Shown piece after piece: positions 1 through 48,355 of a stretch of DNA of 48,355 bases. The notes beneath the pieces are model-generated. The model saw only the letters and a program-made list of their open reading frames with translations. It did not search any database and was not told the origin of the DNA. How positions within the stretch are numbered: the first letter of the stretch is position 1; every line of letters starts with the position of its first letter. Source of the stretch: Chrysophaeum taylorii (Eukaryota; Sar; Pelagophyceae; Pelagomonadales; Pelagomonadaceae); NCBI GenBank assembly GCA_029834535.1, contig JAQMWT010000184.1:1-48355 (forward strand). Direction: 5' to 3'. The position numbers were made by a program, and so were the translations under genes.

Positions 1-613
1 GTCGGTATTGTCGATGCTGACAGCGCGCGCATGACCGCGGCGATTCGTCGGGTTCTTTCGGCTGACAAACAGGTCTGGCGCCTCGCTGTCGGTTTAACCC
101 ACCAACGGCATGCGACGATCGCGAGCCGCAACGACCATCACGCGGCGCAACGACGCCGATACGTGATCGATCGGTAATCGATAATCACCGAGGCTCCTCA
201 ACCCAAGCCTTTATCATGGGCTGCTACGCAGGCTTGTCAGCAGAGCGCGCCCATAAACTCTGAGCCGCATAACTGCCGCGTCAGCACCGGTGAGGACTAA
301 TCGATCGGCGGCCGAGAAGATACTCATCTGGGTCGACAATACGCTACCCGTTGCTGCGCAATACCACAAAGCCCCTTCAGCGTCGACGCTATGATGTTCA
401 CGGACAAAATTACACGGGGACAGTCGGGATTTAGGTGCTGGTGACCCTTACTAACAATGGCGGGGTCTCGAAATAAACGGCAAACTCAAGGTTACTCGGC
501 CTATCTGATCAGCTGTGCGGAGGCACGGCTGTGCTTGAGTGTGAAGCTTAAATGAGGTGACAACCGGATTGATGTTTACGGGTAAAAGATGGAGTGACGA
601 ACTTACTGGCCTG
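1..613 (+). mobile_element. Decayed Helitron 3' fragment
   Basis: This stretch is a diverged relative of the better preserved Helitron copies at 9.1-9.9 kb and 13.2-14.3 kb. Bases 10-42 match the part encoding VVDADNARMTAA of the helicase, about 165-215 match the segment ending in the conserved TCACCGAGGCTCCT, about 305-375 match the part around GATACTCATCTGGGTCGAC, and 598-612 match the GAACTTACTGGCCTGCA terminus. The order is the same as in the other copies. There is no usable reading frame. It is the oldest-looking copy in the window. Confidence 0.6.
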
Positions 614-1635
614 CAGCCGCATTTGTATCCCAAAACCACACCCTCGTGATTGTTGCGGTTACGAGGCGAATTTCAACTGACTGTGAACGCTTAAGACGGC
701 ACTCCGATCGCGCGTTCTACGCCTGATATGCGGGCACCCATTTGCGGTCAGTACGGGCATACGTCCCACAAATGCGACCAACCGGGCAAGCGTGATGGCT
801 AATCGTTGGGACGGAACCCGAGGTGATGAGGCGGGATGGCCGCGCGGATCGGCCCCGGCAACGGTGAGCGGGTGACGAGGTCCTCCCTCAGCGTCGTCGT
901 GTCTAACTGAAAGTTGACGACGTCGAGACCGTTCCAGCTTTGGGTAGGGCCCCCAAGTTGGCATTCAGTGCCGACGAGGAAGTGTCGAGCCAATAGGCAG
1001 GTTCTCCGAAACCCGCGTTCCACGTCCGGCGACACGGTCGGCACAGCGACATGCCGCGTGCGCGGGTCCTCCGCACCATTCCTCGAGCAGGGTCGTCCTT
1101 GCGGGGAACGGCGGCGCATCGGTGTCTAAATTGGGGCCGCGAGCTGTCGCTAGCGCGACGACGTCGGGCCAGGCCCGGGTGTGTCGGGAACGCAGGCAAT
1201 TGTCGGCAGTTTTTCCAGTCGAGAGAGCCGTAACGCCCTCCTCGTCGTCGTCGACCGCGCTAGCGACTGGCATCTAGGTTCCTACCTGTGGTGAGCCGGC
1301 ACGCCAGTGGCAGGCAGGCGGTGGCGGGCTGAGTCGACGACGGCGTGAGCGATTCGTGCGGGCCTCTGCGATGGAGGCAAGGTCGAGGACACACGAGGTT
1401 CCAGCTGTCGACGGCGACGGGCGAGCACAACAATATGAAACACGGAATTCGCTGTTTGGGCATGTTGCTCGGCACAACCTAATGCACGCGGCGCCCATCG
1501 CCGGCGCGCGAAGCCGGGTTGCGAACGGTGCAACCTGCAGCGCCTCGGCGAGCAGGCGCAACCGATCCTCACCACGACCGGGACGATCACGGTAGCGCAG
1601 GCCGCGCCTTCGTTCCGACGTATTGCAATATCGGC
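614..1635. other. Intergenic, nothing recognised
   Basis: Open frames occur on both strands here but overlap each other, are Arg-rich as expected from random GC-rich DNA, and match no family I recognise. The upstream WD40 part of the coronin relic was looked for on the plus strand and not found, so the relic is probably 5'-truncated. Confidence 0.4.
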
Positions 1636-2170
1636 GGCGGCGACTCGTCGGTTTCTTCGACATCGACATAACGTCCACGACTGCTCCCCTTCTTCGACCC
1701 CGATCCAAGGTCCTCTACTTCAAGGAAAGCAACGTCCGCTACCCTCGTCGACGAAAGCCCTTCGTCTTCTCCCAGCCAAGCCACGCAAGCCGCAAGCGCG
1801 GCCTGGCGGTCATGAAGAAGTGCGAGACGGCCCGCTGCCTCAAGCTCACCTCCCAGGCGGGCCAGGGCGTCGTCGAGCCCCTTGCCTTTATCGTCCCGCG
1901 CAAATCCGACGCATTCCAAGACGACATCTTCCCCGACACCTTCTGGTCTCCACTCGCTCACCGCCGACGAATGGCTCCGGCAACGACGCCCCAACCTTTC
2001 TCTCTAAATCCCGACGCCAAGGGGGTGCCGTTGTCAAACCCAGGGCCAACCCCAGCCAAGTTCACTCCGTAAAGACTACCATGCAACTGCAGAAAGAACT
2101 CGACGATGCGCACAAGCTCATCGACAAGCTCACCACTCGCCTCAAGGAAGCCGGTCTCCCGACATCTTGA
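1636..2170 (+). pseudogene. Coronin C-terminal part, frame-broken
   Basis: Coronins are WD40 actin-binding proteins of the cell cortex. The visible part is the end of the propeller plus C-terminal extension and coiled coil: LPFFDPD (a coronin blade-7 signature), KVLYFKESNVRY, then ETARCLKLT, VEPLAFIVPRKSDAFQDDI, LTADEWL, and a final short coiled coil KELDDAHKLIDKLTTRL ending AGLPTS and a TGA stop. These lie in order but in three reading frames, with switches near 1710, 1945 and 1985. No N-terminal WD repeats are visible upstream. It could be a truncated pseudogene or a real gene hit by sequence errors; the missing 5' part favours the former. Confidence 0.72.
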
Positions 2171-2696
2171 GAGCCTTTCGCCCTATTTATCTATGCTCGC
2201 GGCGCTCTTCTCCCTCTTTCTCCCATTCTCCTTCTTCTTCTTCTTCTTCTTCTTCTTCTTCATTTTCAGGTGTGAGGTTCGTTCCTTGGAGTGTTGCGGA
2301 CTCTCTCGTCATTTTTTCCCTTTCTTCGCCCGTGCGCGCTCATTCATTCATTTGTTCACCTTGGTTCTTTGTCTTCTTCTTCTTCTTCCCGTAGACCACC
2401 GACGAGCCCGAGTTGTCGGGGACGACGCCTCGCACGACCCTCGACCCTCCTCCCTGGCGGCGCTCTCCCTTCTGCTTTCTCCTCCCCTCCTTCGGACTAG
2501 TTCCCACCTCGATCCCCGTCTCTCCACTTCGGCGCCGCCCCCGTGCATTTCGGCGCCCCACGATTCACCCTGTCCCGCTGCAGAGCACCCGCGACGGCTT
2601 CGCAGTAGCAACTCCACGCTGAAATCGCATATTGGCGTCCAGTATGGCGTTCCCCGGATCGGATCGGATCAGATCGGACCAGATCAGACCTGATAA
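2171..2696. repeat. Noncoding, TTC microsatellite and GATCG repeats
   Basis: Pyrimidine-rich intergenic DNA after the coronin relic. A (TTC)n run spans about 2230-2261, more TTC/TCC tracts follow near 2375-2395, and a short irregular tandem of GATCGGATCAGATC units lies at 2656-2693. No gene is seen. Confidence 0.8.
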
Positions 2697-3374
2697 TCAC
2701 CACTTCTGCCCCCGGAGCGTGTGGGTCCAGTGGGTCGTGAGGCTCGCGCTGAGCTCGTTCTGCGCGAAGGCGGCGTGGGGGCTCAACTGCGAGGCAAAGG
2801 GGAGGCGTTTCTGGTACGCGTCGGGTTTCTTGTGGAGGAAGAGATCTTGGCGGTAGTGGGCGCGGGAAAAGGTGGGGTCGAGGCGGCCTTGGTCGAGGTT
2901 GAGGTCGGTCTGCGGCGGTCGCACCAACTCGGGCACGACGACGTCGACAGGGTTGTCGTCGACGATCTTATCAGGGCGCTGCCGCCAGTCGGGCGCGCGG
3001 TGCGGCGTGTTGCCGATGAGCTTTGGTTCCGTCGGTCGCACCCTGGGCACCGGGTGCGAGGGGCTCCTTTTCTCGCCATACAACCACTCCCCGATCTCGC
3101 CGCTCACGAGCTCCCTTCTCGCGGCCTCGGCGCGCCGCGCCGTGTTGACCTGCCGCGGCTTGTCGGGTTCGGCGTCGTTCGACCGCGTCGCAAAGGCAAA
3201 GCCCTTGGGCGGACCGAGGCGCCACGTCCCGTACCCGTACCCGCTTGTGTGTTGTGCAGTGACCCGAGCACCATAGGGTCGGCCATGAGTGTGGCGTTGA
3301 GCAAAGATGAAGGGGGCAGTAATAACTGCTATGATAGCTTGTGAGGACAAAACTATGATAGCTGGTGAGGACAA
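2697..3374 (-). CDS. Hypothetical protein, Pro/Arg-rich
   Basis: An uninterrupted frame of about 225 codons whose composition looks protein-like (blocks such as TWRLGPPKGFAFATRSND, GEIGEWLYGEKRSPSHPVPR, KIVDDNPVDVVVPELVRPP, and a C-terminus HWTHTLRGQKW). The opposite strand has a similar-length frame, but it is Val/Arg-rich and looks like a shadow. The true start is doubtful: an ATG at 3286 opens a second frame (MADPMVLGSLHNTQAG) that would join this one if the ACGGGT repeat near 3235 carries an indel. I do not recognise the family. The downstream end abuts the GATCG repeat. Confidence 0.45.
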   Translation of the reverse strand: MSSPAIIVLSSQAIIAVITAPFIFAQRHTHGRPYGARVTAQHTSGYGYGTWRLGPPKGFAFATRSNDAEPDKPRQVNTARRAEAARRELVSGEIGEWLYGEKRSPSHPVPRVRPTEPKLIGNTPHRAPDWRQRPDKIVDDNPVDVVVPELVRPPQTDLNLDQGRLDPTFSRAHYRQDLFLHKKPDAYQKRLPFASQLSPHAAFAQNELSASLTTHWTHTLRGQKW

Positions 3375-3407
3375 AACAATAATGAAAACAACAGTCTGTT
3401 CTGTTCT

Positions 3408-4623
3408 TCATGAGGTGAAGTAGTTTGAGGGGGAATGAAGGGCTTTTTTCGGTGTCGTTGGCCCCTCGGGGGCGGGCACGCCGAAGGTGTGCTTGAGGAC
3501 GGCCGAGAGGGCGGGCGGGAGGATGATGGCGTCCCGGTCGTAGAAGGGCGCGATGCGGCGCATGGCGACGAAGCGGCAGAGCGCGTCGAAGTCGGGTCTT
3601 GGGAGGAGGTTGAGGTGGATGAGGAGGTCGAAGTCGGCCACGCGGCCGGCGAGCTCGCGCTTGTCATCCCAGGCGCCTGCCAAGACGCGTTCGACGACCG
3701 CGCGGTCGTCGATGTCGCGGTCGAGAAAGGCGGCGACGCGGAAGGGGGCGTGGTCCGAAACGATAGGGACGGGCGGTAGATCCAGGCGGGGTCGAACTCG
3801 GTGGTCTCGCCGCGCTGGACGATCGCGGGGGATCGGAGATGCACGAGCTCGTCGTCGTCGTCGATCTCGTCGACGAGACCCTCGGCCGTCATCTGGACGA
3901 AGCGCTCGCTGATTTCGAAGGCCTCGACGCCCTCGTCGGACGCGGCGAGGACGACGAACGGAAAGCAGTGCTGGCGGCCGAGGCGGCGCATCGTGTCGGC
4001 CTGGAGGCGCGCGGCGAGGCGCGCCGTGCGCGCATCGAGCGTCCGCACGCAGACCCCCACGGGCTCGAGACCGAGCTTGGCGGCGAGGGGGCGGCATCGC
4101 CGAGATTCGTGAACGCCTCGCACGAGACGGCGCGTTCGGCGCGCGCGCCGAGAATCAGACACACGCGCGACGCTACCTTCTCGATCGCCGCGGCGTCGAC
4201 GCGCGCCTCGCTGCAGACGCGCTCCTCGAGCTTGAGCTCGTGCAGCCCCGCCGAGAGGTCGTCGAGCGTCGAGACGCGACCCTTGCGCTTCTTGTCGAAA
4301 CGATTCGAGCGCCGCTTCGAAAGCCGCGGGTAAGGGTCCCAGACGGGCGCCTCCTCGCTGCTCGCCCGCACCTTTCGCCGCTCGGCGTACAGCAGCGCGC
4401 CGTGCCGCAGTCCGAGGTCCTCGACGGTCGCGGCCTCGTCGGCCGGCTTGGAGCACGCCTCGTCAAGAAACAGCGGTGCCTCGCTGTCGGCGCTGCGGCG
4501 AATGGCCTCGACGCTCAGCGACGGCACGGCAGCCACCTTCCGCACAGACCCGTTGCTCAACCGCACGCGGACAACGAGTCGTTCGCCGGCGGCGGCGAAC
4601 CACAGCATCGCGAAGGCGAGCAT
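3408..4623 (-). CDS. NPL4: NPL4-like protein with N-terminal signal peptide
   Basis: NPL4 with UFD1 is the substrate adaptor of the AAA ATPase CDC48/p97 that extracts ubiquitinated proteins. About 405 residues, close to the plant-type length. In order: a hydrophobic start MLAFAMLWFAAAG, a ubiquitin-like domain (VRKVAAVPSLSVEAIRR to LGLRHGALLYAER), a linker matching the plant NPL4 TVEDL region (RVSTLDDLSAGL), the MPN-like core starting AAKLGLEPVG and containing FVVLAASDEGVEAF and ISERFVQMTAEGL, then a C-terminal part with FDLLIHLNLL and RFVAMRRIAPFYDRDAIILP. The frame changes twice, at a G5 run near 4095 and at a C run near 3770. The signal-like start is absent from ordinary cytosolic NPL4 and hints at delivery to the ER or the periplastid space, as for the SELMA translocon of secondary plastids; that is inference. 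Confidence 0.75.
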
Positions 4624-4749
4624 CGTGCGACGAAGATGAGGGTAAGGAACGCAGTAAGGGGGGGTGGTTTTGCGGCAAAAACATATAGGAAAGGTGGATC
4701 CGCCGTGTTCACCATCGCCGCCTATCCGCGCGGCGAGCTGGGAGGTGAC

Positions 4750-5880
4750 CAGGAGTCTTGCTGACTTCTACGTCCCGAACATCGAGGTCATCGGCATCAC
4801 GCTCTCCGCCCTCCTGGATATTGTGGGGCCAACGCGACGCTACCAATCCAAGGACACGCTCTGTCCGCCATAAAACCCGCGCTCGCGGACTTGGTACGCA
4901 TGCGCTGCGCGTCGTCGGACGTCAAACGGCGCAGGCTCGTGCTCGGCTCGGCGTCGACCTAGCCATTTCCGGTACACGGAACTCGACGTGGAGACCTCGC
5001 GAGGTGGCTCAGACCCGAACATCTGGACCGCGATGCGATCGCGATCCGTCACCACCACCCCCCCGCGCACAAGACGACGCGCCGCGACGTTCTCTTTCCC
5101 GCGAGCACCTTCGAGGGAATCAACGTGCCGAGCTCGAGCACGTGCTTCGTGTTGTGGCGCAACTCTGAGCTCTGGCGCACCACCGCCGAGGCCTACAACC
5201 GTCGCGAGTTCGCCGCGCTCCCGCTGAAGGACCAGCCGACCGTGGAGGGCGCGGTCGCGACGTGATCGCGGCCGCTTAAATTCTTTGACGAGTCGGCGTA
5301 TCCGCAGTACGTCCGCGCGCACCTCTCCGTTAATGTGAGCGTCGCGTACGCGTGCTGCCAGCCGCCTACCCTAGTTCCCAGGTGCGTTGTCTGGTGGCGC
5401 GCCGGCGTCGTCGCTCGCACGTGCCGCACTCGAGCCTTGTTCCTCGCGCGTGTGGGGCTTCAGACCGGATGCCGCCTCCTGCGCCCGTCTCGACTAATGC
5501 CGTGACTACGGCCTCGACGTCGTCTGGGCGCGAACCCGGGGGGACCTGCCCCGCGAGCCGCAACGCGACGATCGCAACGTACGGAATGCGGCACCGCGAT
5601 GGCGACTCGCGACCACGAAACCGGAGCCTTGGTGATCAACCTCACGCAGCCCGTGACCCTCCCCGGGCCCCTCTTTCGCCCTCGTCAAGAAGGATATCCA
5701 CGGCGACCCCTTGCCTTAACGAGACGACCACTGCTTCGAGCTCGCCCCACGCTTTGGCGCGCCGTGCGCCGCCTTGGACGACGCGTGGGCTTTTCCCCGC
5801 ACGCACACACCGGGTGGCGGCGACCGAAAAGCCCTTGATTGCCCACGTTCGCACTTCCCCATCCTCTCAATAGCAGGCGT
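4750..5880 (+). pseudogene. Unidentified broken gene
   Basis: Plus-strand frames have coding character but are interrupted. One frame is readable from about 4828 to 5264 with a single TAG near 4960 and contains AIKPALADLVRMRCASSDVK, then DVLFPASTFEGINVPSSST and CFVLWRNSELWRTTAEAYN. A further piece, FFDESAYPQYVRAHLS, follows near 5281 in another frame. I do not recognise the protein. The overlapping minus-strand frames are Arg-rich shadows. From about 5400 to 5880 only short, mixed-frame segments remain. Confidence 0.35.
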
Positions 5881-6137
5881 CTTTATTTTAGGACAAGACC
5901 TGCTAAATGGCGGGGCCCATCCTCGCGTCGCCTGCCACGCGGCTCTGCGGCGATAACCTCGACGGGCCTCCGCCTTCCAGGCATCCTCATGTCCCCACAC
6001 AATCAATCCGGACGAGACCACTCTGTACCCAAGAAAGAAACCTTGCGCCTGCTGGTGAGAGATTTTATCCCCCCTCCTCCCCACTTATTAATTACTCGCG
6101 ATTGATCCCAAAGATTCTGAACAACAAACGGAAGTTG
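5881..6137. other. Upstream region of NFU gene
   Basis: About 250 bases with no supported gene. It is less GC-rich near 6070-6130, just before the NFU start, and presumably holds that gene's promoter. No TATA-like element is convincing. Confidence 0.4.
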
Positions 6138-7327
6138 ATGTGGTTTCGTGGCTTGCTGATCTTCGCCGCCGCCGCAGAGGCCTTCGTTCTGACCACCCCT
6201 CCGAGAGGAGTGCCTCCTCACTCGGCCCTCGAGCAAGGCGAGGAGACACGACTCGAGGACCGCGATGTGCCCGAAGCGCACCGAGGGCTCCACGAGATGC
6301 TGTACGGGAGTGGCGACGACACGCACGCGGTGGTCGCCGACCAGGGCGAACGGGAGGACGGGCGGAGCCACGAGATCGCGGCGTGGCTTGCCTCGAGCTC
6401 GCGCAAGGTGACGGGCGTGTACACGGTGCGCGACGCGACCGGCAAAGTCCGGTACGTGGGCGTGTCTCGCGACGTCGCGACGTCGCTCCGGTCGCACGTT
6501 AAGCGGGCCGGAGACGCCGCACAGAGCGTGCGGATCATCGAGAAGACTTCGATGGCGAGGCGCGAGGACCTCGAGGCCATGCGTGAAAAGGTCCTCGCCG
6601 CCCTCGACGCTTTCCCCGACGGTAACGCCAATCCCGACCTTTGGGCCGAGCGTCGGCGACGCGACGCGCGACGACGAGGCCAAGAGGGCCGCCTACGACG
6701 ACTCGAAGCAAAAGCTGCGCGCGGCCATGGCCGAAACGACCACGACAGTTGACGGTAAGTTGCGCGAGGCGACCGAGAACGACGACTGGAGTGCCGTCAT
6801 CGAAGCGCAGACTGCCCAGACAATCGTCAGCCCCTTCGTGTCGCAGCGCGACCTCGCCACGGTCGAGGCGGTCGAATTTACCAAGTCCAGCGTCGACCGC
6901 GTCCTCGATTCAGTCCGCCCCTTTCGTCGCCGGCGGCAACGTCGCTGTCGTCTCCGTCGACCCCTCCGACCTTTCTGTCGTCCTCAGACTCGAGGGGGCC
7001 TGTGGCTCGTGCCCGTCGTCGACGACTACGATGAAAGAGGGTCTCGAACGCGCGCTCCGCCAGACCTGGCCGAACCTCGGCGTCACGCGCGTCGAGGACC
7101 TCACGCGAAACCTCACCGCGCAAAAGGCCGACGAGCTCCTCGACCCCATACGCAACGCCATATCCAAGCTCGGCGCCAAGGCCACCGTCCTATCGGCCAA
7201 CCTCCTCGGCCCGGGCGTCGTCGAGCTCGAGTACGAGGGCCCGAGACCGTGCGCTACGGCATCGAGCCTCCTCGACTCACCCCTCGTCAGCGAGGTCCGC
7301 TGGTACGTCGAGCCCCAGAATGCTTAG
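6138..7327 (+). CDS. Plastid NFU iron-sulfur scaffold with GIY-YIG-like domain
   Basis: NFU proteins hand Fe-S clusters to target apoproteins. The ATG at 6138 gives MWFRGLLIFAAAAEAF, a signal peptide followed by Phe, as in presequences for secondary red plastids. Next is a GIY-YIG-like domain (GVYTVRDATGKVRYVGVSR, about residues 93-160), then a Lys/Glu-rich linker, then the NifU domain with VLDSVRPF, GGNVAVVSVD and the cluster-binding CxxC in GACGSCPSSTTTMKEGL, then a degenerate second NifU-like part ending EVRWYVEPQNA. The frame changes near 6648 and in CCCCTTT near 6920; both joins are clear from the family pattern. The NFU with an N-terminal GIY-YIG-like part is known from plant and algal plastid proteins, as I recall it. 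Confidence 0.8.
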
Positions 7328-7501
7328 TTGTGTATTTGGCCCCCTTATTGTGCTGCTGCTGCTGCTGTCTTGGAGCGAGAGCGTCTGTTGTGGTGATTTC
7401 CCTCTATGAATTATCTCCCGACCGTTCAATATAATTATTATCCCCCCCACACACACACGGGTGTCGTGGTAGAGATATCCGCGTATAGTATATGTGTATC
7501 A

Positions 7502-8743
7502 ATGCCCCAGAAGAAGAAATGGGTATCGCCGGTACTGCTGGAGATTATCGACCTCGCCGCCGCGGGTCAGCTCGACGCGCTCGAATCCCTGGCGTCGTCG
7601 GAGATGGTTGCGGCGCGGGACAAGTACGGGTCGACGGCGCTGCATTGGGCGTGCGGTCGCGGCCACACAGAGGTCGCACGGTTTCTTGTTGCGCAGGGCC
7701 TGGAGGTCGACGCGCGACAGGTGAACGGGCGCACCCCCCTGCACTTCGCCGCGCGCAACGGATACGTCGAGGCCTGCCAAGTCCTCGTCGCCCTGGGCGC
7801 AGACCCCGACGCCAAGGCCGAGGGGGACGTGACGCCGTTCCAGCTGGCCGCGTGGCAGCTGCGATGGGAAGTCGTGCGATACCTCGGCGCGGTCGTGCCG
7901 ATCGGCGCGCCCAACGCCTTCGCGTGCGTCGCGAGCCACTGGGTCGCTCTCGCGCCCCGCGACCGCGCGCGCGACGGCCGCCAGCTCCGCGTCGCCGAGT
8001 ACCTCCGCGAACGATGCGGCGACGAGTTTTGGCGCGCCCGGAACGCCCAGGGCCACACGCCGTTGCACAAGGCTGCGTTCTCGGGGCACGCCGGCCTCTG
8101 CGACTGGCTCCGGACGGTCGTTGGCGCGGTCGACGACGCCCCCGACGACCACGGGAATTACGCGTCGGATCTCGCGACGGAGTCGGGACACGTCGACCTC
8201 GCGAACGCCCTCCGGGCCATCGCCGCGCCGACGCGGCAAGCCGACCTCGAATTTCTCGGCCTCGATGCCGACGCGACCAAAGCCGACGTGCGGGCGGCAT
8301 TTCGCCGCGTCGCCCTCGAGACCCACCCCGACAAAAGGGGCGACGCGCGCGCCTTCGAACGCGCGCGCGAGGCCTACGGACGCTTAACAGGCGCCGAGGT
8401 CGGCGCCGCCAACCCCCTCCGCGACGCCGACCGCCTCAAACTTCTCCTTCTCGAAGACCCGGCGCGGCCAATCGACGACGACGACGATGACGACGACTTC
8501 GAGACGCGCCTCGCCGCCATCCTCCTCGAGCAACCCAACGGCCCCGCGAGGTCGGCGTCCTCTTTCCCAAGCCCGTCTTCTGCCACGTCCAGCTCTACGT
8601 GGCTCTCTGTCGATCGGCAACCCCGAGGATATACTCATCTGGGTCGACGACTCCACCCTACCCCACACGTGCTGCGCAATTCCGATAAGCCCCCTCCCGG
8701 CGTCTACACGCGCACTATAAGTGAACTTACTGGGACCACGTGA
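7502..8743 (+). CDS. Ankyrin-repeat/J-domain protein with Helitron-derived C-terminus
   Basis: An uninterrupted 413-codon frame from the ATG at 7502 (MPQKKKW). Residues about 35-235 hold ankyrin repeats (GSTALHWACGRGHTEVARFL, GRTPLHFAARNGYVEACQVL, GHTPLHKAAFSGHAGLCDWL). Residues about 248-300 form a DnaJ domain with the HPD triad (RVALETHPDKRGDARAF), so it likely stimulates an Hsp70, with ankyrin repeats binding a client. A poly-Asp stretch follows. From residue about 347 (base 8541) the protein is encoded by the 3' end of a Helitron read in a frame other than the helicase frame; the same peptide pattern can be read from the Helitron copy at 9.4-9.6 kb. The natural stop before the insertion was therefore lost or replaced. 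Confidence 0.82.
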   Translation: MPQKKKWVSPVLLEIIDLAAAGQLDALESLASSEMVAARDKYGSTALHWACGRGHTEVARFLVAQGLEVDARQVNGRTPLHFAARNGYVEACQVLVALGADPDAKAEGDVTPFQLAAWQLRWEVVRYLGAVVPIGAPNAFACVASHWVALAPRDRARDGRQLRVAEYLRERCGDEFWRARNAQGHTPLHKAAFSGHAGLCDWLRTVVGAVDDAPDDHGNYASDLATESGHVDLANALRAIAAPTRQADLEFLGLDADATKADVRAAFRRVALETHPDKRGDARAFERAREAYGRLTGAEVGAANPLRDADRLKLLLLEDPARPIDDDDDDDDFETRLAAILLEQPNGPARSASSFPSPSSATSSSTWLSVDRQPRGYTHLGRRLHPTPHVLRNSDKPPPGVYTRTISELTGTT

Positions 8744-9045
8744 ACTTACTGGGGTTTGGGATTGGGACTAGGTGAACTGAGTGACCAGGTGAAACTGGGA
8801 CCAGGTGAACATACTGGGGTTTTTAGAGCAAAGGGTTTTTTGAGTAAACTCACTCAAAGGTTGGCGGCGCGTGCGGATCAAAGCAGCTTAGATTGGCGGG
8901 GGTGAGAGCGACGAGCTCAAAGGAGTTGGTGTGAGCTAGGTGAACTTACTGACCAGGTGAACTTATGTGAAACTTACTGGGACCAGGTGAACTTACTGGG
9001 GTTAGAGATTGGGAGTAGGTGAACTTACTGGCCTGCACTTGTGTC
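8541..9045 (+). mobile_element. Helitron 3' end fused to ankyrin/J gene
   Basis: Homology to the copies at 9.4, 13.6 and 41.9 kb begins abruptly at GCCCCGCGAGG (8541). It encodes, in one frame, the end of a Pif1-type Helitron helicase (KPVFCHVQLYVALCRSAT, compare the family motif QLYVALSR). Then come two clusters of the 13-mer GTGAACTTACTGG and variants (8717-8820 and 8938-9030) around a spacer of about 110 bases, and the terminus ACTGGCCTGCACTTG followed by T. Most of the element, including the Rep part, is absent. Confidence 0.75.
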
Positions 9046-9062
9046 TTCTTAACTACTAATCG

Positions 9063-9925
9063 ACAGATGTTTGTTTGTCTGTCTGTCCCTCGATTTAGGG
9101 TAAGGATCAGGTAGGCGCGAGAGTAAGGATCAGGTAGGCGCGAGAGCCAGACAGTGATCCTCCAAGCCGTCTATGGCGACCTCGCAGACTATTTCCACGA
9201 GCCGCGGCGGCTCTTTCAGCCAGCGCGCCATTCTCACGCCCCGTCGAAACGATGTTGTCGATGCTGACAACGCGCGCATGACCGCGGCCTTTTTTTCCCG
9301 GAGACGAGGCGTCGGAGTTCTTTTAGGCAGACTAGGTTGGGTCGGAAGTCGATCGTGTCGTGTCACCGAGGCTCCTCCAACCTGTATCCCTTAAGGCCCG
9401 CCGACGCCAAACGATCACCAAGAGCCAGGGCCAGACGCCCCGCGAGGTCGGCGTCCTCTCGCCCAAGCCCGTCTTCTGTCACGTCCAGCTCTACGTGGCT
9501 CTCTGTCGATTGGCAACCCCGGGGATATGCTCTTCTGAGTCGACGACTCCACCCTACCCCACACGTGCTACGCAATACCTATAAGCCCCCTCCCGGCGTC
9601 TACACGCGCACTATAGGTGAACTTACTGGGACCACGTGAACTTACTGGAACCAGGTGAACTTACGGAGGTTAGAGATTGGGATTAGGTGAACTTAGTGAC
9701 CAGGTGAACTTACTGAGACCAAGTGCAAACTTACTGAGGCTTTTAGAATAAACTCAAAGCTTAGCGGCGTGTGCGGGTCGAAGCAGCTTATTGGCGGGGG
9801 TGACGGCGACGAGCTCGAAGGAAAGTGGATGTGAGCACGAGTGGGTTTACGCCGAATTTACTGGGGTTAGAGATTGGGACTAGGTGAACTTACTGGCGAA
9901 CTTACTGGCCTGCACTTATTATTAA
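9063..9925 (+). mobile_element. Helitron 3' half, internally deleted
   Basis: Begins with a GTTTGTCTG-rich stretch and a 24-base tandem duplication (GTAAGGATCAGGTAGGCGCG units at 9101-9147), then a helicase C-terminal part: VYGDLADYF, AILTPRRNDVVDADNARM, QTITKSQGQTPREVGV and PKPVFCHVQLYVALCR, in changing frames. A segment present in the 13.9-kb copy (encoding NLDPSHGHCNGTRY) is deleted near 9340. The iteron clusters follow from 9615 and the element ends ACTGGCCTGCACTTA followed by T at about 9920. Assignment to Helitrons rests on the helicase motifs LTPxN, NLDPxxGxCNGTR, INKSQGQT and QLYVAL in order in the copies. Confidence 0.75.
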
Positions 9926-10141
9926 TTAATTCTGGCGATGAAAGGATCCTACTGGATATCTATTGCCGTTGAATACAAAAAAGAAACGGACAAAAAACAG
10001 GAGTGTGTTGTTGTTGTTTTTTTTACTTCCCGCCCTTTCTTTTGCAATACTAGTGGCGGCGGCGAGTTGATCATCATCATCATCATCATCATCATCAGTC
10101 TGGGCATCATCGGCTAATAATAATAGCCGGCCGATATACAA
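9926..10141. repeat. Intergenic with CAT microsatellite
   Basis: AT-richer DNA holding a T-run near 10015 and a (CAT)n microsatellite at about 10068-10097, just 3' of the TPR gene. No gene. Confidence 0.8.
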
Positions 10142-11599
10142 CTAGAGGTCCCACTCGTCGTCGTCGTCGTATTCTTCAAAGAGGGTCGGGTCCTCGGGTG
10201 CCCCGCGGCGGGAATAGTCGTCCGCGAAGTTGCGGTCTATATTGGGATCGCCGAAGAGGAGAGGTCGAATGAGTTTCGAGGTGTAGACTCGGTAGGCGAA
10301 AAGGACGGAGGCGACGAGGATTGTGACCTTCCAGGAGGATACGTATGGCAGGTGTTTCTTAGTCGGGGGCGGCGGGTCGCGGGTTTCGTCGGCGTCGAGG
10401 TAGGCCGCGAGGAGCTTGGCGCGGAGATCGTCCTTGGTCTGGCATCCGTCGGTGTCGAGGTTGAGAGTCTTGAGCTCTCGGAGCATGTCGGACATGGAGA
10501 GGGTGTCGAGACGGGCTTGAATGCGACGGCGTTTCGCCGCGGCCTCGGGGTCGTCCTTTTCGAGCTGGAGCTGGTCGAGCAGGTCGAGCACGGCGGGGTC
10601 GGTCAAGTCAATTCCGCGATTTAGGGCGTCTTCGCGCATCTCCTTGGTGGGATTCCGGAAGTCGAGCTTGGGCGGCGTCTCGGCGAGCTTCTGCTTGGCC
10701 GCCTGGATGCCGTCCCGCAGCTCGCGAGCATCGTCGGCGCGGTCGTCTCGCTCGTACTGCGCGAGAAGCCGCTCGGCCGCAGCGAGCTCGGCATCGGGAG
10801 ACGGTCTCTCCGGCTTGTTCTCCGGCTCGGGAGACCTTCGTTTGGCTGTCTCGTTTGCGTCGTAGACTTCCCCGCGATCGAAGAGTCCGTGGTAGGCCTT
10901 CTCGGTCTTCTTGTCACGACTCCTGAGGCGACGGAGCTCGGCGAGCGACGAGCGAACTTCTTTGAGCGCGGGCCCCGCCAAGCGCTCGGCCTCCTCGAGG
11001 TCGGAGATCGCGGCCTCCGTCTCTGTCGTCCCGTGACTCGCGGGCTCGACGAGACACCGTGCGCGCAGGAGAAGGCCCTTGTCCGTGACTCTGAGGCCCA
11101 GCGCCCAGTCGCACGCCTGGCGCGCCGTCGTATACTCCCTCTGCTTGAAGTAGGCTCGCGCGAGGTTGAGGTAGCACGTCATCCGGAACACGAGGATCGT
11201 CTCCTTCTCCCCGTCGGTGTCCCCCAAGAACTCCTCCTCCCGCATGTCGGCGTCGTCGACCGCCTTGTTGCGCCAGTTCGGGTCCGTCGGCGTCGCCCAC
11301 TTGAACAACCCGAGGGCCCACTCGTAGTTCAACCCCGCCTCGAGCCACTTCTTCGACCGCCACTTGGCGTCCGCCTCGTTCTTGTACCGGAAAGCGCACT
11401 GCAGCCGCTCGCCGTACGCGAGCCCTCGCTCGACGCGCTGCTCGTCGCGGACGAACGCCGAGTTTTGGTAAAACTTCGGCCACCTGTCGAACTGCACGCG
11501 GTCCACCTTGTGCATGTGCGTTTTCAGCTTCACCGCCTGTTGCATCAGTACGCTGAACGGCGTCCCGTCGATCTTCGCGTCCATCATGATGTTGATCAA
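10142..11599 (-). CDS. TPR protein with C-terminal membrane anchor
   Basis: A clean 485-codon frame. The N-terminal half is a TPR array of the immunophilin/co-chaperone type (RYKNEADAKWRSKKWLEAGL, FRMTCYLNLARAYFKQREY, ARQACDWALGL, GLLLRARCLV), followed by charged coiled-coil-like helices. Near residues 365-400 a SAP-like motif is seen (MLRELKTLNLDTDGCQTKDD). A single membrane helix (VTILVASVLFAYRVY) lies at about residues 425-440, followed by an acidic tail ending YDDDDEWDL. The layout suggests a tail-anchored co-chaperone on an organelle membrane; the family is not identified. The start could be the Met at residue 1, 5 or 6. Few in-frame problems, so this gene looks intact. Confidence 0.8.
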   Translation of the reverse strand: MINIMMDAKIDGTPFSVLMQQAVKLKTHMHKVDRVQFDRWPKFYQNSAFVRDEQRVERGLAYGERLQCAFRYKNEADAKWRSKKWLEAGLNYEWALGLFKWATPTDPNWRNKAVDDADMREEEFLGDTDGEKETILVFRMTCYLNLARAYFKQREYTTARQACDWALGLRVTDKGLLLRARCLVEPASHGTTETEAAISDLEEAERLAGPALKEVRSSLAELRRLRSRDKKTEKAYHGLFDRGEVYDANETAKRRSPEPENKPERPSPDAELAAAERLLAQYERDDRADDARELRDGIQAAKQKLAETPPKLDFRNPTKEMREDALNRGIDLTDPAVLDLLDQLQLEKDDPEAAAKRRRIQARLDTLSMSDMLRELKTLNLDTDGCQTKDDLRAKLLAAYLDADETRDPPPPTKKHLPYVSSWKVTILVASVLFAYRVYTSKLIRPLLFGDPNIDRNFADDYSRRGAPEDPTLFEEYDDDDEWDL

Positions 11600-12119
11600 A
11601 TAGCCTCCACCAAAAAAAAAAAACCAACCACGACGACGGTTACCACCACTTCTTCACTTTGCTTCATTTTACCACGTGAGGGTTCGTGTTCTCAAAAGGG
11701 AGAAGACCTTTTTTCCCGGTACAGCATTATTATTAACCGGAGCGCGCGATCCGTTGTTACTACAACCGGAGACGAAGGGCTGTTTTCCTTGTTATGACAC
11801 GGACTTTCTACAAGGGTTTAGGTTAACGTAGTATTTGGTGTTTGCTCGTTGTTCACAAACTTCAGTTTGCGGTCAGGGATTTTTTTTTTTTTCTGTGTCA
11901 CGCGGTCGCTGCCCTCCTTTCGACGTTGCACACGCCGGTGACCGTTACAGTTGTCATGTCCCAGCAGGGTGTGTGGCCCAAGAGTTTACGTGAGTTTACG
12001 TGATCACAACGCATAAGAGTGTAACGACGGCACGTTCGAATGGAAATGCGCGGCACGCGGCAGCACGCACGGGCAAATATTCTTCAAGTCAACTCAGTGG
12101 GTTGAGCACATCATTGTCC
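11600..12119. other. Intergenic region
   Basis: Upstream DNA of the TPR gene, with A and T runs (11616-11626, 11880-11893). Nothing else recognised until the hAT relic. Confidence 0.5.
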
Positions 12120-12790
12120 GTCCTGGATTGCGATCAAACAATCCCCGATGATGACGACGTTAAGCGCACACTCGCGAGCAAGACTGTCCGCTAAGAAAGC
12201 CACGGAGTCTGTATGGGCCACGATTCAGCGGCCCGCCGCTGTCCACGACCTCCGCGCCTCGACAGCGACATCGATAGCACCTTCGTTGTCGCCGGAGATG
12301 GGACGGCTGCTTCGCAGGTCGTGTCTAAGCAAGCCAAAGTCATCCAAGTCACTGCTGACAGGTGGGACACTACGCGCCGTGCAAAGCTTATCACCTAGGC
12401 CATCACCAAGCTCATAGTTGGTAGCGCTCTGCCTCCTAGATGCATCGTCCGTTTCCTTTTCTCAATCGAGATGATCAAGGCGCTCAACGGGGCGTACATC
12501 AAGCGCTTGCCCAACAAGTCCGAGACCTTTCGAAGTGCGCACGCGGGCGCCGCGGCCTTTTGAAGAGACCGTACAGCATATCAACAAAGTGTGGATCGCC
12601 ACCGGCAACTACGCTCGAAAACCATTGGCTTCGACGGATTCAAGACCGATGCCGGCACCCGTCGTCGTCGTCGTCGGCACCGAGAGCTGTGGACAAAAGA
12701 CAGCGCTCAAAGCGTGTGTTGATCCCGGCGAGCGCCGCGAGGACGCACATTTCTACAAGGAGCTGAAGAGCGGCGCCGGTGAAGACGATA
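12120..12790 (+). pseudogene. hAT-type transposase relic
   Basis: The plus strand encodes pieces resembling algal hAT transposases (DDE enzymes of cut-and-paste DNA transposons): VIQVTADRWDTTRRAKLIT, then a TAG, then AITKLIVGSALPPRCIV and FSIEMIKALNGAYIKRLPN, which fit the hAT pattern AIAKFI...LPF...F..MLKALNP.Y..P. After frame changes it continues TIGFDGFKTDAG and CGQKTALKACVDPGERREDA. Frames change at least twice. No terminal inverted repeats were identified. It ends where the Copia relic begins on the other strand. Confidence 0.55.
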
Positions 12791-12804
12791 ACGACCACCC
12801 CCCA

Positions 12805-13095
12805 CTGGTGCAAGCAGCTGTCCGAGTGCAGTCGCTTATAGCCGAGCCCGTGGAAGAAAATCGTCAATTTCGTGATTCCAAAGGGAGAGAAATTGCCTAT
12901 CGAGCAGTGTAGGGAGTCCTAGGTATTTCTTGTCTTGAGGGTGATCGAGAAGTGTGATGCCTCGGGGAGCTGGACATAGACAAAGAGCGTCGATGTCCGC
13001 TTGGACGAGCGCGCTGGGAACGGAACGTCAGCGTGGTACACGGGCAGTTTCTTGTAACTAGCAATGGCTAGGATAATTCTGATGACTATCTATCA
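12805..13095 (-). pseudogene. Copia reverse transcriptase fragment
   Basis: Minus strand reads ILAIASYKKLPVYHADVP then VYVQLPEASHF, and further on FFHGLGYKRLHSDSCLH. These match, in the same order, the RT of the Copia element at 27.1-27.6 kb (LAIAAYKQLPVYHADVP, VYVQLPDGIKL, FFRSLGYKRLHSDSCLY). Roughly 50 codons of the source RT are missing between the two blocks, and indels break the frame. It is an old, internally deleted copy of the same or a closely related family. Confidence 0.75.
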
Positions 13096-13165
13096 GAGTG
13101 GCCAGGGGACTGAACGTCAGAGAGAGAGAATTTCTCCCAGTAACAAATCAAAGCACAACAAGTTC

Positions 13166-13209
13166 ATCTAACTAACTAACTAACTAACGAACTACTTAGT
13201 TAGTTAGAT
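13166..13209. repeat. CTAA/TTAG inverted tetranucleotide run
   Basis: A (CTAA)n run meets a (TTAG)n run head to head, so the segment can fold on itself. The TTAG tetranucleotide is also the tail of the SINE family at 25.1 and 30.8 kb, so this may be what remains of two SINE tails. No SINE body is visible next to it. Confidence 0.5.
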
Positions 13210-13239
13210 CACTCGCCACAAACCCGCTGGTTGTTTGGA

Positions 13240-14266
13240 TTTGACAAGTGCAGGCCAGTAAGTTCACCTACTCCCAATCTCTAACCCCAGTAAGTTCACC
13301 TGGTCCCAGTAAGTTTCATATAAGTTCACCTGGTCAGTAAGTTCACCTAGCTCACACCAACTCCTTTGAGCTCGTCGCTCTCGCCTCCGCCAATCTAAGC
13401 TGCTTTGATCCGCACGCGCCGCCAACCTTTGAGTTTACTCTAAAAACCCTTTACTCTAAAAACCCCAGTATGTTCACCTGGTCCCAGTTTCACCTGGTCA
13501 CTCAGCTCACCTAGTCCCAATCTCCAACCCCAGTAAGTTCACCTGGTCCCAGTAAGTTCACCTACAGTGCGCGTATAGACGCCGTGAGGGGGCTTATCGG
13601 TATTGCGCAGCACGTGTGGGGTAGGGTGGAGTCGTCGACCCAGAAGAGGATATCCTCGGGGTTGCCAATCGAGAGAGAGCCACGTAGAACTGGACGTGGC
13701 AGAAGACGGGCTTCGCCAAGAGGACCTCGCGGGGCGTCTGGCCCTGGCTCTTGTTGATCGTTTGGCGTAGGCGGGCCTTAAGCGATACAGGTTGGAGGAG
13801 CCTCGGTGACAACGACACGATCGATCATGTATCTGGTACCGTTGCAGTGGCCGTGCGACGGGTCGAGGTTGCGAAGACTTTAAGCTCGCGATCAAAGTCA
13901 GCATGCCGTTGGTTGTCAGGGAGTTCAAAACTCGACTCTTGAGAGCGAGGCGTCGTCTTCCGACCCAACCTAGTCGGCCGAAAAGAACTCCGACGCCTCG
14001 TCTCCGGGAAAAAAAGGCCGCGGTCATGCGCGCGTTGTCAGCATCGACAACATCGTTTCGACGGGGCGTGAGAATGGCGCGCCGAAAGAGCCGCCGCGGG
14101 TCGTGGAAATAGTCTGCGAGGTCGCCGTAGACGGCTTGGAGGATCACTGTCTGTCTTTAAATGTCGACTGCTAAGACGGGGGGGTGTGTGTGGGGATCAC
14201 TGTCTGGCTCTCGCGCCTACCTGATCCTTACTCTCACGCCTATATGATCCTTACCCTAAATCGAGG
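13240..14266 (-). mobile_element. Helitron 3' half with longest helicase remnant
   Basis: On the minus strand this reads through the C-terminal third of a Pif1-like Helitron helicase: VYGDLADYFHDP, RAILTPRRNDVVDADNARM, LNSLTTNGM, LRNLDPSHGHCNGTRYMID, QTINKSQGQTPREV, KPVFCHVQFYVALSRLAT. Frames change several times, so it is not functional. Distal to it are the GTGAACTTACTGG iterons (13258-13330 and 13468-13565 on the plus strand as the complement), and the terminus ACTGGCCTGCACTTG at 13246-13260. A 40-base LINE stump (14154-14193) interrupts it and a larger LINE piece sits at its upstream edge. Confidence 0.8.
14154..14193 (-). mobile_element. 40-bp LINE 3' stump with 13-bp target duplication
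   Basis: The bases are the reverse complement of the 3' end of the LINE at 14282-14756 (shared CTTAGCAGTCGACATTTAAA). They are flanked by perfect direct repeats GGATCACTGTCTG at 14141-14153 and 14194-14206. The Helitron copy at 9.15 kb has the same site with a single copy, which shows the empty state. This is an extreme 5' truncation typical of target-primed reverse transcription. Confidence 0.8.
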
Positions 14267-14281
14267 GACAGACAAACAAAC

Positions 14282-14756
14282 CTCGTCTTTGGTGCCTTCG
14301 GTGAGGCCAGCGCGGCGTGCCACGCTCTCGCCCAAACATGCGCAGAGCGCATCGCTGCGCGAACCTGGGTGACAAGCGGCTGCGCCAACTTCACAGAGGC
14401 AAAGGCGGCCCAAACTCGCCGCATCTACCGTGAGTGGGGGATCGCCAACGCATTAGGCCGGGCTCGCTGTGCCCTCACCGCCCTCACCCATGTCGCCGCC
14501 TCGGGGAACCCCGCCCAGGCCGCCCGATCCCAGCAGGACGTCACCCTTCGTCGCACATACGTCCGGCGGCAGCATGCGTACGACCTACGGGCGGGGCCCG
14601 TCCTCTCTTCGCCTGCCCCACACCTCGGCGATGACCCCGACTAGGTCCCGCGTACTTATCTCCGCCCGTCAGGCACATCCCTCCTACCCCACAAACCCAC
14701 CCACATCCTTCATGCTCCCCACACACACCCCCCCCTCTTAGCAGTCGACATTTAAA
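14282..14756 (+). mobile_element. 5'-truncated LINE with PD-(D/E)xK-protein C-terminus
   Basis: Starts inside a coding region, LVFGAFGEASAACHALAQT, continuing in the same frame through AKAAQTRRIYREWGI to LGDDPD and a TAG at 14642, then a C-rich 3' UTR and the end ACATTTAAA. Flanked by perfect 15-bp direct repeats GACAGACAAACAAAC at 14267-14281 and 14757-14771. The protein part resembles the last domain of the ORF at 40.4-41.3 kb (FGPVLGFVGGNFAEGSDNLH, then AAQTTRLYRRL). Only the 3' end of the element is present, as usual for LINE-type insertions. Confidence 0.75.
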
Positions 14757-14810
14757 GACAGACAAACAAACAGACAGACAAACAAACAAACATCTGTCGA
14801 TTAGTAGTTA

Positions 14811-15017
14811 GGATTCCTTACGTCAATGACGCCAGTCCCTCCTTCTGACAAACAGCCGAAAGGGGGTTCTTCTTACTGAAGAAATTCAGTCTCAAGAGTT
14901 AGGATGAAATTCAGTCTCAAGAGTTAGGATTCCTTACGTCAATGACGCCAGTCCCTCCTTCTGACAAACAGCCGAAAGGGGGTTCTTCTTACTGAAGAAA
15001 GTCAGTCTCAAGAAAGT
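14811..15017. repeat. 116-bp tandem duplication with nested 25-bp duplication
   Basis: The unit starting GGATTCCTTACGTCAATGAC at 14811 recurs at 14927 almost unchanged. Inside the first copy, GAAATTCAGTCTCAAGAGTT plus 5 more bases is itself repeated (14881-14905, 14906-14930). No coding potential. Confidence 0.9.
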
Positions 15018-15379
15018 CTTGATTCCATGCATATGATGGTAACAAGCATGACAACAAGTAATGCTGGAACAATTTTCGCAAGTTGCGCAACGCCCAAGAT
15101 AAGGCAGGTGGATTCTCTTTCTTTGGCGAAGCTAAGAGCACGTGATTACAAGGAAGCACGAGAGGCCTTGTTGCTTCTCCACCTTGGGTGGGAGGAGTGT
15201 GGCATCACCAAAGAGACGTCTTGCGTTGCCTGCACGTCTATCAAACCACGAGGTGGTTGAAACCGCAAATTGTTTTCTCGGTTGCTAAAGTTCGGCTCCA
15301 TTGGAGACGACGACGACGGCGTGGGTACCACCACCACCACCACCACCACCGCCACTTTCATTCAATAAAGAGTTCTCGT
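15018..15379. other. Intergenic, ACC microsatellite
   Basis: Nothing recognised apart from an (ACC)n run at about 15327-15350 and a CTTGCGTT/ACGTCT-rich stretch. The short frames here look random. Confidence 0.5.
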
Positions 15380-16642
15380 TCATATTTCGGGGGGGGGAAC
15401 TTCCTCCTTCTCCTCTGCCCCAAGATCCCCCTCCTCCCGGGCCGCCGGGGGCAGGGGGCTCTTCTGGATCTCGATCTCGCCGCTCTCCGAAGACAGGGGC
15501 GGAGGACCCGAAGACGAGTCCTCGGATCCCGCCGCGGCGAGGGCGTCGTGCCACCGGAAGAGGATGGCATAGGTGTGGGGGGTCGCGATAACCGCGAGCG
15601 TCGCATAGGCCCACGTGATCGCGAGACGCGCGTAGCGGCCGCGTTCGTTTGGCTCGCATACGAAGGCGGTCGCGCAATTCTCGAAGGACCACCCGACCAC
15701 CAAGGCCAACCCATTCGTCAAAAGGACAATGTGCTGATTGGCGCGGTGCGCGAGGCGCCGAAAACGCACCGGATCACTGTCGCAAATATTCGACGCCCGG
15801 TGAAGCTTAACCCTGATAATCAGCGCGGACGCGACGACGTCGACGGGGACTTCAATCAGTTGCCTGTCGACCTCGCCAACGCGGAGCGGCCTCAAAATGG
15901 CAGAGACCGAGTTGGCTATCCCCCACGCGACGACGATCGACCAGAGCGCCGACGTGAAGCGATGGATGCGAAGCTTTGCCGCGTCGGGGGCTGGAACGAG
16001 GCTCGAGGCGAGGCGCGAGAGCACGTCGACAACGTCCATGAAGCGCGTGGCGAGCCACATGAGGACGCAGGTAACGACAGCGGACCACACCACGCCCCCA
16101 GTCGCAAAGAGGGTCTCAAACACCTCCTTGAGGCAGTAGCCGGCGACTACGCCGAGGATAGCGACGCGCGCTTCGGTTCGCTCGGTGTCCGTGCCGCGTT
16201 TGACAAAATAGAACAAGACGAACCCCAACGCGAAGACGCTCGTGGCACTCACGAGTTGCGCGAGAAAATAACTCAGCGAAAACGTCCACCACGCAACGAG
16301 GACCAGAGCTTGCGTGAAGTCGGAAGACGCCCAAGCGGCGACCTCCACCTTGAGCTCCTCAAACCCGCGCCTCTCCAGACTAATAACGGCATCTTCGTCG
16401 ACGGCGCGTCGGACGAGGGCCCATCGGGTCGAGACCGTCGCCACGACGAACCGCGACAACAGGAGGGTCGCCGCACTCACCTGAACTCGTCCCGTCTCGC
16501 GGAACTCGCACCACGACCGTTGCCGCGATAACGTCAAAGTCAGCCACGTCTTGCTCAAGGCCCCCGACAACGACGTCGCCCCGAAGGTCACGAAAGCCTT
16601 GGCCACGAACTGGAGCGTCAGGAGCTTCGACCGCCTGCCCAT
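15380..16642 (-). CDS. Multipass membrane protein, unknown family
   Basis: A clean 420-codon frame from the Met at 16642 (MGRRSKLLTLQFVAKAF). An upstream in-frame Met at 16780 exists, but the preceding residues look like UTR. About eight hydrophobic segments can be seen, for example LVLVAWWTFSLSYFLAQLVS, VFALGFVLFYFV, VVWSAVVTCVLMWLA, ALWSIVVAWGIANSV, LALVVGWSFENCATAF and LAITWAYATLAVIA. The C-terminus is a Pro/Glu-rich hydrophilic tail (PPLSSESGEIEIQKSP), probably cytosolic. I do not recognise the family. It is divergent from the PAPS transporter, about 200 bases between starts, so a shared promoter is likely. Confidence 0.75.
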   Translation of the reverse strand: MGRRSKLLTLQFVAKAFVTFGATSLSGALSKTWLTLTLSRQRSWCEFRETGRVQVSAATLLLSRFVVATVSTRWALVRRAVDEDAVISLERRGFEELKVEVAAWASSDFTQALVLVAWWTFSLSYFLAQLVSATSVFALGFVLFYFVKRGTDTERTEARVAILGVVAGYCLKEVFETLFATGGVVWSAVVTCVLMWLATRFMDVVDVLSRLASSLVPAPDAAKLRIHRFTSALWSIVVAWGIANSVSAILRPLRVGEVDRQLIEVPVDVVASALIIRVKLHRASNICDSDPVRFRRLAHRANQHIVLLTNGLALVVGWSFENCATAFVCEPNERGRYARLAITWAYATLAVIATPHTYAILFRWHDALAAAGSEDSSSGPPPLSSESGEIEIQKSPLPPAAREEGDLGAEEKEEVPPPEI

Positions 16643-16840
16643 TCCTCGTTTGCCACAACAAGGGTTTTTGATTACAAATACACAACGTCTGATGCTGTTG
16701 AGACGGTTTAGGAATGGAGTCGTACGCTGGTGACTGCCTGTGTGAAGGCAGTGGGGTAAGTGTTGGTGTGTCGTGGTCACCCCGAATCGAATCGAGTCAA
16801 GTCGCCGGCCGGCTCCGCCTCCTCTCCTAGGGGGTGGTGG
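16643..16840. promoter_or_regulatory. Shared divergent promoter region
   Basis: About 200 bases separate the starts of two genes that point away from each other. It must hold both promoters, perhaps as one bidirectional element. No specific factor site is identified. Confidence 0.45.
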
Positions 16841-17929
16841 ATGCGAAGGAGCTGCGAGCAGGCGATGAACCGCGTGAGCAAACAGCAGACATCAAGCAGC
16901 GGGGAAGAGGTAGAATCGCTGAGCCTGAAAGATGAGGTGTCGCTTGCACCGCCCCCATTGCCCGCCGAGTCGTTTCAGGCCAAGGGGTTGAAGCTCGCTG
17001 CGTGCTTCTTCGGGCTCCAGGGGAGCTACGTGACGTGGGGGTTTATCCAGGAGAAGGTGATGACGCACCGATACGAGAGCGGAACGTTCTTTCCGTCGAC
17101 GGTGTTTCTCGTGTGCGCGAACCGGGCGCTCGCGCTCGTCGTCGCCGGGGTGCTCATGGCCTACAAATCAAACATTCTCCGGCAGCCCGCGGCCCGCGCC
17201 CCGTTTTACCAGTTTTCACCCTGCTCGATCAGCAACATCATATCCTCGTGGGCCCAGTACGAGTGCCTCAAGTACGTATCCTTCCCGACGCAAACGCTGT
17301 TTAAGTCGTCGAAAATTATTCCAGTTATGCTCGTCGGCAAAATCTTCCACAAAAAGTCGTATCCCTGGGTCGAGTACGTCGAAGCCCTCGGAATTACCCT
17401 CGGCGTCGCGGTCTTCATGCTGACGGAACACAATAAAAGCCGACATTCGGGCGCTCAGCGCGACGATTCTATTCTTGGCGTCATGATTCTCTCGCTCTAC
17501 GTCTTCTGCGACTCGTTCACCTCGCAGTGGCAAGATCGCGTCTACAAGACCTTCCACGTCGACCAGTACGCCATGATGTTTGGCGTCAACTTCTGGAGTT
17601 TATTGTTCTGCACCGCCAGCTTGGTTTCCACCGGCGACATGGCCGCCTCGCTCCGCTTCCTCAAGCTTAACCCCACGGCTCTCCTCAACGTCCTCACCTT
17701 GTCCTTCACCTCCGCCACCGGCCAGCTCTTCATCTTTTATACCATCAAAAAGTTCGGTCCCATCGTCTTCACCATCATGATGACCACCCGCCAGATGATC
17801 TCCCTTACCGTATCCTGCATCGTCTTCGGACACCCCCTCCCGCCCGCGGCCATCCTCGGCACTTTGATCGTCTTCACCGTCCTCTTTTACCGCACCAAGC
17901 GCAAGTACGACGCCGTCGCCCGAAACTAG
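16841..17929 (+). CDS. Golgi PAPS transporter-like (SLC35B2/B3 type)
   Basis: Nucleotide-sugar-transporter-fold protein that most likely carries the sulfate donor PAPS into the Golgi lumen. Family marks: LQGSYVTWGFIQEKVMT, TLFKSSKIIPVMLVGKIF, FCDSFTSQWQDRVYK, YAMMFGVNFWSLLF, GQLFIFYTIKKFGPIVFTIM, RQMISLTVSCIVFGHPLP and a Lys/Arg-rich C-terminus (RTKRKYDAVARN). About ten membrane helices, as in the family. Two starts are possible, 16841 and 16865; the N-terminal 45 residues are hydrophilic. The frame is intact. Immediately downstream on the same strand are two Tyr-rich secreted proteins. Other UDP-sugar carriers of the same superfamily are a weaker alternative. Confidence 0.85.
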   Translation: MRRSCEQAMNRVSKQQTSSSGEEVESLSLKDEVSLAPPPLPAESFQAKGLKLAACFFGLQGSYVTWGFIQEKVMTHRYESGTFFPSTVFLVCANRALALVVAGVLMAYKSNILRQPAARAPFYQFSPCSISNIISSWAQYECLKYVSFPTQTLFKSSKIIPVMLVGKIFHKKSYPWVEYVEALGITLGVAVFMLTEHNKSRHSGAQRDDSILGVMILSLYVFCDSFTSQWQDRVYKTFHVDQYAMMFGVNFWSLLFCTASLVSTGDMAASLRFLKLNPTALLNVLTLSFTSATGQLFIFYTIKKFGPIVFTIMMTTRQMISLTVSCIVFGHPLPPAAILGTLIVFTVLFYRTKRKYDAVARN

Positions 17930-18476
17930 CGACTTTCCTCCCTCCCTCCCTCCCTCCCTCCCTCCCTTGGACGAGCACCCGGACGGGCCGTCGTCTCTTC
18001 TTCCTCTTGTAACTTCCGAACTGCCTCCCTTCCTTCCTTCAATCCTTTGGGTTTTCGACTGCAATCAGCCTATCTTTCAATCTCGAGGTCGGTCGGTGGA
18101 CTTGATAATTTTGGAGTCGATACTATGAGTATGTATACCGGCCCAAAGGGTCTCTTCTTAATGTACTCGAACGCTTTCCTCGTGCGACATCTAGCGCGGA
18201 AGAATCTCGTCTGGCAAACCGCGCGTCTTACCGCTCGTCGAAGATCCTGCGATCCCTCGCCCTCCTCATTGGACAGATGTCGTCGATTCCAACCAAAGAT
18301 TGATCGTTGGCGGAGAATGAGCAGCCGTTGGCTCAGACCTTGGACGACGTGGGCTTGATTCGTATTCCAAAAGATTCGTGACCAACCGTCACCCGGATAC
18401 ATCAAAATATTCAGGGAAAAAAGTAGTCAACATTTTTACTACTTTTTTTATTACTCGTGGCAAAAAAGGCTACTCA
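17930..18476. repeat. Intergenic with CCTC microsatellite
   Basis: A (CCTC)n run at about 17936-17968 lies just after the PAPS transporter stop, probably in its 3' UTR. The rest up to the next start has no supported gene; T-rich DNA at 18430-18455 precedes the secreted-protein start. Confidence 0.75.
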
Positions 18477-19766
18477 ATGAGGACGCTCGCGTTGGTCCTC
18501 GCCGCCGGCGCGAGCGCCCATTTAGAAGGTAATCACGAGGACACCTACCTCTCGTCCGCGTCGTACTCGTTCGGCGAGTCCTACTCCATGTCCTACGATG
18601 AATCGTTCTTTTCCATGTCCTACTCGTTTGACGAGGAGCCGATGATGAAGCCGATCAAGCCAATCAAGCCGATCAAGCCGATCAAGCCGATCAAGAAGAG
18701 GTTCAAGGACGACTTTGATAACTTGGGCGAGTCCTACTCTTATTCCATGGACTTCTTTTCCATGTCCTACGATGACTCGTTTGTTTCATTTTCATACGAG
18801 GAGGATGCCGTCGCGATGCCGCCGATGAAAAAGAAGAAGAAGTTCAAGGATTTCTTCGACAAGAAGCCAAAGAAGCCGCCGATGAAGAAGAAGAAGAAGA
18901 AGAACAAGAAGAAGAACAAGAAGAAGAAGAAGAAGAGAGATGACTTAAACTTGGACGAGTCCTACTCTTATTCCATGTCCTACGACGAGCCGGAGATGAT
19001 TAAGGATATGTTCTTCGAGTCGTATTCGATGGATGCGTTCGGCTCGTACTCCTTTGCGGATGCTTACGATGCCATGCTTTCGGAGGAGCCCACGCTTATT
19101 CCGACGTTTGCGCCGACTGGCGAGCCGACCAACGAGCCGAGTTCGATGCCGACTCTCGATCCGACCGAGGCCTCGACCTTTATCGAAGTCAACGCCGCCG
19201 TTTTCATCTTCTTGCGAGGCTACTTCGCCGGATCCGTGCAACCTGCCGTCGACTTCTGCGATCTGTATGACTCGCTCAACCTAGAAACCACGTACAGCGA
19301 CGCGCTGCGCGATGGCCTCAACGGCACCACTTCCGCGTTTACCGTCGCGTGCGTCGTCTTTTCTCCGAGATTCGCGACGCTCGTCTTCACCGGCCCGATC
19401 TCGACCTTATTCTACAATGCCATCGCCAACCCCGTGGCCGCGCGCCAAAGCACGCAAGCCCAGCTGCGCACACATTTCTTCGGCGGCGGCTTTAACAACG
19501 CCGTCCGCAGATTCAGCTCGAACAGCCGTCGCCGGCTCCTCGACGACGGCGACGTCGAAGACCTCCTCCAAAACTACACTTCCGTCAACACGACCATCTT
19601 GCCCGACCCTACCGCGATGCCCACCGCCATGCCTGTCGCGCTCCCCTGTACTTCCAACTATGACTGCGACTACGGCGAAATCTGCGTTTTCTCCGCGGGC
19701 CGTCGCTCCCTCCGCTTTGGCGACTACGGCCTCTCCGGCTTCTGCGAAGCGGCCTCCACCACCTAG
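18477..19766 (+). CDS. Secreted Tyr/Ser- and Lys-rich repeat protein (paralogue 1)
   Basis: 429 residues. MRTLALVLAAGASA is a signal peptide. Residues about 20-205 are low complexity: SYSMSYDES- and SFSYEE-type Tyr/Ser/acidic blocks, a run of IKP units (about 57-75), and a long basic block (about 120-160) of Lys with Phe, Asp and Asn. A short PT-rich linker (PTFAPTGEPTNEPSSMPT) leads to a C-terminal domain of about 190 residues (VFIFLRGYFAGSVQPAVDFC, FTVACVVFSPRFATLVFTGP, DVEDLLQNYTSVNTTI) closing with a Cys-rich tail CTSNYDCDYGEICVF. Sequons NGT, NYT, NTT are present. The C-terminal domain is shared with the next gene; the N-terminal halves are unrelated. It probably belongs to an extracellular coat, wall or adhesive; the polybasic block recalls mineral- or polyanion-binding proteins. 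Confidence 0.8.
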   Translation: MRTLALVLAAGASAHLEGNHEDTYLSSASYSFGESYSMSYDESFFSMSYSFDEEPMMKPIKPIKPIKPIKPIKKRFKDDFDNLGESYSYSMDFFSMSYDDSFVSFSYEEDAVAMPPMKKKKKFKDFFDKKPKKPPMKKKKKKNKKKNKKKKKKRDDLNLDESYSYSMSYDEPEMIKDMFFESYSMDAFGSYSFADAYDAMLSEEPTLIPTFAPTGEPTNEPSSMPTLDPTEASTFIEVNAAVFIFLRGYFAGSVQPAVDFCDLYDSLNLETTYSDALRDGLNGTTSAFTVACVVFSPRFATLVFTGPISTLFYNAIANPVAARQSTQAQLRTHFFGGGFNNAVRRFSSNSRRRLLDDGDVEDLLQNYTSVNTTILPDPTAMPTAMPVALPCTSNYDCDYGEICVFSAGRRSLRFGDYGLSGFCEAASTT

Positions 19767-20189
19767 GTGTAAACCACGACTGCCTCGGTTCCTTTCGTTT
19801 GCTCCTTATGGCTACCGCCAAAACCCACCTATCCTTCACTCGTGACTCGCATCGTCTTGCGCGACCGAGCTCCGCGACTTCTCAAATTGTCATCATCTTC
19901 TGTACGCGTGCGTGCGTGACCGATCTCGGACTTTTTTCTTCTAAAAGAAGACGAAGAAGGAAGACAGACCTTCGCGCGCCTATTCTCTAACTTTTTTTCT
20001 TATGTTTTTTTTACCAACTCCACAATTTTTTCAGCTGTGCCCCCAAAAAACAAACAAACAAACTAACTAACAAACCTGTTGTGCGTCATCGGAATTTTTT
20101 ACCACGAATCAGGCCGAGTCAGGTCTGTTTGACTTTGACGTAGTGAGGCAGATTCGCCCATAAAAGAAAATAGAAGAAACTACTAAAAA
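19767..20189. other. Intergenic between the secreted paralogues
   Basis: T-rich DNA with AAAC/AACT short repeats near 20047-20073. It must hold the 3' end of paralogue 1 and the promoter of paralogue 2. No gene. Confidence 0.6.
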
Positions 20190-22441
20190 ATGTCCTCGCC
20201 CTGGCTCTTCTTGGCCACGGCGGGGACGGCAGTCGCCAACTCGAGGCGTCTCATGGCCTCGTACTCGATGGGCTATTTCGTCGACACGTTGAGCGTGAGC
20301 TACGGTTCCTACGCCAACACATTTGACGCGAGCTACGGTACTTACGAAATCACTGACGTGAGTTCTGTCGACGTGCTTAGCGCGAGCTACGGTTCCTACG
20401 ACGACGTCACTGATGTGAATTCGATCGACAAGTTTGACGCGAGCTACGGTTCCTACGGTGTCACTGATGCGAGTCCCGTCGATATGTTTGACGCGAGCTA
20501 CGGTTCATATTATGTCGACGCGCTCGATGCGAGCTACGGTTCGTACGTCGATCAAGCGTTTGAATATACGAGCTACGGATCCTACGGTGTCACTGATGCG
20601 AGTCCCGTCGATATGTTTGACGCGAGCTACGGTTCTTACGTCGTCGAAGCGCTCGATGCGAGCTACGGTTCGTACGTCGATCAAGCGTTTGAATATACGA
20701 GCTACGGTTACTACGACACTGATGTGAGTCCCGTCGACACGTTTGACGTGAGCTACGGTTCATATTATGTCGACGCGCTCGATGCGAGCTACGGTTCCTA
20801 CGTCGATCAAGCGTTTGAATATACGAGCTACAGTTACTATGACACTGATGCGAGCTACGTTGACACGTTTGAATATACGAGCTACGGTTCGTACGACACT
20901 GATGTGAGCTACGTCGACTCGTTGTTTGACGCGAGCTACGGATCCTACGACGTGAGTTTCCCCGGCGTCCTCTTATTTTCCCGCGAACGCGACCGAACTA
21001 TCCGGCCTATATAATACGCGCGTGATGTTTCTGTCTTCTTTCGGTTGCCAGCGCGAGTTCCCTGGCTCAGGTCTTCACTGATGATATGAGCTTCTCCTAC
21101 GTCGTGAGCTTTGTTGCATCTTCGTTGCTAACTCGTTTACTACTTTAGGCGTTTGTGTCGTTCGACTTCGGCGACCTTTTTATTAAAATCAACGTGGAGC
21201 CAACAGCCTTGCCAACGACCGTACCAACGTCGGTACCGACGACCGCACCATCATCAGTGCCGTTACCGTCGCCGCTACCGTCGCCGTTACCGTCGCCGCT
21301 ACCGTCGCCGTTACCGTCGGCGTTACCGTCGCCCGCGTCAGTCCTGGAGACCGTCGAACCAACGACCGCACCATCACCGGCGCCAGCGCCCGTACCATCG
21401 GCAGCGTCGACGACCGTACCATCGCTGGCGCCAGCGCCGATACCGTCAACGTTGCCGACGACCGTACCATCGCGCGTGCCAGTGCCCGTACCGTCAACGT
21501 TGCCGACGACCGTACCATCGCTGGCGCCAGCGCCGATACCGTCAACGTTGCCGACGACCGCGCCATCGCTGGCGCCAGCGCCGATACCGTCAACGTTGCC
21601 GACGACCGTACCATCGCTGGCGCCAGAGCCGATACCATCAACGTTGCCGTCGGCCGCGCCATCGCTCGCGCCAGCATCGAGTCCATCGATCGAAAATTTG
21701 CAGCCAACGACGGTGCCACAGCCGGAACCAACGCTGACGGTCGCGCCGACGGCGACGCCGTTTCCAACCTTAGTGCCGTCGCCGTACCCAAGTTCAGCGC
21801 CGACGAGCATGAACAGCTACATCCAAGTCCGAGTGATAGTGTTTATTTTTGGAGGCGGGTTCTTCCGTTCGTCGATCAATCGCGCGTCGGACTATTGCAC
21901 TCTTTACGAGCGACTCTCTCCCGATTCCTCGTTTAGCAACGCGATACGCGACGGGTGCAACGCCACGGCTGGTGACTTTTCAGTCGATTGCTCTATCTTG
22001 TCGCCGAACTTCGCTATCCTCACCTTCACGGGTCCGGTCTCGACGGTTTACTACCGCTTCATCTTCAACCCTATTCTTGCTATTTTTCGCATAACGAGAC
22101 AGCTTCGGCCGTGGTTCGTCAACGGAAATTCCTTCAACAATCGCGTCCGTTTCCACCACTATAGGCGCCGCCGCGAGCTTCTGGATGAAGGGGACATCGA
22201 GGATCTCCTCCAGAACTACACCAGCGTTAACGCTACCCTTCTTCTTGATCCGACCTTTGCGCCGACGATCTTGCCGACCGACCTCCCGACCGAAGCACCC
22301 ACTCGAGCGCCGACTGCGCCCACTACATGCTCCACCGACTACGATTGCGACTACGGATTCGAATGTGTCTTTGCATCGGTCACCCGCCGAGCTCTCCGCT
22401 TCGGCACTTACTTGCTCACCGGCACCTGCCAGCCCGTCTGA
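20190..22441 (+). CDS. Secreted SYGSY- and PT-repeat protein (paralogue 2), three exons
   Basis: Exons inferred as 20190-20951, 21071-21103 and 21149-22441; donors GTGAGT and GTGAGC, acceptors CTCAG and TTTAG, all phase 0 and joining open frames. The second intron is 45 nt. MSSPWLFLATAGTAVA is a signal peptide. Exon 1 has 15 units of the type DASYGSY, arranged in a higher-order repeat of about 132 bp. Exon 3 starts with a long PTxxPS/PAPIPS repeat (21190-21800) and then the same C-terminal domain as paralogue 1: VFIFGGGFFRSSINRASDYC, FSVDCSILSPNFAILTFTGP, DIEDLLQNYTSVNATL, CSTDYDCDYGFECVF, GTC end. The minus-strand frames in the repeat are shadows. Function unknown; the Tyr/Gly/Ser repeat resembles phase-separating or silk-like sequences. 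Confidence 0.8.
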
Positions 22442-22984
22442 CCTTTGCTCTTCTCCTTCGAAAAAGTCACTGAGTAGTTTATCACTCACTCGTCCTCCTC
22501 CAGTCGTCTTCTGCGTCTGTGACTTTTTTTTCGAGCGACTTCTCTTGCATCGACTTCGCCGCCGCCGCAGACCTATTATTGTGGCGCTGTCGTGCTACGC
22601 CCCCCTCCTGGAATCACTAACACGTTATCAGTCCTTGTCCCACGAGCCACTTCGAGATGGGCGCATCTACAAAAATGTATAAACTCCGCCCACAAGCGGC
22701 GCAGGAGCCCCCACTCCCGGGTGGCTTTTTGTGCAGGCTCGTCTTCTCCTCCTCGGAGGTGCGCGGGAAGAGGCCTTTCTTTCTTTCTTTCTTTCTTTCT
22801 TTGTCTTATCTTCTGTAACCGCAGAAACGAGAATTCTGCTTTTCTCTGTTTGAATAATTCGTATACAAGTGTATTAAGATTTCATCCTTCTTCTTCTTCT
22901 TCTTCTTCTTCTTCTTCTGTAAAGGCGAGATCTTGTAGCCTACCTGGTCCCTCATCGCTAACCGCAACCGCACGTCGGACGGTG
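22442..22984. repeat. Intergenic with TTTC and TTC microsatellites
   Basis: Holds (TTTC)n at about 22774-22802 and (TTC)n at about 22887-22918. No gene recognised. Confidence 0.8.
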
Positions 22985-23115
22985 CCTTGTGAAACCGCGC
23001 CTTGCGGTTACATTGGCCCTCCGGCCGTAGGTCCGCATGTGATCGCCTCTCCGACGGGACGGTTAGAAGCCACCGGAAATGAACCGCCCGCAGTTGAGCG
23101 GGGTTATGGCCGGTC
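22985..23115 (+). repeat. SINE-like copy, 5' half only
   Basis: Aligns from GCCTTGCG to TATGGCCGG with the 5' half of the complete SINE-like copy at 24813 (shared blocks GCCTTGCG, CCCTCC.GGC.GTAGGT, TCGCCTC, GGACGGTTAGAAGCC versus GGCCGGTTGGCAGCC). The 3' half and tail are absent. It is diverged. Confidence 0.55.
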
Positions 23116-23626
23116 GACGCGGTAGGATGTTACCGACGAAGTTCTTTGTCAGTGCAGAGCATTAGCAAGCAGTGGTAAGTCGCCTGGGAAACCATCCCGT
23201 CTCATCGTGTACGTCTGGAAAGGTTAATTCGGGGAATGAAAAAAAGGTATGTTCCCTACATCCTCAGAACACGACAGGCGGCATCTAGAACTACACGAGA
23301 AAGGTAAAGTGTATAGTGCTACATACCTCGGGGCGCGCTAGACCATGATGATGAGCGTAGGCACAAATCAGATGACTATTTGATTGTGTAGAAAGGAAGA
23401 AGAAGGGTAAGGAAGAGATCACGTTCTCAACGGACGGCGGATAAGGGTAAGAGGCAGCAGATTTCTCTGCACCCCCTCGAGATGTCTTAAGCGCAAGGTG
23501 CGACTATAGAGCATCTCTTGAGAAAGATGATGATGAAGAAAAAGAAGGAAAGAAAGGAGCATACGGTTTTGATGGTCGCAGAGGTCACATAAGAAGCATC
23601 AAGAGCATAGCAGGGTGTCTTCGGGC
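23116..23626. other. Downstream flank of the Copia element
   Basis: Expected position for the 3' LTR of the minus-strand Copia element. I compared it by eye with 30525-30756 and found no convincing direct repeat, so LTRs are either lost, very diverged or outside this window's recognisable sequence. No genes. Confidence 0.4.
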
Positions 23627-25932
23627 TTAGGACTTGGACTTGGTGGAGCTGAGAGTCGACTTGACGCTTTTGAACAGAGCATTACGAAACACAGGTACGA
23701 CAGACAGTGTGTTAAGGTTATCTGAGGTGGTGGATATCGTTACTGGTTCGAGAGTATCGGTATCGTCTTCGTCAGCTTCTGCTGTCAGGTGGTGAACACC
23801 AATAGCAGAATGGTGTGGTACCATACGAAACGTGAGTGCAAGTAAAGCATTCAGTATGGATGGCATTAGTGAGTCAAGTTGTTGTGTGTCCAGTCGGTTT
23901 TCCAAGAAGTTGGATTCAGCGAACGGATCCGAGAAGATAGAAGAGTCTTCCGATTCACATGCGAAGGGAATGCTTTGAATACGCGAGAGCAACTTATCAC
24001 GCAGATGATGGAGGTGATCGTCCGGGGAGGAATGGTTGGCGGCATATTGGTCATGAGCTGTAAGAGTTAAGCGAGACCGCAGCTCTGTGATCCTGTACAG
24101 TGTTATGAGCAACACGTGTGCATTGGCTGTAGGAGGAAAGAGCCGGTTCTCCAGGGAGGTAATTGAAGCAATAGCAGCCTGCAGATCTGTGCGCAGAGAT
24201 AGGTTCTCAGCGCTGAGGGTGTTGACCTTGCGAATATGTAGGCGAAGAGTTTCCTGGAGTTGCTCGACTTGTTGATGCAAGGCATCGACATCATCAGGCG
24301 AGGCAGATGGAGCAGGGTGTGTCGATGGCGAAGACATTTCCAGAGTAGGTTCTGATGTGGAAGGTGAGTAGTTTAACGACGTTTCGGTCAACACATGCTG
24401 TGCAAGTAGGGGGTATTTCGCGTTTAGAAAGTGCAGAAAGTCTTGATGTTCTGCCGGAGTATAGGTGGGGCCGAACATTACATCCAGGAGTGATGGCGGC
24501 TTTGTATCATCTGAGGATGATACGTAGTCGTCAAGATGTTGTGCCCACGATTGGGCAACAGTATTAATCACATGATGGTATTTGGAGGGCTTGAACATAG
24601 CCTGAGCTTTACGAGCCTGTGTTCGCACGAGAGTTACAAGAAAGTTAAGATGCTCCAGGTGCATCTGAGTAATAAGCCGAAGATCCAGGGCGAATGGCAG
24701 TTGAGTGGTGGAGTCTGTGGCTGCATCGGCTACCGATAAAACTAAATGAGCAAGTGACGGATGTTGCGTTAGACTGCTAGTCAAGAGAGTACGTAGCTCC
24801 TTTGACAAATGAGCCTTGCGAGGGCATCCGCCCTCCCGGCGTAGGTTGGCACCTATTCGCCTCCCGGGCGGGCCGGTTGGCAGCCGGAACGTTCGAGTGG
24901 GACGGTGTATGGCCGGGGGGCGAAGACGGAAGGTTATCGACGAGTTGGTTGTCAGTCACATCGCGGTCTCCTCGTCGCGTGGCGATTGATGGTCACTCTC
25001 CGCCGACCGGCCTTTCGGCGCTCCTCGTCTACAGGCCCGTGATTCCGGACTGGCTCCTGTCGGTCCGGCCTGGATCCCATGCTCGGGAAAGGTCTGAAGT
25101 TAGTTAGTTAGTTAGTTGACAAATGATAGGTGCGTATGATGGTTGCGCGTATATGACCAGCTGAGCACCCATCACAGGAGGATTGGAAGGAAGTAGCATT
25201 GCGGGCACATACGATAGGTTGTATAGGCACCTGATCGGTGTTGTGACAAGCGCAGCAAATGTTTATGGTGTTAGTTGAGATGGGGATGTGACCATTCTTC
25301 TTATGGTCGTCTGTGTTGAGGTGACTCAGCACTTCATTGGGGAGTTCACGAGGTGCTTGTGACTTCGAATTATATGTGGTGGGGGCAAGGAATGTAGGTT
25401 GTCCCAAATCGTTGAGGCATTGCGTACGGTAGGATGACAGAATGAAACGTTCACGTTTGGGGCCTCTGTAGCAGCCAATAGAAGCAATAGCAGGAGCATC
25501 TTCCCAAAATGTAGTAATGGGTAGGCGCAGGGATATGAATGTAGTTAGTTCCACAAACAGTGAAAAGTCAGCAGACTGATAGATCGAGTTGAGTGCCGTA
25601 GAGATTTCCGCTCGCATAAAAGAAGAGAGAAAGGGAGTGGCAGGGATACGGAAGTTCTCAGAGAGAGCGATTCCTCGTTCAAACAGGGAAAAATTCATTT
25701 TGAGGCCATCCTGGAGTGTTAGGGATTGTTGTAAAATATGTTCAGCTGGTGTCGGTGAGACGGCAGCAGCCTGGGAGGTAGCAGGAGTAACAGTGGTCAT
25801 GGGTTGTCGCTTTTGCGACAACTTGGGAGAAGGCTCGGCCGTGGAAAGCGAGCGTGGAATTGTCCTTCGAACGACCGGAGAGATGCCACGGCCACGGCCA
25901 CGGGAGTGCCAAGAAAAAGACATGAGCGACAC
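23627..25932 (-). pseudogene. Extra 3' ORF of the Copia element, split by a SINE
   Basis: Two open frames (25932-25108 and about 24812-23627) are in the same frame once the 299-bp SINE and one copy of its 11-bp target duplication are ignored, so this was a single ORF of about 665 codons. The N-terminal part begins MSLMSFSWHSRGRGRG and has a Cys-rich patch (CCACHN, CARN, CDGCSAGH) that may bind zinc. The C-terminal part has a coiled coil (DDVDALHQQVEQLQETLRLH) and Thr/Ser-rich stretches. No membrane segments, so it is not an obvious envelope. A displaced gag-like protein or a novel accessory protein are both possible. The recurring LTETSLNYS peptide lies in it. Confidence 0.6.
24813..25111 (+). 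mobile_element. SINE-like element with 11-bp target duplication
   Basis: A 299-bp insertion flanked by perfect TTGACAAATGA repeats (24802-24812, 25112-25122). It starts GCCTTGCGAGGGC, has a box-B-like GTTCGAGTGG at about 24888-24897, and ends GTCTGAAG followed by (TTAG)n. Variable-length target duplication plus a short-repeat tail and no ORF fit a SINE mobilised by a LINE. Relatives are at 22985, 30757 (minus) and 38533. Confidence 0.75.
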
Positions 25933-26029
25933 TCATACGACACGTACAAAAAAAATTGTGGCAAAAGAAGGTAGGGCCAGGGCTAGTTTGCTAATTTAAC
26001 GACGTTGCGGTCACTAGGGTTAGGCACAT

Positions 26030-27205
26030 TCAGTCCTGTAAAGGATTGTCGTCAGAGGCATGATGCATGCCGAGTAGAGAGCGAAAGGTGGAGAACTCAG
26101 CAGCAAGTGGCTTTGTAAAACCATCCGCCACGTTTAGCTTGCCTGGAACATGATGGACTCGTATTTTCTGAAGCGATATGTACTCACGAATTTTAAACCA
26201 TCTGGTCGACAGTGCCTTGGATCGAGAGGACCCATCTGGGTTATTAGAGGTGTGAACAGCGGCAGCATTGTCAGACAAGAGAGGTAGGCCTCTGATGAAG
26301 CGCATATCTTCAGCAATTGGGTTGTCATTGTCATCGAAGTCAACAGGGTCAGCGGTGTTCTCACCATTAGAATTGTTGACGTAGAAGGTGGGGTTGACGA
26401 CAAAGGAGAGTTCCAACAACAGCTTGCGTAGCCAAACAGCTTCATCAGCACAAATACTGAGGGCAATCAACTCAGCTTCGTGAGTTGAGCAGGAGACAAT
26501 CGGTTGAAGTTTGCTTTTCCAACCATTAAGGCAGTTGAAAAGATAGAAGACAAACCCGGTGGTAGATTTCCTATCTTCCTGTGCTAAGGAAGGGGCGTTG
26601 TCAGCGTCAACCATGGCAACTAAGGGGTCAAACTGTCCAGTAGATACATCCTGTGGTTGGTAATCGACCACAGTGGATAAATTAATTCGATTAGCGGAGA
26701 CAGTGCGAAGGTGAGCTTCAATGGCATTACCTTTAGGATGGAACCAGAGGCGAAGCGAGCGGTTTTCCGGCTTCTTGAGGTAGCGAAGCAAATGCTCTAG
26801 CATTTGGACGTGAACATACGTGGGTGCATGCATACCACGCGAACATCTGCCCAAGGCTTGCGAGAAGTCAGGTCTGCAGGCAACTTGCATGAACACCAGA
26901 TTGCCAAGGAGAGTGGCAAAGTGCGAATTGATGTACAACTCTGTTTCAGAGCTGGGAGTGCCATCTTTATACTTGAAGGACGAAGACATAGGATATTTAA
27001 GCAGGGTCAGTTGCTGCAAGACTGGATGATCAGCGAAGACTTCATCCAGCTTGGCTTGCACATCCAGAGAAATGGAACCGTCAGATGTGCGACACACACG
27101 CATGCCTAGGAGGGTATGGACAGGTTCAAACTGCTCTACAGCATACCGTTTGTGGAGGGCATCCTGTAACTGTACGAAGAGAGTCATCATTGGACACAAT
27201 AACAA
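26030..27205 (-). pseudogene. Copia RNase H region
   Basis: Continues the RT with EQFEPVHTLLGMRVCRTSDG, then the connection and RNase H domain: VAMVDADNAPSLAQEDRKST (first Asp), VSCSTHEAELIALS (Glu), LPLLSDNAAAVH (Asp), and the terminal HHVPGKLNVADGFTKPL (Asp). All catalytic acidic positions are seen. It stops with TGA followed at once by an in-frame ATG and a 12-codon frame that ends in the recurring TATSLN motif. RNase H degrades the RNA strand of the hybrid during cDNA synthesis. Confidence 0.8.
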
Positions 27206-28816
27206 TATCGTCTACAGACAGACTGCATACGACGAACTTAGCATGTGCGGATACTCGAGCATATAGGCAAGAGTCCGAATGCAGGCGTTTGTAGCCAAGG
27301 CTACGGAAGAAGCTGTCTATCTCTTTCTTCCAAAGAGATGGTGACTGTCGAAGTCCATAAAGTGACTTCAGCAGTTTCGGTAGACGTCGGCCCTTGTACT
27401 TAGCGTCATCGGGGTCGATAAGCTTGATGCCGTCTGGTAACTGAACATAGACGTTGGCATCAATGTCAGACTGAACGAAGGCGTTCGGGACGTCTGCATG
27501 ATAGACAGGCAATTGCTTGTATGCTGCAATAGCTAGTAGTACGCGGATTGCGGTCATGGTGGCCATGGGGCTGAAGGTGCCAAAGAAATCGGCGCCAAGA
27601 GATGCTAGGAAGCCACGTAGCACGAGGCGAGCCTTGTGCTTGACGTATTTGCCTGCAGAGTCTGTTTTAATCTTCAGCACCATCTTGCTGTCAATAGGAC
27701 GAGAGACAGCACCATCTTGCTGTCAATAGGACGAGAGACACCGTCGGGTAAGGAAAGTTTGAAGCAGCCGAAGCGGATAATGTCGTGGAGTTCATTGGCG
27801 ATGGCCTTAAGGTAGGCGTGCCTGTTTTCAGGCGACAAACCGTGGAGGCACTTGAGTTTATATTCGTCAATGGAAACGTCAGCTTCTTGTACCTTATATT
27901 CGTCAGGACCAACAATGGCTGGTGAATTATAGTTTAGTGACGTTGCGGTCGAGGCAGTGTGCGCAACTTCGGGATAAGCGGAAACAGCGCCAGTAGGAGT
28001 AGTAGAGGCAGATTCCAGTTGAATATGGATAGTAGGGTCGGTGTGTAGGACCTGGGTGATAAACTCTGTAGAGACCAGAAGGTATTCCTCCAAGTCAGCC
28101 AGAGATGCAGAAGTAGCGCCAAACTCGGAGGAGTTGTGATCAATAAAGCTGGTCGGCGCCAGGTACGTAAGTGCATATTGTGAGGAAGAAGTGCCAAAGG
28201 CAGCAGCGTGTTCAGTGAACGCAGATAAAAGGGGCTGAGGAATGGGGCACGTAGGTGAACCATCAGCAGTTAAAAAGGTTGCAGCTGGGATGCTGGATGC
28301 GCACTTGGCGTGGGCGAAGTAACCATCGACGTGCGGGTAGCGGGCAAGTAAGTCAGTGCGCAACGGGAGAAGAAGGCGAGCTAACAACGCATGTTCCCCC
28401 TCTGAGCAGATAGCAGACCAGAGGATACCACCACTGAGATGAAGGGCGGAGAGGGCGGGAGACTTGAACGTAAGAAAATGGTGGCGAAGATCCCAGCGGA
28501 AATCGGCGAGTTTGCCACCAGCGGCTTTGTAAGCACCAATGGGGGACGCTTGTAACCGGGCTTGGATAGTTTTCATAGAAGTGGCCTTGCGGGTGTTGGG
28601 CTGTCTCGAACCTGGGACAAGAATGAGGTCATCTTGTGCAAAAAGGTCTTTGTAAGAAGGAAGCAAGGGCGGCGGTGGCATAGAGCCAGAATCGTCGGCG
28701 AGAGTGTTAGAAGAAGGAGAAGAGGCAGGAGCAGGGGACGAAGAAGGAGCTGAAGGAGGTGGGGAGTGCCCCCTCTGAGGATGAGGATAGGAGTCCTGGT
28801 CCCCTCTGAATGACAT
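27126..28816 (-). pseudogene. Copia reverse transcriptase region, frame-broken
   Basis: Starts at MSFRGDQDSYPHP with a long Pro/Ser-rich linker region before RT. The RT begins near HDIIRFGCFKLSLPDGVSRP and continues ARLVLRGFLASLGADFFGTF, LPVYHADVPNAFVQSDID, LPKLLKSLYGLRQSPSLWKK and the catalytic LSVDDIVIV (VDD of the YVDD box, Tyr replaced by Ser). A perfect 32-bp tandem duplication at 27676-27739 shifts the frame inside the RT N-terminus, and a further shift near 27190 separates RT from RNase H. Confidence 0.8.
27676..27739. repeat. Perfect 32-bp tandem duplication inside RT
   Basis: Two identical 32-base units, 27676-27707 and 27708-27739, beginning AGCACCATCTTGCTG. Because 32 is not a multiple of three, it breaks the RT frame. 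The identity of the copies means it is recent or a local assembly artefact. Confidence 0.9.
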
Positions 28817-30524
28817 GGTCTTGGATAGCGGCGTGGGGTGTGAGCGAGAAAGGCGCGGGAGGAGCGTGATGCGGAGGAGCAAGTTCAGGATCAGGAGTAA
28901 GATGCTGAAGCATGTAGAGGAATTGCAGCTTGGACGAAACACGAATTTGTCCGTTTTCAGGGTTGAGGACGACGTCAGCGAGATGGTCGACGCGAGGGGA
29001 GACGAGCGGGTTTTGTGCGTTGGCGCCACAGAGATATAAATATTTGCGGCGGCACGGTTCCCACTTGTGGTGTTCATGGGACTCCAATAGAAGGTAACAT
29101 TCAGCGCCAAAAATCTTGAGCATATCATGTTGGGGAGTGTTGAGTTGGTTGTAGAGTAGCTGTTGCGGACTCAGGATAGCATGATGAATGCGCTCGAGCG
29201 TGGCGTTCGGGAGAAGGTTGTAGCTTTGAACGGTGAGTATCACCGCCCACGGAAACATGATGGCTGGTTCCACGATCTTGGCGCCACGATAGTTAGCATT
29301 AAGGAGAGAACGAAGGCGAGTTGAGGAGGCGGAGGCGATGAAACCGATGGCGGACTCAACTTCAAAGTTAAAGTGGTGCATGTACGGTGGGAAGGCGATG
29401 AGTTGAATGCCTCTATCGACGCGGTACGGGGAGGTGATGTGCTGGCTAAAGTAAGGCTTGAAGGCATCGGAGTAGAGGGTGCGCATGTGCACGTTGAGTT
29501 GTGTACGACAAGAGTCATACACAAAATCCAGAGCTTGAGTGAACTCCGTGGCGTTGGTGGTGCGTGTAAAGTACACCAAGAGAAATTTCGAAATGTGTTC
29601 CTTGAAGACGATGATATGTGTGAAGCCTCCCCATTCGGATGGGATGGTCACATAGCCGCCGTCGCACGCCCAGACTTCACCGGCTTTGTGAGTTTGCTCA
29701 AAAGAAGGCTTGGTCGCATTGAAATGCTTGTGCGGGTGGCGCTTGTTGTGTGCGATGCAGTCGGTGCATAAGTCGCGATATGGTATGTCAGAAGCAGAGA
29801 ATCCAGGGCGAGCAAGTACGTTGGGGGCCTTGGCCGCGACGTTGTCGGGGCAGTGATGCACCCGGTGAAAGCGATTAGCACGTTCTTTGGCATTGAGATA
29901 TTCGGTGGATCCGTGTGCGAGGGACTTACGAGGAATTGGATGAGCGGGAATGTGCCGTTTGCGCCGAACATCGAACTTGAGTTCGATGTCTAAGGCAGTG
30001 GAAGGCGGTGCGTTGTCATCCTGGTGCGCAGCAGGGTCACTTGGAGGTGCATCCTCATCATCACGAGTAACGAGAGTGTCTTCGTAGGACGAAGATATAT
30101 TGTTTAACGACATTTCGGTCAAGCAGTTGCTGGAAATAGACATCATAAAAGCTTGTGCCAAAGACAAGGTATCTGTACTGCACGTGGTGGAAGCTTGATC
30201 TACGGTCATGAAATTGGATACATAGGATTTCGTAGTCACGGCAGCAGTATGTTGGAAGGTAGGGTCCAACATAAGGGATTTAATATCGGCAACGAGGAGC
30301 GAGAGGTGCTTGTACAGAGTACTGTACGTACCGGCAGGCAGAGCATTACTGAGCATGTCACAGCAAAGGTCATGGCGTAGAGACAAGAGGAAGGATTCCT
30401 GTTGTTTGGTGTGGTTGTTAGCACGAATCAACTCCGGTCGAGTGGGGTAGCGTAATTTCCCGTTGCGGGGGTCGAGTAAAATGATATTGGCGTACCCTCG
30501 GACGGTGGGCAATGGAGCATGCAT
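28707..30524 (-). CDS. Copia integrase ORF
   Basis: 605 codons. Residues 1-230 are of unknown type. The HHCC zinc-binding region follows (HRVHHCPDNVAAK and CTDCIAHNKRHPH), then the rve catalytic core: first Asp in GEVWACDGGYV, second Asp in MRTLYSDAFKPYF, and Glu in HHFNFEVESAIGF. C-terminal part has the Copia-type GAECYLLLESHEHHKWEPC and KYLYLCGAN. A protein integrating the cDNA into host DNA. The last 110 nt overlap the next ORF in another frame, so translation of pol may use a frameshift or re-initiation at 28816. Confidence 0.8.
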   Translation of the reverse strand: MHAPLPTVRGYANIILLDPRNGKLRYPTRPELIRANNHTKQQESFLLSLRHDLCCDMLSNALPAGTYSTLYKHLSLLVADIKSLMLDPTFQHTAAVTTKSYVSNFMTVDQASTTCSTDTLSLAQAFMMSISSNCLTEMSLNNISSSYEDTLVTRDDEDAPPSDPAAHQDDNAPPSTALDIELKFDVRRKRHIPAHPIPRKSLAHGSTEYLNAKERANRFHRVHHCPDNVAAKAPNVLARPGFSASDIPYRDLCTDCIAHNKRHPHKHFNATKPSFEQTHKAGEVWACDGGYVTIPSEWGGFTHIIVFKEHISKFLLVYFTRTTNATEFTQALDFVYDSCRTQLNVHMRTLYSDAFKPYFSQHITSPYRVDRGIQLIAFPPYMHHFNFEVESAIGFIASASSTRLRSLLNANYRGAKIVEPAIMFPWAVILTVQSYNLLPNATLERIHHAILSPQQLLYNQLNTPQHDMLKIFGAECYLLLESHEHHKWEPCRRKYLYLCGANAQNPLVSPRVDHLADVVLNPENGQIRVSSKLQFLYMLQHLTPDPELAPPHHAPPAPFSLTPHAAIQDHVIQRGPGLLSSSSEGALPTSFSSFFVPCSCLFSFF

Positions 30525-30756
30525 GGAGTGGATTTAGAGCCGAGTTTGCGGTCACTTCCACGAAGGTACCCTATATAGCGACTATGAGATTAGTGGTGAT
30601 CTTCCAGAGCAAAATGAGAATCCTTGTAGTCGAAAGTGTTGTCGGTGGCCTTGCAGGTAAGGCAGCCAGGCATCACAAGAGAGCATCTGGACAAGAGCTT
30701 TTGTATGGCAGTGTCATAGGTGGCAGCGGAGCCAACTTGGGGAAGGGCTTGGACTA

Positions 30757-31015
30757 ACTAACTAACTTCAGACCTCTCCCGAGCATGGGAGCCAGGCCGG
30801 ACCGGCAGGAGCCGGTACGGAATCACAGAGGAAAATCACGCAGTTGGGGCAGAGCGACGGACGTGTTGGTCCACGAACAATCGACCTGTCCGTCGCGTTC
30901 TGCCCAACCGAGCGAACCCCATCCCAGCGCGGACTTTCCGGGTGCTAACCGGCCAGCCCGGGAAGTAAGCAGGCACCGTCTCACTCCGGGACGGCCGGGG
31001 CCGCCACCGCAACGG
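30757..31015 (-). mobile_element. SINE-like copy, reverse orientation
   Basis: Starts on the plus strand with the reverse tail (CTAA)n then CTTCAGACC, and on the minus strand matches the 24813 element at both ends: 5' part with GGGCTGGCCGGTTAGCACCC and 3' part with CGGTCCGGCCTGGCTCCCAT. The middle (about 30825-30900) differs from the other copies. It lies between the Copia element and the gene fragment at 31016-31381. No clear target duplication was found. Confidence 0.65.
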
Positions 31016-31381
31016 ACGACTTGTCGCTCGGTCCCGCCCTCTCAAACTTGTCGACGAGCGCCATAGTCTCTTGGATCGACGGCGGCGGCTTGGACACCGT
31101 CGTCGCGCCACCTGAGGCACTCGCTGGCTTGGACGCCTCCTCCGCTTCGGCCGCCGCGCGCAGCGAGGCGCGCCGCTTCGTGTGCGCTTTCTCCTGGGCT
31201 TGCCATAGCAGGTCCTCGCCTACGATCGAGCGTGATTGACTACAAAATACGATTCGACACCGGGGTCCTCACCCGCGTATGACGGCTTGCGCGCCGCACT
31301 CTCCTGCCGCGGCGATGGCTGCGGCTCCTGAGCCCGCGAAGCTGTGGCCTCGTCCTTTTTTTTGCGGCCGAAGAACTTCAT
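31016..31381 (-). pseudogene. 5' part of an unknown gene cut by the SINE
   Basis: Starts MKFFGRKKKDEATASRAQ at 31381, reads to ESAARKPSYAG and meets a GTGAGG donor; a possible acceptor (TTGTAG or CGTAG near 31215-31225) would join EDLLWQAQEKAHTKRRASL and ASKPPPSIQETMALVDKFER. The basic start and the IQETMALVDK segment recall Snf7/CHMP4 ESCRT-III proteins, but the match is too short to call. The coding part runs into the SINE copy and its continuation is not seen, so the gene is truncated. Confidence 0.35.
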
Positions 31382-31412
31382 GATCGGCCGAAGACGCTAA
31401 ACCGATAAACAG

Positions 31413-32129
31413 AATGTCGGAAGATGCCCACGACGACACGCCCAATTCTTGCGTCCCTCGCTCCGGTGATGATCGCGCACGCCTGGGCCCGGAGTGCAGG
31501 CTCCTCTTTACGTTCGCCTCGCTGCGGTCATCGGGATTTTTGCCGATATCCGTTGTATCAAAGAAATAGTGCAACCAACGGACGACACGATGATTCCAGC
31601 CGTGTGGATAATGCTTCTGGGGCACCGAGGCCTCCTCGTCCCGAACGCCGACGCCTTTGTTGTTCCCGCCGGGCCACGCCTCGTGCGACACCTCGCGCTC
31701 TTCGCCGAAGGAGAGGAGGCCCCCGAGAACCCGCGGATCCAGGAAGCTCCTGAGAGCCGCCTCAGCGAGAAGATGGCCGCGTGGGAGGAACCACCGCCCC
31801 AACAGAAGACGGCAGGCCTCGTACCGGGCTCTTCTGGCACGGATTCCTTCGACATTGGTCTCTGGCTCGCCTTTCCACCGCTTTTCGCATCGCTCTGCTT
31901 GTTCCTCTTGTGCGTAGACGACAAGGCGCGCTCCCTCGTGACTCCTCCTCCTCCTCTACAGGTTCCCTTTCCTCCGAGAATCGATCGACGTCTCCGATCT
32001 CGCGCCGCCCCAAGCATAGTCACATCCATCCTTATTATGAAGGAGCCACCGAACGACGCATCCATATGCACTGCGGGCGTCGTCTTCGAAAGGCTCTCAG
32101 GGGCCCTCTCCCTCAAACCGTATTATTGA
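31413..32129 (+). CDS. Hypothetical membrane protein, frame change near start
   Basis: ATG at 31413 opens MSEDAHDDTPNSCVPRS to LLFTFAS; the protein then seems to continue in the next frame as AAVIGIFADIRCIKEIVQP, MIPAVWIMLLGHRGLLVPN, LFAEGEEAPENPRIQEAPES and a membrane helix IGLWLAFPPLFASLCLFLLC. The frame change would be near 31515. Family not recognised. It is divergent from the gene fragment ending at 31381 with only about 30 bases between starts. The overlapping minus frame is Arg/Ser-rich and unlikely. Confidence 0.4.
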
Positions 32130-32234
32130 ATGTTGCATGGGGCACTCACTGGACACTGTCTGGACCGTTGTGCCTGGCGGACGATGTCGAGATGAGGGAT
32201 TTTACATGGTCGACTACTTGCAGCGGGGCGTGGG

Positions 32235-32345
32235 GGGTTTTAGGAGGAAACTCAAAGGTTAGCGAACGTGCGCTGATCAATCCAGCTTAGATTATTGGGG
32301 TTGTGGTGAGAGAGAGCGTCGTCGAGCTGAAATGAGAGTGGGTGC
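32235..32345 (+). repeat. Helitron spacer fragment
   Basis: Matches the segment between the two iteron clusters of the Helitron copies: ACTCAAAGGTTAGCG, then CAGCTTAGATT, then GAGCTGAAATGAGAGTGGGTG versus CAGCTTAGATT and GAGCTCAAAGGAGTTGG. Diverged and without the flanking iterons. Confidence 0.6.
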
Positions 32346-32720
32346 AATAAGGGGGGAAAAAAAACTCGGCCCTAGCATCCATTTTCGAACACAAAAACGA
32401 CAAACCCTCATGAAAACCCGAAATGCGGCACAGTGTGAGTGACTTTGATGAGAGTCGCACCCGATCTCCGCCGCAGAGACAGCCCACGGAGGCCGTCGAA
32501 ACGTGCCCGGAGGCGGTTTCGGACCCATCCGGACGACCGGCAGACTCGGCGCCGAAAGCCCAACGGCCGAAGAAGCCTGTCGGTGGTAGGCGCGAACAGC
32601 GCGACGATTTGGTTGATTTCGAGTGCGCATGCTGCGTGAATATGCTTTCGGATTAACGGGGGGCACCCCTGGATCTCTAACGGATCTTGTGCGTATCGGG
32701 CGACTTGCCGGTCCGTTTTA

Positions 32721-33163
32721 ATGTCTGCTCGACGGAGTGTCGCAGGGATCTGGCACCCAATAATCGAGAAACGACTCCGGGTCCGGAACGAGCGCCAAGT
32801 TGCCGCGAGGGAGAAGCAGTACGACCGCGATGCTGGGAAGGTGCAGCAGTCCATCGGTGAGCGACCAAGGCCTAGTAAAAGGAGGCGGCAGGACTGGCTG
32901 CGGTGGCAGCAGAGGCGCGGACGAGGAACCGACCGAAGAAATCTCGGGACGTGCGACAATTCAAGGACAAATACGCCGCCGTCAACCAGGAGGCGAAATA
33001 ATTGGAGATCGCGGTTGCCGAGGGCCACGTCCAGGTGAAGGAGGAGGAGATCGAGCGGCTGCGGGATCAGGTCGCGGGCCTTGAGAAGCAGAACGCAGAA
33101 GCGTGGGTACCGCGGAATCCGTCCGGCGAGGGATCCGGCAAGGGCGCGCCGTGGGACTGAACC
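32721..33163 (+). pseudogene. Coiled-coil protein relic
   Basis: One frame reads QFKDKYAAVNQEAK, a TAA, then LEIAVAEGHVQVKEEEIERL and RDQVAGLEKQNAEAWVPRNP to a TGA at about 33161. Upstream, RQVAAREKQYDRDAGKVQQS is in another frame. Heptad-like Leu/Ile spacing and the Glu/Lys/Gln content mark a coiled coil. The family is unknown. The long minus-strand frame across it is Arg/Ser-rich. Confidence 0.35.
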
Positions 33164-33169
33164 TCGGGG

Positions 33170-33915
33170 CGCTATGTATGAAACTGTCGCCTCTCGGATT
33201 GCGCCTTCGAAAATTCCCGAGGTCGTGGCCTCGGTCGTCGAGGCAGTCGCCGGCCCAGAGCGGAAGAGAAACGCGGCGCTCCCGTCTGAATACTTCATTC
33301 GCGACCTGCCGTCAGAGATGGGCGTCCGTCGCGAGACCACCGTCGCCCTCGCGCTGGGCCGTAGGGTGACGTCGTCGACGCGGCGACGGGCGCGTCGCCT
33401 CTTGATGGCAAAGATATCGCTTCCATCCGCGTTCGCATCAAACGCGATGGCGAGACGGAGAACGAACTGGACGTGCAGCGCGTACGAGATCTCCGACTAG
33501 ACCACGGCTGGCGAGGCCAAGGCGATCGCCAATCGGTTCGGCGACCTGAGTCGAGCGCTCCAGATCGTTCGTCCAGCTCGTTCGTCAAGTTCACCAGGAG
33601 CGCTATACGGAGCCGACGTTGCGACGGTTCTCGAGCTCCAGCCAGCCTCCTTCAGAGTCTGCCAGGCTAATCCACAACTCGTCGTCGCGACCGCCGAGTA
33701 CGAGGCCTTCGACACACGAGATCGCTACATACTCCCAGTTCCTCGAGATCCGGGCTGGGTCGGCGAAGCTGTCCGTCGACGGCCAGTCCACGATCCACGA
33801 AGTCGCGGCCGTTCCGGCGCGTCTCTACTCTCCAACTGACTCCAATAATCCAGAGACCAAGACCATGCTCGACGCGCTCCGGGCCTGGGGCCGCGGCAAC
33901 ACTTTCGAGAGGTGA
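33170..33915 (+). pseudogene. Relic of an unknown gene family, related to 43.4 kb
   Basis: Readable pieces in changing frames: MYETVASRIAPSKIPEVVAS, LDGKDIASIRVRIKRDGETE, SAYEISD, FGDLSRALQIVRPARSSSS, VLELQPASFRVCQANPQLVV, ATYSQFLEIRAGSAKLSVDG and MLDALRAWGRGNTFER with a TGA. The LDGK to SAYEISD part matches the ORF at 43408-43749 on the minus strand (LDGKEIATPQVRLKRGGETE then SAYEISDQSA), at DNA level as well. The family and function are unknown. Confidence 0.45.
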
Positions 33916-34015
33916 CAGTCCATGCGCTACGTTGGCGACGGGCGGCGGTCAACCAGACGTCGGAGCTCCTGAGGGCCTTCGACGGCGCGCAGCGGAACTC
34001 GAATAATTTAGCACC

Positions 34016-34651
34016 TTGAAGTTTTACAGCGCCGTCTTCTTCAACATGAGAGTCGAAAGCTGTGCCGGTGTCGTCTCGTGCCAACGCGACCACGTTTTTG
34101 TCCGCGCCGCCACGAGTTTTGCGGCCAAGCGCCAGGGACGCGTCGCCGACGAGGTCGCTGGTCGAACGACAACGAAGGCTAGCACGCGTGATCGAGATGA
34201 TGGAGGACGCCCACGCGCGGCGACGACGACGTTCAAGGAGCGTTGGTGAAGGCGGCTGGTCGTGGTCGGCAGAACCGCAAGGCGCAGGCTGCCGCGCGCC
34301 GGGAGGCGGCGATGGAGCACCATCGCCGTCGTGCCGCCGCGGCTGTCGACAAGGCCCTCGATAGCCAGATGAACGACTACGCCAAGGCCTTGGAGGCTAT
34401 GAAAGTAAAACCTGTCGTCGACGAGCATGCCCTCTTCGGGAGGACCCAGCTCTCGACGGTCAAGAAGCGACAGGACGCGGCACTCAAGCAGCTCCCGAGC
34501 GATGCTGCGCTGTCCAACGTCCAACGGGCAAGACCCGACGATCGGCCAGGCCGGTTTCAAGGCCAACGTCGAATTCTTCATCGCGCACCTCAAGTACGTG
34601 TACGAACAGATCAAGACCAACTTCCGCGAGTTGGTTGCCGAGAGGCAGTGA
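34016..34651 (+). pseudogene. Unidentified broken gene, basic and helical
   Basis: Plus-strand pieces KFYSAVFFNMRVESCAGVVS, then GRQNRKAQAAARREAAMEHH, ALDSQMNDYAKALEAMKVKP, then in another frame DPTIGQAGFKANVEFFIAHL and KYVYEQIKTNFRELVAERQ with a TGA at 34649-34651. Frame changes near 34245 and 34530. Family unknown; it may be one gene with its neighbours at 33.2 and 34.9 kb. Confidence 0.35.
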
Positions 34652-34888
34652 TCCCAGGCGAGCGTCGACGGCAGCTGCCAGTGCTTAGGACCGCGACGAC
34701 CAAGCGTATCGAACTCAGGCGGCACCGCACTTTAGCGTTGACGAGCTCAAGACCAAGGTTGAGGAGTGCCGCGCGTCTCGCCACCAACGAGTGGCAGCTC
34801 GAAGATGCCGATGATCGACGTGGCGTTGGTTGCTTCACGCATCGAAGTTCTCCGGGAGTTGTCGGGTCATCACGATTGCTACTAGATA

Positions 34889-35111
34889 CCCGGCACCATT
34901 GAGGTGGTATCCGACGAAAACTCCAAGGACGGTCGCAAGAAGCTCGGGCTGGGTTGGGTCTTCGTATCAATGACGACGGTTTCGGCGGGTGGCTCCGCGA
35001 ACCGAACTACGTTCTTCAACGGCTCCAAGCCAGCTTCCTGGCGCTTCGTGTCCGAGGACAATGAATACGACGACGACGACGAGGAGGGGAAGAAAGGCGC
35101 GATGGACGTCG

Positions 35112-35143
<32 letters not shown>

Positions 35144-35152
35144 TTAGAATAG
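34889..35152 (+). pseudogene. Fragment with acidic C-terminus
   Basis: An open frame without an ATG at its start, reading GTIEVVSDENSKDGRKKLGL, WVFVSMTTVSAGGSANRTTF, FNGSKPASWRFVSEDNEYDD and ending in a run of Asp encoded by a (GAC)n microsatellite at about 35112-35142. Probably the 3' exon or end of a broken gene. Unknown family. Confidence 0.35.
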
Positions 35153-35453
35153 CTGCATTTGTGGGCCTCGACGCCTCTGTTCCCCGCGGACGCCCAGCGG
35201 GAAGACCAGGACAATAGAAGTGGCCCCAGCGCGCAGAAGGCGCAGTCTAAACGCCTGCACGACCCTCATTGGGCCCACGGACATTCCCAATGCGCCGGAT
35301 GTTGTATGTGGAGCCGATGGCATCGCGCAGAGTAAAGCCACCTAGGGCCCCGCCTCCTCCAAGGGGCCAAAATACCTCCCCCACGTAGGAATCTCCCAGA
35401 TCGGTAGATATCAACTTCGCCCCAGTATAACACCGGCATCGTTTTAGGTCAAC

Positions 35454-36280
35454 TTGACGACGGACAAAAAGCCAGCCCGTCCTTGGGGATTTCTGGCTCC
35501 GGCGCGGGACCCCCGCGTTTCTTGTCCGACCCTAGGTGTGGGCGTAGCTAAGAGGGTCGTTCAAGGTCGACTCCTGAGTGCGCCCGTCGAGGAGGGAGTG
35601 TCGATCGAGCTGAGGGTCTCTCTGACCGCAAGCGTGAAGACCGCGCTCACGTCCGGCAGCGCGGGTGAGGCATGGCGCGCGCCTCCAGACGAGGCCTTCT
35701 TCGTGCCGGCGAGGCGCTTCGGGGAGACGTGGGAATTTGTCGCTGTCGGTCTCGTCGCCCCAAATGGGTTCAGACGACGCAAGATGTGCGTCTTCTTCTA
35801 CGAAAAGTCGCGCACGCCACGGTAACGGCACGAGCGAACTGCGAGCGCAAGCCGCCGGCCGAACTACGGCGCTTGGTCTTGAAGGGAAGAGAGCTGCCCT
35901 CTCGTCTCGCTTTGCTGCGAGAACTCATTACCAGCGTCCAAAGCACTTCCTGCACCAGCTGATGCGCGAGGCCCGCTACTCGGCCAACCGTGCCGCCGAT
36001 CTTGTTCAAGTCGACGAGCTCGGATGCGCACCGCGACAGGGTGCTACGCGACGCCACGTTGTACGCCCAGGCGGTTATGGCTGTCTCCGACGTCGTCGAC
36101 CTGCTTGGCATCATCTCGTCGACGACTCAGAGACCCCTCGGCCGCCCTAGCGCCGACAAGCCCCACGACTACGACATCCAGTATTTCGTCAAAGAAGTTT
36201 GCATGACTGCCGTCCCGAAGCAGCTCTCTCTCATGCCTCACCAAAAGACGGTCCGCGGTGGTCGTAATTCGTCTCAATAA
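35454..36280 (+). pseudogene. Unidentified broken gene
   Basis: Pieces in three frames: ELRVSLTASVKTALTSGSAG, APPDEAFFVPARRFGETWEF, CERKPPAELRRLVLKGRELP, RPKHFLHQLMREARYSANRA, DATLYAQAVMAVSDVVDLLG and DKPHDYDIQYFVKEVCMTAV. They look protein-like and are in order, with frame changes near 35815, 35940 and 36000. No family recognised. Confidence 0.35.
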
Positions 36281-36571
36281 AAAGCAGCAAAGACGAGCTA
36301 TTAAGACAAACAGCGTAAGTAAGCACCATTATGCGCTCGCCCAAGTATTAACCGCGCCGTTCGCGACCAATGAACATGTACAGACGTACCGCCGCCTCCT
36401 GGCACTCGCCCAAGTCATGGAAGGACCCACCGAATCGGGTATTACGCCGGCCATCCCCGCCAAGGGACGCCATGGCCTCACGCTGCCGCCGGTGACCGAC
36501 TCCCCGCGCACAGGATTGCCGCAAGGAAACGTTTTGGGACCGTTTTGGGACCTTCAACGAAAACGCCTCGA

Positions 36572-36597
36572 CCCCTCTTAGCAGTCGACCTTTTAAA
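36572..36597 (+). repeat. LINE 3'-end remnant
   Basis: CCCCTCTTAGCAGTCGACC followed by TTTTAAAAA matches the 3' end of the LINE at 14735-14756. How far upstream the element reaches is unclear; the preceding 250 bases do not match the LINE coding end. Confidence 0.5.
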
Positions 36598-36665
36598 AAC
36601 GGCTCGCCCCCACCTTGGGCCTGCAACGCACGGTGACGTCAAGGAGCATTGGAAATAGATTAAGG

Positions 36666-37373
36666 ATGCCTCATCCAAAAGCCGCTCGCAGGCTCGTCGG
36701 CCAGGGCCGGGGGCGGCCGAAGCGCAGTCGAGTTGTCGTGGAACGGTTTCGCTCCGAAATTCGTCGGGAGCATCCTTCGGCCGAGTTGGAGCGGCGCCGT
36801 CGATCGTGCTGCTTTCCTGTGACCCGAAACTGCAATCACTGCGATCAATTCTCGTGGGACTTGCAATGTTTTTGCCCAGAACAAGCGTCTCAATCGCAGA
36901 CCCACGAGCGAGACGATTACGTCAACGGCGAAGGAACAAAGGAAGACGGTTCTGGTGACGCACCCAAGCCCGGCGACAAAGGCACCAAACACGGTCAGTC
37001 GTGGCACATTGCTTCCTCGACTCGGAGCGTACGCGAGCGCCTCAAGCTTGTGACAGACGAGCCCGAAAGCAATCCTAATTTACACAACTCCCGCTCCACC
37101 AACCTGCTCCAGTCCATTCCCACTGCCCGCTCTGGGATCTTGCAAACAGGTCCGATGAGTACCACCGATTTGCTCGACGACCCTCTCTCGCCCCCGCCCC
37201 CCAAAATCGGCCATCTCCGCAGATTGTTTCGAAAACTCCTCGGTCGACCAATCACGAATACGTTGCACCTCGAAAAACCATGGCCTGGCGTCAAAAAGAG
37301 AACCGTTCTCGAGCGCGGTGCGGAACTTGGACAGACCGTCACTGGCATCTTGAATTCGCCAGCCCAGCAATGA
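36666..37373 (+). CDS. Hypothetical protein
   Basis: 235 codons from the ATG at 36666 (MPHPKAARRLVGQGRGRPKR). It has a Cys/His cluster, CCFPVTRNCNHCDQFSW and CFCPEQ, at about residues 45-75, which may bind zinc, then a hydrophilic middle and a basic C-terminal part (IGHLRRLFRKLLGRPITNTL). The minus strand has an overlapping frame of similar length; the plus frame has the more natural composition, but neither is certain. Family unknown. Confidence 0.35.
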   Translation: MPHPKAARRLVGQGRGRPKRSRVVVERFRSEIRREHPSAELERRRRSCCFPVTRNCNHCDQFSWDLQCFCPEQASQSQTHERDDYVNGEGTKEDGSGDAPKPGDKGTKHGQSWHIASSTRSVRERLKLVTDEPESNPNLHNSRSTNLLQSIPTARSGILQTGPMSTTDLLDDPLSPPPPKIGHLRRLFRKLLGRPITNTLHLEKPWPGVKKRTVLERGAELGQTVTGILNSPAQQ

Positions 37374-38532
37374 GGCGCGCACGCTTCGAGCCCATTTTTT
37401 TCGTCATCACGGCAGGCAAACGCGTGCCTTATAGAGAGAGCTAAGGGTTGGTTGCGAAGAGAGTAAATCAAAAGGTGAAGCCGGAGAGACCACAGAACAC
37501 CTAGCTCTTTATATTTCGACCTTTCTAGAGCCAACCGTGAAACCAAACCCATGTTTACGCTCTTTTGACGTCGACCTCGATGCAAGGACTCGCAGAGTGC
37601 GAGCGACCCGAATGGGCCTTCTCTTAAACGGCATTTATGTTTGTCACGAGGCAAGGTGCTTACCAATGTCATTCGCTGCGTCAAGAGCCACGAGTCAGGA
37701 GACGGGCCAGCGGGAACGGGCATGCCTATTTTGGCGCGCAGCCGTCGGTGTGCGTTGAATTGATGACCCAAAGGAGCGCTTCCCTACCCGAGGAACATGA
37801 AAGTGACGACAACCCACCGCTAAACGTGGGAGGGGATTGCGGATGTGCGGAGTGCCGTGAGCGGAGAAGGCACCAAAGACGCGTTCTACTTCCAATGCAA
37901 ACAAATTACAGCCGTCTGTTTCTCTGCCTGCGTCAACTTTAATCATTAAACGGAAGATAATAATCATAACTGCAATAATTGGATTACCTTGCAACGCGAT
38001 CGATCAAAAACACACTAATTATAGTCTTGTACCACAACTCGATAGGGATCATAACTCGAGCTTTAGGTGCTAAATGGACCAGCAACGCAGCCAGCACCAA
38101 GGCGAGCGAGAGCAAAAACTTGCTTCGCCCAGGAGATAGTACACTACTCCTTCGAACACCTCAACTAGTGATGCATCAAAAGCATGCAGCGCACAAGCTG
38201 CATGCTTGAGGTGGGGATGCCGAGCGCAAGCTTGAGATCCCAGCGAAGGACACCGTAAAGGCACGTGGTACATCATTCAGCGTAAAAAGTACAGCTTTCT
38301 CGAAGTGGTCACCACGTGGGCTGAGGACGAGCATGGCCGACCAGCCGAGCAAGAGCTCATGGTCCCCAGAATCTACCGGACCACACTTGAGTTATAGGTT
38401 CCGCCCTCCTCCGGCGTCGACAGACAATTTCCCGTGCGACCCGCCTTCGCCACGACGATGAACGAATCCCAAGCCAACAGTCTCAAGAACCCCGGCGACT
38501 TTCTCCCCGAGCCAGTTTTTTAGCACGGGTAG
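37374..38532. other. Long intergenic region
   Basis: About 1.1 kb, AT-richer around 37890-38060, with only short random-looking frames. A palindromic patch AGCATGCAGCGCACAAGCTGCATGCT occurs around 38180-38206 (arms AGCATGCAGC and GCTGCATGCT). No gene recognised. Confidence 0.45.
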
Positions 38533-38745
38533 CTCGCCGGGGGGCGAAGACGGAAGGTTATCGACGAGTTGGTTGTCAGTCACATCGCGGTCTCCTCGTC
38601 GCATGGCGACAAGCTTGATGGTCACTCTCCGCCGACCGACCTTTCGGCGCTCCTCGTCTACAGGCCCGTGATTCCGGACTGGCCCCTGTCGGTCCGGCCT
38701 GGCTCCCATGCTCGGGAGAGGTCTGAAGTTAACTAAGTGAAGTTA
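38533..38745 (+). mobile_element. SINE-like copy, 3' half
   Basis: From GCCGGGGGGCGAAGACGG to the tail GTCTGAAGTTAAC it closely matches bases 24895-25105 of the complete SINE-like element, with a small insertion (ACAAGCTT region near 38608). The 5' half (about 38397-38532) is unrelated to the other copies apart from CGCCCTCCTCCGGCG. Tail partly decayed. Confidence 0.65.
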
Positions 38746-38941
38746 GGAAGCTCGCACTACGCCGCCCTGATCCGCGTCGACACCCCGCTGCGGTCGTACT
38801 CATGGCTGCGCCTAGCAACCCTCTCCTCCTAGCGGATTACCCCGGAGGAATTTTTGCAGAGACGAAGCTTTAGGAAAGTGGTGCCGACGAGGCTAGGTTG
38901 AGGCGAGAGCGGGAGAGTGCTTCTTTGGCTTCAAATTGAGG

Positions 38942-39653
38942 ATGTCGGTGGTTGCCCTCGCTTTGGTCGCCGGGGTGCACGCGATGTCGGTTACAAAGTT
39001 GAAGTTATGGAGCTCGGCCGCGTGTCCGTACGCCCAACGCGCGCGCATCGCGCTCGAGGAGTCCGGCGTTTCGTACGACTTGGTGATCGAGGACCTTAGT
39101 GCCAAGTCCGAAGGCTTTATCGCGGCCTACGCAGAGGCGAACCCCGGGGCGCGCCAAGGTCCCCGTTCTCGAGGTGGACGATCTGGTCATCTGCGAGTCT
39201 CTCGTGATCACTGAGTACGTCGCCGAGACGGCGTGGGCGCACAATCTCTCTCCCGAGCAGCGAGCGATCGCTCGTCTAATGGTCGAAGTCTCGCCGTTTT
39301 CGGGCTATTTTGAAGTCCTCAAGGCCCGATACGACGCGGATGATCTCGCCGACGCCGTCTCGGCGTTTGCGGCTAAGATCGGTAATTTCGAAAAGTTTCT
39401 GTCAAAGCACGCGGCGGGACCCTTTCTCTTCGAGGACTTTTGCTTCGCCGAGGCTGCCATAGCCCCGTTCGTCAAGCGCAGCGTCCTCTGTTTGAACCAC
39501 TTTATCGACGTCGACATCCGCGACGTGTGCCAGTTCCGCAACTGCCCGCGCACCCTCGCCTTCGTCGAGGCTTGCCTCGAGAGACCCTCTGTTCTCACGA
39601 CCTCGTTGCCCGACGAGGTATATCGCCGGCACGAAGGCACTCGCGCGCTTTGA
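38942..39653 (+). CDS. Glutathione S-transferase-like protein
   Basis: MSVVALALVAGVHA could be a signal peptide; next comes the thioredoxin-fold N-domain KLKLWSSAACPYAQRARIAL with a Cys at the omega-class-like active site position, then the cis-Pro segment KVPVLEVDD and the Glu-Ser pair in ICESLVITEYV that bind glutathione. The C-domain is helical (DLADAVSAFAAKIGNFEKFL, DFCFAEAAIAPFVKRS), ending HEGTRAL. The frame changes once at GGGGCGCGCC near 39150; the join is clear from the family pattern. Likely a glutathione-dependent thiol transferase or dehydroascorbate reductase. Confidence 0.78.
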
Positions 39654-39796
39654 TGAAGCAGCGAGAAAAGCGAGAGAAAAGGCCCCTTCTTCGGCGCTCA
39701 AATGAAGATTTGCAGCCGGCGGGCAGGGCCTTTGTGTGAAATACGGGGTCCAAGATCAGAAGCGCTTCGAGGTCAAGGTTTGTCTGCGCGAAGGCG

Positions 39797-40036
39797 ATGG
39801 GTGCGGCGGAGCGCAAGCGCAAGCGCGACGGCGGGAGCGCGAGGGCTTGGTCACTTCGGGGAGGCAAGCGTTTGGCACGCTTAGAGTGCGCAGAGACCAT
39901 CGGCTCGTGGGACTTTGTTCCCGAGCTTCTCGCCCGAGGCTTTCAGAACCCGCTATCCCCCGCGGCCTGGCGCGACGTCCTCGCCCCCAACCCGGAGCTT
40001 GTTGCCGTGTCCCTCCGCTCTTCGACAAAATTTTGA
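39797..40036 (+). CDS. Small hypothetical protein
   Basis: 79 codons, MGAAERKRKRDGGSARAW then ETIGSWDFVPELLARGFQNP and AAWRDVLAPNPELVAVSL. The second half looks like real protein; the first half is basic. No family recognised. It may be a fragment of a larger broken gene between the GST-like gene and the Helitron. Confidence 0.3.
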   Translation: MGAAERKRKRDGGSARAWSLRGGKRLARLECAETIGSWDFVPELLARGFQNPLSPAAWRDVLAPNPELVAVSLRSSTKF

Positions 40037-40251
40037 AGCGCGCGGTCGTCATGCTCTCATGCCAAACTTCGGCCGCCGCACAACGAAAAAGGTGCCCGCG
40101 TCGCGACTGCGCAGGCCGGTGACCCGGGTCACGCTGCTACACCTCCCAAATTAGGTGCTTCTTCTGCGGCCGATGCTCCTTTCGACCCCTCTTCACGACG
40201 ATCGGCAACTCTCCGTCGAACTGCTCGCCCTTCCATGATCAACAAGACTTA

Positions 40252-42430
40252 GTGCAGGTCAGTAAGTTCACCTAGTCCCAATCTCTGACCCCAGTAAGGT
40301 ACAGCGGGCTGTACGAGACAACGCGAGGCTCTTCGCGCCGAGCGCCTTGAGGCGAGCCTTCGTCGTGCTCTCCCTGCGCGTGACGTCCGCAAGGCGTCCT
40401 ACCTGTGTACCGACAAACTCTCCACCGCCTGGGTGGCCTCATGGCCCTCGCGATCTCTGGCATTCTCGAACAGCGACTTCCCGCAAGTCGTTGCCAACGA
40501 CTTCGGGCTGCCGTCGCCGGCCTGCGTACCGCTGTCCGGACGTGGCATTCTTGGCGACACCCAACGGGTTCTCGACCCGTACGGTAACGTCTTGCGCACG
40601 GACAATCGCTTGGTCAACCGCAACGGAGCTCGGTCCTGCGTGCACGACTCGGTGCTTTATGTGTTGAGTGGCCTCATGCACGAAGGTGGCGCCCGGCACA
40701 CGGTCGAGCCCTTGGGCTTGTTCTGCAATTGCGTCCCACCCCTCGCCCGGCGTGCTTTCCGTTCTTTCGAGTCCACGTCGAGGCTCGTTCCTGACTTTTC
40801 AATCGCGGAGCCACCGCGAACGCCTACTCCGGGCGGTCTCCGCCTCGGCGAGGTCAAGACGATCGTATTCTGCCCGTCGCGATATCCGGCCACTAACGTC
40901 GATCGCCGCCGCGATGGCACCCCGAGCCCAGTCGACAAGCGGGCCAACGACATCCAACGCGAATACGTCGCGCATGCTGCGTACGCCGACAGGAAATTCT
41001 GCGGGATCGACCCGGCAGCCTCGCGGGGTCCGTTCCGGGACCGCCTTGCGGAGTTCGGGCCCGTGCTGGGGTTTGTAGGTGGCAATTTCGCGGAGGGTAG
41101 TGACAATCTACATGGTCTCCTCCACCGTGTTGCCCGCCAAATAGGCATCAACACCGGCCTCAAGGAGGGTGCTCCTTCCCTCGCGGTAGCCACGGCGGCT
41201 CAGACAACGCGCCTCTACCGGCGTCTCTCCATCACGGTGCATCGTGAGCGTGCCCGTCTCCTTCTAGCAGGGGCCTCCAGTATGTCGAAGGCAGTGCAGC
41301 CACCGCCCACCTCCGGCAACGGCATTACCCACAGGCGCACTTCATGGAGCGCCAAGACGCTTATAGAAACGCCAACAGCCCCTGCGTCTCTCGGCCGCCG
41401 GGCCCCTGGCGGCGCCCGGACGGTTAGGCTAACGCCTTGCCGTCCTTACTTACACCTTACACCCCTTACACCCTCCCGCCGTCCTTACTTGCACCTTACA
41501 CCCCTTACCCCTCCCGCCTCTCATTTCAGCTCGACACTCACCCCAGCCAATCTAAGCTGCTTTGATCCGCGCACGTTCGCTAACCTTTGAGTTTGCTCTT
41601 AAACCTCAGTAAGTTCGGCGTAAACCCACTCGTGCTCACATCCACTCGCCCCACTCTCCTTTGAGCTCGTCGCTCTCACCCCCGCCAATCTAAGCTGCTT
41701 TGATCCGCACACGCCGCTAACCTTTGAGTTTGCTCTAAAAGCCTCAGTAAGTTCACTTGGTCTCAGTAAGTTCACCTAGTCCCAATCTAACCCCAGTAAG
41801 TTCATGGTCCCACACCTGGTCCCAGTAAGTTCACCTACAGTGCGCGTGTAGACGCCGGGAGGGGGCTTATCGGTATTGCGCAGCACGTGTGGGTAGGTGG
41901 AGTCGTCGACCCAGAAGAGGACATCCTCGAGGTTGCCGATCGACAGAGAGCCACGTAGAGATGGACGTGGCAGAAGACGGGCTTGGGCAAGAGGACGCCG
42001 ACCTCGCGGGGCGTCTGGCCCTGGCTCTTGTTGATCGTTTGGCGTAGGCGGGCCTTAAGGGATACAGGTTGGAGGAGCCTCGGTGACAACGACACGATCG
42101 ATCATGTATCTGGTACCGTTGCAGTGGCCGTGCGACGGGTCGAGGTTGCGAAGACTTTAAGCTCGCGATCAAAGTCAGCATGCCTTTGGTTGTCAGGGAG
42201 TTGAAAACTCGACTGTAAACAGCGAGGCGTCGTCTTCCGACCCAACCTAGTCGGCCGAAAAGAACTCCGACGCCTCGTCTCCGGGAAAGGCCGCGGTCAT
42301 GCGCGCGTTTGTCAGCATCGACAACATCGTTTCGATGGGGCGTGAGAATGGCGCGCTGAAAGAGCCGCCGGGGTCGTGGAAATAGTCTGCGAGGTTTGGA
42401 GGATCAATGTCTGGCTCGTGCGCCTACCTG
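40252..42430 (-). mobile_element. Helitron 3' half carrying a LINE insertion
   Basis: On the minus strand: helicase C-terminal remnant (SATSRMSS, QTINKSQGQTPREVGVLLP, and upstream RNLDPSHGHCNGTRYMID) at about 42420-41835, iterons and spacer at 41830-41530, then a 1.2-kb foreign piece, and finally the last 50 bases with the iterons and the terminus ACTGACCTGCACTAA at 40252-40270. The foreign piece splits the 3' noncoding region. Same organisation as the copy at 13.2-14.3 kb otherwise. Confidence 0.75.
40305..41525 (+). mobile_element. 5'-truncated retroelement ORF with PD-(D/E)xK-like nuclease domain
   Basis: Open frame from about 40351 to 41430 without its own clear start: RDVRKASYLCTDKLSTAWVA, SNSDFPQVVANDFGLPSPAC, then LVPDFSIAEPP (PD) followed about 20 residues later by LGEVKTIVFCPSRYP (ExK), KRANDIQREYVAHAAYADRK and FGPVLGFVGGNFAEG, AAQTTRLYRRLS. 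This order is one I recall from C-terminal regions of algal and dinoflagellate retroelement-like proteins that follow a reverse transcriptase; the RT is missing here. The 3' part carries a 39-40-base tandem repeat (CCGTCCTTACTTACACCTTA units, 41440-41510). It sits inside the Helitron 3' end. Confidence 0.55.
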
Positions 42431-42442
42431 AGCCTTACCCTG

Positions 42443-42640
42443 TTTGGGGAACATACGTCCGGCGGCAGCATGCGTACGACCTACGGGCGGGGCCCGTCCT
42501 CTCTTCGCCTGCCCCACGACTCGACGATGACCCCGACTAGGTCCCATATACCTATCTACGCCCGTCAGACACATCCCTCCTGCCCCACAAAACCACACAC
42601 ACCCGTCATGCCCACCCCCCCCCCCTTAGCAATCCACCTT
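42443..42640 (+). mobile_element. 5'-truncated LINE, C-terminal tail and 3' UTR
   Basis: From ACATACGTCCGGCGGCAGC it matches 14556-14750 closely: the end of the same ORF (RRQHAYDLRAGPVLSSPAP, stop TAG at 42538) and the C-rich 3' UTR ending CTTAGCAATCCACCTTTA. Flanks CTGAGCCTTA (42428-42437) and CTGATCCTTA (42642-42651) may be the target duplication with one mismatch. Confidence 0.65.
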
Positions 42641-42829
42641 TAGCTGATCCTTATGACGGATTAAAAAACTAAAGAGTGCTCTAGCGTAATTGTTGCACCA
42701 TTCGTCCTTTAGAAGCGCCCGTTATGACTGAACTAAAAGTAAAGGTCGGGGTAAGGGTCGAGTTCGTGCTTTCTGAACCTATGGAATCGTCTTCGCGACT
42801 TAGCGTGGTCCCGCTGCTGGCCTCTCGCG

Positions 42830-43327
42830 ATGCTTGCGGCCTCGATCTTTTGCCCTGGCGAGATGTACGTGATAGCTCTCGCCGGAGAGGAGGTCTCGCA
42901 GCAAAAGAGTCTGGCGATGGCCGCTCTATGCGCGTTCATGGCAGTTGCATTAGGGCGTCGGCGCGCTCTAGTCCTCCAGGCTGGCAACGTCACCATCAAG
43001 AATCCAACTGTGCACCGCGACGGAGCGGATCTTTGGACCAAGTGGCAAGAGCTGAAGGCGGATATGAACAAAGTATGGTTTCCTTTCTGGAACAAACTAC
43101 TGGGACCCGACGACGAGCTCCCATCGGGGAAGCAGCTCGATGATCATCAAGCACAGCATAGACATTACCTCACAAGACGACCCTTCTCTTGCCACCACGC
43201 CCTCCATATTTCTGGTGCGCACCACCCTACTGCCGTCCTCCTTCCGCAAAGTGCGCTTGCCTATGACACACCCTCATGCTCTGCCTATCTAGAGCTTCCA
43301 TGCAACGGTCTTTACTGGAGTCACTGA
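42830..43327 (+). CDS. Hypothetical protein
   Basis: 165 codons; MLAASIFCPGEMYVIALAGE, a hydrophobic stretch AMAALCAFMAVALG, then WTKWQELKADMNKVWFPFWN and LLGPDDELPSGKQLDDHQ. The first 100 residues look protein-like; the rest (HYLTRRPFSCHHALHISG onward) does not. No family recognised; may be a broken gene. Confidence 0.3.
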   Translation: MLAASIFCPGEMYVIALAGEEVSQQKSLAMAALCAFMAVALGRRRALVLQAGNVTIKNPTVHRDGADLWTKWQELKADMNKVWFPFWNKLLGPDDELPSGKQLDDHQAQHRHYLTRRPFSCHHALHISGAHHPTAVLLPQSALAYDTPSCSAYLELPCNGLYWSH

Positions 43328-43407
43328 CCGGCGGGCGGGAGCGCAGCGTAAGCTCCGTAGAACTTCTGGTGTACTTGACGAAAGAGCTGGAGCGCTCGAT
43401 TCGGGTC

Positions 43408-43749
43408 TCAGAACCGATCGGCGATCTCCTCGGCCTTGCCAGCCGCGCTCTGGTCGGAGATCTCGTACGCGCTGAGCGTCCAGTTCTCCGTCTCGCCGCC
43501 GCGTTTGAGGCGAACCTGGGGGGTCGCGATCTCCTTGCCGTCGAGCGCCAGCATCCGTTGCCACGTGACCGCCGTGCGGTCCGCGCGAGGCTCGGTCCTC
43601 CGGGCCTTAAAAGGTCGGGAATGAGGCGACGGCGGCCCCTCCGAAGCCGAGTCGTCATCATCGCCGTCATCGTACAGTTTGAACAACGCTTTGCACTCCT
43701 TGAGTTGCTGGGCGTGCGTCGCCACCGCGAAAGTCACGAAGTCGTCCAT
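43408..43749 (-). CDS. Small unknown protein related to the 33.4-kb relic
   Basis: 113 codons: MDDFVTFAVATHAQQLKECK, an acidic patch YDDGDDDDSASEG, then WQRMLALDGKEIATPQVRLK, ENWTLSAYEISDQSAAGKAE and EIADRF, where a TGA ends the frame. The downstream DNA still matches the relic at 33.5 kb (LSRALQ region), so the frame probably once continued. Function unknown. Confidence 0.4.
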   Translation of the reverse strand: MDDFVTFAVATHAQQLKECKALFKLYDDGDDDDSASEGPPSPHSRPFKARRTEPRADRTAVTWQRMLALDGKEIATPQVRLKRGGETENWTLSAYEISDQSAAGKAEEIADRF

Positions 43750-43791
43750 CCGTTTGCACCTGAGCTGGGGGGGGGGGTGGAGTCGGGGTCC

Positions 43792-43859
43792 TATAGTTTT
43801 CTCTCTCTCTCCAAAACTAAAGACACCCTCTTTAGCCGAGAGAGAGAGAGAAAACTATA
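43792..43859. repeat. 20-bp perfect hairpin with nested stem
   Basis: TATAGTTTTCTCTCTCTCTC (43792-43811) is the exact reverse complement of 43840-43859. Within the 28-base loop, CTAAAG and CTTTAG (43817-43822, 43830-43835) can form a second stem. It lies upstream of the minus-strand ORF ending at 43749 and could form a cruciform or an RNA hairpin. Confidence 0.85.
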
Positions 43860-43906
43860 TTTTTCTGGCTTTAATCTTTAAAACGGTACATAACGGGATC
43901 AATTAA

Positions 43907-44050
43907 AGGTTAACGGCCTTGCTTTAATAAAATAACCTTGTCATAAGGATCAGCCTTAAAGACAAACAAAAAAACAAACAAACAAACAAACAGACAAACA
44001 TCTTGTAATCTCCTCGAACATCTGCCAATTGGTAGCAAGGAAGAAAGAAA
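43907..44050. other. AAAC-rich tract and calponin-gene upstream region
   Basis: GTCATAAGGATCAGCC at 43937-43952 is an inverted copy of the 42640 region (GCTGATCCTTATGAC), and an (AAAC)n tract follows at about 43960-43998. The calponin-like gene starts right after. The inverted pair bracketing 42.64-43.95 kb is noted but not called as an element. Confidence 0.45.
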
Positions 44051-45043
44051 ATGGCACTCGAGGTATGCCGAGGGAAACGTCGTTATGTGTCGTTTTTGTG
44101 GCGGATCGATTGAGCCCGCACGGCAGGCGTCGGTGCGCCAGGCGATGGCGCGCAAGCTCGCGGAGATGAAGCCGCAGATGGACGAGGTGTGTCTGTGATT
44201 TTACGACGAAGACGCACACGCACACACATCTAAAGGCCGTAACGTGGATCGAAGCCGTGACGGGGCTGCCGATGGAAGGGACGTTCGACGAGTGGCTGCG
44301 GAGCGGCGTGGTGCTGTGCACGTTGGTGAACAAGATCTCGCCGGGGTCTGTGAAAAAGATCAACAAGGGGTCGATGCCGTTCATGCAGATGGAGAACATT
44401 AGTCAATTCATCAGGGTGGCCAAGCACATGGGGCTCAAGGAGTCGGACTGCTTTGATACGGTCGATTTGTACAAGGGCAACGACATCGGAAAGGTCGTTT
44501 CGACGATTCACGCGTTTGGCTCGCTCGTACAGACGCGCGGGGATTACGACGGCCCGCAGCTTGGAGTCAAGTTTGCGCAAGCGAACAAGCGCGAGTTCAC
44601 CGAGGAACAGCTGCGCGAAGGTCGCACCGCGACCAGCAAGATTGCACAGGGGTCCGCGGGCCACATGGAGCGATCCGAGGTGACCAAGCAGGGCATCACG
44701 TTTGGCAACACGGCTGCCGGTGGCGCGGGCTCTTCCGAGGTTACCAAGACGACCGCCGGGAGCGCGGGGATCATGCAGCGGTCGAGCATCAAGAAGCAGG
44801 GCATCACCTTTGGGAACGAGGCCGCGGGCGGCGCGGGATCCTCGGAGGTTACCAGGGCGACGGCCGGCAGCGCGGGTGTTATGGAGCGGGCCGAGATTAA
44901 GAAGCAGGGCATCACCTTTGGCCACGACCACGCCGGCGAGGCCGAAGATTCGGCGGACCTCAGCAAGACCACAGCCGGGAGCGCTGGGATTATGGAGCGC
45001 ACCGACATCAAGAAGCGGCATCACCTTCGGCCATGACGCATAG
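44051..45043 (+). CDS. CH-domain protein of calponin/transgelin type, three exons
   Basis: Exons inferred: 44051-44062 (MALE), 44115-44186 (ending KLAEMKPQMDE) and 44236-45043; introns of 52 and 49 nt with GTATGC/TTGAG and GTGTGT/TAAAG ends, phase 0. A single CH domain (AVTWIEAVTG, FDEWLRSGVVLCTLVNKISP, NISQFIRVAKHMGLKESDCF, DLYKGNDIGKVVSTIHAFGS) binds actin. Then about four repeats of 42 residues, each with QGITFGN and TAGSAGIM(E/Q)R elements, in place of standard calponin repeats. The last repeat has lost two bases near 45014, so the predicted frame ends HHLRP early; the intended end is GITFGHDA and the TAG at 45041. Likely an actin-bundling or stabilising protein. Confidence 0.85.
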
Positions 45044-45248
45044 TGGGCGGCTCCTCTCCTGCTCACGATATTAAAGTATCTTACCACCGCCACCACGATC
45101 ACGAGTACCCCGTGCTTGCAATTTGCAATTGCGATTGACGGATGAAGTGACTGTGTCACCACCACCCACGGGTAAATGTATCATCAAGAGACAGGCGGCT
45201 CCCACCAGCACCAGAATGAATGAATGAATAAACGAAAGAAAAATCATC
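45044..45248. other. Intergenic, convergent 3' ends
   Basis: Two hundred bases between the 3' end of the CH-domain gene and the 3' end of the next, minus-strand gene. A GAATGAATGAATAAACGAAAGAAA tract near 45213-45238 may serve 3'-end formation. No gene. Confidence 0.5.
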
Positions 45249-46219
45249 TTAGCCGCAGCTCACGTAGAAACTGCGGCCGGGCCGCCGCGAGGATGTATTA
45301 TTGGGGCTCCTGACGTGGGGAGACGTTGTCGAACACTGGGATATCTCGTTCATTGCGCGGGGGCACCGCGGGGGCACCGCGGGGCACCGCGGGGTCCGGG
45401 GTGAGAAGTCGAGGAGGGTGGTCGTCGTCGGTACGACCTTGGGGGCGGCGGCGAGGACGTCGTCGTCATTACTCGCCACCGCGGGAGCAAATTTGTCGGA
45501 AGCGGCGGCGGCGGCGATATCGTCGTCGTTGCTCGCCGCCGCGAGAGCAAATTTGTCGGCAGCATCGTACTCCGAGTTGCCGCTGCCAAGATCACGGTCG
45601 GTAGGGCACACCTTGGTGTCGTCGTCGTCGTCGTCGTCGAGGCTTGCGGTGGTGGAGTGGAGGCAGTTGCAGGTCTCGACCACGACCTCGGGGGTGTTTT
45701 CCTTGCGGCGTCGGGGCTTGGGGAGTTGCCTGACAGTCGCGATTTCGCCGGTAAGCTTGTCGACGAACTCGACGCGATCGAAATAGAGGACATAAGTGTC
45801 GCCGCAGAGCTCGCCCTTGATGACGAAGGTGCGGCCGTCGGCGAAGACGCCGTCGCGCTTGCATCCCCGGAGTTTGTAGGCAGTTCCGACGCGCCACGGA
45901 GCGTCCGGCGCGCGTTGCCGCCTTTGAGGGACGTAGCCCGCGAGATGCCGCCGACGATGACGAAGGCCGCCGGGGCGAAGAGCGGACCGGAGAGGAGCGT
46001 CGACGAGACGATAAGCGCCAGACGCGCCGCGACCCCGAGTTCCGTTGGCAGCCGTCTCTTGTCGTAGGCGTTGACGCTCAAGGTGAACCAGACCCTGCCG
46101 CTCTCGAGGGACACCGTGTCGCCGACGGCGATGGGATCCCCGCTCCAGTGGAGGGGGGTGAGCTGGCTCAATACTGCCATGAGTTCGACGTCGCTTTCGT
46201 TCCTAATCGTGATGCCCAT
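45249..46219 (-). CDS. Unknown protein with hydrophobic hairpin, frame change
   Basis: Starts MGITIRNESDVELMAVLSQL (46219), then TPLHWSGDPIAVGDTVSLES, GRVWFTLSVNAYDKRRLPTE and two close hydrophobic stretches (LALIVSSTLLSGPLFAPAAF, VIVGGISRA). After an indel near 45900 it continues PWRVGTAYKLRGCKRDGVFA, DGRTFVIKGELCGDTYVLYF and DRVEFVDKLTGEIATVRQLP, with an Asp-rich, Ala-repeat tail (AASNDDD units) ending SFYVSCG. The beta-strand-rich pattern and membrane stretch recall no family I can name. It is divergent from CFAP298, with 99 bases between starts. Confidence 0.6.
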
Positions 46220-46318
46220 CCTTCTTCAACGTGTTGATGAAAGTTGCAAGGTCAGTGAAACAAACCACGTCCGTCAACGGTCGTGCGAGAGAGTTTCGAA
46301 GACGCAACGCGAAAAAGA
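46220..46318. promoter_or_regulatory. Short divergent promoter region
   Basis: Only 99 bases separate the start of the unknown minus-strand gene and the start of CFAP298. Both promoters must fit here or overlap the genes. No TATA box is visible. Confidence 0.4.
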
Positions 46319-47204
46319 ATGGTAGTCGTCCACGTCAAGTACGGGCAGGAGGACGAATTTTTGTTCGAGACGACGTGCGGCGAGAGCTGCGACAGTCTGA
46401 TTCGGGAGCTGGTGCGCATCAACAACCGGCGCGCCCAGATCGCGTTTTTGTGCGGGGCGCTGCGCGATCTCGCGAAGCACGGCCCGGCCAAGCCCGTCGA
46501 CGACCAGGGGTGCGACGACCTCAAGGAAAAGTACGAGTCGGCCGTGATCGAGAAGTCTCCGAACTACGAGGCCGACCCCGGCGGGATGCGCACGGGGAAC
46601 GGGGTCGGCGAGCAGCTGAGCAAGGTGTTCGAGGACGTGTGCCTCGAGGCCGAGCGGTACGTGTCGCGGGACCAGGTGCGGGCGCGGCGGGCGTTGACGA
46701 TGGAAGCCCTCGATGACAAGCTCGCCAACATGCGGGGTGCGGTGACGATGGCGTATCCGATGGGTTTGCCCAAGTGGGACGTGGTTTTCTCGGCGCTCGA
46801 GAGCGTCCGGGGCCTGTCCGGACGCACGCCCAATCCGCGATCCTCGAGGAGGCCACGGCGCAGCTGTGGTGCGCGGGGAAAGAGTTCCAGCGAAACCAGA
46901 CCGTCGGGGACCGCCTCGGGACCAAGAACGAAAAGACGAAGGTGGTCGCCAAGTTGCAGAAACCGAACGCGGGACCGCCCGCGCGAGCCCGTGGTCAGCG
47001 AGGAGGAGCGCAAGGCCATGATGGCGCACTACTTCAAGCGCCAGGAGGAACTCAGGCCCTCGCCGAGGCCGACGACGACGACTACCTCCACTCCCCTGGG
47101 CCGACCCCAAGGCCCTCAAAACTCCCTCCAGGGGCTTTAAAGGCACCATCGGGCGCCCGGCGTCCGCCGGTAATATTATCGGTCCGCGAAGATCCAGAAG
47201 GTGA
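46319..47204 (+). CDS. CFAP298: CFAP298 ciliary assembly protein
   Basis: Orthologue of CFAP298 (C21orf59/Kurly, FBB18 in Chlamydomonas), needed in the cytoplasm to assemble dynein arms of motile cilia; its presence argues for a flagellated stage. Marks: MVVVHVKYGQEDEFLFETTC, INNRRAQIAFLCGALRDLAK, LTMEALDDKLANMRGAVTMA, YPMGLPKWD, ILEEATAQLWCAGKEFQRNQ, KNEKTKVVAKLQKPNAGPPA, REPVVSEEERKAMMAHYFKR, DDDDYLHSP, WADPKALK and the end GFKGTIGRPASAG to the TGA at 47202. Length about 290 residues as in the family. Frames change near 46822, 46978, 47056 and 47097. The 3' end overlaps the convergent oxygenase gene by about 29 bases. Confidence 0.85.
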
Positions 47205-48297
47205 GGGCGAATCTGTTCCGGCGGATGGGGGTAGGACCTCGTGGAAGTGGAACGCATCAAACAAAACGAACCGGCGGGCCGCGGCGGACGTCGACCACGA
47301 CGTTTTGTCGTCGGCGGCTTTTGTCGTCGTCGTCGTCGTCGTCGCCAAAGTAGAAGCGGAGGTGGCCGCCATCGAAGTGGTCGTCCCAGTCGTGGTCGGT
47401 CGCGTAGAAAATCGCCGTGAGGGCCCGCGCGTTGGAGGTCGTCTTCGCGTCCACCCTCGTGTTGTCGCGGTGCTTGCGGTACCGGCCCCCGGGGGATAGC
47501 ACGAGAGCATGGCGGCCGGGGATTGGTGAGGGTCTCGCGCCAGCCCCGGGCGTTGAGCGCGGCGGCGAGGCCCCGTTGGACGTCGAGGACGGCCGCTGAG
47601 CGCGTTCGCGTCCGAGGCGAAAAATTGTCGCGCGAAAACCACGCGACGCGGTCGTCGCGCGTTCCCGCGATTTTCTGTATCGTTTCCTCGAGCCGGCCGG
47701 CGAGGCCTTGCGCTCGGCGCGCGCGCGCGTCGGGGTACCCAAATCGAAGCGCGTCGACGACCGCGAGGCCCTCGCAGGTCGGGAAGACAGCGTTCGACGA
47801 GGCGATCAGCGCGATCGGAGCGCTCCGTGGCCTCGTCGCCGCGCATCTGTCTCGCCACCGCGTGGTGGGCCTTGGCAATCTCCGCGGCAACGTACCTCCG
47901 CACGACCTCTCGGCGAGCGAGGTTCGGGTCGAGGTCGGGTCGCGCCGCCAGAGTGCTCTCGACCAGCGCGTCGATCGCGCGCCGCGCGTGCTCGCGCTCG
48001 GCCTCGTCGCGCACCAGGCGTTCCTCGTGCTCGCGCTGCGAGATCGGGACCAGCAGCGCGCCGTCGACGCCCGCGGCGCGCCCTCCGTCAACATCCAGCC
48101 CCGCGAGTCTCGACCCATTCACCAAGAGTTCGCGACGCCTCGACCGTCTCGCCCTGCGTCCGCTGGCCAACCTTGGCTGCGTCGAGCGACGGAGCCGCGC
48201 GCACGAACACGACGCGGTGCGCGACGCGGTAATACCGATCGCACGACGCCACGAGGCGGTTCCCGTTGGTGGTGGTGGTCATCATCGTCATCGCCAT
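47176..48297 (-). CDS. SH3b-domain/2OG-Fe(II) oxygenase (prolyl 4-hydroxylase-like)
   Basis: Starts at 48297 near the window end. The N-terminus (YYRVAHRVVFVRAAPSLDAA, KVGQRTQGETVEASRTLGEW) resembles a bacterial-type SH3 domain, closing after an indel with LLVNGSRLAGLD. A helical middle follows (REHEERLVRDEAEREHARRA). The dioxygenase domain: GLAVVDALRFGYPD, RVAWFSRDNFSP, MLSCYPPGGRYRKHRDNT (His and Asp of the iron triad), ALTAIFYATDHDWDDHFDGG, HLRFYFGDDDDDDD, FDAFHFHEVLP (distal His) and RNRFALTFWIFADR (Arg for 2-oxoglutarate) ending with TAA at 47176. Frames change at least four times, one in the C5 run near 47230. Substrate unknown; prolyl hydroxylation is the likely reaction. Confidence 0.7.
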
Positions 48298-48355
48298 CAG
48301 ACGCGCTGCGCTTTTTTCGGATCGAGCGGCAGAGGGCGAGACGAGGCTGGAAAGA

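What the first reader, a model, noticed from the sequence alone, without database searches (positions are those of the whole stretch)
18477..22441. Tandem secreted paralogues sharing a new C-terminal domain but with unrelated repeat halves
Both proteins have a signal peptide, a low-complexity N-terminal half, a PT-rich linker and the same C-terminal domain of about 190 residues with matching marks (VFIF, FTGP(I/V)ST, (V/I)EDLLQNYTSVN, YDCDYG..CVF) and matching cysteines. The N-terminal halves differ completely: one has SYSMSYDE blocks, IKP units and a long Lys block, the other 15 DASYGSY units and a long PTxxPS repeat. This looks like a family in which a fixed domain presents interchangeable materials-like repeats. 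I know no named domain with this pattern.
Basis: partly seen in the sequence, partly recalled or inferred. Interest (0 to 1): 0.78.

Follow-up and report, generated by a model that had tools for sequence, protein, structure and literature searches.

The report
Algal secreted proteins sharing C-terminal caps
Two neighbouring genes of an unnamed alga, probably a photosynthetic stramenopile, make secreted proteins with different repetitive front halves on the same new rear half, and at least eight more genes of that genome end in the same kind of small cysteine cap, which may be a shared tag for building the cell's outer covering.

Summary
Two tandem genes (18477-19766; 20190-22441, spliced) encode secreted proteins whose C-halves (~200 aa) are 52% identical (score 487, shuffle maximum 75). 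No searched Pfam, NCBIfam or PDB family covers the C-half. A third copy in the same genome has a different N-half, supporting a fixed rear module with exchangeable fronts.

Two corrections. (1) The "C-terminal domain" is two modules: a ~145-aa domain found in 3 genes, and a 34-46-aa four-cysteine cap found in at least 10 genes, behind FG-GAP, 2OG-oxygenase-like, VWA-like (by eye) or Ser-Tyr-rich fronts. (2) The N-halves share a style: Ser before most Tyr, among acidic residues.

New: R-x-L is kept in 10 of 10 caps (RR-x-L in 8) and in 10 of 10 C-halves. R-x-L is a precursor-processing motif of diatom silica proteins, some with PT repeats (papers, passages). No silicon-transporter match was found (weak control). 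I read these as cell-covering proteins, probably processed at R-x-L, the cap being an assembly tag; cleavage, location and tag role are inferred. The protein-collection searches found no homologue elsewhere.

The parts
18477..19766 (+). Gene 1, single open frame, 429 aa, secreted
18477..18518 (+). Gene 1 signal peptide (MRTLALVLAAGASA), cleavage site judged by eye
   Evidence: sequence
18519..19073 (+). Gene 1 N-half: Ser-Tyr-acidic blocks alternating with KPIKPIK (KxxK) and a long Lys block
19074..19175 (+). Gene 1 PT-rich linker
   Evidence: Pfam PT 24.9 bits, under the 26.2 cut-off
19176..19607 (+). Gene 1 ~145-aa domain (3 copies found in this genome)
19530..19541 (+). RRLL, the R-x-L site inside gene 1's domain
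19647..19763 (+). Gene 1 C-terminal four-cysteine cap with RSLRFG
20190..20951 (+). Gene 2 exon 1: signal peptide, RRL, Ser-Tyr repeats
20244..20252 (+). RRL just after the likely signal-peptide end of gene 2
20952..21070 (+). Gene 2 predicted intron 1 (GT-AG); alternatives exist
21071..21103 (+). Gene 2 predicted small exon 2
21104..21148 (+). Gene 2 predicted intron 2 (GT-AG); alternatives exist
21149..22441 (+). Gene 2 exon 3: PT-rich linker, domain, linker, cap, stop
21815..22249 (+). Gene 2 ~145-aa domain
22172..22180 (+). REL, the R-x-L site inside gene 2's domain
22328..22438 (+). Gene 2 C-terminal four-cysteine cap with RALRFG

Best explanation
The two genes belong to a family (at least 10 genes here, none found elsewhere) of secreted cell-covering or matrix proteins. 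Plan: signal peptide, often an R-x-L site, an exchangeable front part, a Pro/Thr spacer (likely hydroxylated and glycosylated), a C-terminal half with an R-x-L site, and a final four-cysteine cap carrying R-x-L-x-F-G. The cap, and in three genes also the ~145-aa domain, is the common assembly or anchoring module; the front part is the payload (cross-linkable Ser-Tyr/Lys polymer, adhesion domain or enzyme). A secretory-pathway protease probably cuts at R-x-L as proposed for diatom silica-wall precursors, leaving the cap pieces held by disulfides. Shown: architecture, paralogy, constraint on the three C-halves, cap position, R-x-L conservation. Inferred: cleavage, disulfides, location in the cell covering, role of the cap.
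For: C-halves align far above chance and are constrained. Third copy with a different N-half. Similar caps end proteins with FG-GAP (57.8 bits) and 2OG-Fe(II)-oxygenase-like (26.8 bits, just under the 27.0 cut-off) domains and with fronts Pfam does not name. The cap front occurs once per protein in 10 of 10. R-x-L-x-F-G in 10 of 10 caps, RR-x-L-x-F-G in 8; R lies 15-20 residues from the C-terminus, itself counted, in the 9 with a resolved end. At least one R-x-L in the C-half before the cap in 10 of 10. R-x-L to the next N-x-S/T is 13-14 residues in 6 of 10, over three domain types. In diatoms R-x-L is the proposed precursor-processing motif and PT repeats occur in silaffin-like wall proteins (passages of PMC5525289, PMC4557024, PMC5647440, PMC5501833).
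Against: No expression, localisation or cleavage data. The pooled motif count does not single out R-x-L: it is 45 against 15.3 expected, but R-x-x-L is 45 against 15.8, RR-x-L being far in excess (22 against 0.6), which would also suit dibasic, furin-like cutting. Gene 1 has no R-x-L after the signal peptide, and only 5 of the 8 proteins with a readable N-terminus do, in C314b as far in as residue 60. In C642 and C113 the R-x-L nearest the cap is RWL, and in C536 one lies in the PT linker. The middle-domain types A-E show no reliable homology (hhalign probability at most 14%). No relative found outside this genome. Structure prediction failed (mean pLDDT 43 and 45). Hydropathy does not wholly exclude a membrane stretch: 2 of 10 proteins slightly exceed the usual 1.6 (gene 1 1.62 at residue 287, inside the domain; C113 1.65 at 228, in the PT linker).
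Confidence: 0.47

Rival explanations
1. Ordinary secreted mucin-like adhesins: the PT linker is a stalk, the cap a generic disulfide mini-domain (EB/Dickkopf-like), and the basic sites are furin-type processing or composition.
For: Weak Dickkopf_N, Lustrin and DUF7107 matches on the cap front, all below cut-off; best PDB match of the cap profile is a carboxypeptidase inhibitor fragment at E 0.013. R-x-x-L is as much in excess as R-x-L, and RR-x-L is far in excess.
Against: The two caps without RR (C314b, C46) still keep R-x-L-x-F-G, which a dibasic site does not need; the cap front occurs once per protein and ends the chain in the 9 resolved cases, whereas EB-like modules often repeat within proteins (recalled).
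Confidence: 0.31
2. Silaffin/cingulin-like silica-forming proteins: Lys-rich KxxK and Tyr-rich blocks template silica, as in diatom girdle bands.
For: Gene 1 alternates Tyr-rich blocks with KxxK (21 overlapping KxxK, the Lys runs included). R-x-L and PT repeats are shared with diatom silica proteins, and Y-type cingulins also lack the N-terminal RXL (PMC5647440).
Against: No silicon-transporter (PF03842) match in the genome; weak evidence, since the first look gave 0 candidates and the 14 control genomes rang only in one bacterium, under cut-off. Of ten proteins only gene 1 has several Lys runs of four or more (C46 has one). The diatom screen asked for KxxK with x = S or G (PMC5501833), which gene 1's KPIK/KKKK are not.
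Confidence: 0.12
3. Secreted effectors or host-directed proteins, by analogy with RxLR or PEXEL export motifs (recalled), rather than structural proteins.
For: R-x-L near the N-terminus in 5 of 8, and acidic residues soon after R-x-L in several C-halves.
Against: The nearest named kin of the neighbouring transporter gene are algae; long PT tracts, FG-GAP and Ser-Tyr repeats fit cell coverings better; the motif recurs at the C-terminus.
Confidence: 0.04

Closest known systems
Diatom R-x-L precursor proteins of the silica wall (silaffins, cingulins, silacidins, frustulins, Sin1, SAPs)
   Same: Secreted, R-x-L at the pro-peptide and further along the chain, PT repeats in some, Tyr/Trp and KxxK repeats in cingulins (passages read)
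   Different: No sequence homology shown and none could be aligned here; new domain and a cap with R-x-L-x-F-G; FG-GAP and oxygenase-like fronts; no silicon-transporter match in the genome
Pfam PT disordered repeat (PF04886)
   Same: Of ten family members scanned, 2 pass the cut-off (C642 34.0, C314b 27.0) and 4 score under it (gene 1 24.9, C314a 21.7, C46 20.4, C113 17.3)
   Different: Describes only the linker; gene 2, C78, C316 and C536 gave no PT match at the limits used
Dickkopf_N / DUF7107 / EB-like cysteine modules
   Same: CxxxxDCxxGxxC front of the cap (all under cut-off)
   Different: R-x-L-x-F-G insert before the fourth Cys; once per protein and at its end in the 9 resolved cases
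Frustulin acidic cysteine-rich domain
   Same: Small acidic Cys module joined to Pro-rich linkers in some wall proteins (passages of PMC4712521)
   Different: The hexapeptides CQGDCD and VPGCSG named there are not in these caps; no sequence was at hand to align
SEA/ferredoxin-like extracellular domains (resemblance recalled)
   Same: Low-confidence models give strand-helix-helix-strand-strand-helix over the first ~85 residues

Membership tests
Cingulins/silaffins | Signal peptide followed by R-x-L pro-peptide site | tested here: inconclusive
   Gene 2 yes (NSRRLM), gene 1 no; 5 of 8 members with a readable N-terminus. Y-type cingulins lack it too (PMC5647440)
Cingulins/silaffins | Alternating KxxK and Tyr/Trp-rich blocks | tested here: inconclusive
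   Gene 1 has both, but x is not S or G; gene 2 has no Lys run of four or more
Cingulins/silaffins | Organism forms silica (silicon transporter present) | tested here: inconclusive
   PF03842: 0 matches; control set rang only in Bacteroides ihuae, under cut-off, so detection of a true transporter was not shown
Cingulins/silaffins | Embedded in biosilica / precipitates silica | not testable with these tools
   needs experiment
Pfam PT repeat | Score above gathering cut-off | tested here: inconclusive
   2 of 10 family members pass; gene 1 24.9 against 26.2, gene 2's exon-3 frame no match
Dickkopf_N / DUF7107 Cys module | Score above cut-off | tested here: not met
   12.2-15.9 bits against 24.6-25
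DUF6075 | Score above cut-off | tested here: met
   Gene 2's N-half frame (20190-21011): 30.7 bits against 23.8
DUF6075 | Match to a whole domain rather than to a repeat | tested here: not met
   Best of two stretches covers model positions 75-123 of 129 and lies on the Ser-Tyr repeat, not on the C-half; read as a composition match
SEA domain | Fold and sequence profile | tested here: inconclusive
   No SEA match in Pfam at E<=1 for the window genes; models at mean pLDDT 43 and 45 only
R-x-L precursor proteins (as a kind) | Conserved R-x-L at module junctions | tested here: met
   10 of 10 caps and at least one in 10 of 10 C-halves; pooled excess 45 against 15.3, but R-x-x-L is equally in excess
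R-x-L precursor proteins (as a kind) | Actual cleavage at R-x-L | not testable with these tools
   needs mature-protein mass spectrometry

The most novel reading that the evidence does not exclude
The four-cysteine R-x-L-x-F-G cap is a C-terminal sorting and assembly tag of the algal cell covering: any front placed before it, structural repeat, adhesin or enzyme, is delivered, cut at R-x-L and locked into the covering. R-x-L processing would then not be special to silica but a general machinery for building cell coverings in photosynthetic stramenopiles, later recruited by diatoms.
Probability: 0.2. Interest if true: 0.75.

Novelty: new variant of a known kind. Interest (0 to 1): 0.55.

Why it matters
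It gives a concrete, testable module (a 34-46-residue C-terminal cap) shared by proteins whose fronts differ widely, and suggests that the unknown R-x-L protease of diatom wall formation may act outside silica. It would also offer a natural chassis that presents different protein materials on one anchoring end.

Tried and rejected
Relatives were sought in viral contigs (two queries, 2 scans), in prokaryote species genomes and, with gene 2's C-half, in phage records: none. Gene 1 (residues 234-429) and the C113 protein (residues 270-502) were sought in 5.8 billion proteins: none at E<=0.01 among 638 and 1714 candidates. That method needs shared 5-residue words and lengths within 0.55-1.75 of the query, so distant relatives may be missed.

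Structure prediction from two window sequences stayed at mean pLDDT 43 and 45, so the SEA-like order of elements is only a hint; the fold search was off. hhalign over the ten pairs of five middle-domain types gave best single P 0.0019 (B-D), 0.009 (A-C), 0.013 (B-C), 0.014 (A-B), 0.021 (A-D) and higher for the rest, probability at most 14%; the A-B, A-D and B-D matches lie on the RRxL-to-sequon stretch. I do not claim homology of these domains.

Weak cap matches at C257, C275 and a second C316 site were read as chance or a decayed duplicate and dropped from the count. A silica role was considered and put low. Organism: the neighbouring transporter's nearest named kin are an MMETSP entry whose label is cut at 'Fibroc' (read as Fibrocapsa; 52%) and Tribonema (49%), with unnamed sequences at 68-80% above them, so probably a photosynthetic stramenopile; class not settled, and two attempts at an 18S search failed. 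On re-checking I changed three odds (best explanation 0.50 to 0.47, novel case 0.22 to 0.20, adhesin rival 0.28 to 0.31) because R-x-x-L proved equally in excess and two proteins slightly pass a hydropathy threshold.
Full report
WHAT IS THERE. Two genes lie head to tail on the + strand of a 70.8 Mb, 697-contig genome (window = G000:C184:1-48355). Gene 1 (18477-19766) is one frame of 429 aa. Gene 2 (20190-22441) must be spliced; introns 20952-21070 and 21104-21148 give 695 aa, one of 9 stop-free models among the splice sites tried. Each has a signal peptide by eye, a low-complexity N-half, a Pro/Thr-rich linker and a C-half. The C-halves align over their length, score 487 against a shuffle maximum of 75 in 1000, identity 52%. 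dN/dS by NG86 is 0.45/1.56 for the pair, 0.41/1.46 for gene 1 and the third copy, and 0.14/0.86 for gene 2 and the third copy, so the region is coding and constrained; the first two dS values are near saturation.

IS IT A KNOWN DOMAIN. Pfam gives no family above cut-off for the C-half (a DUF7107 match of 12.2 bits on gene 1's cap is under it), NCBIfam none, PHROGs only a 0.05 match, the PDB none for gene 2's C-half at E<=1. One Pfam family, DUF6075, passes its cut-off (30.7 against 23.8 bits), but on gene 2's Ser-Tyr repeat and over part of the model; I read it as a composition match. Against 5.8 billion proteins, 638 candidates shared words with gene 1 residues 234-429 and none scored E<=0.01. 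That is not for lack of eukaryotes: the same collection returned 1501 relatives of the neighbouring transporter at E<=1e-30, with a diatom, other photosynthetic stramenopiles, MMETSP and EukProt entries among the 120 listed.

TWO MODULES, NOT ONE. In the own genome the ~145-aa domain has 3 matches at E<=1: the window pair and G000:C78:96583-97032. The last 34-46 residues behave differently. Searches with several caps give 10 genes: C184 (two), C78, C314 (two, caps 4.8 kb apart on the same strand), C642, C113, C316, C46 and C536. The searches score only the best candidates, so this is a lower bound. All ten carry C-x4-[DE]-C-x2-[GRS]-x2-C once, then R-x-L-x-F-G; the fourth cap Cys and the stop are resolved in 9, and C536 seems to need a further exon.

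EXCHANGEABLE FRONTS. What precedes the cap varies: Ser-Tyr repeats (gene 1, gene 2, C314a), an unknown region (C78; no Pfam match at E<=0.1), FG-GAP repeats at 57.8 bits plus a tract of about 1830 residues rich in PTxxPS (C642), a 2OG-Fe(II)-oxygenase-like domain at 26.8 bits against a cut-off of 27.0 (C113), a VWA-like stretch by eye (C316; Pfam silent on it), a beta-helix-like stretch by eye (C46; Chlam_PMP E 0.16), and unknown ones (C314b, C536). Gene 2 and C78 are 77% identical in the C-half, while BLASTP of the fronts finds only the last 30 residues of PT linker below E 0.1 (70%, E 2e-7).

THE FRONTS OF THE PAIR ARE LESS DIFFERENT THAN THEY LOOK. Ser precedes Tyr in 13 of 15 cases in gene 1 (2.2 expected), 32 of 43 in gene 2 (7.5 expected) and 13 of 20 in C314a (4.9 expected; shuffle maximum 12); an acidic residue lies within five of 15 of 15, 41 of 43 and 16 of 20 tyrosines. 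The repeats make these counts non-independent. Acidic Ser-Tyr tracts could be cross-linked or sulfated (recalled chemistry). The gene just upstream (about 16841-17929) resembles PAPS transporters by names, which is suggestive only.

R-x-L. R-x-L-x-F-G is in 10 of 10 caps, with x = S, A, A, R, A, G, R, S, Y, Q; 8 of 10 are RR-x-L-x-F-G, and the two that are not (C314b, C46) keep R-x-L. The C-half before the cap holds at least one R-x-L in 10 of 10. In C78, C314a and C314b there are exactly three R-x-L in the whole protein: in the N-terminal part, in the C-half and in the cap. In 6 of 10 (gene 1, gene 2, C78, C314a, C314b, C316) the last R-x-L before the cap is followed by N-x-S/T after 13-14 residues, though these are only three domain types. 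Over the ten proteins R-x-L occurs 45 times against 15.3 expected in shuffles; L-x-R 13 (16.3), R-x-I 8 (7.6), R-x-F 9 (8.4), R-x-V 8 (15.9), R-x-S 18 (31.1). Against: R-x-x-L is just as much in excess (45, 15.8), with RR-x-L far in excess (22, 0.6), so the pooled count does not separate an R-x-L protease from a dibasic one; the sequences are related, so these are not probabilities; gene 1 lacks the N-terminal site and 5 of 8 readable N-termini have one; C642, C113 and C536 have other R-x-L nearer the cap; 15-48% of shuffled caps hold an R-x-L by composition.

WHAT THE LITERATURE SAYS. [quoted passage not shown] RXL motifs also end internal repeats in frustulins, cingulins or silacidins, and cingulins alternate KXXK with Trp/Tyr-rich regions (PMC4557024, passages). 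One paper states that RXL sites had so far been found only in biosilica-associated proteins, that their role in processing remained to be proven, and that Y-type cingulins lack the N-terminal one (PMC5647440, passages). PT repeats are reported in silaffin-like and KXXK proteins of Thalassiosira, with dihydroxyproline a possible modification (PMC5501833, passages). Five searches for such proteins outside diatoms listed nothing that by title or abstract describes this architecture (listings only); that is no proof of absence, since most subscription papers are not held.

MECHANISM. I take these to be secreted cell-covering proteins, with the front as payload, the PT tract as spacer, and the C-half plus cap as the assembly end, probably matured by an R-x-L protease. 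Steps shown: architecture, constraint on the three C-halves, conserved motif and position. Steps inferred: cleavage, disulfides, covering location, tag role. No clear membrane helix was seen: the highest 19-residue hydropathy beyond residue 25 is 1.02-1.65 in the ten proteins, two of them N-terminally incomplete; gene 1 (1.62, inside the domain) and C113 (1.65, in the PT linker) slightly pass the usual 1.6. The oxygenase-like protein with the same cap would fit an enzyme sent to the same place to hydroxylate prolines of the PT tracts; that is a guess. The silica version is less likely because no silicon transporter was found, with the caveat that this search had no suitable positive control.

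VERDICT. The finding is real and larger than reported: not two paralogues but at least ten capped genes in one genome. It is a new family of a recognisable kind (R-x-L and PT-repeat wall precursors of photosynthetic stramenopiles), so I call it a new variant of a known kind, interest 0.55.

Noticed in passing
window 23627-30524, - strand: Frames that read like a Ty1/copia-type retrotransposon (integrase-like and RNase H-like stretches), recognised by eye only.
   Followed up: no
window 16841-17929, +: SLC35B-like nucleotide-sulfate (PAPS) transporter directly upstream of the pair; nearest kin are unnamed proteins at 68-80% identity.
   Followed up: partly
G000:C314:506234-511240 (L011): A second tandem pair of cap proteins, caps 4.8 kb apart, with 33% identity in their middle domain.
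   Followed up: partly
L010 (G000:C536): Upstream of the cap the same ectodomain (VCLDDDVxFxFGDSTLKYNNLGNYGPYYH...) occurs twice in one frame.
   Followed up: no
window 7406-8743, +: Frame that by eye joins ankyrin-like repeats and a DnaJ-like J domain.
   Followed up: no
window 22775-22918: CTTT and CTT microsatellites just after gene 2; the CTT tract is the reverse complement of gene 1's Lys-coding GAA block.
   Followed up: no
L014 3320-3658: What looks like a degraded duplicate of the C316 cap region, with a four-base repeat, just downstream of the intact gene.
   Followed up: partly
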